From positions 1 to 48,503 of the forward strand of contig JAIYDW010000096.1 in NCBI GenBank assembly GCA_027487315.1: a stretch of DNA of 48,503 nt, written 5' to 3'. This DNA comes from Verrucomicrobiaceae bacterium. Lineage in GTDB: Bacteria > Verrucomicrobiota > Verrucomicrobiia > Verrucomicrobiales > Verrucomicrobiaceae. The notes under the pieces were generated by a model. That model did no database searches. It was not told the DNA's origin and worked only from the letters and a program-made list of their open reading frames with translations. Positions 1 through 48,503 of this stretch are shown piece by piece. Each line of letters opens with the position of its first letter. Within the stretch, counting starts at the first letter, position 1. A program made the position numbers and the translations under genes.

Positions 1-260
1 CGGCCACCGTAGAGGACGCGGGTGGCGAGGTCGCGGCCGAGGAGGTCGGTGCCCATGACGTGGGCGAGAGAAGGGCCTTGGGCAATGGTGTCGAGGTTTT
101 GCTGGCTTTCAGCGTAGGGGGAGAAGGTGGGGGCGAGGAGGCAGAGGGAGGTGATGATGATGAGGAAAGCGAGGGCGATCATGGAGGAGGGCTGGCGGCG
201 GAGTCGCTGCCAGGCGGAGAGCCAGGGGCCGGGGGATGGGGAGGAGGGTGGGTTTGGCAC
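1..260 (-). CDS. OppC/DppC-type peptide ABC transporter permease, N-terminal part (runs off the window)
   Basis: Inner-membrane permease subunit of an oligo/dipeptide ABC importer; about 86 residues are present and the 3' end lies beyond base 1. After a Pro-rich cytoplasmic start comes one hydrophobic segment (MIALAFLIIITSLCLLAP). It is followed by the family's typical periplasmic stretch ending HVMGTDLLGRDLATRVLYGG, the OppC/DppC 'GTDxxGRD' signature. No ATG fits; I chose the GTG at 260-258. That choice is supported because this codon lines up with the ATG of the gene at 26525 in a junction similar at both places (see the heptamer repeat). It lies 31 nt downstream of the tricorn-like peptidase stop, so the two are probably co-transcribed, which pairs peptide uptake with peptide breakdown. 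Family assignment is firm; the exact substrate is unknown. Confidence 0.85.
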   Translation of the reverse strand, partial: MPNPPSSPSPGPWLSAWQRLRRQPSSMIALAFLIIITSLCLLAPTFSPYAESQQNLDTIAQGPSLAHVMGTDLLGRDLATRVLYGG

Positions 261-275
261 AGGAGAGGGGGTGGG

Positions 276-303
276 GATCAGTATACAGTATTCAGTGGTC
301 AGT
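276..303. repeat. Heptanucleotide tandem repeat, 4 units, overlapping a stop codon
   Basis: On the + strand the units are GATCAGT, ATACAGT, ATTCAGT and GGTCAGT (consensus NNTCAGT, period 7). The peptidase stop codon (292-294) lies in the third unit and the fourth encodes its last residues. A second array with the same last unit and the same relation to a stop codon is at 26541-26568. Heptamer tandem repeats (STRR type) are known from cyanobacteria; relation to those is inference. Confidence 0.8.
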
Positions 304-3300
304 CGGGAGAGGAGGGGTGGGGAGGCGTTCGCTGGCTTTTTGGAGTTTGGGTTGGGGGCGGGCCTGGTATTGGGTGACGTCGGTTTCGAGGACTTCGATG
401 GCTTTGGTGAGTTGGCGGTCGGTTCCGGTGGCGGGGTCGCCGGGTTGGGGCCAGACGATGTGGTCGGGGGTGGCGCCGTTGAGTTCCATATCGAGGCCGG
501 TGCCGAGGGTGTACCAGCCGCGGTAAGGGAGGCGGAGGGTGCCGACGTCCATGATGCCGGTGGAGCCGGTGCTGATGACGCCGCCGGCGGTGGCGACGCC
601 GACGAGGGGGCCTCGTTTGAGGTGTTTGATGGCGTGGCTGAAGACTTCGGCGTTGCTGAAGCTGTTCTGGTTGCAGAGGACGACGATGGGTTTGTTCCAG
701 GTAGCGTAGATCATGCGGTCCTGGGGGTAACCGGGGGTGGTGCTGCCGCGGGGGATGGCGATGGCGTGGCGGGGCTGGGTGAGGGCGGTCAGGAGATGGT
801 CGGTGGTGGAGCCTCCGCCGTTTTCGCGGACGTCGATGACGAGGCCGTCTTTGCCGGCACCGGCGGCATAGAGTTCTTCTTCGAAGCGAAGGAAGCTGGC
901 TTCATCCATGGCGCTGATGTGAAGGTAGCCGAGCTTGCCGTCCGAGGCTTTTTCGACACGCTGGCGATTGTCTTTGATCCACTGGTCGTAGAGGAGGGAG
1001 CGGGCGGAAGTGTAGGTGATGGGGCGGAGTGTGACCGAGCGCTCTTTGGAATCGATGCCGCGAACGAGGAGGGTGATGTCGCGTTCGATGGGGCCGTTCA
1101 AGACGCTGCTGAGTTCGGTGGTGGGTTGGACAGGGTGGTCGTCGATTTTGAGGATGATTTCGCCGGGGGTGATGCGGCTGAGTTTGAGGCTGGCGGGGCC
1201 TTTGGAGATGACGTCGCGGACTTTCCAGCCGGGACCGGGGTGGGAGGGATCGAAACGTAGGCCGAGGTGGGCGGTTTCTTCTTTCCAGGTGGTGGATGCG
1301 GATGAGGTGGGAGGGGTGGACAAGGAGAAGCCGAGGTGGGAGCCGTTGAGTTCTCCGAGCATGAGATGGACGATGTCCTGGACGGTGCGCATGTCAGGGG
1401 CAGCGGCGGCCATGGGGGCGTATTTTTGACGGACGGCATTCCAGTCGCGATTGCCGAGGCGTTCGTCATAGTAGTGGTCACGCATGACCTGCCAGCATTG
1501 GTCGAAGACGGCGCGTTGTTTGGCGGCGCGGTCGACGGTGTGTTGGGCGCGGAAGGAGTGGGTGTTGGTGGTGCCTTTGGCGGTGAGTGAGACGGGTTTG
1601 CCTTCGGTGAGGCCGACGAGTTGGTCGCCTTCTTTGAGCCAGGAGGGGTGGGTGATGGTGAGGGGGGCGAGGAGCTTGGGTTTGGTGTCGTCCGGAGGTT
1701 CGACGGTGTAGGTGCCTTTTTTGCCTTCGATGGTGGCGCTAAAGGCGAGTTTTTTGGAGTCGGGGGACCAGACGAGGGAACCTTCGCTGGTATCCGGGAT
1801 GCGGATTCGGTGGATGCGGTCGTGGATGGTATCGAGGTCGAGTTGGAGGGGCGGTTTGGGTTTGGGAGTCGGGGTGGGTTTGGGTTTTTCGGTTGGGGGT
1901 TTGTTGGTGGAGGGCTTCGCGGGAGCGGGTTTGTCCGGGGTCGGTTTGGAGGTGGCCTTGGCGATTTTTTCTTTGGCTTTGAGAAGGGTGCGCTGGCGTT
2001 TGCTTTGCTCTCCGTCTTCGGCACGGAGCCAGGCGTAGAAGATGTCGATCTCGCCATTTTCACGTCGGCCAGTCCAGGCGATTTTTTTGCCATCGGGGGA
2101 CCAGGTGGGGGAGTAGTCGTTGTCGGGATGGCGGGAGAGGTTGAAGCGGGGTTTGGAGGCGTCGAGGGGTTGAAGCCAGATGTCGCTGTTGAACCATTCG
2201 TCGCTGACGGCGTAGACGAGCCATTGATTGTCGGGGGAGAAGTCGTAGCTGGGGGCGTCCCAGGATTCGAAGAGGCGCTTGGGATTTTTGCCGTCGCCGT
2301 CGGCGATCCAGAGGTCACCGCGATCTTTGGTGAAGGCGAGTTTTTTGCCGTCGTGGCTGAAGAGGAGGCCGGATTCGGCGGCGGGATCCTGGGTGATGCG
2401 GGTGAGGTTGAAGGCGGTGTTTTCCCACCAGGGTTTGGCGGGGTTTTTCGGGGTGGCGTTCCAGATGTCGGTTTGGCCGCTGGCGTCGCTGACGAACCAG
2501 AGGGATTTGGAATCGGGGGCGAAGGTGAGGTGGCGTTCTTCTTCGGCGGTGTGGGTGACGCGTATGGGTTCTTTGAGTTCGGTGTCCATGGTCCAGACGT
2601 CGCCGCCAGAGAGGAAGGCCATTTGGAGGCCGTTTGGGGTGTAGGTGATGGCGGTGGCGGAGGTGAGGGTGGGGCGGTCGATGGGGGGCGGGGCGGTGTC
2701 GGTGCTGGCGGTGATTTGGATGAGGGAGGGTTCGGTGTTGCTGCCGGGGGTCCAGCGGTAGAGGTCGAAGCGGTGGCGGAAGACGAGGGTTTTGCCGTTG
2801 CGTGAGAGGGTAGGGAAGACGACGGAGTCGCCTTTGAACTGGGTGACGGGGGTGTCTTTGCCGGAGGCGAAGTCGTGCTGCGAGAGGTTGAAGGTGCCGT
2901 CGCGTCCGGTGACGCAATAGAAGCCTGAGGCATCGGGTTTCCAGAGGGGCCAGCGGGATTCGGTGGGTGCAGCGATGAGTTGTTTGAACTGAAGGGTGGA
3001 GGCGTTGTATTCCCAGATTTGGCCGGCGCGGGAGCCCTGGTAACCTTGGCGCCACCAGGACTCGCCTTCTCGGGTGAAGAGGAAGCGTTTGCCGTCCGGG
3101 GAGATGGAGGGTTCGGAGGCGTAGTCGTCGAAGAGGAGGGTTTCGGCTTTGCGGGTGGTGACGTCGAGGAGAGCGAGGCGAGCGGTGCGGGAACTGCGTT
3201 TCCAGAAGGAGTCGCGACTGATGCTGACGAGGAGGTTCTGGCCGTCGGGCATCCAATCGCAGAGGTCGTAGCCTTCGGAGTGGTGGGTGAGCTGGCGGGT

Positions 3301-3597
3301 GGTGCCGCCGGAAGCGGGCATGAGGTGGATTTGCTGGGAGCCGTCGCGGGTGCTGATGAAGGCGAGCTGGGAGCCATCGGGGGAGAAGGCGGGCTGGAGT
3401 TCATCGGCGGGATGTTGGGTGAGGTGGGTGGCGGTGCCGCCTGTGACCGGGACGCTCCAGAGATCGCCACGCCAGGAGAAGGCGAGGGTTTGGCCATCGG
3501 GGGAGAGGGCGGGGTCGAGCGCCATTTGGACGGACTCTGCGAAGGCGATGGGGGTGAAGGAAGCGAGGGCTAGGAAGTGGAGAGTCCGGGAGAGCAT
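292..3597 (-). CDS. Tricorn-like S41 family protease with beta-propeller domains, exported
   Basis: 1101 residues, matching the length of tricorn protease relatives. Order of parts: signal peptide (residues 1-20, cleavage after AFA); two beta-propeller halves with repeated PD40-type motifs such as 'SPDGQTLAF', 'SPDGSQLAF' and 'SPDGKKLAF' (about 25-540); a Pro/Lys/Thr-rich linker (about 550-590); a short further propeller-like part; a PDZ-like segment (ISKGPASLKLSRITPGEIIL); and the S41 catalytic core. The nucleophile is probably Ser981 in NQNSFSNAEVF, by analogy with the Ser-Asp/Asn-Gly motif of tricorn. The family degrades peptides released by other proteases. The signal peptide puts it in the periplasm, unlike the cytosolic archaeal enzyme. 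The stop codon lies inside a heptamer repeat and the next gene is the OppC permease, so uptake of the products is a reasonable inference. The opposite strand has long open frames from codon-bias mirroring; they are not genes. Confidence 0.92.
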   Translation of the reverse strand: MLSRTLHFLALASFTPIAFAESVQMALDPALSPDGQTLAFSWRGDLWSVPVTGGTATHLTQHPADELQPAFSPDGSQLAFISTRDGSQQIHLMPASGGTTRQLTHHSEGYDLCDWMPDGQNLLVSISRDSFWKRSSRTARLALLDVTTRKAETLLFDDYASEPSISPDGKRFLFTREGESWWRQGYQGSRAGQIWEYNASTLQFKQLIAAPTESRWPLWKPDASGFYCVTGRDGTFNLSQHDFASGKDTPVTQFKGDSVVFPTLSRNGKTLVFRHRFDLYRWTPGSNTEPSLIQITASTDTAPPPIDRPTLTSATAITYTPNGLQMAFLSGGDVWTMDTELKEPIRVTHTAEEERHLTFAPDSKSLWFVSDASGQTDIWNATPKNPAKPWWENTAFNLTRITQDPAAESGLLFSHDGKKLAFTKDRGDLWIADGDGKNPKRLFESWDAPSYDFSPDNQWLVYAVSDEWFNSDIWLQPLDASKPRFNLSRHPDNDYSPTWSPDGKKIAWTGRRENGEIDIFYAWLRAEDGEQSKRQRTLLKAKEKIAKATSKPTPDKPAPAKPSTNKPPTEKPKPTPTPKPKPPLQLDLDTIHDRIHRIRIPDTSEGSLVWSPDSKKLAFSATIEGKKGTYTVEPPDDTKPKLLAPLTITHPSWLKEGDQLVGLTEGKPVSLTAKGTTNTHSFRAQHTVDRAAKQRAVFDQCWQVMRDHYYDERLGNRDWNAVRQKYAPMAAAAPDMRTVQDIVHLMLGELNGSHLGFSLSTPPTSSASTTWKEETAHLGLRFDPSHPGPGWKVRDVISKGPASLKLSRITPGEIILKIDDHPVQPTTELSSVLNGPIERDITLLVRGIDSKERSVTLRPITYTSARSLLYDQWIKDNRQRVEKASDGKLGYLHISAMDEASFLRFEEELYAAGAGKDGLVIDVRENGGGSTTDHLLTALTQPRHAIAIPRGSTTPGYPQDRMIYATWNKPIVVLCNQNSFSNAEVFSHAIKHLKRGPLVGVATAGGVISTGSTGIMDVGTLRLPYRGWYTLGTGLDMELNGATPDHIVWPQPGDPATGTDRQLTKAIEVLETDVTQYQARPQPKLQKASERLPTPPLPTDH

Positions 3598-3709
3598 AGC
3601 GGGAGTGTTGAGAGATGACGGAGGAAGGCCTTCCTTTTGTCAAGATAACGGTGGTGGGGTGGAAATGAAATCGGTGAATATTTGGGCGGGATGGAGCGTC
3701 TGTTGGGCC

Positions 3710-4177
3710 ATGAAGACAGCGATTTTGAACTCGGTTTTGACTTTGGTGTGGTTTGCTTTGATGCCTGCGCCTGCGGCTGAGCCGACACAGGTGGCGACGC
3801 TGCCGAAGACGGGTGAGACGGCGAGGGATGCGGCGGGGCGATTGGTGCGGCAGTCGACGGCATCGGGGAATCAGGTGGTGACCCGGGATGCGGCGGGTCG
3901 GTTGCTGGTGAAGTCGACGAGGCAGGGGGATGCGACGGTGCATCGGGATGCGAGCGGGCGATTGGTGGGGAATACGACGGTTTCAGGAAAAGGGAGAGAG
4001 ACGACGCGGGATGCGAGTGGGCGCTTGCAGGTGACGGCGACGGTGAATGCGAGGGGGGATGTGATGACGTATCGGGATGCGGCGGGGCGGTTGATGGGGA
4101 CGAAGACGACCTCGAGTGGTGGGAAGGTGGTGTTTCGGGATGCGAGCGGGAGGCTGACGGGACCGGATTTCCGGTAG
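3710..4177 (+). CDS. Small exported protein with six RDAxGRL repeats
   Basis: 155 residues. A signal peptide (MKTAILNSVLTLVWFALMPA, cut after AAA-type residues) is followed by six tandem copies of a 20-22 residue unit that opens with RDA(A/S)GRL and continues with Thr/Gly-rich strands. The last copy is cut short at the C-terminus. The regular spacing and alternating polar pattern suggest a beta-solenoid or an RHS/YD-like stack, but the unit is shorter and simpler than a classical YD repeat and I do not recognise the family. The start at 3710 gives a normal signal peptide; an ATG at 3665 is in frame but would add 15 residues before it. Its neighbours give no clue: a divergent peptidase upstream and xylulokinase 91 bases downstream. 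Function unknown; an envelope or surface role is inferred from the signal peptide. Confidence 0.8.
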   Translation: MKTAILNSVLTLVWFALMPAPAAEPTQVATLPKTGETARDAAGRLVRQSTASGNQVVTRDAAGRLLVKSTRQGDATVHRDASGRLVGNTTVSGKGRETTRDASGRLQVTATVNARGDVMTYRDAAGRLMGTKTTSSGGKVVFRDASGRLTGPDFR

Positions 4178-4268
4178 GGATGGGGTGAGGTTTTGAGGGG
4201 GCGGTGAAGGTCTGGGATTGCAAGGAGCGGTGGACGATTCCAGTATGGGGGCTCCATTTCTCTTTATT

Positions 4269-5774
4269 ATGTTTTATCTCGGCATCGACAGTGGCACGCA
4301 AAGCACGAAGGCAATCGTTTTGGATCTTGAGACAGGGGCGATTTTGGCTTCGGGACATCAGAGCTATGATTTGATCGAGGGATTGCCGGCGGGGCATTTG
4401 GAGCAGCATCCGCAGTCGTGGATTGAGGCGGTGGAGGGGTCGATCACGCAGTGTTTGGAGAAGCTGGGGGTGGATCGGGGGAAGATTCGGGGGATTGGGG
4501 TGAGCGGGCAGCAGCATGGGCTGGTGGCGTTGGATGCGCAGGATCAACCGGTGCGGCCGGCGAAGTTGTGGTGTGACACGTCGACGCAGGCGCAGTGTGC
4601 GGAGATTGCGCATGAGTTTGGGGGGCAGCCGGGGGTAATTGCGCTGGCGGGCAATGCGATGCTGCCGGGTTACACGATTCCGAAGGTGCTGTGGATGAAG
4701 CAGAACGAGCCGGAAAATTTTGCCAAGACGGTTTCGATTTTATTGCCGCATGATTACATCAACTTTTGGCTGAGCGGCGTGAAACGGATGGAGTATGGCG
4801 ATGCTTCGGGGATGGGGATTTTGAATGTGAACACGCGGCAGTGGTGCCGGGAGTTGATTGATTACATCGATCCGCGGGTGCACGAGATGCTGCCGGAGTT
4901 GGGGAGCAGTCGGGTGGTGCATGGTCGCTTGCGGCCGGAGTTGGCGGCGAAGTGGGGGTTGAGTGATGATGTGGTGATTTCGGCGGGTGGCGGGGACAAC
5001 ATGATGGGGGCGATCGGGACGGGGAACATCAAGCCGGGGGTGATCACGGCGAGCTTTGGGACGAGCGGGACTTTGTATGGGGTGGCGGGGAGTCCGGTGG
5101 TGGATGGACAGGGGGAGGTGGCGGCTTTTTGCGATAGCACGGATCAGTGGCTGCCACTGGTGTGCACGATGAATGTGACGGTGGTGACGGAACAGGTGCG
5201 GGAGATGTTTGGCTGGGGTTTGGGGCAGTTGGAAGCGGCGGTGGGCAGCGCGAAGCAGGGGGCGGATGGGGTGATGTTTTTGCCGTATTTGAATGGCGAG
5301 CGGACGCCGAATCTGCCGAATGGCAGCGGGGTGATGCATGGCTTGAGGACGACGAACATGACGCCGGAGAACCTGGCGCGGGCGGCGGTGGAGGGGGCGA
5401 CGCTGGGGTTGGCGTATGGGTTGAAGCGGTTCCGGGATTTGGGGATGGATCCGTCTGAGATTCGCCTGACGGGCGGGGGGAGCAAGAGTGCTGTGTGGCG
5501 GCAGATTGCGGCGGATTGTTTCAATGCGGAAGTGGTGACGTTGTCGACTTCTGAGGGAGCGGCTTTGGGTGGGGCGATTCAGGCGGCGTATGCGCGGGCG
5601 AACGAGGGGGGGCAGGAGGAGAAGGTCAGTTACGAGACTTTGTGTGGGCGGTTGGTGGCGCTGGATGAAACGACGCGGTGTCATCCGGATTCGAAACGGG
5701 CGGCGCGGTATGCGGAGCAGTTGGAGCGTCAGATGGAGCTGACGGGGCGATTGAACCAGGTGGGGTGGCTTTGA
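4269..5774 (+). CDS. xylB: Xylulokinase, FGGY family
   Basis: Phosphorylates D-xylulose to xylulose 5-phosphate with ATP, feeding the pentose phosphate pathway; cytoplasmic. 501 residues, the usual family length. Visible features: N-terminal ATPase-fold start (MFYLGIDSGTQSTKAIVLD), the substrate-side motif GQQHGLVALD, WCDTS, and the second-domain motif GGGDNMMGAIGTG with the catalytic Asp at about residue 243. The C-terminal ATP-binding Gly-rich loop (RLTGGGSKSAVWRQIAAD) and an Ala/Gly-rich EGAALGGAIQAA follow. I took the ATG at 4269 because homologues begin exactly there; an upstream ATG at 4248 would add a tail. No clear Shine-Dalgarno sequence is present. No xylose isomerase gene is adjacent. 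The xylose transporter genes xylG and xylH lie 9 and 21 kb away on the same strand. It is convergent with aroC: the stop codons are one base apart. Confidence 0.93.
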   Translation: MFYLGIDSGTQSTKAIVLDLETGAILASGHQSYDLIEGLPAGHLEQHPQSWIEAVEGSITQCLEKLGVDRGKIRGIGVSGQQHGLVALDAQDQPVRPAKLWCDTSTQAQCAEIAHEFGGQPGVIALAGNAMLPGYTIPKVLWMKQNEPENFAKTVSILLPHDYINFWLSGVKRMEYGDASGMGILNVNTRQWCRELIDYIDPRVHEMLPELGSSRVVHGRLRPELAAKWGLSDDVVISAGGGDNMMGAIGTGNIKPGVITASFGTSGTLYGVAGSPVVDGQGEVAAFCDSTDQWLPLVCTMNVTVVTEQVREMFGWGLGQLEAAVGSAKQGADGVMFLPYLNGERTPNLPNGSGVMHGLRTTNMTPENLARAAVEGATLGLAYGLKRFRDLGMDPSEIRLTGGGSKSAVWRQIAADCFNAEVVTLSTSEGAALGGAIQAAYARANEGGQEEKVSYETLCGRLVALDETTRCHPDSKRAARYAEQLERQMELTGRLNQVGWL

Positions 5775-5775
5775 G

Positions 5776-6858
5776 CTAGGCCTGGATGGCTTTTTGGCGG
5801 AGCCAGTGGTCGGTTAGGACGAGGTGGACCATGGCTTCGACCATGGGGACGGCGCGGGGGAGGACGCAGGGGTCGTGGCGGCCGCGGGCGGCGAGGGTGG
5901 TTTCTTCGCCGGCGTTGTTGACGGTGTTTTGCTCGATGAGGATGGTGGCGGTGGGTTTGAATGCGACGCGGAAGACGATGGGTTCGCCATTGCTGATGCC
6001 GCCTTGGACGCCGCCGCTGCGATTGGTGCGGGTGCGGACTTTGCCGTCCTCGATGTAGAATTCGTCGTTGTGGTCGCGCCCGGTCATTAGGGTGCCTTCG
6101 AAGCCAGAGCCGATTTCGAAGCCTTTGGTGGCGGGGAGGCTCATCATGGCCTTGGCGAGGTCGGCTTCGAGTTTGTCGAAGACGGGTTCGCCGAGACCTG
6201 GGGGGACGCCGCGAATGACGCACTCGATGACGCCGCCGACGGAGTTGCCTTCGGAGCGCATTTGGGTGATCAGGTCGATCATGGGGTCGACCATGGCGGC
6301 GTCGGCGGTGCGGACGATGTTGGATTCGACCTGTTCAGCCGTGACGGTATTGGGGTCGATGTCGGCTTCGAGGTCGTGGATGGACTTGACGTAGGCGATG
6401 CACTTGTAGCCGGGGAGATCGCGTTGGAGGACTTTGTGGGCGATGGCGCCGGCGGCGACGCGGCCGATGGTTTCGCGGGCGGAGGCGCGGCCGCCACCGG
6501 AGACGGAGCGGATGCCGTATTTGGCGTCGTAGGTGTAGTCGGCGTGGGAAGGACGGTAGGCGGACTGCATCTCCGAGTAGGCGGAGGGGCGCTGGTCGGT
6601 GTTGCGGACGAGGATGCCGATGGGAGCGCCGGTGGTGAGGCCGTTTTCGATGCCGCTGAGGATTTCGGCTTCGTCAGCTTCTTTGCGGGGAGTGACGATT
6701 TTGCTTTGGCCGGGGCGGCGGCGGTCGAGTTCTTTTTGGAGGTCTTCGACTGAGAGTGGGATGCGAGGGGGGCAGCCGTCAATGACGACACCGACGCCGG
6801 GACCGTGGGATTCACCCCAAGTGGAAATGCGAAAGAGCGTGCCTAGGCTGCTGGACAT
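5776..6858 (-). CDS. aroC: Chorismate synthase
   Basis: Last enzyme of the shikimate pathway: converts 5-enolpyruvylshikimate-3-phosphate to chorismate using reduced FMN, in the cytoplasm. 360 residues, full length. Signatures seen: the N-terminal [20 protein letters not shown], the central [20 protein letters not shown] followed by [20 protein letters not shown], and [18 protein letters not shown] near the C-terminus. It is the last gene of a minus-strand run dnaA, dnaN, lipoprotein, aroC, starting 18 nt after the lipoprotein stop, so probably co-transcribed with it. Its stop codon nearly touches that of xylB on the other strand, leaving no room for a separate terminator. Confidence 0.97.
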
Positions 6859-6876
6859 GAGAGGGTTCCGGATGGC

Positions 6877-7434
6877 TCAGGGAACCAGGAAAATTTTGCT
6901 GGTGTAGGGGCAACGGACTTTTTTGCCTGGGGGGATGCCGCGGACATCGACGAGTTGGGTTTTGTCGAAGGGGCTGTAGACGAAGCCTTTTTTGGAGGGA
7001 ACAGGGAGGCCGAAAGGCAACTGTTCGGGGGTGCTGGGCTTGGGCGTTGTGGGGGCAGGAGGGGTCGCGGGCACCGAGGGGGGGGCGTCGGGGATAGGAG
7101 GGGTAGTTGCGGCGGTGTCGGGAGCTGGCGGGATTGTTGAAGGGGGAGTCGATGGGGAAGGAGGGGCCGTGTTGTCGTAGATGGCTGGTGTTTCGTAGGT
7201 GGGGGCGGGTGGGCCAGCGACGATGCCGGTTCCGGGATCGGGTAGCGGAGGTGGCTGCGTGGTTTCGAGGTAGCGAGTGTCCTGCCGATTGCGCCGGAGG
7301 TTGGGTCCGGAGTCCAGGGAGTAGCCGGAGTCTGCTCCAGAGGGCAGCATCGGCGGCGGCTGGACGACGCACTGGCTGAGGCTCAGGACGAGCACCAGCG
7401 GTGACCAGAGGGCGGGGCGGAGGCAGACTTTCAT
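6877..7434 (-). CDS. Proline-rich lipoprotein with a conserved-looking C-terminal motif
   Basis: 185 residues. N-terminal signal with lipobox LSQC (cysteine at about residue 22), then about 110 residues rich in Pro, Ser and Thr with no regular fold expected. It ends in a compact segment reading GFVYSPFDKTQLVDVRGIPP and then GKKVRCPYTSKIFLVP. The Pro-rich part looks like a spacer through or along the peptidoglycan; the C-terminal piece is the only part likely to fold. From memory, similar endings occur in other Verrucomicrobiota proteins, but I cannot name a family. It starts 39 nt after dnaN and ends 18 nt before aroC, so it is probably transcribed with them. Role unknown. Confidence 0.82.
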   Translation of the reverse strand: MKVCLRPALWSPLVLVLSLSQCVVQPPPMLPSGADSGYSLDSGPNLRRNRQDTRYLETTQPPPLPDPGTGIVAGPPAPTYETPAIYDNTAPPSPSTPPSTIPPAPDTAATTPPIPDAPPSVPATPPAPTTPKPSTPEQLPFGLPVPSKKGFVYSPFDKTQLVDVRGIPPGKKVRCPYTSKIFLVP

Positions 7435-7473
7435 GAGGGGATTGCTTGCTCGGCGGACCGGCGACGGAATGGG

Positions 7474-8571
7474 TTACGCATTCACGCGCATTGGCATGAT
7501 GACATAGAGGAAACCGGTGCCACTGCGGACAACGCCGGGGCTGATTTCATCGATGAGATGGAGGTAAATTTCGTCGGCGCTGATGTTGCGCAGGGGGGCC
7601 ATGGTGAACTCCGGATTGAACGCGATGGTGATTTCCGCGCCTTTGTAGTTGATGGCGAGTGTTTCACGAGCTTCACCGATGTCCGGAGAGGAGGCGACGA
7701 TTTCGACGCTGCCTGGGGTGAAGATGAATTTGACGGAATTGGATTTGTCGCTGGCGAGGAGGGAGACGCGGGAGATGGCCTTGAGGAAGCCTTCGCGCTC
7801 AAGGGGGATGCGTTCTTTGGCTTCGCCGGGGATGACTTGACGGTAGTTAGGATAGTTGCCGTCGATGAGTTTGCTGATGAGCAGGGAGTCTCCGAGATCG
7901 AAGGCGACTTGGCTGTTGCTGACGCGGATGGTGACTTCGCCCTGATCGCCGAGGAGGCGGGCGAGTTCGTTGACGGCCTTGGTGGGGACGATGATGTCGA
8001 TGTCCTGGCTTTGAGGGAACTCGATTTCCTGTTCGACCATGGCGAGGCGGCGACCGTCGGTGGCGACCATGGTGAGGTTGTTGTTTTTGAAGGAGAAGAG
8101 GATGCCGTTGAGGACGTAGCGGGTTTCGTCCGTTGAGATGGCGTAGGAGGTTTTGCGGAGGCAGTCGCGGAGAACGGACTGTTCGATTTGGAAGTCGCGC
8201 GCTTCGTCGAATTGAGGCAGGGCGGGGAATTCCTCACTGGAAAGGCCGAGCACTTTGAAGAAGGAGGGGCCACTGCGGATGCTGGCGGTGTTTTTTTGGT
8301 CCACGGACACTTCGATTTCCTGAGCGGGCAGCTCCCGGATGATGGTGGCGAGGCGGCGTGCGGGGAGGGTGGTGGCACCGGGCTCGATGACTTCGCAGGG
8401 GACGGTGCAACTGACGCCGACGTCTAGGTCTGTGGTGGTTAACTCCAAAACGTTGTCCTTGGCTCGCAGGAGCACATTGGAAAGGATAGCCAGCGTGGTG
8501 CGGGCTCCGACGACGTGTTGAACCTGCTGGATGGCATCCAGGAACTCTTCCTTGCTGATGGTGAACTTCAT
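7474..8571 (-). CDS. dnaN: DNA polymerase III beta subunit (sliding clamp)
   Basis: Forms the ring that tethers DNA polymerase III to DNA. 365 residues, typical for the clamp, with three similar domains of about 120 residues. Recognisable stretches: MKFTISKEEFLDAIQQVQHV with VVGARTTLAILSNVLLRA at the N-terminus, FSFKNNNLTMVATDGRRLAM in the second domain and the closing GTGFLYVIMPMRVNA. A Shine-Dalgarno-like AGAGG lies just upstream of the start. It follows dnaA by 128 bases on the same strand, the classical dnaA-dnaN order. The lipoprotein and aroC follow downstream. Confidence 0.97.
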   Translation of the reverse strand: MKFTISKEEFLDAIQQVQHVVGARTTLAILSNVLLRAKDNVLELTTTDLDVGVSCTVPCEVIEPGATTLPARRLATIIRELPAQEIEVSVDQKNTASIRSGPSFFKVLGLSSEEFPALPQFDEARDFQIEQSVLRDCLRKTSYAISTDETRYVLNGILFSFKNNNLTMVATDGRRLAMVEQEIEFPQSQDIDIIVPTKAVNELARLLGDQGEVTIRVSNSQVAFDLGDSLLISKLIDGNYPNYRQVIPGEAKERIPLEREGFLKAISRVSLLASDKSNSVKFIFTPGSVEIVASSPDIGEARETLAINYKGAEITIAFNPEFTMAPLRNISADEIYLHLIDEISPGVVRSGTGFLYVIMPMRVNA

Positions 8572-8699
8572 AGGCCTCTGTGACTGTGCGATTGATTAAA
8601 TGCTCGTCACACAGTCGGCAAGGATATTGAACAGAAAAGCACCCCGTGTCGAATGAAATGCCCGTTTTGCCATAATTCCCGAGATTTATAGATTCGCGG

Positions 8700-10178
8700 C
8701 TAGTCGGCGAGGATGCGGCTGGAGAGGGTTTCGAGCAGTTGCCGGAAGCCGGGTTCGTTGTTTAAGCGGGCGTCGATGACTTTGCAGGCGTGGATGACGG
8801 TGCCGTGGTCGCGGTTTCCGAACTCTTCACCGATCTGGGTGAGGGGGAGTTTGGTGAGGGTGCGGACGAGGTACATGGCGACTTGGCGGCCTTCGGCGAT
8901 GTTTTTGGGGCGGCGGGGGCCGGTGAGGTCGCTGACGCGGAGGTCGAACTGAGCGGCGACGGCGCGCTGGATGCGGTCGACGGTGACGGCCTTGGTGGGT
9001 TCCTGGTCGAGGACGTCGTGGAGGAGGCCGTGGAGGGTGGCCTCGCTGGGATTGGCGCCTTCGAGGGAGATGTGAGCGACGACGCGCATGAGGGCGCCTT
9101 CGAGTTTGCGAACGTTGCCTTTGATGCGCATGGCCATGAACTCGAGGACCCAGGGTTCGAGTTCGGTGTGGAAGTCGGCTTGTTTGCGGCGGAGGATGGC
9201 GACGCGGGTTTCGTAGTCGGGGACTTGAATTTGGGTGGTGAGACCCCATTCGAAGCGGGAGACGAGGCGGCTTTCGAGATTGCGTATCTCGCTGGGTGGG
9301 CGGTCGCTGGCGAGGACGATCTGTTTGGCGTTGTTGAAGAGTTCGTTGAAGGTGTGGAAGAACTCCTCCTGGCAGCTGTCTTTGCCGGCGAGGAAGTGGA
9401 TGTCGTCGATGATGAGGACGTCGACTTTGCGGAATTTTTGGCGGAACTGGCTGAAGGTGCCTTTTTTGATGGCCTCGATGAACTCGTTGGTGAACTGCTC
9501 GCTGGTAACGTAGCGGACGACGGCGCGTTTTTTGCGCATGAGGACCTCGCGACCGATGGCCTGCATGAGGTGAGTTTTACCGAGGCCGGAGGCGCCGTAG
9601 AAGAAGAGGGGGTTGTAGATGCGGCCGGGTTTTTCAGCGACGGCTTTGGCGACGGCGTTGGAGTAGCTGCTGTTTGAGCCGACGACGAAGGATTCGAAAC
9701 TGAACTTGGGATTCAGTCCGGCTTCGGCGAGGCTGCGAACGGGTTGGGGGGCGTCTTCGGTGACGAAGCGGCTGTCATTGCCATCGCGTTCGCGTTCAAC
9801 GGAAGGGGAGATGAGGCGCGCGACTTTGGCGGGTTGGGCGGGGGACTGTGTGGCGCTGAGAGTGGAGGGGGAACTGGAGGTGGTGATTTCGACAGGCACG
9901 GCGGTGCCGAGGACTTCGGCGACGGCGTCTGCGACGGCGACGGCGTAGTTGGACTCGATCCAGAGTTGGTGGATGGGGTTTTCGACTTGGATGCGGAAGC
10001 CGCCATTAAGTTCATCAGCGAGGGCGCGACCGAACCAGCGTTCGAAGTTATCGAGACCGAGACGGGACTTCAACAGGTCGCAGATGGCATCCCAAGCGGA
10101 GAGGGAAAGAGGGGCTGCGTTTTCTGTTGAGGCGTTGTCGTTGGTAGAATCGGGATGATGGGATGGAGAGGAGTGCAA
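8700..10178 (-). CDS. dnaA: Chromosomal replication initiator DnaA
   Basis: Binds DnaA boxes and opens the origin. 492 residues. Domain I is at about 25-95 and a variable linker at 95-150. The AAA+ core has Walker A GASGLGKTHL at 195-204 and Walker B LIIDDIHFLAG near 255. The C-terminal box-binding helix-turn-helix contains the signature RDHGTVIHACKVID. No ATG occurs near the N-terminus. The first start in frame is TTG at 10178, which gives a plausible 24-residue polar leader before domain I, and I see no Shine-Dalgarno sequence there. A rare start codon on dnaA may keep its level low (inference). Followed by dnaN. The + strand bias does not change sign here, so the gene may not mark oriC. 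Confidence 0.96.
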   Translation of the reverse strand: MHSSPSHHPDSTNDNASTENAAPLSLSAWDAICDLLKSRLGLDNFERWFGRALADELNGGFRIQVENPIHQLWIESNYAVAVADAVAEVLGTAVPVEITTSSSPSTLSATQSPAQPAKVARLISPSVERERDGNDSRFVTEDAPQPVRSLAEAGLNPKFSFESFVVGSNSSYSNAVAKAVAEKPGRIYNPLFFYGASGLGKTHLMQAIGREVLMRKKRAVVRYVTSEQFTNEFIEAIKKGTFSQFRQKFRKVDVLIIDDIHFLAGKDSCQEEFFHTFNELFNNAKQIVLASDRPPSEIRNLESRLVSRFEWGLTTQIQVPDYETRVAILRRKQADFHTELEPWVLEFMAMRIKGNVRKLEGALMRVVAHISLEGANPSEATLHGLLHDVLDQEPTKAVTVDRIQRAVAAQFDLRVSDLTGPRRPKNIAEGRQVAMYLVRTLTKLPLTQIGEEFGNRDHGTVIHACKVIDARLNNEPGFRQLLETLSSRILAD

Positions 10179-10438
10179 AGGGTGAAGGAGGGTCGAAGAG
10201 TGAGAGAAAAAAATCTGCTCTTTTGTATGGCGAAAACGACACTGTTAACAAGTGGTTTGGAAACTATTTTTTGAAACTTTGTGCGCGCGAGTTGGATTAA
10301 GTTAAAAATTTTTCGGTATGTTGTTGCGCTTATTCGCAGAGGGTCTGTGAATAGGTTGGTAACAGCACGTGAATGAGTGATCTTTTTTGTGCAAAGTTGC
10401 TGCTTGGCATGGTGTGTGCGGTGCGTTAAGGGAGCGGT
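10179..10438. other. AT-rich intergenic region between dnaA and a divergent small gene; weak DnaA-box-like sites
   Basis: 260 bases without a gene, clearly more AT-rich than the surroundings (runs such as AAAAAAATC at 10207, CTATTTTTTGAAAC at 10264 and TTAAGTTAAAAATTTTT at 10298). It holds three imperfect DnaA-box-like 9-mers: TTATTCGCA at 10330, TGTGAATAG at 10346 (reverse) and TGTGCAAAG at 10388 (reverse). Each differs from TTATCCACA by one to three bases. It must contain the dnaA promoter and could allow DnaA autoregulation. As an origin it is doubtful, because the strand composition bias does not flip here. Confidence 0.45.
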
Positions 10439-10687
10439 ATGACAGGGATACCATCGAGTCCGTGGAAGCCACTGAAAGGCATGTTGGAGGAGCGGCTGAG
10501 AGTGATTGCCGATCATGAGATGCGTGAGCGCGATGCGGCGGCGCACTTGGAGATGTTGAAGGATGTGTCGCTGCGGTTGATGGCGGAGCAGGAACGACTG
10601 GCGGATGTGCTGCCGCCGAGGTTGAAGCACTTTTTGGCGCAGGCGAGTTATTCGAAAGCGTTGGATTGGATCAGCGAGCAGGAGTGA
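10439..10687 (+). CDS. Small charged alpha-helical protein of unknown function
   Basis: 82 residues, no signal peptide or membrane segment. Glu, Arg, Leu and Ala dominate, giving long predicted amphipathic helices (LEERLRVIADHEMRERDAAA, then LEMLKDVSLRLMAEQERLAD). It ends FLAQASYSKALDWISEQE. A good Shine-Dalgarno GGGAG sits seven bases before the ATG, one of the few clear ones in the window, which supports it as a real gene. It is divergent from dnaA across the AT-rich region and convergent with the CNNM/CBS gene. I do not recognise it. Size and helical nature would fit a small DNA- or protein-binding helper, but that is speculation. Confidence 0.65.
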   Translation: MTGIPSSPWKPLKGMLEERLRVIADHEMRERDAAAHLEMLKDVSLRLMAEQERLADVLPPRLKHFLAQASYSKALDWISEQE

Positions 10688-10695
10688 CGGAATGA

Positions 10696-10720
10696 TGCCT
10701 CGGAGAGGTGAGGTACTTTT
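10696..10720 (+). terminator. Weak candidate intrinsic terminator
   Basis: TGCCTC (10696-10701) can pair with GAGGTA (10710-10715) through a G-T wobble, followed by CTTTT. It lies between the convergent ends of the 82-residue gene and the CNNM/CBS gene. The stem is short, so this is only a candidate. Confidence 0.3.
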
Positions 10721-10724
10721 GGGG

Positions 10725-12134
10725 TCACTCTGGATCTGAAATTTCCGTGGGTTGTTCGAGGCGCTTGAAGTGGAGCTGGATGATGCGGCGGTTATCGGCC
10801 TTGGTGACGGTGACCAAGAAGCCTTCGATTTCGACGGTCTCTCCGATCTTGGGGAGGTGACCGAGTTTTTGAGTGACGTAGCCGCCGATGGTGGTGACTT
10901 CCTCGTTCTCGAGTTTGATGGAGACGAGTTCTTCGAGTTCGTAGAGGTTGAAGGTGCCTGCGGTGGTGAATTCCTCGCGGTCTTTGATGAGGTCGAACTC
11001 GGCTTTTTCAGCTTCATCGAATTCGTCTTTGATATCGCCGACGATTTCTTCCATGATGTTGTCGAAGGTGACGATGCCGACAGCGCCGCCGTATTCGTCG
11101 ACGGCAAGAGCGATGTGAGCGCGGGTTTCGCGGAAGCGCGGGAGGAGTTTGTCAATGGGGAGCATTTCAGGGACCATGAGGAGGTCCCGTTTGATCTTAC
11201 GGAGATCTGCGTCGGGTTTGTTGAGGAGGGGGAGGAGATCTTTGATGTGGATGAGGCCGAGGGTTTCGTCGAGGTGGCCTTTGACGAGAGGGAAGCGGGT
11301 GTGTTTGGAGTCGATGGCGACTTTGAGGTTGGCCTCGAAACTGTCTTCGATGTCGAGAGAGATGACGAGGTTGCGTGGCGTCATGACATCGCGGACGCAG
11401 CGGTCGTTGAGGGCGAGGACATTGAGGAGGATGTCCTTTTCGGTGGTGGTCACTTCCGAGGATTTTTCACTTTCGGCGACGATGTGGCGGAGTTCTTCTT
11501 CGGAGTGGGCGAGTTCGGACTCGGAGACGGCTTCGATTTTGAGGCAGGTTTTGAGGAGCCAGTTGGCGGTGCCGTTGAGGACCCAGATGGCCGGTTTGAA
11601 GAGGGTGTAGAAAAAGTGGAGGGGGGTGCTGACGGCGAGGGTGGTGCCGAGGGATTTGCGAATGGCGAGGGACTTGGGCATCAGTTCGCCGAGGACGACA
11701 TGGAGGAAGGTGACGACGCTGTAGGCGAGGACGTAGGAGAGGGTAGTGATGACGGCTTCGTTGGTGAGGCCGATTTTGAAGAAGACCGGCTGGATGAGGC
11801 GGTTGATGAAGGGTTCGCCGAGGCTGCCCAGGGCGATACTTGCCAGGGTGATGCCGAGCTGGGTGGCGGAGAGGTATCCGTCAAGGTGTTGGACTTGATT
11901 GCGGGCGCGGATGGCGCCGGCTTTGCCTTCGGCGATAGCGGCCTCGAGTTGGGAGCTGCGGACTTTGACAATGGCGAACTCGGCGGCGACGAAGAAGGCG
12001 TTCAGGAAGACGAAGAAGAGAACGGCGAGGGAGCGCCATGTGAGTTCGGCGCCGGACATGTTCCAGTCCCGGATCAGCTCTTCATGGCCGGCGAGGGCCA
12101 GGAAGGGGAGCGTTAGGGAGGAAAGAAGGATCAT
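10725..12134 (-). CDS. CNNM/DUF21-CBS-CorC_HlyC membrane protein (TlyC/CorC family)
   Basis: 469 residues. After an N-terminal hydrophobic segment, the DUF21 transmembrane domain (about 25-215) carries the family motif FFVAAEFAIVKVRSSQLE and ATQLGITLASIALGSLGEP. A CBS pair follows (about 225-345, with VRDVMTPRNLV and LGLIHIKDLLPLL), then a C-terminal CorC_HlyC transporter-associated domain (about 370-455, with VTTIGGYVTQKLGHLPKIGE). Members are linked to Mg2+/Co2+ or Na+ transport; the 'hemolysin' label is historical. It starts 39 nt after the FmdB-type gene and is probably the last gene of the rpsN operon. Ion specificity cannot be told from sequence. Confidence 0.9.
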   Translation of the reverse strand: MILLSSLTLPFLALAGHEELIRDWNMSGAELTWRSLAVLFFVFLNAFFVAAEFAIVKVRSSQLEAAIAEGKAGAIRARNQVQHLDGYLSATQLGITLASIALGSLGEPFINRLIQPVFFKIGLTNEAVITTLSYVLAYSVVTFLHVVLGELMPKSLAIRKSLGTTLAVSTPLHFFYTLFKPAIWVLNGTANWLLKTCLKIEAVSESELAHSEEELRHIVAESEKSSEVTTTEKDILLNVLALNDRCVRDVMTPRNLVISLDIEDSFEANLKVAIDSKHTRFPLVKGHLDETLGLIHIKDLLPLLNKPDADLRKIKRDLLMVPEMLPIDKLLPRFRETRAHIALAVDEYGGAVGIVTFDNIMEEIVGDIKDEFDEAEKAEFDLIKDREEFTTAGTFNLYELEELVSIKLENEEVTTIGGYVTQKLGHLPKIGETVEIEGFLVTVTKADNRRIIQLHFKRLEQPTEISDPE

Positions 12135-12173
12135 GAAAAGAGTGGCTCGAACGGGGGCAGGTTCGAGAGGGGG

Positions 12174-12425
12174 CTAGAGGCGCTCGTAGTTGCCGTCAGA
12201 GCGTTTTTCGAGGATGGTGAATCCAGCGGCTTTGGCATCGCTCACCGACAGGGGTTTGGTGAGTTTGGGGGTATTGAAACCGGTGACGAGTTTGGTCACG
12301 GGTTGCTTGCAGAGGGGGCAATGGGTGAGGGGAGGCCGATCCATGGGGCGCCGGAGGTCGAATCCTCTTCGGCAGGAGGCACAGCCCTTTTCGGGATCCT
12401 CAGCGGTGTAGGAGTAGGTGGGCAT
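12174..12425 (-). CDS. FmdB-type zinc ribbon protein
   Basis: 83 residues beginning MPTYSYTAEDPEKGCASCRR, the hallmark start of FmdB-family zinc ribbons, with two cysteine pairs (CASC and CPLC) that should bind one zinc ion. The C-terminal half is basic and polar (VSDAKAAGFTILEKRSDGNY). The open frame extends upstream to 12632 but that would run into rpsN; the ATG at 12425 matches the family. It lies 89 nt after rpsN and 39 nt before the CNNM/CBS gene, all on the minus strand. FmdB proteins are thought to be regulatory, but their targets are poorly known. Confidence 0.88.
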   Translation of the reverse strand: MPTYSYTAEDPEKGCASCRRGFDLRRPMDRPPLTHCPLCKQPVTKLVTGFNTPKLTKPLSVSDAKAAGFTILEKRSDGNYERL

Positions 12426-12514
12426 GGGTTTAAATGCAGCCGATCTCCACACACATGGTTCATCTGGACGGAAAACCCGCCGTCCAGTTCGGGAGGCTGG
12501 AGAAGGCGAGGCGC

Positions 12515-12784
12515 CTACCAGCTGGACTTGGTCACGCCGGGGATGAGACCATGGGAGGCCATCTCGCGGAAAGTGATCCGGGACATTTGGAAGCGACGCA
12601 TGAAGGCGCGACGGCGACCGGAGACGCGGCAACGGTTGATCAGGCGAGTGGGGCTCGAATCACGGGGAAGCAGTGACAAGCCGACATGGTCGCCTGCCGC
12701 TTTCAACTCCGCACGGAGTTTAGCGTATTTTTCGACTGTCTTGCGTTTGCGCTTATCGCGCTCCAACCAACTTTTCTTAGCCAT
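12515..12784 (-). CDS. rpsN: 30S ribosomal protein S14, zinc-independent type
   Basis: Binds 16S rRNA in the head of the small subunit. 89 residues, the length of the long S14 form. It starts [20 protein letters not shown] and contains the signature [19 protein letters not shown], ending [17 protein letters not shown]. The CxxC pairs of the zinc-binding short form are missing, so this is the zinc-independent (C-minus) version. It stands outside a ribosomal protein operon, with FmdB-type and CNNM/CBS genes downstream. Genes for zinc-independent S14 are often zinc-regulated in other bacteria; no Zur-like site could be recognised here. Confidence 0.96.
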
Positions 12785-12861
12785 AGGGGTGGGTAAATTG
12801 CCGGGAAGATGGAAAAGCGCAACCGGAATTTTTCCATTGGCGTGTTGAGCGTTCCTCGCTA

Positions 12862-12951
12862 ATGAAGCGGTGCATGATTTCTGGAATGATCCTCGCCTCT
12901 GTTTTTCTCCTGATGGGAATTGCTGTTTTTGGTTACCTCAAGAACGGCTGA
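12862..12951 (+). CDS. Candidate 29-residue single-span membrane peptide
   Basis: ATG at 12862, TGA at 12949-12951. The peptide begins [20 protein letters not shown] and ends AVFGYLKNG: two basic residues, then about 20 hydrophobic residues, then a short Lys/Asn tail, the layout of small bacterial membrane proteins. No Shine-Dalgarno sequence is visible. What makes it worth listing is the strong + strand terminator 35 bases downstream (12986-13010), which has no other + strand gene to serve. It is divergent from rpsN. It could also be chance or the remnant of a signal peptide. Confidence 0.35.
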
Positions 12952-12985
12952 GCGGCTGTGTTTGCGGTCGTTGGGGGAGTTTATG

Positions 12986-13010
12986 AAGTCGCTCGAGGAA
13001 GCGACTTTTT
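12986..13010 (+). terminator. Intrinsic terminator upstream of xylG
   Basis: Perfect 8-bp stem AAGTCGCT (12986-12993) / AGCGACTT (13000-13007), six-base loop, and a T-run ending at 13010. The T-run is only on the + strand, so it ends a + transcript starting between rpsN and here, insulating xylG. Confidence 0.75.
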
Positions 13011-13050
13011 GTGGCTGGGCTTGCATTTCTCCGGGGATTGAGGGCAGAAT

Positions 13051-14589
13051 GTGGGAATGACTGTCACTGATAGCGCGGGAAAGGTGGTGCTGAAAGCGGA
13101 AGGGATTTCGAAGTCCTTTCCGGGGGTGAGGGCGCTTCGGGAGGTGAGTTTTGATCTGAGGGCAGGGGAGATTCACGCGATTTGTGGTGAGAATGGGGCG
13201 GGGAAGAGTACGCTGATCAAGCTGCTGTCGGGGATTCATGCGCATGGGAGTTATGAGGGGCGATTTGAGGTGGGAGGTGAGGAGGCGCGGTTTGGATCGA
13301 TCGCGGATGCGGGGCGGGCGGGGATTGCGGTGATTTATCAGGAGTTGGCGTTGGTGGAGGAGATGACGGTGGCGGAGAATTTGTTTTTGGGGTCGGAGCC
13401 GAAGCGGTTGGGGGGGGTGCTGGTGGACTGGCCGAGGGTGTATCGGGAGGCGCGGGGGCTGCTGGGGAGATTTGAGGTGGAGCTGGATCCGGCGGCGAAG
13501 GTGGGGGATTTGGGGGTGGGTCAGAAGCAGTTGGTAGAGATTGTGAAGGCGCTGGCGAAGGAGAGTCGGATTTTGATTTTGGACGAGCCGACGGCGGCGT
13601 TGGCAGAGCATGAGGTGCAGGTGCTGCTGGGGATTTTGCGGGATTTGAAGAAGCGGGGGATTGCCTGCATCTACATTTCACACAAGCTGGAGGAGGTGTT
13701 TGCGGTGGCGGACCGGATTACGGTGCTGCGGGATGGGGCGACGATTGTGACGAAAGCGGCGAGCGAGATGGATCGGGGTGGGGTGATTCGGCACATGGTG
13801 GGGCGGGAAATTGGGGATTTGTTTCCGAGGCGAGCAGGGAGTGTCGGGGAGGTGGTGCTGGAGGTGGAGGGACTAGGGGCGGGCGGTGCTGAGGGGAGTG
13901 AGATGGAGTTGGAGGGTGTGAGTTTTTCTTTGCGAGCGGGGGAGGTGCTGGGGATTGGGGGATTGATGGGGGCGGGGCGGACGGAGTTGCTCATGCATTT
14001 GTTTGGGTGTTGGGGGAGGCGTCGGGCGGGGGAGGTGAAGTTGTTGGGGGTGGATACGGGAAGAGCGGGACCGTCGGAGTTGCTGAGACGAGGGATGGGG
14101 CTGGTGAGTGAGGACCGGCGGAGGTATGGGCTGGTGTTGGAACAGGAGATTGGGTTCAATTTGTCGCTGGCGTCATTGCGGCAGTTTTCGCGGTTGGGGT
14201 TTGTGGACCGGCAGGCGGAGAGGCAGAGCAATGAGGGGCTGTTTTCGGCGTTGCGAGTGAAGGCGCCGGGATTGGAGGAGGTGGTGGGGAGGTTGTCGGG
14301 AGGCAATCAGCAGAAAGTGGTGCTGGGGAAGGTGTTGATGACGGAGCCGAAGGTGGTGTTGCTGGATGAGCCGACGCGGGGGATTGATGTGGGAGCGAAG
14401 TTGGAGATTTATGAGTTGGTGAATCGACTGACGGCGGAAGGAAAGGCGGTGATTTTGGTATCGAGTGAATTGCCCGAGTTGATTGGGATGAGTGACCGGA
14501 TTTTGATGCTGCACGAGGGACGTGTGGGGGGTGAGTTTGCGAGGGAGGAGGCGACGCAGGAGCGGTTGATGGAGGCGGCGATGGGTTGA
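13051..14589 (+). CDS. xylG: D-xylose-type ABC importer ATP-binding protein
   Basis: Cytoplasmic ATPase subunit with two fused nucleotide-binding domains, 512 residues. Domain 1 has Walker A CGENGAGKST (45-54), the xylose-type stretch HGSYEG, signature VGQKQLVEIVKALAKE and Walker B ILILDEPTAAL (about 175). Domain 2 has the usual degenerate Walker A GGLMGAGRTELL, then LSGGNQQKVVLGKVL and VVLLDEPTRGIDVGAK (about 415-445). From memory, the HGSYEG/GEE stretch and overall pattern match E. coli XylG better than RbsA or MglA. GTG at 13051 has GAGGG eight bases upstream; ATG at 13057 is the alternative. Its permease partner XylH is at 24966, not adjacent. A histidine kinase gene follows by 58 nt, possibly co-transcribed. 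Confidence 0.9.
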   Translation: MGMTVTDSAGKVVLKAEGISKSFPGVRALREVSFDLRAGEIHAICGENGAGKSTLIKLLSGIHAHGSYEGRFEVGGEEARFGSIADAGRAGIAVIYQELALVEEMTVAENLFLGSEPKRLGGVLVDWPRVYREARGLLGRFEVELDPAAKVGDLGVGQKQLVEIVKALAKESRILILDEPTAALAEHEVQVLLGILRDLKKRGIACIYISHKLEEVFAVADRITVLRDGATIVTKAASEMDRGGVIRHMVGREIGDLFPRRAGSVGEVVLEVEGLGAGGAEGSEMELEGVSFSLRAGEVLGIGGLMGAGRTELLMHLFGCWGRRRAGEVKLLGVDTGRAGPSELLRRGMGLVSEDRRRYGLVLEQEIGFNLSLASLRQFSRLGFVDRQAERQSNEGLFSALRVKAPGLEEVVGRLSGGNQQKVVLGKVLMTEPKVVLLDEPTRGIDVGAKLEIYELVNRLTAEGKAVILVSSELPELIGMSDRILMLHEGRVGGEFAREEATQERLMEAAMG

Positions 14590-14647
14590 GGTTGATTTGG
14601 GAAGGGTTGCAGTAACAGGTCTGGAAGGAATTCGCGGGGGGAATCAA

Positions 14648-16798
14648 ATGGAAGCTTGCGCAGGGGCTTCGGATTTTGGCAGACTGCGCGTCCCCATGAA
14701 AAACGCGCTGTTTTTTATCATTGGAGGCTCTCTGTGGGGGCTTCTGCTTGTCAAGATTGGGGCTGTCGAGGCGCAGCCATTGATAAGTGTTGCTGAGGCG
14801 CGAGCCCAACAAGGAGTTGCTGACGGTGCTGAAGTGAGGGTGAAGGGACAGATCACGTTCTGCAGCCAGTCGATGGGGGTCGCGTTTGTGCAGGATGCGA
14901 CGGGAGGGATCGGGTTTGATCCGCGGAAGCGCGGGAAGGCCTTGCCGAAGGTTGGTGAGTGGGTGGAGGTGAGGGGGAAACTCGCCCGGCGTCAAGGGAT
15001 GGTGATGATTTTGAATGATGACAAGACATTTGGCGCGCCCGAGGTTGAGGTGATTGGACGTTCCGGGAAGAGAATAGGGGCGAAACCTTTTGATCTCGAT
15101 GATGCGGCGGAGATGCGGGTCGATGGACTGTTAACGCGAGTTTCGGGAGTGGTGCGACGGATTACCCAGGGAGTGCACGAGCAGGCACCCATGCAGGTGG
15201 AGATTAGTTCGACGTCCGGGTATGCGATCGCCCGATTGCCATGGACCGAAGAGAGGCCTAGCTCGCAGGAGATGAATGGCTGGATCAACGAGGTGGTCAC
15301 TGTGCATGGGGTGCTCGTGTGCCAGGCATCACCGCCGATGCTGGCGCGCGACGCTCAGGCGTTGATCTTGGTTCCTGGGAAGGCGGCGTGGAGAATGGAA
15401 CCTGAAGCGTTAGACGAAGTCTTTGCGCGAGAACCGGCTGTGTTTTCAGAGACGATACCGATAGCGACCGGAACCCAGCCGGGGGATCGGCTTCACTTGA
15501 GCGGGGTGGTAACGGCAGCGAAGGCGCGGCGCTGGGTGAGTTTGAGGACGGCGACGGGCAGTGTTCTGGTGCAGACCCGACAGATGGGAACCTTCGTGCC
15601 AGGAGAGCGGCTTTCGGTTGCCTGCTGGCCGCAGAACCGAGGGGGTCAAGTGATGCTGCTGGATGGAGTATGTCGAAGTCGTGGCTATGAGGCACCGCCT
15701 GATCCTTTGGTAATAGAACCGACGGTCGATGGGGAATTGCCGCCAGTGATGGAGTTGGTCAGGATGACGGGGGAGCTGCACCATCATTTGATTTCCGGAG
15801 GGGTGCCCCATCTTTCGCTGGTGTTAGACAATGGGCGAAGTTTTGAATTGGAGTGGAGGACGTTGCTGAAAGAGGAACAGGTGGCCAAGTTGGAGGATGG
15901 AAGTCGAATTGAGGTGACTGGTTTGTTGAAGGCCAAACACGAAGACATTGCCGAGGAGACGTCTATTAGCCATTCAGTCATGCTGCGAAGCATGGCAGAT
16001 ATCACACAGCTTCGTTTGCCGAGCTGGTGGACGAGGTCGCGGCTATCCTTTGCTGCCTGGGCACTGTTTGGGGTCGTCATGGTGATGGTGCCGACGGCCC
16101 TGATTTCGCGAAGGCACATTCACCGTCAGGAGCGTCAAATTCGAGTGATTGAGTTGAGAGCGGCGGCGGAGGAAGAAAGGCGGCGGATTGCGAGGGAGTT
16201 TCATGATACCTTGCAGCAGCAGTTGTCTGCAGCGACCTTGCATCTTGAGACCTTGAAGGGGGCAATCGAGGCGGCTCCGGAGATGATTCCGGGTCTTGTT
16301 GACGACACGACAGCGATGGTGCGCCATTGTCAGATTGAGGCGCGGCATTGTTTATGGGATTTGAGAACGGAGGCCCCAGCCCGAGAGGACCTGGCAGAAG
16401 CCCTCAGGCAATGGCTGGGGATGCGGGGTGCGCAGATTAAGAGTGCCCAGTTGCACTTTGAGGTGCGGGGGGAGGTTCCCACTTTACCTGAAGATGTTCC
16501 GTTTCAACTGCTGCGAATCGCCCAGGAAGCGGTGAACAATGCCTTGGCGCATGCGGCAGCCACGCAGGTCTCAGTTCGATTGGTCTGCCGGAAGATGGAT
16601 TTAGAATTGCAGATCTGGGATGACGGACGTGGATTCAACACTGAGGAAATTCATGTGGGGCACTTTGGTCTTACGGGCCAGAAGGAACGAGCGCAAAAAA
16701 TCGGAGCCACTCTGCATTTGATCAGCCATCCGGAAGATGGGACTCGCGTCACATTAAACCTTCCCATTCCTCTCTTTGCCTATGCAAGCGTCAGCTAA
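14648..16798 (+). CDS. NarL-type sensor histidine kinase with large extracytoplasmic domain
   Basis: 716 residues from ATG 14648, which has a G-rich Shine-Dalgarno (GGGGGGAA) ending five bases upstream. ATG 14696 would give a cleaner signal peptide (MKNALFFIIGGSLWGLLLVK) but has no ribosome site. Order: signal/anchor, then about 410 extracytoplasmic residues with three or four OB-fold-like units (DGAEVRVKGQITFCSQSMGV is the clearest). One membrane span follows (about 463-485), then a HisKA_3 dimerisation region with phospho-acceptor His519 in RRRIAREFHDTLQQQ, and an ATPase domain with N-box AQEAVNNALAHA and DDGRGFN. It overlaps the response regulator gene by 17 nt, so they are a coupled pair. 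The ligand is unknown. Its position after xylG makes a sugar or breakdown product an attractive guess, not a finding. Confidence 0.9.
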   Translation: MEACAGASDFGRLRVPMKNALFFIIGGSLWGLLLVKIGAVEAQPLISVAEARAQQGVADGAEVRVKGQITFCSQSMGVAFVQDATGGIGFDPRKRGKALPKVGEWVEVRGKLARRQGMVMILNDDKTFGAPEVEVIGRSGKRIGAKPFDLDDAAEMRVDGLLTRVSGVVRRITQGVHEQAPMQVEISSTSGYAIARLPWTEERPSSQEMNGWINEVVTVHGVLVCQASPPMLARDAQALILVPGKAAWRMEPEALDEVFAREPAVFSETIPIATGTQPGDRLHLSGVVTAAKARRWVSLRTATGSVLVQTRQMGTFVPGERLSVACWPQNRGGQVMLLDGVCRSRGYEAPPDPLVIEPTVDGELPPVMELVRMTGELHHHLISGGVPHLSLVLDNGRSFELEWRTLLKEEQVAKLEDGSRIEVTGLLKAKHEDIAEETSISHSVMLRSMADITQLRLPSWWTRSRLSFAAWALFGVVMVMVPTALISRRHIHRQERQIRVIELRAAAEEERRRIAREFHDTLQQQLSAATLHLETLKGAIEAAPEMIPGLVDDTTAMVRHCQIEARHCLWDLRTEAPAREDLAEALRQWLGMRGAQIKSAQLHFEVRGEVPTLPEDVPFQLLRIAQEAVNNALAHAAATQVSVRLVCRKMDLELQIWDDGRGFNTEEIHVGHFGLTGQKERAQKIGATLHLISHPEDGTRVTLNLPIPLFAYASVS

Positions 16799-17417
16799 GC
16801 CCGCCATTCGAGTTCTGGTTGTTGACGATCATTTTTTCACTCGGATGGGGCTTAGGGCGGCTTTGAGCATTGAAGGAGACATGGGTGTTGTGGCCGAAGC
16901 GTCGTGTGGCAGGGAGGCCATCGATTGCTACTGCAAACATTTGCCTGATGTGGCTGTGCTTGACGGGCACCTTCCTGACATGCATGGCTCGGAGGTAGCG
17001 AGAGAGATTGTGAAGCGTTTCGAAGGGGCAAAGTTACTGCTGTTCTCGGTTGAAGGAACGGAGGAGGATATTCATCGGGCAGAGGAAGCCGGGGTGAGTG
17101 GCTATGTGTCCAAAAATGCTGATCGAAGTGAGTTGGTGCAGGCGGTGCGGGTGGTGGCGTCCGGGCGGCGTTACTTTTCAGAGGCGGTGCTGGCGAAGTT
17201 GAGGGAGAGGCGAGCGAGGGTGGGTTTGTCCGAGAGGGAGATGCAAGTTTTGGATGCGATGTCGCGCGGGCTTCCGAACAAGCTGATTGCTTGTGAACTG
17301 GGGCTGTCTCCAGAAACGGTAAAGACGTTTGTGGCGCGTCTTTTGCAAAAGCTGGACGCGGAAGACCGGACCTTGGCCGTAGTCCGAGGTTTTGAGCGGG
17401 GCTTGCTGAAGCGGTAG
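16782..17417 (+). CDS. NarL/FixJ-family response regulator with LuxR-type DNA-binding domain
   Basis: 211 residues. Receiver domain (about 8-125) begins IRVLVVDDHFFTRMGLRAAL with the acidic pair DD, phospho-acceptor Asp61 in VAVLDGHLPDMHG, and the Lys of YVSKNA. A LuxR-type helix-turn-helix follows (about 145-205) with LSEREMQVLDAMSRGLPNKL and the recognition helix in LSPETVKTFVARLLQKL. The ATG at 16782 lies inside the kinase stop region (17 nt overlap), which points to translational coupling. A tandem inverted repeat (17444-17476) lies 27 bases beyond the stop and could be its operator for the DUF1800 gene (inference). Confidence 0.95.
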   Translation: MQASAKPAIRVLVVDDHFFTRMGLRAALSIEGDMGVVAEASCGREAIDCYCKHLPDVAVLDGHLPDMHGSEVAREIVKRFEGAKLLLFSVEGTEEDIHRAEEAGVSGYVSKNADRSELVQAVRVVASGRRYFSEAVLAKLRERRARVGLSEREMQVLDAMSRGLPNKLIACELGLSPETVKTFVARLLQKLDAEDRTLAVVRGFERGLLKR

Positions 17418-17443
17418 GGAAGAGGCTGGGATCTGGAAGGGGA

Positions 17444-17476
17444 GTCACCCAAATGGGTGTCACCCGAATGGGTGAC
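17444..17476. repeat. Tandem 15-mer with internal perfect inverted repeat, possible operator
   Basis: Two copies of GTCACCCRAATGGGT (17444-17458 and 17459-17473) followed by GAC. The second copy with the GAC is a perfect palindrome, GTCACCC-GAAT-GGGTGAC (17459-17476). It lies between the response regulator and the large DUF1800 gene, 50 bases before the chosen start. The form fits a dimer-binding operator; a short RNA hairpin is also possible. No T-run follows, so it is not an intrinsic terminator. Confidence 0.6.
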
Positions 17477-17525
17477 AGGGATAAGCTTCAAAGCTGTGGG
17501 CCGATCTGACGATGATGCACTCGCT

Positions 17526-20500
17526 ATGGAATCCCAACCACACCATCAAGCCACAAGGCATGCTCGTTCCCAGTTCCTAATGTTGGTGCGCTTGACCGCA
17601 TTGACCGTCCTGCTTTACGGCGGGTCATTGCAGGCTGCACCGGTTAACTTTCAATCTGGAACGCTGAGCGTGACACAGACTAATTCGACGACTTGGACCA
17701 CGGTAAATTTCACCCGCAGCTTTGTGTTGCCACCTGTCGTCGTGATGGGGCCGGCGACGCGAAACAACGGTGATCCCATTGTGATGCGAGTGAGAAATGT
17801 CACTGCGAGCAGCTTTCAGTATCAGGTGGATGAATGGGATTATCTCACGGGAGATCACCCTGCCGAAACCGTGCACTATTTTGCGTTGAGTGAGGGAGCG
17901 CATTTGTTTGGATCGCAGCGTTGGCAGGTGGGACGGGTGTCGGGTGTGAATCGGACGCCGTCGAGCATTGCATTGTCCGGGTTCAGTGCCAGTCCCGTGG
18001 TACTGGCGCAGGTGGAGACGACCGCTAATTTGATTGCGGCGAACAATCCGAGGGCTTTGAAGACACGGATTGGGAATGTGACCGCTGCAGGCTTTCAGGT
18101 TCGTTTGGAGACCCAGGAGTCTTTTGCATCCGCGATCAGCAATGAGGGTATCGGCTACGTTGCGGTCTCGGGTGGGACTGGCTACCTTGATGGCAAGGTG
18201 CTGAGCGCTGTGACAACCGGGGCGGTGACGACGCAGGCCTTTGGTGCGATCACGTTTCCTGGAGTGCGGACGAACCCGGTTTTCATTGCGCAGACCCAGA
18301 CGATCAATGACACCAATCCGGGAGAGTTGCGGATGCAGTCATTGAGCACGACGGGGGTTCAGATTCAGTTTCAGGAAGAGACTTCATCGAGTGCGGATGT
18401 CACTCACACCGCTGAGGCGGTGGGGTACTTGGTGCTGGGAGACATGAGCGGGGAATTGGCGGCCAAGATTGAAGTGGGAGACATTGCCGTGACACAGACC
18501 AATGCGTTGGCGTGGACGACAGTGACGTTGGCCAACAGCTACACGAGTCCTGTAGTTGTGATGGGTCCGTTGTCATACACCGGGTCCACGGCGTTGACTG
18601 TCCGGGTGCAGAATGTGACCTCGACGAGTTTTCAATTTCAAGTAGACCGGTGGGATCATCATGCGACGCAGACGCATACGACGCTTGAGCAATTGAGTTA
18701 CATTGTCATGGAGGCTGGAACGCATGCGGTTGGAGGTGTGATCTGGCAGGCGGGGCAACGGGCTGGAGTGACACAAGCGACAGACAGCCAGGCTCTGTCG
18801 AGCCTGTTTACGACAGCGCCAGCGGTGTTTGCCCAAGTGGGCTCTTCCGGGCCGGTAGTGGATGATGACGCGGTGCAAGCGCGGGTGAGCGGTGTGTCTG
18901 CGACCGGTTTTTCGGTGGAGTTGGACGAGTCCGAGATTGATGCGACACCGCATGCAGCCGAGACGGTGCACTGGATAGCGATGTCTCAAGGGAGCAGTAA
19001 CTTCTTCAGCACGGCGCGCCGATTCCAGGCGGGGAGTGTTACCGGGACGGCAACCACGGCGACAGGTGGAATTGACAGTGCGTTTCGGACTCGGAGTTTT
19101 AGTCGGATGCACGCAGATCCGTTTTTGTTTGCGTCGATGCAGTCGAAGAACGACTTGGATCCGGCGACGCTACGGTGGCGGTATTTGTTTGCGGATCGGG
19201 TGGATTTGATCGCGCAAGAGGATGGACACCCTGCCCAGTTTGGAGAGGGTGTCGTTGACAACAATCACGCGGCGGAAACCGTTGCTTTTTTGACTGTTCA
19301 GGGTGCCGTTGACACCGATGAAGATGGCGCGCCGGATGCCTGGGAGAACACTGTGGGATTGAATGCGAATGACGCGTCCGACGGGTCATTGGACGGAGAC
19401 GGCGATCTGTTGACCAATCAGCAGGAATATCACAATCGGCTGAATTTTGCGACGTCGAGCAGTCACACGACTTTCACGGGGGGAACGGTGACGATTGGGA
19501 ATGCGGTGACGAGTGGTTTTGAGGTTGATGATCGAAGCAAGACGGTGCCCGCAGCGATCAATGCGCGATACCGGATTACGCGGAATGGGGGATTTGCGCC
19601 GATGACGGTGAATTTTGGACTTGCTGGGACGGCGGTCACTGATACGACGCGGGCTCCGGCATCAGCGGCGGATTACACCCTATGGACGGCCAACACCGGG
19701 GGCACCCAGTTGACAGGTTCGATCGCGCTGGCAGCGAACGCGCAGTCTGTGGATGTTTTTGTGCGGCCGGTGGTGGATGCCATTGATGAATACCCCGAGG
19801 GGCTTCGATGCACGCTGGTCGCGAATGGGACGAACTACGTGATTGGAAGCGCGAACAACACGGTGGTTTTGATCAATGATGCGCAGAACATTGTTGCGAA
19901 TGAGCGGTTGTTCGTGGGGACCTTTTTGCCGCAGGCGTCCTCGGGAGCGGTCACAGGGGCGTCAGGATTTGCGACGATCATTGTGAACGGGAGCAACAGT
20001 GCGGGGAGAATATCGACTTCGTTCAATGGTTTGACGACGCCACAGACGGCGATCGATGGAAGCCATTTGCACTATGCGAACACGGGTTTGGGGGTGATTG
20101 GGAATGGGACGATTGTTTATGGTGATCCAGATGGATTGCCGAATGGACTGTTGAGTGATTATCCCTGGACCATCCGGGACTCTGCCGGGGCGAAGGCACA
20201 GGACATCATCAATGCGCTTTACCGGAAGATTACGGGGGTGAGCCTTTACGTGAATGTGCATACGGATCGGTATAGCGGAGGTGAGATTCGGGCGGATCTG
20301 ACGCTGCAAACGGGCAGCGCGGTTTTCACGGCCCCGCCGGCGGCTCCCGGGCTGGAGGATCTTGCGAATGAGGAGGAAGTGAGGCGGGAGTGTGCGCGAT
20401 TCCTAACGCAGGCAACGTTTGGCGCTTCTGAGGCGGACATCACGGCGTTGTTTAACAGCATTGGTCTTCCGAGAACGGCAGCGGCCAATCGAATTACGGC

Positions 20501-22523
20501 CTTTGGGGCTTGGATAAGCACTCAGTGGGCACGTGATCAGACGACACTGATTGATTACTTACGCGCGGCGGATGCGCAGGAGTGGGTGTTAAGAGGACAG
20601 CAAGCGATGAATGATGTGAATGGTGTTCCGATTTCGCCTGCGGCTTACCCACCGAACAATCCGGCTGACTGGACGCGATGGAGCAGCACGGTTGGCAATC
20701 CGCCGATTCCAACGGGCTTGAACAAGGAGAGTTTTGACTTGGACAACAACAACCGGCGCCGGGCCTGGTGGCTGGCGGCTGTGCGAGGACATGATCAGTT
20801 GAGGCAGCGGGTTGCTTCGGCTTTGGAGCAAACGTTCATTGTATCAGATCGTGAGGGGACGGTGGGCACGCGGGCTTACGGGCATGCGCGGTACTTCGAC
20901 ATGCTAGCGGACTATGCGGACGGGGTGCGCCACATTCAGCCGCCGAACTCCACATTTAGCAGTGCGAATGGGGCGGTGATCACAGTGAGGCAACTCTTGG
21001 AGGATGTGAGCAAGCACCCGATCATGGGGAAATACTTGAGTCACCTGAAGAATCAAAAGGCGCAGTATGTGGACGCGAATTTGAATGGGGTTCAAGATGC
21101 AAATGAGGAGACGACGGTGTCACCTGATGAGAATTATGCGCGGGAGATCATGCAGCTTTTCTCGATCGGGCTGCTTGAATTGCATCCTGATGGGACATTG
21201 AAGCTTGGGGCCAATGGGCAGCCGATTGGGACCTATGACAATGATGACATCAAGGAGCTGTCAAAGGTGTTTACGGGTTACAGTTTTGCGTTTGTGCAGA
21301 ACTCAAGCGCTAACAATTATGTTCCGCCCTTAGTGCAAGGGGCCTTTTTGAATGCGAGCGAGGGGCAGGAGTATTTTCATCCTGGGTATGAGAATCCGAT
21401 GAAGAATTTTGTCGCTTTCCATGATGAAAGTCAGAAAGTGTTTTTGTCATTGGATCACCCGGCCTATTCAGGGTCAAGCGCGGATACGGCGGCACGCGAG
21501 GCTTATGCGGAAGCTGAATTGGATGCGACGATGGACACGCTGTTCAATCATCCGAATATCGCGCCCTTTCTTTGCGAGCGGCTCATCAAGCGGTTGGTGA
21601 CCAGCAATCCTTCACGGGGGTATGTGCATCGTGTTTCGCAGGTGTTTGCGGATAGCAATGGCAGTGTGAGCGGTGGTGTGAGAGGGGATTTGGGTGCGGT
21701 GGTGAGGGCGATCTTGCTGGACTATGAGGCGCGGACTTTGAAGAACGTTGATCCGCAGACGATTGGGGTGAACACATCGGTGAATGTGGGTTTTGGGAAG
21801 GTGAAGGAGCCGATTGTACGGTATGTGCAACTTTTGCGTGCGTTTGGGGCGAAGTCGCAGCTGCCAGTGGGTGACCTGACGAGTTTTGGTTATCCGGCTG
21901 GTCAGTTGGACAACCTTGGGACGACGCCGACGCGGTATCGGTATGTCAATACGGTGGCGGATTTGGCACAAGCACCGAACAACATGCCGAGTGTGTTCAA
22001 CTGGTATTTGCCGGACTATACGCCGGGTGGTCGGGTGGCTGCGGCGGGATTGGTGGCGCCTGAGTTGCAGGTCATGACGGAGAACCTGGTGGTGAGGGCA
22101 GTGAATTACCACCGGCAGATTGCGCTATCGAATGTGATTGATTCGACAGCGACGGCGCTGCCGACGGGTCAAGGGGGGTCGGGATTGTTAGGCGATGCTG
22201 CCGGGTTGCTGGATAACGTGTTTGTAGATGTGTCTGGATTGGTGACGGATTACATTGGCAATCGGCAAGAAGCGGGGGCCACGGAGACCAGTGCGGCGAC
22301 CTATCTGGTGGATCGTCTGGACATGCTCTTGTGTGCGGGTTCGTTGAAGACGAAGTACCCGACCTACGTGTTGAATGGTGTGGATCCGCGGAGTGTGATG
22401 ATTGATCAACTGGCAAAGATCGCAGTGGATGCGCCACCGGTGAGTGTGGCGAATGGGGGGACCAGGGTGCGATATGCCCTCTACCTGATGACGAGCACAC
22501 CGGAGTACATTGTACAAAAATAG
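17526..22523 (+). CDS. Very large exported DUF1800 protein with lectin-like repeats and a CHRD domain
   Basis: 1665 residues from ATG 17526 (a later ATG at 17580 would also give a signal peptide; no Shine-Dalgarno for either). Order: signal segment (about 17-37); about six lectin-like (H-type) repeats of roughly 95 residues (38-590), of which GTLSVTQTNSTTWTTVNF and GDIAVTQTNALAWTTVTL open two super-repeats. Then come a calcium-type DTDEDGAPDAW/DGSLDGDGD segment (about 595-630), a Calx-beta-like region (650-780) and a CHRD domain (787-930, with GSHLHYANTG and VNVHTDRYSGGEIRADL). The DUF1800 domain runs from about 950 to the end (ECARFLTQATFGASEADI, PDENYAREIMQLFSIGL). DUF1800 proteins pair with DUF1501 proteins, as here (41 bp downstream). 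The biochemical role is unknown; the repeats suggest binding to surface glycans. The tandem 15-mer lies upstream. Confidence 0.93.
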   Translation: MESQPHHQATRHARSQFLMLVRLTALTVLLYGGSLQAAPVNFQSGTLSVTQTNSTTWTTVNFTRSFVLPPVVVMGPATRNNGDPIVMRVRNVTASSFQYQVDEWDYLTGDHPAETVHYFALSEGAHLFGSQRWQVGRVSGVNRTPSSIALSGFSASPVVLAQVETTANLIAANNPRALKTRIGNVTAAGFQVRLETQESFASAISNEGIGYVAVSGGTGYLDGKVLSAVTTGAVTTQAFGAITFPGVRTNPVFIAQTQTINDTNPGELRMQSLSTTGVQIQFQEETSSSADVTHTAEAVGYLVLGDMSGELAAKIEVGDIAVTQTNALAWTTVTLANSYTSPVVVMGPLSYTGSTALTVRVQNVTSTSFQFQVDRWDHHATQTHTTLEQLSYIVMEAGTHAVGGVIWQAGQRAGVTQATDSQALSSLFTTAPAVFAQVGSSGPVVDDDAVQARVSGVSATGFSVELDESEIDATPHAAETVHWIAMSQGSSNFFSTARRFQAGSVTGTATTATGGIDSAFRTRSFSRMHADPFLFASMQSKNDLDPATLRWRYLFADRVDLIAQEDGHPAQFGEGVVDNNHAAETVAFLTVQGAVDTDEDGAPDAWENTVGLNANDASDGSLDGDGDLLTNQQEYHNRLNFATSSSHTTFTGGTVTIGNAVTSGFEVDDRSKTVPAAINARYRITRNGGFAPMTVNFGLAGTAVTDTTRAPASAADYTLWTANTGGTQLTGSIALAANAQSVDVFVRPVVDAIDEYPEGLRCTLVANGTNYVIGSANNTVVLINDAQNIVANERLFVGTFLPQASSGAVTGASGFATIIVNGSNSAGRISTSFNGLTTPQTAIDGSHLHYANTGLGVIGNGTIVYGDPDGLPNGLLSDYPWTIRDSAGAKAQDIINALYRKITGVSLYVNVHTDRYSGGEIRADLTLQTGSAVFTAPPAAPGLEDLANEEEVRRECARFLTQATFGASEADITALFNSIGLPRTAAANRITAFGAWISTQWARDQTTLIDYLRAADAQEWVLRGQQAMNDVNGVPISPAAYPPNNPADWTRWSSTVGNPPIPTGLNKESFDLDNNNRRRAWWLAAVRGHDQLRQRVASALEQTFIVSDREGTVGTRAYGHARYFDMLADYADGVRHIQPPNSTFSSANGAVITVRQLLEDVSKHPIMGKYLSHLKNQKAQYVDANLNGVQDANEETTVSPDENYAREIMQLFSIGLLELHPDGTLKLGANGQPIGTYDNDDIKELSKVFTGYSFAFVQNSSANNYVPPLVQGAFLNASEGQEYFHPGYENPMKNFVAFHDESQKVFLSLDHPAYSGSSADTAAREAYAEAELDATMDTLFNHPNIAPFLCERLIKRLVTSNPSRGYVHRVSQVFADSNGSVSGGVRGDLGAVVRAILLDYEARTLKNVDPQTIGVNTSVNVGFGKVKEPIVRYVQLLRAFGAKSQLPVGDLTSFGYPAGQLDNLGTTPTRYRYVNTVADLAQAPNNMPSVFNWYLPDYTPGGRVAAAGLVAPELQVMTENLVVRAVNYHRQIALSNVIDSTATALPTGQGGSGLLGDAAGLLDNVFVDVSGLVTDYIGNRQEAGATETSAATYLVDRLDMLLCAGSLKTKYPTYVLNGVDPRSVMIDQLAKIAVDAPPVSVANGGTRVRYALYLMTSTPEYIVQK

Positions 22524-22564
22524 AAAGACCTGAGAGCAAGCGAAACCCTTCAAGACATGCCTTT

Positions 22565-24184
22565 ATGAAAACCAAGAAACATCAAGATCACTTTGATACG
22601 CGGCGGAATTTTCTTTGCCGGAGTGCCTGTGCGAGCCTGGGCGTCACGGGTGTGGTGAACACGTTGGCGCATTTGCGACTGGTGCAAAGCGCGGTGGCGC
22701 AGTCTGCACCGACGGACTACAAGGCGATCATTTGTTTGTTCCTGTATGGGGGCAATGACGCGAACAACATGCTGGTGCCGCTGAACGGGGTGGCGAGGAC
22801 GAACTATGATTCGGCGCGTCCGGCGGGGCATCCGATTCATATTCCGGTGAGTGGGACGAATCAGGCGTTGCCGTTGACGGCGCCGGCAGGTGGCTTTGGT
22901 CAGGATGCGGTGGCGACGCAGTTTGGAGTGCATTATGCGATGTCGAATGTGAGGCAAATGTTCAACAGCGGGGATTTGGGGTTTGTGGCGAATGTGGGGA
23001 CACTGGTGGAACCGATCAATCGGACGGAATACGTGGCGGTGCCCAGGGTGAAGCCTCTTCCTCCGCAGTTGTTTTCGCACAGTGACCAGCAACTGCAGTG
23101 GCAGAGCAGTCTGCCGGACCGGCCATTTCAAAGTGGCTGGGGTGGAAGGGCAGCGGACTTGCTGAATGCGCTGGCGAATCCGGCGAGTTCGGTTTCGATG
23201 AACATTTCGATTGCGGGACAGAACTCGTACCAGGTGGGGCAGACGGTGACGCAGTACTCGGTGGCCACCACGGGGGTAGTGGGATTGGCGGGGTACAATA
23301 GTGGAGCGAACACGTATGGGAATGCGGCGAATTACGGGGTGACGCCGCCATCCTATTTGGGGAATGACGCGGGGCGGACGTTGGAGGCGTTGGACAAGAT
23401 CACGAAGCTGACGCGGATGCAGTTGGGGGAGAGCAATTCCCACTACCAGCATCATTTGGAGGAGGGATACAATGAGGTGATGAAGCGCGCGCGTGATAAT
23501 GAAGCGATTGTGGGGACGGCTTTGGGTGCGAGTACGACAGCGATTGACGGTGCCTTTACGGGGGCGTTTGGAGCTGGGGTGACTCAGCCGGATGTGGCGA
23601 ATCAACTGAAGATGGTCGCTCGCTTGATTCAGGGCCGGGCCTCGCTGGGGAACAACCGGCAAATCTTTTTTGTGAGCATGGGAGGGTTTGACACGCATCA
23701 GAACCAGCCAGGCGATCACAACAATTTGATGAATCAATTGGACAAGAGTTTGAAGGGTTTCAAGGATGCGATTGAGGCGATTGATCCGACTTTGTGGGAT
23801 GACACGCTGTTGTTTACGAATTCGGACTTTGCGCGCACGCTGCAACCGAATGGCAATGAAACGGGCTCTGGGACGGACCATGGCTGGGGTGGGCACCAGA
23901 TTGTGATGGGGGGTCCTGTGATCGGGCAGCGGATCTATGGTTCGTTTCCTGACTTAGCGCGAGCAACCGGACAGGATGTGGATAGCAACCGGGGGCGGTG
24001 GATTCCGACGGTGGCGGTGGATCAGTATGCGAGTGTGGTGGCGAAGTGGTTCATGAGTTCGGGGAGCAACTATTTGGGCGGGTTGACGAATGCGGATGTG
24101 AGTACGATCTTCCCGAATTTGGGAAGGTTCCAGAGTGTGGGATCGATTCCAAGCAACCTGGGATTTGTGAACTTTGCTGTGTGA
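22565..24184 (+). CDS. DUF1501 protein, Tat-exported
   Basis: 539 residues. The N-terminus carries a twin-arginine signal (DTRRNFLCRSACASLGVTG), so it is exported folded through Tat. The mature part begins with the family motif APTDYKAIICLFLYGGNDAN and includes FFVSMGGFDTHQNQPGDHNN and DTLLFTNSDFARTL. GSGTDHGWGGHQIVMGGPVI carries the conserved His residues of this alkaline-phosphatase-like fold. It follows the DUF1800 gene by 41 nt and precedes a pilin-like gene by 9 nt, so the three form one operon. DUF1501/DUF1800 pairs are common in Verrucomicrobiota, Planctomycetota and Proteobacteria; a metal-dependent hydrolase role is suggested by fold, not shown. Confidence 0.95.
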   Translation: MKTKKHQDHFDTRRNFLCRSACASLGVTGVVNTLAHLRLVQSAVAQSAPTDYKAIICLFLYGGNDANNMLVPLNGVARTNYDSARPAGHPIHIPVSGTNQALPLTAPAGGFGQDAVATQFGVHYAMSNVRQMFNSGDLGFVANVGTLVEPINRTEYVAVPRVKPLPPQLFSHSDQQLQWQSSLPDRPFQSGWGGRAADLLNALANPASSVSMNISIAGQNSYQVGQTVTQYSVATTGVVGLAGYNSGANTYGNAANYGVTPPSYLGNDAGRTLEALDKITKLTRMQLGESNSHYQHHLEEGYNEVMKRARDNEAIVGTALGASTTAIDGAFTGAFGAGVTQPDVANQLKMVARLIQGRASLGNNRQIFFVSMGGFDTHQNQPGDHNNLMNQLDKSLKGFKDAIEAIDPTLWDDTLLFTNSDFARTLQPNGNETGSGTDHGWGGHQIVMGGPVIGQRIYGSFPDLARATGQDVDSNRGRWIPTVAVDQYASVVAKWFMSSGSNYLGGLTNADVSTIFPNLGRFQSVGSIPSNLGFVNFAV

Positions 24185-24193
24185 TTTGGAAGT

Positions 24194-24865
24194 ATGTCGC
24201 GACACGGACTTCAAGTGAAATGGATTGGAAGTGTCGTCTTTTTGGGCGCGATCCTGATGTTGGGATGGCGACTGGGGGGCGATGTTGACAAGCGGGTGAT
24301 TCTCTCTCCGGGGGAGTCTGATTTAGCGGCGAAGGGTCCGCAGGATCCGGCATATTGTGCGCCACCGGCGGTGCCGCGTCCGCCGCCGCCTGTGGACAGT
24401 CCGTTTGGGGTGCATCTTTTTTCAACGACGCCTCTGGGGGTTGTCAGGCCGGTGCGGGGGGCGTTCGAGGTGTTGGATGATGTCGGGTTGCCGGGGAAAT
24501 CGACGGTCGAGAAGGAGGCTGGGTTGACCGGGGGCAATGAGTCGGGGTATGAGGATGTGCAGTCGGTGGGGATTCTATTGGAGGAGTTTCGGAGGGCATT
24601 TGGGGCGATGCCGACGGGGGAACTGAATGATGAGATCGTGCGGCGACTTCAAGGGGAGAATCCGAAGGGTATTGCGGTGCTGCCGAAGAGTCATGCGGCG
24701 ATCAATGAGAACGGGGAGTTGATGGACCGATGGGGGACGCCTTATCGTTTTCATCCGGAGAGTGCTTGGGTGATGACGGTGCGGAGTGCGGGTGAGGATC
24801 GGCGGATGTGGACGGGGGATGATATTGTGAGCGAGGCGGAGGCGACGGGTTTGGTGCAGAAGTAG
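24194..24865 (+). CDS. Type II secretion pseudopilin-like (GspG C-terminal type) protein
   Basis: 223 residues. One N-terminal membrane span (about 9-28, WIGSVVFLGAILMLGW), a Pro-rich stretch, then a C-terminal part ending MDRWGTPYRFHPESAWVM, TVRSAGEDRRMWTGDDIV. That 'DxWGxPY...SAGxDxxxxTxDD' pattern is the calcium-binding C-terminal motif of GspG-type major pseudopilins. It lacks the prepilin peptidase cleavage site and hydrophobic helix of a true pseudopilin, so it is anchored by an ordinary span. It is the third gene of the DUF1800/DUF1501 operon, 9 nt after DUF1501. A structural or adaptor role next to those proteins is likely; function unknown. Confidence 0.82.
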   Translation: MSRHGLQVKWIGSVVFLGAILMLGWRLGGDVDKRVILSPGESDLAAKGPQDPAYCAPPAVPRPPPPVDSPFGVHLFSTTPLGVVRPVRGAFEVLDDVGLPGKSTVEKEAGLTGGNESGYEDVQSVGILLEEFRRAFGAMPTGELNDEIVRRLQGENPKGIAVLPKSHAAINENGELMDRWGTPYRFHPESAWVMTVRSAGEDRRMWTGDDIVSEAEATGLVQK

Positions 24866-24965
24866 GGCATCGGCAGGAGAAACAAGGGATTGCAAGTGGG
24901 TTGAAGTTGGATAGTTGCTTGGGGAGATCGCAAAAGCGTTGGTGCGCTGGCGATTTTTTGATGTG

Positions 24966-26102
24966 ATGACAACAGCAGGCCGATCTTTGCGTGAGTTTTC
25001 CAATGTGCTGGCGTTGCTGGGCATTGGGGTGGTGTTTGCGGTGTTGGACTCGAAGTTTTTGGGGGCGAGGAATCTTTCGTTGTTGATGACGGAGGTGTCG
25101 ATCACGGCGATTTTGGCGCTGGGGATGCTGGTGATTTTATTGCCGGGGCATGTGGATCTTTCGGTGGGAAGCGGGGTGGGGCTTTTGGGTGGGGTGGCGG
25201 CGGTGTTGGTGATTCAGCAGGGGTGGCCGGCGCCGTTGGCGATGGTGGTGGCGGTGCTGGGTGGGGTGGGGCTCTGGCTGGCGATGGGGACTTTGATTGT
25301 GAAGGAGAAGATGCCGGCGTTCATTGTGACGCTGGGGGGATTGCTGCTGTTTAAGGGGTTGTTTTGGTTGGTGATTCAGAATTCGACGATTCCAGTGGTG
25401 GCGGGTGGGGCGGTGAATGGGTATTCGCTGCTGACGACTTACTATTTGTCGGCGATGGCGGGTTGGGGGTTGGCGATTGTGGTGATGGGGGTGTGGATTT
25501 GGACGCAGTGGTTGGGGAGGCGAGTGCGGGTGGCGAATGGGTTGGAGGTGGAGTCGGGGGAGATGTTCTTTTTGCGGTTGTTTGTGACGGTGCAGGTGGT
25601 GGGGTTGTTTGTGCTGGTGACCAATCAGTATCGGGGGATTCCTTTGCCGGCGGTGTTGCTGGGGGTGGTGGCGCTGGGGGTGGCGTTGGTGACGCAGCAT
25701 ACGGCTTTTGGACGGCATCTTTATGCGGTGGGGGGGAATGAAGAGGCGGCGCGGGTGTCGGGGGTGCCGATGGAGCGGGTGGTGATCGGGGCTTTTGGGA
25801 TCATGGGTGCGATCACGGCTTTGGCGGGGTTGATGCAGACGGCGTATGTGGGATCGTCGACGACAACGGTGGGGGAGTTGATGGAGTTGGATGCGATCGC
25901 GGCGTGTGTGATCGGCGGGGTGAGCCTGAGAGGGGGGCGTGGCAGCGTGACGGGTGTGCTGTTTGGCGCGCTGATCATGGCGACGCTGCTGAATGGGATG
26001 ACGCTGCTGTCGGTGGCGCCGGAGATGAAGCTGATGGTGCGCGGTGCGGTGCTGGTGCTGGCGGTCTGGGTGGACTTGAGGTTGGGGCGGAAGACGGCCT
26101 GA
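24966..26102 (+). CDS. xylH: D-xylose-type ABC importer permease
   Basis: 378 residues with nine or ten membrane spans, BPD_transp_2 (RbsC/XylH) family; forms the membrane channel. Clear family stretches: ARNLSLLMTEVSITAILALG, DLSVGSGVGLLGGVAAVLVI, KMPAFIVTLGGLLLFKGLFW, GRHLYAVGGNEEAARVSGVP and CVIGGVSLRGGRGSVTGVLF. From memory the first three match E. coli XylH more closely than RbsC. Start uncertain: ATG 24966 gives the normal N-terminus but no Shine-Dalgarno, while GGGGAG at 24921-24926 could serve TTG 24939 or GTG 24942. The ATPase partner XylG is 10 kb upstream with the DUF1800 operon in between; no xylF is visible. A weak hairpin overlaps its end (26105-26125). Confidence 0.9.
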   Translation: MTTAGRSLREFSNVLALLGIGVVFAVLDSKFLGARNLSLLMTEVSITAILALGMLVILLPGHVDLSVGSGVGLLGGVAAVLVIQQGWPAPLAMVVAVLGGVGLWLAMGTLIVKEKMPAFIVTLGGLLLFKGLFWLVIQNSTIPVVAGGAVNGYSLLTTYYLSAMAGWGLAIVVMGVWIWTQWLGRRVRVANGLEVESGEMFFLRLFVTVQVVGLFVLVTNQYRGIPLPAVLLGVVALGVALVTQHTAFGRHLYAVGGNEEAARVSGVPMERVVIGAFGIMGAITALAGLMQTAYVGSSTTTVGELMELDAIAACVIGGVSLRGGRGSVTGVLFGALIMATLLNGMTLLSVAPEMKLMVRGAVLVLAVWVDLRLGRKTA

Positions 26103-26104
26103 GG

Positions 26105-26125
26105 TGAGTCAGTATTTGACTGAGT
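26105..26125. other. Small hairpin between convergent genes
   Basis: GAGTCAGT (26105-26112) can pair with ACTGAGTC (26118-26125) at 7 of 8 positions across a five-base loop. It sits where xylH (stop at 26102) meets the minus-strand gene ending at 26109 and may help end both transcripts. It has no T-run, so termination is a guess. Confidence 0.3.
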
Positions 26126-26525
26126 CGGGAGCGTTTTTGGCTTCGAGGATTTGGAGGGTTTCGAAGGAGAGGATGAAGAAGCAGATGGCGACGGACAGAA
26201 TGAGGAGGAGCCAGGCGATTTTGGCGGATTGATCCCTGACGCGAAGGGCGCGGAGGCTGAGGCCGACGGCGATGGCGGTGAAGGATCCTTGGAGGAGGAG
26301 GTCGAGGACGAAAGCGCGAGGGGAGCCGTAGAGGGTGGTGTCATCGGGGATGAAACCGGGGCCGTAGCGGATGGGGAGAGCGATGCAGCAGGCGGCGAAG
26401 ACGACGGGGAGCCAGTAGGACCATCCTGGGGGTGCCATGGTGGTGGCAGCGCGCAAGACACCGGCGGTGAAGGCCAGGGTGGCGAGGGCGGGGATGAGGG
26501 TGATGAGGAGGTCTGGGGGGGACAT
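26109..26525 (-). CDS. Small four-span membrane protein of unknown function
   Basis: 138 residues with four hydrophobic segments: about 5-27 (LLITLIPALATLAFTAGVLR), 36-52 (YWLPVVFAACCIALPI), 71-90 (FVLDLLLQGSFTAIAVGLSL) and 103-125 (IAWLLLILSVAICFFILSF). It ends in a short polar tail. It starts 31 nt after the oppA stop on the same strand. The junction between them resembles the one between the tricorn-like peptidase and OppC at the other end of the window, including a heptamer repeat. I do not recognise the family. Co-transcription with oppA is likely from the spacing. Confidence 0.72.
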   Translation of the reverse strand: MSPPDLLITLIPALATLAFTAGVLRAATTMAPPGWSYWLPVVFAACCIALPIRYGPGFIPDDTTLYGSPRAFVLDLLLQGSFTAIAVGLSLRALRVRDQSAKIAWLLLILSVAICFFILSFETLQILEAKNAPDSVKY

Positions 26526-26540
26526 AGAGAGGGAGGACGG

Positions 26541-26568
26541 TATTAGTGATCGGTAATCAGTGGTCAGT
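26541..26568. repeat. Second heptanucleotide tandem repeat, overlapping the oppA stop codon
   Basis: Units TATTAGT, GATCGGT, AATCAGT and GGTCAGT on the + strand, period 7, less regular than the array at 276-303 but with the same final unit. The oppA stop codon is at 26557-26559 inside the third unit, so the protein ends TDH exactly like the unrelated peptidase at 292. Confidence 0.75.
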
Positions 26569-28203
26569 TCGAAGTTGGGGGGTGAGGTCGAGGGATTTGT
26601 AGGGGCGGTGGCTGAGGACGGAGTGGTGCCAGTTTTTGACTTCGGGGCGGATGAGGTTGGAGTTCATGCGCCAGAAGATGGGGATGATGGGCATGTCGGC
26701 GAGGAGGAGGGCTTCGGCTTCCTGCATCGCGGCGATGCGGCGGGCGGTGTTGGGCTCGCGGGTGGCGGTGAGCATGAGTTCGTCGTAGCGGGGGCTGGAC
26801 CAGCCAGTGTTGTTGTTGCCGTCGCCGGAGCGGAAGATGCCGAGGAAGGTGAAGGGGTCTGCGTAGTCGCCGACCCAGCCAGCGCGGGAGAGGTCGTAGT
26901 TGAGGGATTGCTGGGAGTCGATGTAGACTTGCCATTCCTGCTGGAGGATGCCGACTTCGATGCCGAGGTGCTTTTTCCAGCTCTCTTGGAAGAACTCGGC
27001 GATGGTGCGGGCGGTGGCGCTGGTGTTGGTGAGGATTTCCATTTTGCGGAAGCCTTTGCCGCCGGGGAATCCGGCTTCGGCGAGGAGGGTGCGGGCGGCG
27101 GTGGGATCGAAGCGGAGGATGTTGAGGGGTTTGTAGTCGGGATGGGCGCCGGGCGGGGTGAGGCCGGTGGCGGGGAGGTGACCGGAGCGGATGACTTGAT
27201 CGACGAGAGCGACGCGGTCGATGGCGAGGGCGAGGGCTTGGCGGACTTTGGGGTTGTCGAAGGGCGGGCGGGTGGTGTTGAGGCGATAGAACTCGCAGGC
27301 GAGTTCGGGGCCCTGGTGGAAGAAGGGTGGTTTGGTTTCGCGGTAGCGGGGGATTTTGGCGAGGGGGACGGTGTAAGTGATGTGGAGTTGGCCGTCGAGG
27401 AAGACGCGTTCTTCGGATTCGGGGTTGTCGATGGGGAAGAAGTGGATGGCGTTGAGTTTGGTGGTGGCGGCGTCCCAGTAGCGGGGATTTTTTTCGACGG
27501 CGATGAAGTGGTTGATGCGCCAGTCTTTGAGGGTGAAGGGGCCGCTGGAGACGATGTGGCCGGGTCTGGCCCAGGGGGTGTCGCGGGTGGTCATGGTGCC
27601 GAAGCGTTCGATGACGTGGCGGGGGACGGGGAACCAGGTGTAGTGTTTGAGCATGCCCGGGAAGTAGGGGGCGGGGCCTTCGAGGGTGAGGATGAGGCGA
27701 TGGGGGCTGGGGGTGGTGACGCCGACGGTGGAGAATTCTTTGGTTTTGCCGCTGTGGAACTGGGCGGCGCCTTTGAGGAGGTAGAGCATTTCGGCGTAGG
27801 GGGAGCCGAGTTCGGGGGAGAGGATGCGCTGGAAGGAGTAGAGGTAGTCGGCTGAGGTGATGGGGGTGCCATCGCTCCACGTGGCGTCCGGGCGGAGTTC
27901 GAAGGTCCAGGTTTGGAAGTCGGGACTTTGCCAGGAGGTGGCGAGGCCGGGGGCGTCGAGGTCAGGGTTAGCGGGGTCGGGTGCGACGAGGCCTTCGAAG
28001 AGGGAGGTGATGACCCAGTGTTCGGGCTGGCCGGTGACGACATGGGGATCCAGGGACTGGATGTCGGTGCCATTGCCGATAAGAAGGGTGCGGGAGGTGG
28101 CGGCGGATGCGACACGCTGGGGGCGATTTTTGCCGTGGTGATGGAGAGCTGCGAAGATGCCGAGAAGCAGCAGAGGGAGCAGTAGACGGGCAATCCAGGA
28201 CAT
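26557..28203 (-). CDS. Oligopeptide ABC transporter substrate-binding protein (SBP_bac_5, OppA-like)
   Basis: 548 residues from ATG 28203. An N-terminal hydrophobic anchor (MSWIARLLLPLLLLGIFAAL) has no lipobox cysteine, so the protein is either anchored by this segment or cleaved. The body shows the family stretches IQSLDPHVVTGQPEHWVI, LRPDATWSDGTPITSADYLY with SFQRILSPE, VRQALALAIDRVALVDQVI, and NNNTGWSSPRYDELMLTATR. It captures peptides for an Opp-type permease, which is not adjacent; an OppC permease begins at the left edge of the window. Just upstream lies a 173-bp palindrome (28212-28384), so its 5' leader may be highly structured. The open frame continues upstream through that palindrome but reads as non-coding. 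Confidence 0.92.
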   Translation of the reverse strand: MSWIARLLLPLLLLGIFAALHHHGKNRPQRVASAATSRTLLIGNGTDIQSLDPHVVTGQPEHWVITSLFEGLVAPDPANPDLDAPGLATSWQSPDFQTWTFELRPDATWSDGTPITSADYLYSFQRILSPELGSPYAEMLYLLKGAAQFHSGKTKEFSTVGVTTPSPHRLILTLEGPAPYFPGMLKHYTWFPVPRHVIERFGTMTTRDTPWARPGHIVSSGPFTLKDWRINHFIAVEKNPRYWDAATTKLNAIHFFPIDNPESEERVFLDGQLHITYTVPLAKIPRYRETKPPFFHQGPELACEFYRLNTTRPPFDNPKVRQALALAIDRVALVDQVIRSGHLPATGLTPPGAHPDYKPLNILRFDPTAARTLLAEAGFPGGKGFRKMEILTNTSATARTIAEFFQESWKKHLGIEVGILQQEWQVYIDSQQSLNYDLSRAGWVGDYADPFTFLGIFRSGDGNNNTGWSSPRYDELMLTATREPNTARRIAAMQEAEALLLADMPIIPIFWRMNSNLIRPEVKNWHHSVLSHRPYKSLDLTPQLRTDH

Positions 28204-28211
28204 GGGGAGAA

Positions 28212-28384
28212 TTGAACCCGAACTCCTCGATTGGAAGCGGCCCATCCGCAACCTCCATTGCGGTTCCAAGGCTTCGCAGCTCTTGCCCGGTATCGATCAG
28301 ATACAGGGACTGCGAGCCGCAAAGCCTTGGAACCGCAAGCGAGGCAGCGCCTGAGCGACTTCGAATTGTGGAATCCGGGTTGAA
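28212..28384. repeat. 173-bp imperfect palindrome (MITE-like or structured RNA), copy 1
   Basis: Centred on 28298. Perfect 17-bp arms TTGCGGTTCCAAGGCTT (28258-28274) and its complement (28322-28338). Inside them CGCAG/CTGCG, CCC/GGG and GTATC/GATAC around a GATCA loop. Outside them TTGAACCCG (28212-28220) pairs with CGGGTTGAA (28376-28384) with one mismatch, and GAAG/CTTC and other blocks pair in between. It fills most of the 336-base gap between oppA and the S11 gene, and nothing coding is visible in it. The core resembles the palindrome at 34680-34844. Confidence 0.8.
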
Positions 28385-28539
28385 GGTGGGGAGGGAGTGG
28401 GAGGCAGGGACGATATGGGGTGGAATTGGTGCTTCGTGGTTTGACAAGTGGGTGGAGCGGGTCTTTTTGACGGGTGCGCGGAGGGTGACGCTGCCTCTGC
28501 ATGAGCTCTTAATTGTTTTTGATGATGCCTGATTTGTTT

Positions 28540-29658
28540 ATGAGCCGTTTTGGGCTGCTGGGTGCGGCGATGATTGGGGTGTTGGGATTGACGGCGTGCG
28601 GGAGTGGGGCATCGGGTCAGGGAAGTGGCACGCAGTATCATCCTTCGATGAGTTACGGGCCGACGGGATTGCCGGCGGGGAGTTATGCGACGCCGGGGGT
28701 GATGAGTCCGTATGGGCAGCCGCGACCAATGGCTCCGGCTCAGGCCGCTCCGACGATGGCGGGGAGGGATCCGTATCCGGCGGGGATGCAGGTGGCGCGG
28801 GTGAGTGGGGCGGCGCCGGTGATTCGGGCGGCTTCGTATTTGTTGATTGATGCGCGGACAGGGGCGCATTTGGCATCGAGCAATCCGGATCAGCGGCGGG
28901 CGGTGGCGAGCACGCAGAAGCTATTGACGGCGCTGGTGGTTTTGGATGCGGGGAATTTGGACAAGGTGGTGACGATTCAGTCGACGGATGCGCAGGTGGA
29001 GCCGACGCGGTTGGGGCTTGGGGCGGGGCAGAGGTACACGAGGCGGAATCTGCTGAATGCGGTGTTGATCAAGAGTGCGAACGATGTGGCGAAGGCGTTG
29101 GCGCGGGACAATGCGGGGAGTTCGGCGGCGTTTGCGGAGAGGATGAATGCGAAGATGCGGCAGTTGGGCGGAACGTCGTCGAATTTCAGAAATCCGCATG
29201 GGTTGACGGAGCCGGGGCAGTATTCGACGGCGCGGAACATGGCGCGGGTGGCGATGGCGGCTTATCGGAGTTCGGTGATTCGGGAGGCGGTGGCGAAGCG
29301 GTATTACCGGTTCACGTTCAACAGCGGGAAGAGTGTGACCCTGGAGAATACGAACAAGCTGCTGGGGACGATGGGGGCGTGCAATGGGATGAAGACGGGG
29401 TACACTGTGGCGAGCGGGCGGTGTTTGATTTCTTCGGCGTCGGCTGGGGGGCGGGATGTGATTTTGGTGCAGTTGGGAACGAAGACGCAGTATATCTTCA
29501 ATGATGCGCGGACGCTGATGACGTGGGGATTGCGTCAGTTGGGAGCGAATGTGGCGGAGGCGGAGGTGACCGAGGAGCATGGCCTGACGGCGATGCTGGA
29601 GGACGAGCCGTCTGAAATCAGCGGGGCGGGCGATGGTGAGGCGGTGGTCGTTCCGTGA
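28540..29658 (+). CDS. D-alanyl-D-alanine carboxypeptidase family protein (peptidase S11), lipoprotein
   Basis: Trims or cleaves peptidoglycan stem peptides outside the inner membrane. 372 residues. Signal with lipobox LTAC (MSRFGLLGAAMIGVLGLTAC, cysteine at 20), a Gly/Pro/Met-rich linker (to about 90), then the S11 core. The three active-site motifs are intact: Ser124-x-x-Lys (STQK), Ser179-x-Asn (SAN) and Lys285-Thr-Gly. The C-terminal PBP5-type beta domain is missing; an acidic tail replaces it. In-frame ATGs at 28522 and 28525 are alternative starts, but 28540 gives the best signal. It lies downstream of the 173-bp palindrome and 69 nt upstream of msrB. Confidence 0.9.
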   Translation: MSRFGLLGAAMIGVLGLTACGSGASGQGSGTQYHPSMSYGPTGLPAGSYATPGVMSPYGQPRPMAPAQAAPTMAGRDPYPAGMQVARVSGAAPVIRAASYLLIDARTGAHLASSNPDQRRAVASTQKLLTALVVLDAGNLDKVVTIQSTDAQVEPTRLGLGAGQRYTRRNLLNAVLIKSANDVAKALARDNAGSSAAFAERMNAKMRQLGGTSSNFRNPHGLTEPGQYSTARNMARVAMAAYRSSVIREAVAKRYYRFTFNSGKSVTLENTNKLLGTMGACNGMKTGYTVASGRCLISSASAGGRDVILVQLGTKTQYIFNDARTLMTWGLRQLGANVAEAEVTEEHGLTAMLEDEPSEISGAGDGEAVVVP

Positions 29659-29727
29659 TGGGGAGTGTGGGTGGTGATTGTTGGAATATATCGCAAAGGA
29701 GGAGCGTCTTAGATCGTACCGAAACGT

Positions 29728-30348
29728 ATGAAGATCGTGTCCCCCTTTACTTCCCTGTGTGCCGTTTGCCTTTTGATTGGGTTCAGTGCGTGTCAGGCGG
29801 AAGAACCGAAGTCCTCGAAAACCGAAACGAAAATGGAAACTTTGAAACCTGAAGTGGTGCTGTCTGATGAAGAGTGGAAGAAGCGGCTGACGGCGGAGCA
29901 GTTTGCGGTGGCGCGGAGTGCGGGGACGGAGCGGCCGTTTGGGCTGATCTATGAGACGTTCGAGAAGCAGGGTGAGGGGACGTATTACTGCGTGTGTTGC
30001 GGGGTGGAGTTGTTCACTTCGAACGAGAAGTTTCACTCGGGCTGCGGATGGCCTTCGTTCTATGATGCGTCGAAGGCGAAGAACGTGTTTGAGAAGGTGG
30101 ACAATAGTCACGGGATGGCGCGCATTGAGACGGTGTGCAAGCGCTGCGGGGCGCACCTGGGGCACGTGTTTGAAGGGGAAAGTGTGTCGAAGGACACGCC
30201 GACGAATCGGCGATTTTGCATCAACGGGGTGGCGTTGAAGTTTGTGGAGAAGGGTGGCAAGGCGCCGGAGTTGCTGGTGGTGGAGTCGGAGGCGGTGCAG
30301 AAGAAGAAAGAGGAAGTGGCGAAAGAGGGTGGGGTGGAGGCGAAGTGA
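29728..30348 (+). CDS. msrB: Peptide-methionine (R)-S-oxide reductase, lipoprotein form
   Basis: Reduces the R form of oxidised methionine in proteins. 206 residues. A lipoprotein signal (LIGFSAC) places it in the envelope. The MsrB domain spans about 45-175: WKKRLTAEQFAVARSAGTER, the zinc pairs CVCC and CKRC, SGCGWPSFYDA, and the catalytic cysteine (about 164) in RRFCINGVALKF, followed by a charged Glu/Lys tail. No MsrA domain is fused. Secreted MsrB proteins repair oxidised envelope proteins. An unknown exported protein follows after 17 nt, probably in the same transcript. Confidence 0.95.
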   Translation: MKIVSPFTSLCAVCLLIGFSACQAEEPKSSKTETKMETLKPEVVLSDEEWKKRLTAEQFAVARSAGTERPFGLIYETFEKQGEGTYYCVCCGVELFTSNEKFHSGCGWPSFYDASKAKNVFEKVDNSHGMARIETVCKRCGAHLGHVFEGESVSKDTPTNRRFCINGVALKFVEKGGKAPELLVVESEAVQKKKEEVAKEGGVEAK

Positions 30349-30365
30349 GTTTTGGCTGCACCGTG

Positions 30366-31001
30366 ATGAGGACTCTTATTTTAGGGTTTGCAGCGTTTTT
30401 TTGTTTGGCTGGGCCGGTTGTGGAGGCCGCTGATGCCGGGGCAAAGGTGACTCGGGTGGTCGAGGCGGTCGGGGGAGAGAGCAAGCTGTTGAAGCTGTTC
30501 CGGATTGAGGAGATTTTTCATTTCGGCGACCAACCGGAGCCTGCCGAGGGCAAGAAGAGGTCGACCCGGGAGTCGGTGCTGGAAATGCCGGGTTTGTGGT
30601 GGATCAAAGGCAAAGAGCGTGCCGACGAACCCGCAAAGTATGACGTGTGGGCTTGGACCCTTGGCATCTTGGTGGAGCCGAAGGCCAAGGTAGAGGACAT
30701 TCCTGACAAGGAGGACGGTGGAAAAACGTTGTTTGGACTGCGGGTCAGTGAAGTGGTGAAGCCCGCGATGGATCTATATTTTGATCCCGGGACAAGTCTG
30801 CTCACACGGGTGGATTGGCGGGGAGACATTTACCGATTTAGCGACTGGAAAGAACATGACGGCGTGAAGTATGCGAGCCGGACGGTTATCTTTAAAGCTG
30901 TGAGCGGAAAGCCCTGGTTCTTTCATGAGGTGACGGCGGTGGAGCGTTTGGCGGCGTTGCCGGAAGGCGTGGTTAGGCCGGTGGATGTGAAGAAGGAATG
31001 A
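30366..31001 (+). CDS. Exported protein of unknown function
   Basis: 211 residues from ATG 30366; the frame is open further upstream inside msrB, but this start gives a clean signal peptide (MRTLILGFAAFFCLAGPVVE, cut after VEAA). The mature part begins VTRVVEAVGGESKLLKLFRI and is rich in beta-strand-like stretches (LWWIKGKERADEPAKYDVW, DLYFDPGTSLLTRVDWRGDI). The pattern of a helix followed by an antiparallel sheet recalls LolA/outer-membrane lipoprotein-sorting folds, but no motif proves it. Only 17 nt separate it from msrB, so the two are probably one transcription unit. Confidence 0.75.
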   Translation: MRTLILGFAAFFCLAGPVVEAADAGAKVTRVVEAVGGESKLLKLFRIEEIFHFGDQPEPAEGKKRSTRESVLEMPGLWWIKGKERADEPAKYDVWAWTLGILVEPKAKVEDIPDKEDGGKTLFGLRVSEVVKPAMDLYFDPGTSLLTRVDWRGDIYRFSDWKEHDGVKYASRTVIFKAVSGKPWFFHEVTAVERLAALPEGVVRPVDVKKE

Positions 31002-31077
31002 GCATTTTCAGTCTGCGGGTACGTAGGGAGACGGGGAATGGAACGGATGTCGTTTCGAGTGGATTGGGTGCAGGCCT

Positions 31078-32433
31078 TCATGAGCCATTGCCGTAGGCGG
31101 TATCGAGGTGGTTGATGAGGGGGTAGAGGCGGTGGTTGAGTTTGGACATGGCTTCGAGGAGAGGGGGGTAGGGGTTGTAGCGGGCGTCTAGGATGCCTTT
31201 GTTGCTGTCGCGGTTGGAGGCGTCGGTTTTGGTATTGGAGGGGTCGTTGTCCATGTATTTGAACCAGTGCCAGCCGACGCAGGTTTTGGATTCGAGGAGG
31301 GCGAGAGCGAAGTTTTGGTAGAAGGCGCCGCGGTCGGCCTGGGTTTTGACGACCCAGCCTGCGCCACTGGTGTTGGCCATGCCGCTGTCCATGCCTTTGA
31401 CGTAGAATTCGGTGATGAGGCAGGGTTTGCCTGACCAGTCGTGCCACTGTTTGAGGTGCTCTTTTTGCGGGCTCCAGTGGTCGTAGTAGTTCATGGAGAT
31501 GGCGTCGCACCAGCGGCCGGCGGCTTTCCAGGCGCCGCTGGCGTGTTTGGCGGGTCCGTGAAAGCGGGAGCCGAGGCAGAGGTGATGGGGGAGGGCTGCG
31601 CGGATGGCCTGGGTGGTGATGCGGAAGTAGGTGTCGAAGACGTGCTGAACGAAGTCGCGTCGGAGGTCCTCGGTTAATGGGCCTTTGCCGGCGATGAAGG
31701 CATCGGCGGCGACTTTGGTGGCGCCGGTGCGTTTGAGCATGCGGTCGAGCATGTCTTTTTTGATGGGCAACTCGTTGTCAGAGAAGACGCCGACGAGGAA
31801 GGGGTCGTCACGCATGGCGGTGAGGCGCTCCTGGCATTGTTTGGCGCAGAAGGCTTCGAAGCCGGGTTCGAAGACGGGGAGGACGTCGTCCTGGTAGCCG
31901 GTGTGTCCGGCTTCGGAGTGGGTGAGGCCGAGGTCTCTGGCGAAACCGCTCATGAGGTTGAGGGTGACGGTGTAGGGGAGGGGATTTTCGGCGGAGCGGA
32001 GGGTTTCGTGATCGGAGAAGCCGCCGCAGCCGTTGAAGCGGAGTTCGCGGAGGAGATCGAGGGTTTTGGAGGCCCAGGCTTGGGGAGAGCCGAAGCGCTT
32101 TTCGAAGGGTTCTTTGGCTGCGAGTTGGGATTCGGGTTTGAGGGAGCAGAGGCCGGCGAAGATGAAGCGGCCGCCTTCGGGATCGATCAGCCACCAGCGG
32201 TCGGCGATTTTTTCGACGCGGAAGAAGCCTGTGGCGGGGCGTTTTTCGTCTGACAGGCCGCCGAAGCGGGTCAGGGCTGAGGAGGGTAGCGCAGGGACGT
32301 TGAGGGTGTCGAGGGTACGGGTTTCACGACCTTTCCATTGGCCGGTGACGTTGGCTTTGGCGTCGATGAAGAGGGGCGTTTGGGCCTGGGAGAGGAGTGT
32401 TGGGATGAGGAGGAGCAGGCCTTTGAGAGTCAT
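31078..32433 (-). CDS. Exported glycoside hydrolase, clan A (agarase-like)
   Basis: 451 residues from ATG 32433, with signal peptide MTLKGLLLLIPTLLSQAQTP; the frame is open upstream to 32604 but reads as non-coding. The mature part contains ADRWWLIDPEGGRFIFAGL, an opening typical of agarase-like and GH-A clan enzymes. It also contains the acid/base motif FSDNELPIKK (Asn-Glu pair) and the nucleophile-type strand CLITEFYVKG with its Glu, then WHWFKYMDND. Together these support an (alpha/beta)8 retaining hydrolase. The exact substrate (agar, porphyran or another galactan) cannot be told. It stands alone between + strand genes. Confidence 0.82.
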   Translation of the reverse strand: MTLKGLLLLIPTLLSQAQTPLFIDAKANVTGQWKGRETRTLDTLNVPALPSSALTRFGGLSDEKRPATGFFRVEKIADRWWLIDPEGGRFIFAGLCSLKPESQLAAKEPFEKRFGSPQAWASKTLDLLRELRFNGCGGFSDHETLRSAENPLPYTVTLNLMSGFARDLGLTHSEAGHTGYQDDVLPVFEPGFEAFCAKQCQERLTAMRDDPFLVGVFSDNELPIKKDMLDRMLKRTGATKVAADAFIAGKGPLTEDLRRDFVQHVFDTYFRITTQAIRAALPHHLCLGSRFHGPAKHASGAWKAAGRWCDAISMNYYDHWSPQKEHLKQWHDWSGKPCLITEFYVKGMDSGMANTSGAGWVVKTQADRGAFYQNFALALLESKTCVGWHWFKYMDNDPSNTKTDASNRDSNKGILDARYNPYPPLLEAMSKLNHRLYPLINHLDTAYGNGS

Positions 32434-32587
32434 GGGAGTGGTGTAACATGGGTCTTTGGGGTGGAACAGGGGGATTTTTTGAAGGGGGGAGATAGGTGGA
32501 CAGGGGTTTGCGCGCTGCTTTGGGTGAGATGAGAATACCTGGCTGGACACTGGGTGGGGGGCGTGCCAAGGTGGGCGGCTTTTGGTT

Positions 32588-33247
32588 ATGATTGAACAAT
32601 TCATTGATTATGTCCTGCACGTGGACAAGCACCTGGTGGTGTTTGCCCAGAACTACGGCACGCTGATTTACGTGCTGCTGTTTGCCATCGTGTTCTGTGA
32701 GACGGGGTTGATTGTGACGCCGTTTTTGCCGGGGGATTCGCTGCTGTTTGCGGTGGGGGCGCTGGCGCCGCAGGGGATGGTGAGGCTGGAGGTGGTGATT
32801 CCGCTGCTGATTGCGGCGGCGATTCTGGGGGATGCGTTTAACTACTGGGTGGGACGGCGTGCGGGGGGCTGGATTGTGCAGCAAAAGTGGTTCCGACGTG
32901 ACTACATGGAGCGGACGGAGCAGTTCTTTGCCCACCACGGTGGAAAGGCGATCATCCTGGCGCGGTTCGCGCCGATCATCCGCACCTTTGCGCCATTCAC
33001 GGCGGGATTTGGCCAGATGGACGCGAGGCGCTTTTTCTTCTTCAACGTCACCGGCGGGGTGGTGTGGGTTTTAAGTTTCTGCGTGGGGGGGTATTTTTTG
33101 GGGCAGATCCCGTGGATCAAAGGGAACCTCAAAATGGTGTTCGTGCTGATTATCGTGGTCTCGCTGATCCCGGTGGTGGTGGAGTTTTTCAAACATCGGG
33201 GTGCTGGCAAGGAATCGGCTAGTAAGGGATCTGACGAAAAGGTATGA
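32588..33247 (+). CDS. DedA-family membrane protein
   Basis: 219 residues, inner membrane, SNARE-associated/DedA family, linked to lipid scrambling (undecaprenyl phosphate or phosphatidylethanolamine flipping) and envelope homeostasis. Family stretches: FCETGLIVTPFLPGDSLLFA, GDAFNYWVGRRAG, and HGGKAIILARFAPIIRTFAP with FTAGFGQMDARRFFFFN. About five hydrophobic segments. The ATG at 32588 was taken; a TTG two codons earlier is possible. Its stop overlaps the start of upp (ATGA), so the two are translationally coupled. Confidence 0.93.
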   Translation: MIEQFIDYVLHVDKHLVVFAQNYGTLIYVLLFAIVFCETGLIVTPFLPGDSLLFAVGALAPQGMVRLEVVIPLLIAAAILGDAFNYWVGRRAGGWIVQQKWFRRDYMERTEQFFAHHGGKAIILARFAPIIRTFAPFTAGFGQMDARRFFFFNVTGGVVWVLSFCVGGYFLGQIPWIKGNLKMVFVLIIVVSLIPVVVEFFKHRGAGKESASKGSDEKV

Positions 33248-33879
33248 GTTCTGAGCGATCTGGATTGACGGTATTGGACCATCCGCTGGTGCGGGTGGAG
33301 CTTTCGGTGTTGCGTGATGTGAGCACGGGGACGGACGGGTTTCGGTCGAGTTTGAATCGGCTGGCGGAGTTGTTGTTCATGGAGGCGACGCGGCATTTTG
33401 AGACGGTGCCGGTGCGGGTGAAGACGCCGCTGGTGGAGACGACGGGGGCGGTGCTGGCGCGGACGGTGGTGTTGGTGCCGATTTTGCGTGCGGGTTTGGG
33501 TTTGCTGGATGGGATGCTGGATTTGCTGCCGGGGGCGGTGGTGGCGCATTTGGGGATTGCGCGCAATGAGGAGACCTCGTGTCCGGAGCCGTATTATGCG
33601 AAGTTGCCGGCGTGTTTGCCGGAGGCGGAGGTGATTGTTTTGGATCCGATGCTGGCGACGGGGGGGAGTGCGTGCGAGGCGCTGAAGCAGTTGAAGGCGG
33701 TGGGTGCGAAGCGGTTGACGATGGTGACGGTGTTGAGTTGTCCTCAAGGGGTGGCGGCGGTGCGGGAGGCGCATCCGGATGTGAGGATCATCACGGGGGT
33801 GGTGGATGAGGGGCTGAATGAGAAGAATTACATTGTGCCGGGCTTGGGGGATGCGGGTGATCGGTATTTTGGGACTTAG
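33244..33879 (+). CDS. upp: Uracil phosphoribosyltransferase
   Basis: Salvages uracil: uracil plus PRPP gives UMP and pyrophosphate. 211 residues, the usual length. Features: HPLVRVELSVLRDVSTGTDG at the N-terminus, VVLVPILRAGLGLLDGMLDL, the PRPP-binding loop VIVLDPMLATGGSACEALKQ, and the C-terminal uracil-binding PGLGDAGDRYFGT. It overlaps dedA by four bases and tcdA follows by five bases, giving a dedA-upp-tcdA operon. Confidence 0.96.
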   Translation: MSSERSGLTVLDHPLVRVELSVLRDVSTGTDGFRSSLNRLAELLFMEATRHFETVPVRVKTPLVETTGAVLARTVVLVPILRAGLGLLDGMLDLLPGAVVAHLGIARNEETSCPEPYYAKLPACLPEAEVIVLDPMLATGGSACEALKQLKAVGAKRLTMVTVLSCPQGVAAVREAHPDVRIITGVVDEGLNEKNYIVPGLGDAGDRYFGT

Positions 33880-33884
33880 GAGAG

Positions 33885-34673
33885 ATGGAGCAGGATTATT
33901 TGGATCGGTTTGGGGGGATTGGGCGGTTGTATGGCCGGGAGGCGATGGAGCGGTTGCGGGCGGCGCATGTGGCGGTGATCGGCGTGGGTGGAGTGGGGTC
34001 GTGGGTGGTGGAGGCTTTGGCGCGGTCGGGGGTGGGGGCGTTGACGCTGATCGACATGGATGATGTGTGTGTGACGAACACGAATCGGCAGTTGCCGGCG
34101 TTGTCGGGGACGGTGGGGATGCCGAAGGTTTCGGTTTTGGCAAAGCGGGTGAAGGAGATCAATCCAGAGTGTTTGGTGACTGAGATGTGCGAGTTTTTGA
34201 CGGAGAGTACGGTGGAGCGTTTGCTGGCACCGGAGTATGATTTTGTGGTGGATGCGGTGGACCGGATGTCGATCAAGACGTTGATTTTGGGGGAGTGCGG
34301 GAAGCGGGGATTGCGGGTGATTAGCTCGGGGTCAGCCGGGGGGAGACGGGATCCGACGCAGGTGCGGATCGTGGACATCGGGATGGCGGGGAATGACCGA
34401 TTGATTTACCAGGTGAGGAAGAAGCTGAGACGGGACTATGGGTGGCCGATGAGCACGGATGGGAAGCCGATTTTGATGGGGGTATTGTGTGTGTGCTCGG
34501 GGGAACGGGCGATTTATCCGAGGTTGGATGGGACTTGCTCGTTGGAGCCGGAGCCGGGGACGGGGCGGGGGATGCGGCTGGACTGTGCGGAGGGGTTTGG
34601 GGCGGCGGTGTTTGTGACGGGGGCGTTTGCGTTTGCGCTGGCGGGGGAGGTGGTGAGGCAGTTGACGGAGTGA
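33885..34673 (+). CDS. tcdA: tRNA threonylcarbamoyladenosine dehydratase
   Basis: Converts t6A37 of tRNAs to its cyclic form with ATP; E1-like ThiF/MoeB fold. 262 residues, close to the E. coli length of 268. Seen: N-terminal DRFGGIGRLYGREAMERLRA, nucleotide loop VAVIGVGGVGSWVVEALARS, metal/ATP site LIDMDDVCVTNTNRQLPAL, and FVVDAVDRMSIKTLILGECG. The TcdA-specific SSGSAGGRRDPTQVRIVDI and SVVYSxE-like VLCVCSGERAIYP follow. Last gene of the dedA-upp-tcdA run. Its transcript would read into the 165-bp palindrome and end at the terminator at 34848-34878. Confidence 0.92.
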   Translation: MEQDYLDRFGGIGRLYGREAMERLRAAHVAVIGVGGVGSWVVEALARSGVGALTLIDMDDVCVTNTNRQLPALSGTVGMPKVSVLAKRVKEINPECLVTEMCEFLTESTVERLLAPEYDFVVDAVDRMSIKTLILGECGKRGLRVISSGSAGGRRDPTQVRIVDIGMAGNDRLIYQVRKKLRRDYGWPMSTDGKPILMGVLCVCSGERAIYPRLDGTCSLEPEPGTGRGMRLDCAEGFGAAVFVTGAFAFALAGEVVRQLTE

Positions 34674-34679
34674 GGGATA

Positions 34680-34844
34680 GACCGACTCTCGAAATGCTTG
34701 TCACCTTGCCCGGCGGCGGAGCAGCCTCATTTGCTACATCAGCCGCTTGCCCGCTATTGATTGAATAGCGGGCTGCACGACTTCCTTGCAACTTAGGCCG
34801 CTGCGCTCGCCGGATCCAAATGACAATCTTTTCGAGAACCGGTC
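34680..34844. repeat. 165-bp imperfect palindrome, copy 2
   Basis: Centred near 34762. Outer arms 34680-34703 and 34821-34844 are complementary at 20 of 24 positions. The core is a perfect 10-bp stem GCCCGCTATT (34749-34758) / AATAGCGGGC (34764-34773) with loop GATTG. Middle blocks (CCGGCG, GCCT, TTGC) also pair. The core CTTGCCCG-TAT-GAT-ATA-GGG-CTGC is shared with copy 1 at 28282-28313. It begins seven bases after the tcdA stop and ends three bases before a strong terminator, so a transcribed form would be a structured 3' UTR or small RNA. Confidence 0.78.
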
Positions 34845-34847
34845 TAA

Positions 34848-34878
34848 AAAAAGGGAAGGCTGGTGGCCTTCCCTTTTT
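34848..34878. terminator. Strong bidirectional intrinsic terminator
   Basis: Perfect 13-bp stem AAAAAGGGAAGGC (34848-34860) / GCCTTCCCTTTTT (34866-34878) with loop TGGTG. T-runs on both strands (seven on the minus strand). It ends mscL (minus) and the dedA-upp-tcdA-palindrome transcript (plus). Confidence 0.92.
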
Positions 34879-34905
34879 GGATGAAATGGGTGCTTGATGC
34901 CGGGA

Positions 34906-35277
34906 TTACTTTTTGAGGAGGTCGCGGATTTCGGTGAGGAGTTGGATGTCGGCAGGTGGGGCTGGAGGCGGGGCTTCGGCTTCCTCTTTTTTCATGAGGG
35001 CCATGAGTTTATTGGCCGGTTTGACGATGACGAAGAAGATGACAGCGGCGGTAATGAGGAAGCCGATGGCGGCGTTGATGATGAGGCCGATATCGAAGAT
35101 GCCGAGCTTGAGAGTGACGTTGGGGTCGGTGCCGCCGGAGGCGAACTTGATGATGGGTTCGACAATGCCTTTAGTGAAGGCGGTGACGATGCCGCCGAAG
35201 GCTGCGCCGATGATGACGCCGGTGGAGAGGTCGATGACGTTGCCTTTGAGGATGAACTTTTTGAATTCGTTGAGCAT
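34906..35277 (-). CDS. mscL: Large-conductance mechanosensitive channel
   Basis: Inner-membrane pentameric channel that releases solutes on osmotic downshock. 123 residues. N-terminal amphipathic helix and first span MLNEFKKFILKGNVIDLSTG, VIIGAAFGGIVTAFTKGIVE; second span IGFLITAAVIFFVIVKPANK; a Pro/Ala linker and a C-terminal helix (LLTEIRDLLKK). Last gene of a minus-strand series following the nitrilase by 37 nt and ended by the terminator at 34848-34878. Confidence 0.95.
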   Translation of the reverse strand: MLNEFKKFILKGNVIDLSTGVIIGAAFGGIVTAFTKGIVEPIIKFASGGTDPNVTLKLGIFDIGLIINAAIGFLITAAVIFFVIVKPANKLMALMKKEEAEAPPPAPPADIQLLTEIRDLLKK

Positions 35278-35314
35278 GGCGTGGGCGTTGTGTTTGGGGT
35301 GTGGACCGGTGCCC

Positions 35315-36190
35315 TTAGTGAAGGGCGATGATTTTGTAGGGTGAGGTCATTTGGATACTAAGCAAGGAGGGATTTGTCTCGGCGGTGCGGGCGCGCATGC
35401 GTTTGAGGGGGCGGGGGTCGAGGGTTGTGCGGAGGCGATGTAGGTCGGTGGATTCGATGGGGGTTTCGTGCCAGCGGGGGGCTTTGGAGAAGGGGACCTG
35501 GGAGGGGTGGTAGAGGGCGAGGCGGCCGACGTTGTGATCGATGAGGTTGGAGGGGGATTTGCCGAGGAGGTGGCTGACGGCGACGTGGCAGCCGAGTTCG
35601 ACGGCGCGGGCGGAGGCGCAGCGGTCGACACGCTCGGTGCCGAGTTCGGTTTCGGTGGCGCTGGGGCAGAGGATGAGGTCGACGCCTTGCCCGCGGAGGA
35701 GGACGGAGAGTTCGGGGACTTCGATGTCGAGGCAGATGACGACGGCGATGGTGAAGCTCTTGAAGGTGAAGAGGTTGACAGTGGTGCCGGGGGTGAAGTC
35801 TTTTTCCCAGGGGGTGAGGTGGAGTTTGTCCTGGTGGAGGAGATCGCCGGTGCGGAGGATGGGGGCGCGGTTGTAGCAGAGGTTGGTGATGGTGTCTAGG
35901 AAGGGGCAGGTGCCGAGGACGACGGCTTTGTCGGGACGGGCGAGGGCGCGGGAGAGGAAGGGGAGTTCGTGTTCCCAGAAGAGGGAGGAGAGGGTGAGGA
36001 GCGGGGAGTCGGACTTTGGGAGGAGGGGTTCGAGTGTCATCCAGGTGAACTCGGGGAGGAGGACGAGGTCGGCGCCGGTGTCCCAGGAGGCGGTGACTTC
36101 GTCGATGATGGCTTGGGTGCAAGCGCGCGGGGTGGCGGGGCCGGGGGTGACGTCCCAAGTGAGGAGTTCGAGTGTTAGGGAGTCGGCCAT
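35315..36190 (-). CDS. Carbon-nitrogen hydrolase (nitrilase superfamily)
   Basis: Hydrolyses an amide or nitrile bond through a Glu-Lys-Cys triad. 291 residues. The triad is visible: Glu47 in DLVLLPEFTW, Lys122 in HQDKLHLTPWE, and Cys153 in VVICLDIEVPEL. Typical of the amidase branch by length and spacing, but substrate specificity cannot be assigned; no signal peptide. Its start overlaps the end of the GNAT gene by 16 nt, so the two are translated together. Pairs of a GNAT acetyltransferase and a nitrilase-family amidohydrolase are seen in other bacteria and may act on one small molecule (inference). Confidence 0.9.
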   Translation of the reverse strand: MADSLTLELLTWDVTPGPATPRACTQAIIDEVTASWDTGADLVLLPEFTWMTLEPLLPKSDSPLLTLSSLFWEHELPFLSRALARPDKAVVLGTCPFLDTITNLCYNRAPILRTGDLLHQDKLHLTPWEKDFTPGTTVNLFTFKSFTIAVVICLDIEVPELSVLLRGQGVDLILCPSATETELGTERVDRCASARAVELGCHVAVSHLLGKSPSNLIDHNVGRLALYHPSQVPFSKAPRWHETPIESTDLHRLRTTLDPRPLKRMRARTAETNPSLLSIQMTSPYKIIALH

Positions 36191-36774
36191 GATTTGAGCC
36201 AGAAGGTGAGGGTTTTGGGGGACTCGGTGGGTTCGTTGATTTCCTTCCAGGTGAAGGTGGCTTGGAGTTCGGGGTGTTTGGTGTAGCCTTGCTGGGTCCA
36301 GAGGGTGTCGAGGGGGCGGTAGTTGGGTGGGCGAAGGGGATGATCGGTCGGGCGGTCGACGGCGCAGAAGGTGGTGAGGCGGATGCCGGGGAGGGAGCGG
36401 GCGTGGGCTTCGCGATGGGTGAAGAAGGCTTTGCCGATGCCTTGGCCGCGATATTGGGGGAGGAGGATGGACTCGCCGAAGTAGCAGATGGTTTCGATGT
36501 CGTAGCCGGCTTTGAGGAAGGCGTCTTGGAATTCGGGGCCTTCGTCGCGGAGGGGGAGGCAGGTGGTGGCGCCGACGACGAGGTCGTCATTGAAGGCGAG
36601 GACGACGAGGCTGTCGGGAGAACTCAAGTAGGTGCGGAGGTAGTCGCGCTCGTAATCGAGGGAGCCGTCGTAGAGGTAGGGGTAGTCGCGGAAGACGGTG
36701 ATGCGGAGATGACCGAGGGCGTCGAGGTGGGGGGCGAGGGCGGGACCGTGGAAGGATTCGAGGCGGAGAGGCAC
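36175..36774 (-). CDS. GNAT-family N-acetyltransferase
   Basis: Transfers an acetyl group from acetyl-CoA to an amine. 199 residues. The acetyl-CoA binding motif A is SILLPQYRGQGIGKAFFTHR (R/Q-x-x-G-x-G/A). It begins MPLRLESFHGPALAPHLDAL and has a beta-strand LVVLAFNDDLVVGATTCLPL before motif A. Overlaps the nitrilase start by 16 nt. The substrate is unknown. Confidence 0.88.
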   Translation of the reverse strand: MPLRLESFHGPALAPHLDALGHLRITVFRDYPYLYDGSLDYERDYLRTYLSSPDSLVVLAFNDDLVVGATTCLPLRDEGPEFQDAFLKAGYDIETICYFGESILLPQYRGQGIGKAFFTHREAHARSLPGIRLTTFCAVDRPTDHPLRPPNYRPLDTLWTQQGYTKHPELQATFTWKEINEPTESPKTLTFWLKSWPTP

Positions 36775-36803
36775 GGGGTAATGCGGATTGGTGGAGTTAT
36801 GGG

Positions 36804-38948
36804 TTACTTGAGATCGAGTTTGAGGCTGGGTTTCTCAGCGGGAGGAGGGGCGGGGGCTTTCTTGGGGGCGAGGACGGTTTCGACGGGGAGGAACTGGACG
36901 GCGTCGAGGATGACGTGGCCGTTGGTGCCTTCGTTGGTGATGGTGACCGAGCCGGATTTGCCTTTTTCGAAGCGGAAGATGCCGAGGGGTTCGAGGAGTT
37001 GTTTTTCCTTGGGTTTTTGGCGCTGGTTGAGGGTGAGGGTTTGGGTGCCGTCGGCGTGGTGGATGGTGACGGGGATGTTGGTGGCGCGGTTGGCGTTGGG
37101 GAGGTAGGCGATGGCGACGCGGTATTGGCCGGTGGCGGGGATGTCCGGGGTGAAGGTTGCGGATTGGGCGCCTTTGTTTTCGTTGCCGTCGTGGCGGTAG
37201 CCTTCGTGGATAAAGCCGGACATGGTGGAGGTTTGGGTGTCGAAGCCGATGAGTTTGGCGTCGTTGTCGTCAACGACGATGCCGCCGACTTGGTCTTTGG
37301 TGACGCGGGAGACTTCGGGGATGGGTGGGGATTCGAAGTCGAGCATTTGGTTGTCGGCGAGGAGGCGGGCTTTGAGCTTGGCGTAGTCGATCTGCTGGAG
37401 GGTGGTGTTTTGTTCGATGGCGTGGACGGCGGCGGTGGCGGAGCTTTGGCCGAGGACCATGAAGACGGGCTCCATGCGGATGCTGCCGAAGGCGATGTGG
37501 CTGGAGCTGAGGCAGGTGGGGGTGAGGAGGTTTGTGCATTCGGAGGCTTTGGGGCGAATGCAGCGGTAGCTGATGGGGTAGGGGCGGGAGCGGACCTGGA
37601 CGTCGCCTTCATTGCGGACAAAGCCTTCGGCGGTGACGTAGCGCTGGATGTTGTGGGAGTCCATGTTGTAGGCGCCCATGCCGACGCTGTCTTCGATGAC
37701 TTCGAGGCGTTTGCAGTTCTTTTCGGTCATGACGTAGTCGCTGATCATGCGGCGGACTTCGCGGACGTAGAGCTGGCGGGGCCAGTTGCCGTTGTCGAGG
37801 AACTCGTCTTTGGCGAGGCCGAGTGTTTGGTAAGCGACGCGGATTTTTTCGGGGACGCGGGGGTGATGGGCATAGGTCCAGAGGAGGCCTTTTTGCCAGT
37901 CTTCGTGGGCTTGGATGATTTTGGCGCGGGTGGCGTAGTCGGCTTCGGCGTAGTCCCAGTTCATGCCGATGAAGTCGGTGCTGATGGCGTCTTTGTTGTT
38001 GGTGTCGGTTTTGCGGTTGGGCATCCAGGCGGGGGACCATTGGATGCGGTGGTCGCCGGCTTCGATGTTGCGAAGGGCGAGTTCGAACCAGCGTTCGTCG
38101 TAGTTGGCGGGTTTCTCCCAATCTTTGCGATTGGCGGGGTCGTCGGTGGTGCACATGCGGAAGTTGTAGGCCTGGATTTTGGCGTCGCCGGTGCCGTCGG
38201 TTACCGGGGGTTCGGGGTTGATGCCGGGGAGGAGGCCGCTCTTGGGGTCGCCAGGGATGATGTAGGGGTCGATGTCTTTGACAAACTGGTGGTGTTTGGC
38301 GTGGCCGACCTGGACGCCGTTGAGGGTTTCGCCGTAGGTGGCGTTGGACTCACGACCGACGTGGAAGCTGACGCCTGCGGCGGCCATGAGGTCGCCCTCG
38401 TAGGAGCAGTCGATGAACATGGGACCGGTGAAGGTGCGGCCGGATTCCATGGTGATGGAGAGGATCTGGGTGCCGTCTTTTTTGGCGCCGGTTTGCCGGT
38501 TGAGGCGCTCGCCTTTGATGATGGTGACCTTGTCGGCGACTTTGGCGAGCATGGTGTCGTAGATCTCGGAGGCGGCGTGGGGTTCGAAGGTCCACATGGT
38601 GTCTTCGGAGCCAGTGTTGCCGTGGGGTTTGCGGGCGAAGTAGGCGTCGCGGGTTTCCTGCTTCCACTTGGTGGGGTTGGAGTAGAATTGGAAGACGGCG
38701 GCGTAGAACTCGCGGGAGATGCCGCCGATGGCTTTTTTGTTGCCGATGTCGGTGGCTCCGAGTCCGCCGGTGGTGAGGCCGCCGAGGAATTGGGTGGGTT
38801 CAATGAGGACGGCGGTGCGGCCCATGCGGGCGGTTTGGATGGCGGAGGCGATGCCTGCGGAGGTGCCGCCGTAGATGACGACGTCGAAGGAGTCGGCGGC
38901 GGTGAGGGTGGTGGTGGCGAGGAGGGGGAGGAGCAGGAGGGAGCGCAT
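36804..38948 (-). CDS. Exported FAD-dependent oxidoreductase with golvesin-like C-terminal domain
   Basis: 714 residues from ATG 38948 (in-frame ATG at 38975 adds nine residues). Signal peptide MRSLLLLPLLATTTLTAADS. FAD-binding Rossmann start FDVVIYGGTSAGIASAIQTA with RMGRTAVLIEPTQFLGGLTT, the FAD_oxidored (xanthan-lyase-type) pattern common in Verrucomicrobiota and Planctomycetota. Further family stretches are MFIDCSYEGDLMAAAGVSFH and FRMCTTDDPANRKDWEKP. From about residue 545 a golvesin/xanthan-lyase C-terminal beta domain (MSGFIHEGYRHD, TGQYRVAIAYLPNANRATNI). Such proteins are linked to polysaccharide or small-aromatic oxidation, but no substrate is known. A 720-codon open frame on the other strand is a shadow. 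Confidence 0.9.
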   Translation of the reverse strand: MRSLLLLPLLATTTLTAADSFDVVIYGGTSAGIASAIQTARMGRTAVLIEPTQFLGGLTTGGLGATDIGNKKAIGGISREFYAAVFQFYSNPTKWKQETRDAYFARKPHGNTGSEDTMWTFEPHAASEIYDTMLAKVADKVTIIKGERLNRQTGAKKDGTQILSITMESGRTFTGPMFIDCSYEGDLMAAAGVSFHVGRESNATYGETLNGVQVGHAKHHQFVKDIDPYIIPGDPKSGLLPGINPEPPVTDGTGDAKIQAYNFRMCTTDDPANRKDWEKPANYDERWFELALRNIEAGDHRIQWSPAWMPNRKTDTNNKDAISTDFIGMNWDYAEADYATRAKIIQAHEDWQKGLLWTYAHHPRVPEKIRVAYQTLGLAKDEFLDNGNWPRQLYVREVRRMISDYVMTEKNCKRLEVIEDSVGMGAYNMDSHNIQRYVTAEGFVRNEGDVQVRSRPYPISYRCIRPKASECTNLLTPTCLSSSHIAFGSIRMEPVFMVLGQSSATAAVHAIEQNTTLQQIDYAKLKARLLADNQMLDFESPPIPEVSRVTKDQVGGIVVDDNDAKLIGFDTQTSTMSGFIHEGYRHDGNENKGAQSATFTPDIPATGQYRVAIAYLPNANRATNIPVTIHHADGTQTLTLNQRQKPKEKQLLEPLGIFRFEKGKSGSVTITNEGTNGHVILDAVQFLPVETVLAPKKAPAPPPAEKPSLKLDLK

Positions 38949-39067
38949 GGGGACGAGGGAAAGGAGAGGGTTCAATACGGGAGCAGGGGAGATGATTTTT
39001 TGATGAAATGGAGGCTGTGGAGGTTCTTGAAGGAAAAGATGGAACTGGAGGTGATTAATGGAGTTGA

Positions 39068-39808
39068 ATGGGGATGATGAAGGCAGACGTGTTTCACATT
39101 CGGGCGGATCGGCGGCGGGTTTTGCGGAGCTTTTTGCTGGGGGCGGGCGGACTTTGGGTGCCGGGGGTGATGGCGGAGGCGCTGACTTTGACGCCGAGGG
39201 CGACGGAGGGTCCGTATTATCCGGATCATCTGCCGCTGGATCAAGACAATGATTTGGTGCAGTGCACGGGCAAGGAGGCGGCGGCGATGGGGACGGTGGC
39301 GAGCTTTGGGGGGCGGGTTCTCAATGCGGATGGGAAGGCGATGCAGGGGGCGGTGGTGGAGTTATGGCAGGCGGACAACAACGGGTGTTATCTTCACAGC
39401 AAGGGCGTGCAGCGGGGGAAGGAGCGTGATCCGATGTTTCAGGGGTTTGGCAAGATGGAGACGAATGAGAAGGGGGAGTATCGGTTTCGGACGGTCATGG
39501 CGGGGCTTTACACGGGGCGGACGCGGCATTTCCATGTGGCGGTGGTGAAGGATGGAAAGCGGCTTTTGACGACGCAGTTGTTTGTGGAGGGAGAGCCGCA
39601 GAACGAGCGGGACGGGATTTTGAAGCGGATGGGGACTGATGAGCAGCGGCTGTCGGTGATCCGGCCGTTTGAGAAGGTGAGTGGAGGCGATGGGGCGCTG
39701 GTGGCGACTTGGGACATCGTGCTGGGGAGCACGGCGGCGGAGCATGAGGAGCGGAAGGGGCCGCCTCCTGGGGGACGTCGGCCGGGGCGGCCACCGGAGC
39801 GGGGTTAG
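39068..39808 (+). CDS. Intradiol ring-cleavage dioxygenase-like protein, Tat-exported
   Basis: 246 residues. N-terminal twin-arginine signal (RADRRRVLRSFLLGAGG). Then the family start TPRATEGPYYPDHL and the protocatechuate/catechol dioxygenase-like core. All four likely non-haem Fe(III) ligands are present: Tyr in ADNNGCYLH, Tyr in MAGLYTGRTRH, and two His in TRHFHVAV. The C-terminal tail is Pro/Arg-rich. Start: ATG at 39068 has GGAG four bases upstream; 39074 and 39077 are alternatives. Export of an intradiol-type enzyme is uncommon outside the PVC and related groups. Its 3' end overlaps that of the convergent MFS gene by four bases. Confidence 0.87.
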   Translation: MGMMKADVFHIRADRRRVLRSFLLGAGGLWVPGVMAEALTLTPRATEGPYYPDHLPLDQDNDLVQCTGKEAAAMGTVASFGGRVLNADGKAMQGAVVELWQADNNGCYLHSKGVQRGKERDPMFQGFGKMETNEKGEYRFRTVMAGLYTGRTRHFHVAVVKDGKRLLTTQLFVEGEPQNERDGILKRMGTDEQRLSVIRPFEKVSGGDGALVATWDIVLGSTAAEHEERKGPPPGGRRPGRPPERG

Positions 39809-41106
39809 GGTTGCTCGTCGAGGGGGACGGGGGTGGTTTGGATGAGGCTTCGGGGTTCGGGGATGGTGCGGAGGAGGAGGATGGAGATGCCGGCGAAGAT
39901 GGAGGCGGCGACGATGACGGTGTGGAAGCTGTTGTCTGCCCAGGTGTAGAGGCGGCCGGCGAAGAAGGTGGCGATGAGGAAGGCCCAGACGTTGCAGAAG
40001 CCGAGGACGGCCTGGAGGGTGGACCGGCGGTTGGAAGGGCAGAGTTCGGCGGCGAGGGTGAGATCGCCAACGCGGTCGATGAAGAGGCCGAAGCCGAGGA
40101 CGAAGTAGGCGACGGTGAAGGAGGAGAAGGATTGCGCGGAGGCGATCCAGAGGCAGAGGATGAGGCAGAGGGCGCGGGAGGTGAGGAGGAGCATTTTGCC
40201 GCCGCTGCGGTAGCCTATCCAGCCGGCGAGGATGCAACCGAGGATGGTGCCGACGTTTTGGAAGCTGACGAAGAGGCCTTCGTCGGCTTCGGCCCGGCCG
40301 GTGATGCGGAGGGCGTAGACGGTGAGGAAGCCGACGAGCATGAGGTAACCCATGCCGGTGAAGCGGACGAGCATGAATTTGACGAGGTGGGGTTGGTGCC
40401 AGACGAGGGCGGGGAGTGAACGAAGACGGGTGGCGTAGGAGTCGCCAGGATCAGGGGCTGGAGGGGTGGAGGAAGTTGGCTCGCGCATGGGGAGTTGGGA
40501 GAGCCAGGAGAGGGCGAGGAAGCCGAACGTGATGAGGTGGAGCCAGCCGTAGCCTTCCTTGCCGGGGAGGTGGGTGAGGACCGAGTGGATGGTGCCGCCG
40601 GCGCCCATGCCGATGCAGGCCTGCATGATGTAACGGGCTGCCCAACCGGCGGCGCGAAGGCGCTCGGGGACCATGCGGGTGACCATTTCCATCCAGGCGA
40701 CGACGCCGATGCCGCCGACGACGCCGGAGATGACAGGGGTGAGGACGACGATGGGGAGGATGCGGTCGTCGATGTTTTCGACGAGGAGCAGGATGAGGCC
40801 GGTGACGAGGTAGGGGAGGCGCTGGAGGAGGCCGAAGGCGAGGACCCAGGGTTTGTGGTGGTGGAGGCGCTCGACCATGGGGGCGACGAAGAGGCCGAGC
40901 AGGGAAAAGGCGGCGGGGAGGAGCGCCGGCATCATGGCGATGAGCGTGGGCTGCGCGCCGAGGGTCTCCGCCATTTTGGGCATGACGGATTCCGGGGAGA
41001 GGAAGGCGAGGCCGCCCATGTAGAAACCGCCTTCGAGGAGGTGGCAGATGAAATTTCTCCGCACATGAGCCTGTTCGGCAGGCGGGGATGCGGGGGCGGC
41101 AGGCAT
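39805..41106 (-). CDS. Major facilitator superfamily transporter
   Basis: 433 residues with about 12 hydrophobic segments, inner membrane. N-terminal RRNFICHLLEGGFYMGGLAF, the loop VAPMVERLHHHKPWVLAFGL, and second-half segments such as LVGFLTVYALRITGRAEADE and GTILGCILAGWIGYRSGGKM with the MFS loop-type GYRSGGK. The closest general type is the unassigned MFS_1 group; no drug or sugar signature is clear. It is convergent with the dioxygenase-like gene, and an antitoxin-like gene lies upstream. Substrate unknown. Confidence 0.88.
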   Translation of the reverse strand: MPAAPASPPAEQAHVRRNFICHLLEGGFYMGGLAFLSPESVMPKMAETLGAQPTLIAMMPALLPAAFSLLGLFVAPMVERLHHHKPWVLAFGLLQRLPYLVTGLILLLVENIDDRILPIVVLTPVISGVVGGIGVVAWMEMVTRMVPERLRAAGWAARYIMQACIGMGAGGTIHSVLTHLPGKEGYGWLHLITFGFLALSWLSQLPMREPTSSTPPAPDPGDSYATRLRSLPALVWHQPHLVKFMLVRFTGMGYLMLVGFLTVYALRITGRAEADEGLFVSFQNVGTILGCILAGWIGYRSGGKMLLLTSRALCLILCLWIASAQSFSSFTVAYFVLGFGLFIDRVGDLTLAAELCPSNRRSTLQAVLGFCNVWAFLIATFFAGRLYTWADNSFHTVIVAASIFAGISILLLRTIPEPRSLIQTTPVPLDEQP

Positions 41107-41241
41107 GGGGTAGGCTACGCTACGCGGGATTGGGGAAAATCAAGGTGATGCCCATTAAAGGTTGGGGACTGGTCGGTTGATAAAGGGGGGTAACTCACGG
41201 ATGTCCTCCGCGGGTTTTGGATGTCGAATGATCTGTATCGA
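41107..41241. other. Intergenic region, no partner toxin found
   Basis: 135 bases downstream of the antitoxin-like gene, where a RelE-type toxin would normally lie. Both strands were read; there is no open frame of useful length. Confidence 0.5.
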
Positions 41242-41451
41242 CTAGGTGCGGCCGCAGGCCTTCCAAAAGTCCGCTTCGGACAAACCTTTGATCTTACCGG
41301 ACTTCAAGTCGTGAAACCGCTGCAAAGCTTCCTCATCGCTGACGTGGTGAGGGCTGGAATCCAGGTCCTCTAGGAGCGACGAAACCAACTCCGCGCGATC
41401 CATCTGATCAAGCTTGGAAGCTTCTTTGAGTAAAGCTGCGACTTGTGACAT
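41242..41451 (-). CDS. Putative addiction module antitoxin component, unpaired
   Basis: 69 residues from ATG 41451 (an upstream in-frame start at 41496 is less likely). Pattern: MSQVAALLKEASKLDQMDRA, then ELVSSLLEDLDSSP, acidic DEEALQRFHDLKSGKIKGLS and ADFWKACGRT. This is the layout of the CHP02574 'addiction module component' antitoxins that normally precede a RelE/ParE toxin. The space downstream (41107-41241) holds no such gene, so it is alone: a remnant or a domesticated regulator. Confidence 0.68.
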   Translation of the reverse strand: MSQVAALLKEASKLDQMDRAELVSSLLEDLDSSPHHVSDEEALQRFHDLKSGKIKGLSEADFWKACGRT

Positions 41452-41496
41452 GCTGAGATTGTAGTCGAAATTTAGGGGCGTGCTAGTGCTGATCAA

Positions 41497-41737
41497 TGGT
41501 GGCGAGGCCGATTATGTGGAAGCCGCCTTCGCGTGGGTGGACGACATGAGGTAGGCTATAAGTCGCGGGAGCGCGTGGCGGTGGAGGGGTTTGCTGGAAG
41601 AGGGGAACATTGCACTTGGGAAGCATTGAGACCGCTCGTGGGGTCGATTTACCGGGGGCGTTTCGGACATCAAGGAGACGACAAAACCATGATATTGTGG
41701 ATAACTCCATCTTTAGACATCCTGCATTCGATTCAAT
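41497..41737. other. Intergenic region, nothing recognised
   Basis: 241 bases between the antitoxin-like gene and the 212-residue gene. A minus-strand frame (41483-41770) is open but has no family resemblance and no ribosome site. I see no repeat or hairpin. Confidence 0.4.
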
Positions 41738-42376
41738 ATGACTGAACACGATCCTGATTGGTTTGACCATGATTTAGATTGGCCGTGGACGCTTTACTTC
41801 AATGGCGAGGCGGTAGCCCGGTGGGCCAACTGCTGGAATCTATGTGAATTCCCCGAGAACTCCTCAGAGCTTTTCATGGAACATACTTGGATCGTGGATT
41901 ACTCGGACTTTGTGCGTCTCTGCAACCGGATGGACTTAGCGCATACCATCGATAGTGAAGACCCGGTTCTTTTCCGCATTCAATCCCTGAGCCTGTTGGT
42001 TTTGCTGCTGCGCCAGGAAAAGCGCATTAGAGCAGCGCTCGTTCAATTCGCCGCAGAGAGGGGGACTACGGCGAACACCATTTTCGAGGGCATTCGAGAT
42101 GGCGTTGCAGCGATGCACAGGCTTGTTGTCCGCGACCAGTTTGCATTTTGGACGGTGGGCTATGAGGGGGATGGGGCTAAGCTCTTGGAAGCGATTCGAC
42201 AATCGCCCCCGACGCCTTCTTTTAGCGGGGTAGTTCCACCCCACATTCGGAACCGCAACCGGGGCGCTGAGGATCGTCTCCATTCGCTGCGCTGTGAACT
42301 CCTTGAATTGGTTCGAATAGGACACTACCCCAAAGACTTTCGTCGCTTTGTTCATGAGTTACCCACTCGCGTGTAA
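41738..42376 (+). CDS. Protein of unknown function, 212 residues
   Basis: No signal peptide or membrane span. Very acidic and aromatic N-terminus (MTEHDPDWFDHDLDWPWTLY), a hydrophobic helix (FRIQSLSLLVLLLRQEKRI) and a basic C-terminal third (NRNRGAEDRLHSLRCELLEL). Codon use is less GC-rich and less biased than in neighbouring core genes, which suggests transfer. It sits between an unpaired antitoxin and a PIN-domain pair. I do not recognise the family. Confidence 0.68.
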   Translation: MTEHDPDWFDHDLDWPWTLYFNGEAVARWANCWNLCEFPENSSELFMEHTWIVDYSDFVRLCNRMDLAHTIDSEDPVLFRIQSLSLLVLLLRQEKRIRAALVQFAAERGTTANTIFEGIRDGVAAMHRLVVRDQFAFWTVGYEGDGAKLLEAIRQSPPTPSFSGVVPPHIRNRNRGAEDRLHSLRCELLELVRIGHYPKDFRRFVHELPTRV

Positions 42377-42645
42377 TTGGTTCTACGTGGAGGGATGGAG
42401 TCTGGGGCTCTTCGCACACGACCCGGCGTGCGGGTGCGCGTGGGGCGGTTCGAGTCAGATTGGTGAGCTTTGATTCTCGGACAGGTTGCGTGATGCCGCT
42501 AGATCCGGGTGGGCGGGTATGCATGTGCATGCAGGTACTGCAAAGTGGGGCGCTGAGGCCCTTGACTTCGGCTGGTGGATTCATGAATATGCTTTCTCTT
42601 TGCGTGATTTATCCGCAGGGTATCTGAAATAGAAACTGAGTTATC
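42377..42645. other. Intergenic region, nothing recognised
   Basis: 269 bases between the unknown gene and the PIN-domain gene. It holds one small dyad (GCATGTGCATGC near 42519) and no open frame, tRNA or terminator that I can support. Confidence 0.4.
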
Positions 42646-43134
42646 GTGGCGACAGCCTACATTGAAACCACCGTGCCCAGCTACTACGTGGCGAGGACTT
42701 CGGACAGTCTTTTGCAAGCTGCTAAGCAGGCGGCTACGCGGCGTTGGTGGGATGGCGGTTTTTCCGGCTTTGAATTGTTCACGTCACTCGAGACGCTCGA
42801 CGAGGCAGGGAAAGGAGACGGAAAAATGGCCGCAGACAGGCTCCAATTGCTTCGCGGCATTCCGCTTTTGCCATTGCCTGACGAGGGTTTGGAGCTAGCC
42901 CGTTATCTGGTCACTTCAGGTATTGTTCCTCAAAAGGCGGCGTCGGACGCAATCCACATTGCGGTGGCATCAGCTCACCGAATGGACTATCTTGTGACGT
43001 GGAACTTCAAGCACATTGCCAATCCGTTCATACAGGATCGCTTACGAATTGCGATCACAAGAGCGGGGTTTGAACTTCCTGTGATGTGCAGTCCCGAAGA
43101 ACTCCTCCAAAATGAAGACGATGAAGACGATTGA
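42646..43134 (+). CDS. PIN-domain (VapC-like) protein
   Basis: 162 residues from GTG 42646. Begins TAYIETTVPSYYVARTSD, the start of a known PIN-like group in which the first acidic residue is Glu. Later SDAIHIAVASAHRMDYLVTW and NFKHIANPFIQDRLR carry the Asp and Asn/His positions of the metal site. It ends in an acidic run (NEDDEDD). PIN proteins are Mg2+-dependent RNases, often toxins. The 3' end overlaps the next gene by 23 nt; that small protein is probably the partner. Order toxin-then-partner is the reverse of classic VapBC. Confidence 0.8.
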   Translation: MATAYIETTVPSYYVARTSDSLLQAAKQAATRRWWDGGFSGFELFTSLETLDEAGKGDGKMAADRLQLLRGIPLLPLPDEGLELARYLVTSGIVPQKAASDAIHIAVASAHRMDYLVTWNFKHIANPFIQDRLRIAITRAGFELPVMCSPEELLQNEDDEDD

Positions 43135-43333
43135 TTCTCCCCAGAGCGTGGTTGATCCGGTCATCACCGAAGTCCGCCGTCACAAACATGAGATTGCGGC
43201 AGCGTTTGGTTTCGATGTGATGGCGCTGGGCCGGTCGTTGCAATTGCGGGAGGCTGGCGATCCGCGCTTCAAGAAACCTGAGGCTGGGCAAGGGGCCGCA
43301 GCAGGGGACGCTGAGGGTTTGGATACGGAGTGA
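43112..43333 (+). CDS. Small partner protein of the PIN gene
   Basis: 73 residues from ATG 43112 (ATG 43121 is possible). Core VVDPVITEVRRHKHEIAAAF, GFDVMALGRSLQL, then a Pro/Gly/Glu-rich tail. I recall this 'DPV..EVR..K.EIAA.FGFD' core as a small protein often encoded directly after PIN-like genes of this type, so antitoxin function is plausible but not shown. Overlap of 23 nt with the PIN gene implies coupled translation. Confidence 0.68.
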   Translation: MKTMKTIDSPQSVVDPVITEVRRHKHEIAAAFGFDVMALGRSLQLREAGDPRFKKPEAGQGAAAGDAEGLDTE

Positions 43334-43392
43334 ACATCGCCGTCGAGGCCGCTGCATTGCTGCGGTTTGGCGCTCTTTTTTGAGGAGGGTGT

Positions 43393-43986
43393 TTACTTGG
43401 CAGCTTCTATGGCGAGGTCTTTGACGGCGAGGGTGCCGTAGCTGAAGCCTAGGCCGAGGGTGGTTTTGGGGCGGGCTAGGGAGGGGTGGGTGACGGTTTC
43501 GGTGTAGGTGTCGCCGATTTGGACGGTGGCTTGGGGGCCTGAGAGGGTAATCTTTACCTGGGTCCAAGCGTCGGGCGTGAGCGCTGGGCCGGTTTTGCCG
43601 AGGGCGATGGAGGCGTGGTCCTGGGGGCCTGGGGGGAAGGCGCGGATGCCAGTGCCGCGTGCGCTGGTGACGAAGCGGAAGACGTGGCCTTCGGCGCCGT
43701 TGAGGGTGAAGACGAAGGTCTTGGTGGCGGGGTCGGGCTTGAACTGGAAGGTGAGGGTGGCGTCGGTGAATTTGACGTCATACCAGATGACGGGTCCGTG
43801 GTTTTTGAACTTGGTGTAAAGGGCGTCGTCCTGGGTGCAGGTGGCGGTGCCGTTTTCGATTTTCCAGGGGCCGCGGGTGGGTTTGCGAGTGGGGTGCTGG
43901 GTGGCGGTGAAGTCGTCGCGGAGGAGGTCGGCGGCAGGGGCGAGGAGGGTGGTAAGTGCGAGCAGGGTGAGGATGAGGCGGGGCAT
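43393..43986 (-). CDS. Exported laminin-G/3-keto-disaccharide hydrolase-like protein
   Basis: 197 residues from ATG 43986, with signal peptide MPRLILTLLALTTLLAPAAD; the open frame extends to 44067 as non-coding. The mature part is a beta-jelly-roll type: LLRDDFTATQHP at the start, ATLTFQFKPDPATKTFVFTL, HVFRFVTSARGTGIRAFPPG, and AWTQVKITLSGPQATVQIGD. This is the layout of DUF1080/LamG-like domains that bind or cleave sugars. Single domain, no clear catalytic residues recognised. Divergent from the next gene. Confidence 0.78.
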   Translation of the reverse strand: MPRLILTLLALTTLLAPAADLLRDDFTATQHPTRKPTRGPWKIENGTATCTQDDALYTKFKNHGPVIWYDVKFTDATLTFQFKPDPATKTFVFTLNGAEGHVFRFVTSARGTGIRAFPPGPQDHASIALGKTGPALTPDAWTQVKITLSGPQATVQIGDTYTETVTHPSLARPKTTLGLGFSYGTLAVKDLAIEAAK

Positions 43987-44050
43987 GGGGTGGGTAACGG
44001 TGGGGGGTGGGGGAACTTGCAGGGGAGATGAAGGGTTAAATGCGGAGGTT

Positions 44051-44962
44051 ATGGGGGGTGTGGACAAGCTTTCGGATCCGTTTATCCTGGAACGAATGTT
44101 ACCGGTGGAGTTGCTGACTGATCTTTCGAGCCACGACGAACGCGGGATATCATGGACTCGAGCACGGTCGTTCCGGGCGAGAGTGATCTCGCCGCAGCAG
44201 TTTGAGCTTCATCAGGGGGCGCGCTGGGGGTGTGGGGTGGCGGGGTTGATGGTTGTGTTGGCGTTGGTGTGGTTGGGTTTGAGGCACGAGGTGGAGCTTG
44301 AGGCGGTGGAGGGTCGGCAGCGGGTGAAGGTGGCGGAGCGAAGTTTGGTTTTTGGGGTGGCTTGGAAGACGGTGGATTACGACGAGGTCACGGTGATCAG
44401 GGTGGTGGGCACGACGAAGACCGGCTATTCTCTTGATTTGAAAGGTCCGGGATGGAGTCGGCAGTTGAAGGGGGCATGGCTGACGGAGATGGATCTGCAA
44501 AGGTTGGAGCAAGAGGCGAGTTCGTTTTTTGTGGGAGAAGGGAAGGCGCAAGTGCTCCGCTTTCCCGCGCCGCAGAGTTTGTCTTGGGTGCTGATGGTAG
44601 TCGCAGTGGCTTTGGTGGTGGCCATGCGACCGGCGCGGACGTGTGTCGATGGAGTGCGGCGGGAGATCGAGGTGAGGGACTGGGCGGGGCTGCAGCGGGA
44701 GAACATTCCAGCGGCGCGGGTAGTCCTGGTGAGTATCGAGGATGGAGATCCGGCGGGGTGGAGGGCACGATTGCACCTGCCGGAGCGGTGGCTGATAGTG
44801 GCGCATCTCCAGCCGGGTGGGGAGCGGATGCTGGCTAGCGTGGCGGATCGCGAGACAGCGGCGCAGTGGGCGGCCCGAGTGAGCCTGATGTTCGATCAGG
44901 GACGTCTAGCGGGGGTGAGTGCGGGGGAGTTTCGGTTGTGGGATCGGGAGGGCTCTCTTTGA
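44051..44962 (+). CDS. Two-span membrane protein of unknown function
   Basis: 303 residues from ATG 44051 (ATG 44096 is possible). Two hydrophobic spans: about 60-78 (GVAGLMVVLALVWLGL) and about 178-196 (LSWVLMVVAVALVVAM). Between them a beta-rich segment (LDLKGPGWSRQLKGAWLTEM); after the second span a soluble C-terminal domain (IPAARVVLVSIEDGDPAGWR). The pattern of span, small domain, span, domain recalls bPH-type or PH-like membrane proteins, but this is not certain. Nearly touches the convergent beta-helix gene. Confidence 0.68.
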   Translation: MGGVDKLSDPFILERMLPVELLTDLSSHDERGISWTRARSFRARVISPQQFELHQGARWGCGVAGLMVVLALVWLGLRHEVELEAVEGRQRVKVAERSLVFGVAWKTVDYDEVTVIRVVGTTKTGYSLDLKGPGWSRQLKGAWLTEMDLQRLEQEASSFFVGEGKAQVLRFPAPQSLSWVLMVVAVALVVAMRPARTCVDGVRREIEVRDWAGLQRENIPAARVVLVSIEDGDPAGWRARLHLPERWLIVAHLQPGGERMLASVADRETAAQWAARVSLMFDQGRLAGVSAGEFRLWDREGSL

Positions 44963-44970
44963 GAAGCGGT

Positions 44971-46191
44971 CTAGGGAGCGCGGTCGATGAGGTTTTCTTT
45001 GACGATGCTGGGGGTGGCGGTTTTGACGTTGATCCAGGAGGCTTTTTTGTCGAGCTTGCGGCCGCAGTCGGTGAGGGTGTTGGAGCTGATGAGGAGGTTG
45101 CTGCAATGGCCCTGGGTCCAGATGGCGGCGGTGGAGAGGCCGGAGAAGGAGTTGCCGGTGATGTTGATGTGGCGGGCGCCTTCGAGGAAGATGCCGGTGC
45201 CTTCGTCGATGGACATGGGGGTTTTGCCTTCTGCGGGGCGTTTGTCCTGGCCGTCGCCGATGTACGTGTTGCAGAAGGTGTTTGAGGAGATGGTGTGGCG
45301 GCCTGAGCCGGGGCCGATGCGGACGCTGAACTGGTGGGCGATGGTGAAGGTGTTGGCGGCGATGTTGCAGCCGTGGGCGTCGCGGAGGTCGATGCCGCCC
45401 TGGAGGTGGTGGGCGATGACGTTGGAGGAGAGGGTGATGCCGTAGCAGTCGCGGTCGAGGATGAGGGCGGTGCCATTGCATTCTTCGATCATGTTGCCGG
45501 AGACGACGGAGCCGTAGGTGTTTTCGATGATGATGCCGTGGCGGAGGTGGTCGTCGATGTTGTTGCCGGTGGCGCAGAGGTTGAAGGAGTCGGCGCAGTG
45601 GAGGGCGTCCTGGTTTTCTTCGAAGTGGTTGGCGGAGACGATGATGTCGTGGCAGTCGAAGAGGCGGAGGCCGCAGTCCTTGTTGTAGGTGAGGATGGTG
45701 TCGGCGATGCGGGGGTCTTCGAAGCAGGAGAGGAGGTGGATGCCGTTGCCGCCGTGGTGGTCGATGGAGAGGCCGTGGAGGTAGATTTCCTGGACGAACT
45801 CGGCGCGGAGGCCGTCGCCGCTTTTTTCGTTGCCGCTGATGCGGAGGTCGGCGAGTTGGACACGCCAGAGGCGGGCTTTGGGGTCGGCGGCGAGGGCGGC
45901 GTCGGAGGGTTTGAGTAGGAGGGCGGGCTGGCCTTCAGTGTTGGTGTTGAGGATGTGGGTGGCGGGGCCGGAGCCTTCGATGCGGGTTTCGGGGGTGTGG
46001 ATGCGGAGCGGGGCGTTGATTTTGTAGAGGCAGGGGGGGATGCGGACGATGCCGCCGGAGGGTGGAAGGGCGTCGAGGGCGGCTTGGAGGGTGGGGTGGT
46101 CCGCGGCGTTGACGGTGACGGGTGGGGGGGAATCCTGGGCGAGGAGGGGCAGGGATGCCACGAGCGAGAGAAGGAGGAAGCGGAGAATCAT
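44971..46191 (-). CDS. Exported right-handed parallel beta-helix protein
   Basis: 406 residues from ATG 46191, signal peptide MILRFLLLSLVASLPLLAQD. N-terminal pectate-lyase-superfamily opening ADHPTLQAALDALPPSGGIV, then many short PbH1-type repeats with NxI/ISxN turns: CHDIIVSANHFEENQDALHC, NNIDDHLRHGIIIENTYGSV, ISSNTFCNTYIGDG, INITGNSFSGLSTAAIWTQG. Such helices bind or cleave polysaccharides. No catalytic residues can be picked with certainty. Confidence 0.87.
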   Translation of the reverse strand: MILRFLLLSLVASLPLLAQDSPPPVTVNAADHPTLQAALDALPPSGGIVRIPPCLYKINAPLRIHTPETRIEGSGPATHILNTNTEGQPALLLKPSDAALAADPKARLWRVQLADLRISGNEKSGDGLRAEFVQEIYLHGLSIDHHGGNGIHLLSCFEDPRIADTILTYNKDCGLRLFDCHDIIVSANHFEENQDALHCADSFNLCATGNNIDDHLRHGIIIENTYGSVVSGNMIEECNGTALILDRDCYGITLSSNVIAHHLQGGIDLRDAHGCNIAANTFTIAHQFSVRIGPGSGRHTISSNTFCNTYIGDGQDKRPAEGKTPMSIDEGTGIFLEGARHINITGNSFSGLSTAAIWTQGHCSNLLISSNTLTDCGRKLDKKASWINVKTATPSIVKENLIDRAP

Positions 46192-46344
46192 GGTGAATTG
46201 GGGGGCGGGCGATTGTGGGCGGGGATGGACGTTAAAATAAAGATAGAGGCTAGAATGCTCAAACGAGGTGAAATTCTGCCGTTTCACTTCTTTCGTGACA
46301 AAATTGATCCGACATCCTAGATTCGCTCTCCCAACTCATTGAAA
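46192..46344. promoter_or_regulatory. Divergent promoter region with a small dyad
   Basis: 153 bases between the divergent beta-helix and TPR genes; it must contain both promoters. A dyad GTGAAA (46268-46273) / TTTCAC (46282-46287) is the only structure seen, and it is AT-richer than its surroundings. No exact -35/-10 pair is clear. Confidence 0.35.
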
Positions 46345-48503
46345 ATGCGTCCGAAAATCCCAACTCACCCGGTTTTGAACGGGCTTACCACTTCATTTTC
46401 GAAGCATCAGGTTTCGCAAAAAGGCAGTCGTAGTCGAGGCGGCGTTTTGGTGATGTCCCTGAGTTTGATGCTTGGCCTTGGAGAGCATTTTGCGCTGGGG
46501 CAGGCTCCGCAACCGGCGGCACCAGCGGCGCCAGCGGCCGGATCCGGGGGATCCTTGAACATGGAGCAGGAGGTGGAGTCGCTTTACAATGAGGCGTTCA
46601 ACCTGTTTCAGGAGGGCAAGTATCAGGAGGCGATCGCCAAGATTACGACCTTGAAGGGTAAGGTTTCCCGGCCGTTTGAGAAGGTGGTGTTTGTGGAGGG
46701 GGCGTGTTACTTCAATTTGAACGACTTTCCCAAAGCGATCAGCGCGTTGGAGTTGTATGTGACGACTTTTCCGGACGGGGAGAGTTTGAATGCGGTGAGG
46801 ATGGCCTTGGGGCGGGCGTATCTGGGAAACAAGGAGCCGGATAAGGGCATTGAGATCCTGCGGAAGGTGGCGGCTGAGGCGCCGGAGTTCATGGCGGAGG
46901 CGGGAGTGGTGATTGCCGAGCAACTGAGGTCGACGGACAAGGTTGACGAGGCTTTGCAGATTTTGGAGAAGGTGCTGGCAGGGGGCATTCAAAGTCCTTC
47001 AGCGATTCAAGCGGCCATGCTGGCTGCTGATATCTTGGTGGCGAAGGGCGAAGGAGAGAAGGCCTCTGAGATGATGGAAAAGGTGCGCGGCGTGGCGGGT
47101 GGCGGGGAGAATGTCGCGCAGATGAACAACATTAGTCTGAAGCTGGGCGACCAGATGTTGGAGAAAAAGAGCTTCAAGGAAGCGCTGGGTGCTTACCAGA
47201 TGGTGCGTCGGCAGAGTGAGATCACCCGGTTGCAGAAGGACCGTCTGGCAGCGATTGAGAAGTCGCTGGCGAACCCTGGGAAGGGTCCGATTCCTGGAAG
47301 CAAAGAGGAACTCACGGCGCGGTTGGAGAATGAGAAGAAGCTGCTGGAGGAGATCGAGAAGCGTCCTGATTACGACGCGTCTTTGTACTATCGGTTGGGG
47401 CGCTGTTACTTTGAGATGGGCCGGTTCTGGGAGTCCTTGCTGGCTTTTGATGTGATTGTCAGTGAATTCAAGACCTTTCCGCAGAGGGATCGGGCTTTGT
47501 TCGGCATGATCATCGCCAACGGGCAATTGAAGCGGGTGGCTCAGGCTCGGGCGTTGTGCGAGACCTACATTTCGGATTTTCCGGATGGGGCGAATTTGGG
47601 TGAGGTTTCGGAGATGTACGGGATGCTGGCTTACAACGGTGGGGACTTGGCGGGAGCGGAACAGTCTTTTGACAAGGCGCTGGGATTCCCGAAGGCGGAC
47701 AAGGAGCGGTTGCTGTTTTTGCGGGCGTCGGTGTTGTTTGAAATGCAGCGGTTTGAAGATGCGCGCACGTGTTTGGAACTGTTGTTGAATGCCAACGCTC
47801 AGTCTGCTTACAAGGATGATGCGCAGTATCGGATTGCGTTGAGTTACTTTTATCAGAACGACTTCAAGAGTGTGACGAAGGCGTTGAGGACGTACATCGA
47901 AGAAAATCCGAAGGGGCAGTACGTCATTGATGCCAAGTATCGGTTGGCGTTCATCAAGTTTCAGGGGCGGGAAGTGGAAGAGGCGATGAAGGATTTGGAG
48001 AAGCTGGTGGAAGAGGCGCCGAATGATCAGAACATTGGGCAAGTTTACAGTTTGCTGGGTGATGGGTACAATCAGAGGCAGGATTTCCCGAAGGCGTTGG
48101 AGGCCTTTGCCAATGCGGTGGCCAAAGCCAAGACGGACGATGTGTTGAACTACGCGATGGACAACGCGACGGACCTGTATGCCTCGGAAAACAAATGGAA
48201 AGAGCTGGCCGACATGTGGCAGTCTTACTATGAGAAACACAAGGACAATGAGGATCAGGCGCTGAAGGCGATTTCATGGATCAGCCGGGCGCGGGTGCGG
48301 GAGAACAAGCCCGAGGAAGCGATCAAGTTGCTGGCTGAAGCCATCAAACCGAAGATCCCGAATGGAGCGAATCAGCAGGTGGAGGTGTTAATCCAGCAGT
48401 TGTGCGGGTTGATGGCGCCGAAGCGTCGCAAAAAGGCGGACGGCACGTATGACGGGCCAACTTTTGAGGAGAAGGAAAAGGAGTTGGAAGCCCTGATTAC
48501 GCC
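46345..48503 (+). CDS. Exported TPR-repeat protein, C-terminal end beyond the window
   Basis: 719 codons are present and the frame is open to the last base. Start ATG 46345 gives a long leader, then a hydrophobic signal (VLVMSLSLMLGLGEHFAL) ending near residue 58 and a Pro/Ala linker. From about residue 72 come repeated TPR-like helix pairs: SLYNEAFNLFQEGKYQEAIA, FVEGACYFNLNDFPKAISAL, SLYYRLGRCYFEMGRFWESL, DDAQYRIALSYFYQNDFKSV. This resembles BamD/YbgF-type or large periplasmic TPR scaffolds that collect protein partners in the cell envelope. Function unknown. A 413-codon frame on the other strand (46999-48240) is a shadow. Confidence 0.88.
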   Translation, partial: MRPKIPTHPVLNGLTTSFSKHQVSQKGSRSRGGVLVMSLSLMLGLGEHFALGQAPQPAAPAAPAAGSGGSLNMEQEVESLYNEAFNLFQEGKYQEAIAKITTLKGKVSRPFEKVVFVEGACYFNLNDFPKAISALELYVTTFPDGESLNAVRMALGRAYLGNKEPDKGIEILRKVAAEAPEFMAEAGVVIAEQLRSTDKVDEALQILEKVLAGGIQSPSAIQAAMLAADILVAKGEGEKASEMMEKVRGVAGGGENVAQMNNISLKLGDQMLEKKSFKEALGAYQMVRRQSEITRLQKDRLAAIEKSLANPGKGPIPGSKEELTARLENEKKLLEEIEKRPDYDASLYYRLGRCYFEMGRFWESLLAFDVIVSEFKTFPQRDRALFGMIIANGQLKRVAQARALCETYISDFPDGANLGEVSEMYGMLAYNGGDLAGAEQSFDKALGFPKADKERLLFLRASVLFEMQRFEDARTCLELLLNANAQSAYKDDAQYRIALSYFYQNDFKSVTKALRTYIEENPKGQYVIDAKYRLAFIKFQGREVEEAMKDLEKLVEEAPNDQNIGQVYSLLGDGYNQRQDFPKALEAFANAVAKAKTDDVLNYAMDNATDLYASENKWKELADMWQSYYEKHKDNEDQALKAISWISRARVRENKPEEAIKLLAEAIKPKIPNGANQQVEVLIQQLCGLMAPKRRKKADGTYDGPTFEEKEKELEALIT

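Follow-up and report, generated by a model that had tools for sequence, protein, structure and literature searches.

A new family of palindromic MITEs, probably of the IS1380 type, in Verrucomicrobiaceae, with one copy in front of an oppA-like gene

Introduction

The window, i.e., the whole 48.5-kb stretch of Verrucomicrobiaceae DNA analyzed here, carries a long palindrome directly upstream of an oppA-like gene (28212-28384). Such a hairpin next to a start codon raises the question of whether it acts on the expression of its neighbor or was brought there by transposition. The original prediction, made from the sequence, had named both origins, a MITE- or REPIN-type element on the one hand and an RNA with a role in oppA expression on the other.

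Results

The palindrome was imperfect, centered on 28298, and ranked top of its length in the window. Its arms (28212-28282 and 28314-28384, 71 nt each) were 76% complementary. A scan of all window centers at a half-width of 84 gave 56 complementary positions at 28298, the top value (next 40; mean 19.7, sd 4.4), bearing out the single center that had been predicted. The perfect 17-bp inner arms (TTGCGGTTCCAAGGCTT, 28258-28274 with 28322-28338) and the GTATC-GATCA-GATAC tip were both present as described, and this inner part (28258-28338, minus strand) included a conserved internal loop in which GCA faces CAA. Folding of 28205-28390 as RNA, a check proposed with the prediction, yielded -95.7 kcal/mol on the plus strand (z -6.9) and -111 kcal/mol on the minus strand, which is the oppA sense (z -9.8), with no shuffled sequence folding as well on either strand. 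No Rfam family matched the element at its gathering score, the sole match being mir-2300 (26.6 bits vs a gathering score of 90).

The element proper spanned 28217-28379 (163 bp, minus strand, subfamily fam1A, CCCGGATTCC...GAGTTCGGG), because the five outer bases on each side (28212-28216 and 28380-28384) are duplicated target DNA, TTGAA. The window copy was 94% identical to the family consensus and scored 189 bits with the covariance model. Copies and their alignment displayed terminal inverted repeats of about 16 bp beginning CC and ending GG, the left one CCCGGATTCCACAATT (28364-28379, minus strand) and the right one CCCGAACTCCTCGATT (28217-28232, plus strand), with CCCGGATTCC and CCCGAACTCC as outermost bases and the whole element palindromic. 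No transposase gene was found within the 163 bp or adjoining them in the window.

The element lay between an oppA-like gene for a solute-binding protein (SBP_bac_5, 26557-28203, minus strand), downstream of it, and a divergent D-Ala-D-Ala carboxypeptidase-like gene (Peptidase_S11, 28522-29658, plus strand). Its predicted nearness to the oppA start held, the distance being 8 bp rather than nine bases (ATG at 28203-28201, minus strand). A second palindromic repeat, of the related family fam2 (GACCGGTTCTCG...GAGTCGGTC), was located at 34680-34844 on the minus strand. This family was more numerous, with dozens of copies per genome that were often flanked by TA, and it also had one better-folding strand.

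Copies of the element were abundant in three closely related Verrucomicrobiaceae genomes, namely the window's own genome (G000) and two genomes of the same genus (G001 and G003). BLAST retrieved 11, 21, and 19 matches, respectively, and none in G002 or 53 other relatives. A covariance model of 72 pairs, built from 23 copies, returned 42, 39, and 47 rows among the best 50 candidates per genome. Because antisense matches gave some copies an additional row and scoring was limited to 50 candidates per genome, each of the three genomes can fairly be taken to contain at least about 30 copies. The many copies that the prediction had proposed to look for were thereby found in its own and in related genomes. 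A search of the named GTDB collection for the exact core gave two MAGs only, both from Verrucomicrobiaceae (CE-Jul18-43 and D15.bin.11), which correspond to G001 and G003. The covariance model also found copies in other genera, with the highest number in G063 (38 hits). A pattern scan of viral contigs gave no matches. Several copies sat at contig ends (G063:C46:1-159, G063:C97:4-172, G003:C250:1-166, and G000:C69:1-124), so that these repeats fragment assemblies, and the copy counts are too low.

Some copies showed particular arrangements. In G001 (C40, 4252-4594), a fam1 palindrome had a fam3 palindrome inserted into its hairpin tip; the same nesting occurred in G000 (C10, from about 6094), where the second half of the fam1 copy was absent. 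Two copies about 0.7 kb apart on G003:C245 shared the same flanks, apparently after a local duplication. On G001:C14 (about 4330-4420), a pyrH-like reading frame appeared to begin inside the remnant of a copy. Two loci of G079 (L310 and L311) displayed fam1 ends (CCCGGATTCCGCGATT) around an unrelated interior (about 165 bp), with NTNAN-like duplications at the flanks.

Comparison of filled and empty sites displayed insertion with duplication of 5 bp. At the empty site of the window copy in G001 (contig C190), the flanks aligned without gaps across a single TTGAA (235 of 253 positions identical), and G003 carried the orthologous insertion (L047) within flanks that were 96% identical. Three further insertions of G003 (L051, L049, and L045) had empty counterparts in G000 or G001, the cleanest being L049, at ATGAA. 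Across 41 copies the duplications fell at NTNAN targets, 172 of 205 letters being identical between the two sides vs 110.5 in shuffled pairs (maximum 136), and 18 duplications were perfect over 5 bp vs 2.2 after shuffling. Side-to-side matches at positions 1, 3, and 5 numbered 31, 36, and 35 (shuffled 13.8, 12.0, and 15.9), and these per-position statistics displaced a 3-bp TNA duplication that had been considered. The duplication overlapped the stop codon of a neighboring gene at L021, L045, L051, and L054; as TNA reads TAA or TGA on one strand, an insertion at a stop codon leaves the reading frame closed. L009, L010, L045, and L049 each lay just after an intrinsic-terminator-like sequence. 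With four copies each, these placements are no more than suggestive of a possible preference for terminators or stop codons.

Complete IS1380-family elements shared ends and target with the palindromes. One element of 1505 bp in G063 (L262) had perfect 14-bp ends (CCCGGATTCCGAAG, continued by TT), a TTAAA duplication, and a transposase of 468 aa scoring 257 bits to NF033539 (IS1380; cut-off 180). Its ends matched over 14-16 nt only in the sister subfamilies fam1B and famD, which share CCCGGATTCCGAAGTT, and over 10 nt (CCCGGATTCC) in the window copy itself. Three other complete elements of 1744-1759 bp (L253, L254, and L248) had ends CCTAAAAACG..AATGG (CCTAAAA..AATGG) and duplications CTAAT, TTAAT, and TTGAT. 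The transposase of L248 is considered a divergent IS1380 relative because its score (128 bits) falls below the curated cut-off, and the fam3 ends (CCTAAAAACGGAAATGG) agreed with those of L248 at 15 of 17 positions. All four duplications were in agreement with the NTNAN target and the 5-bp length found for the palindromes. IS1380-type element and palindromes occurred together in one genome in both G063 and G083.

No IS1380 transposase was found in the draft genomes G000 and G003, and G001 had a weak match with different ends. Hits to PF13701 in G028 and G001 were discarded as the mover, both belonging to another IS with ends ...AATGGCACTTGATTAAG. A search for an autonomous element with fam1 ends in G000, G001, G003, and G028 gave 20 regions with a CCYRGATTC end beside TNA and no partner end 1-4 kb away. 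Regions beside partial copies encoded housekeeping genes and no transposase, and there was none among the ORFs listed beside end-only matches. A MITE of this type need not share its genome with the transposase, and the absence in G000 and G003 could reflect loss of the transposase or non-assembly of a multicopy IS, the latter because several palindrome copies sit at contig ends.

One strand of the hairpin appeared to be favored at the family level. With each position paired to its mirror and without folding, the fam1A consensus stem contained 11 G·T pairs, and A·C pairs were absent. Under symmetric mismatch scoring, G·T to A·C amounted to 11:2 in fam1A, 6:2 in fam2, 7:2 in fam3, and 7:2 in famD, the two A·C of fam1A lying within the conserved internal loop near the tip. 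The fam1 consensus held fixed mismatches at positions 19, 31-32, and 42-43 and folded at -131 kcal/mol vs -97 on the opposite strand. For hits found by the covariance model only, the strand was picked by the model, and their fold asymmetry is therefore not independent evidence. Between subfamilies, 28 stem pairs had changed on both sides (17.4 when shuffled, 11-20 when slid), so that the paired changes that the prediction had asked about were seen at the family level. Mutations private to single copies showed no preference for G·T (49 making G·T and 62 making A·C) nor for keeping pairs, and the two orthologous copies at oppA (L019 and L047) differed at three positions, two of which break pairs. 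C-to-T mutation bias was dismissed as the source of G·T, no such bias being seen among private mutations. Covariation together with unbiased private mutations indicates that the structure is kept in the spreading lineage and decays neutrally after insertion.

Discussion

The repeats constitute a new palindromic MITE family of the IS1380 type. The MITE origin first proposed has gained from the many copies, the 163-bp length (MITEs measure about 70-300 bp), the 5-bp duplication, a relative in which the site is empty, and termini that recur unchanged in complete IS1380-family elements. With ends and target shared in this way, DDE transposases of the IS1380 type acting in trans are the most likely movers of these MITEs, and we infer from the sequence comparisons that this class also moved the window copy. 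We are rather confident that the element is a non-autonomous MITE mobilized in trans by an IS1380-family DDE transposase, with a hairpin that would serve propagation rather than oppA regulation.

An accident of chance or assembly accounts for the palindrome with only negligible probability. The relatives are draft, metagenome-derived genomes; against this, the independent genome G003 has the identical insertion point within flanks 96% alike, G001 holds the empty site, and the fold stands at z -9.8 from shuffled sequences. Nor is the element at all likely to be a REPIN, i.e., a pair of REP sequences mobilized by a Y1 tyrosine transposase (RAYT), so that this part of the original prediction was abandoned. 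The genome does encode Y1 transposases, and one of their genes is only about 1.3 kb away from a copy of the element (L005), but in this one RAYT neighborhood examined (G000:C10) the gene has a different flanking repeat (GGAGGACAGGTCTCCCGACCTGTC...). In addition, the GTAG tag is absent, the ends being CCCG..CGGG next to TTGAA, and 163 bp compares with two REPs of 20-40 bp each. The 5-bp duplication seen against the empty site contradicts this origin as well, since Y1 transposition is not known to make one. A RAYT-like Y1 gene (L015, G000:C10:27975-31199) was flanked by its own repeat, GGAGGACAGGTCTCCCGACCTGTCAACGGCCAGCGGACTTTCCAGTCCGCC, unrelated to the palindromes.

That the hairpin functions as an RNA leader and regulates oppA, for instance through RNase III processing or sequestration of the start region, seems very improbable, even if it stands 8 bp from the ATG in the orientation of stronger folding (-111 kcal/mol) and RNAs of MITEs such as ERIC can change mRNA stability (PMC2229807). 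G001 lacks the element and keeps this gene pair, pairing is lost at two of the three positions where the orthologous copies differ, private mutations are not biased toward pair-keeping changes, and copies have no fixed orientation to neighboring genes. An orientation bias, sought as a sign of RNA function, was found nowhere among the copies. The expression role first suggested for oppA thus gives way to an inserted hairpin, sister species keeping the gene pair with or without it. As to the predicted shaping of the leader, the element may be part of it; any effect would be hypothetical, and the relative lacking the element retains the arrangement.

More room is left for a structured RNA gene, or a single-stranded-DNA element, that is itself mobile; its functional product would be the hairpin strand, merely carried by ends of the IS1380 type. 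The G·T excess of fam1A and the like trend in fam2, fam3, and famD favor it, as do the covarying stem, the mismatches conserved at fixed positions, and the related interior hairpins of families with different ends. With no Rfam match at gathering score and no visible constraint on individual copies, we nevertheless regard it as unlikely. Slightly better placed, and still doubtful, is the proposal that this Verrucomicrobiaceae superfamily of IS1380-type MITEs spreads via one strand folding into a hairpin of about 165 nt (with G·T rather than A·C, and fixed mismatches), selection acting on a strand-specific ssDNA or RNA form. We know of no strand-specific single-stranded step in DDE transposons, which use double-stranded ends.

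For the IS1380-type MITE that we favor, the CC...GG ends would be putative binding and cleavage sites of the transposase supplied in trans, which would insert the 163-bp unit into NTNAN and duplicate those 5 bp. The hairpin body would be retained in the spreading lineage, single inserted copies losing the constraint. As the structure is kept in the lineage and not in individual copies, we infer that the hairpin most likely serves propagation, possibly by way of a folded single strand or a folded transcript that reads through the element. At oppA, the element would simply lengthen the divergent intergenic region, probably within the mRNA leader.

For a phylum in which few MITEs are described, these repeats represent an abundant superfamily, linked by ends, target, and duplication to a named family of transposases. 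Setting lineage-level covariation against neutral decay of single copies separates what is needed to spread from what benefits the host, a distinction yet to be drawn for ERIC, YPAL, and NEMIS elements, and advises caution before such hairpins are taken for regulatory leaders. Most deserving of specialist attention is the structure that is strand-specific and kept at the level of the lineage.

A literature search found no IS1380-linked palindromic MITE. Among known systems, ISEcp1 of the IS1380 family has the left end CCTAGATTCTACGT and 5-bp duplications (PMC7864471). As in ISEcp1 and its relatives, the ends here begin with CC, the fam3-type copies of G028 starting with CCTAGATTC. Ends and NTNAN target are shared with the Verrucomicrobiales IS1380 elements, from which the palindromes differ by lacking a transposase gene, by their size (163 bp vs 1.5-1.8 kb), and by being nearly entirely one palindrome. 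MITEPye1, an IS1182-type MITE of Paracoccus yeei with 1-3 copies per chromosome, is similarly small and intergenic, with terminal and direct repeats, no transposase, one long stem-loop, and ends matching an IS (PMC11578231); it belongs to another IS family, dozens of copies occur here, and the available excerpt of that report describes no strand-specific covariation. REP and REPIN sequences are likewise dispersed, hairpin-forming palindromes, whereas the GTAG tag, the small REP units, and the Y1 transposase of the RAYT system are all missing here. YPAL/RU-2 of Yersinia and ERIC (RU-1) resemble the present family in being palindromic, intergenic, and of similar size (about 127-168 bp), with transcripts that can affect mRNA stability (PMC2229807) and, for YPAL, known empty and filled sites. 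They differ from it in that duplications of YPAL range between 3 and 26 bp and ERIC has TA at its ends, while the family described here combines a constant 5-bp NTNAN duplication with CC...GG ends.
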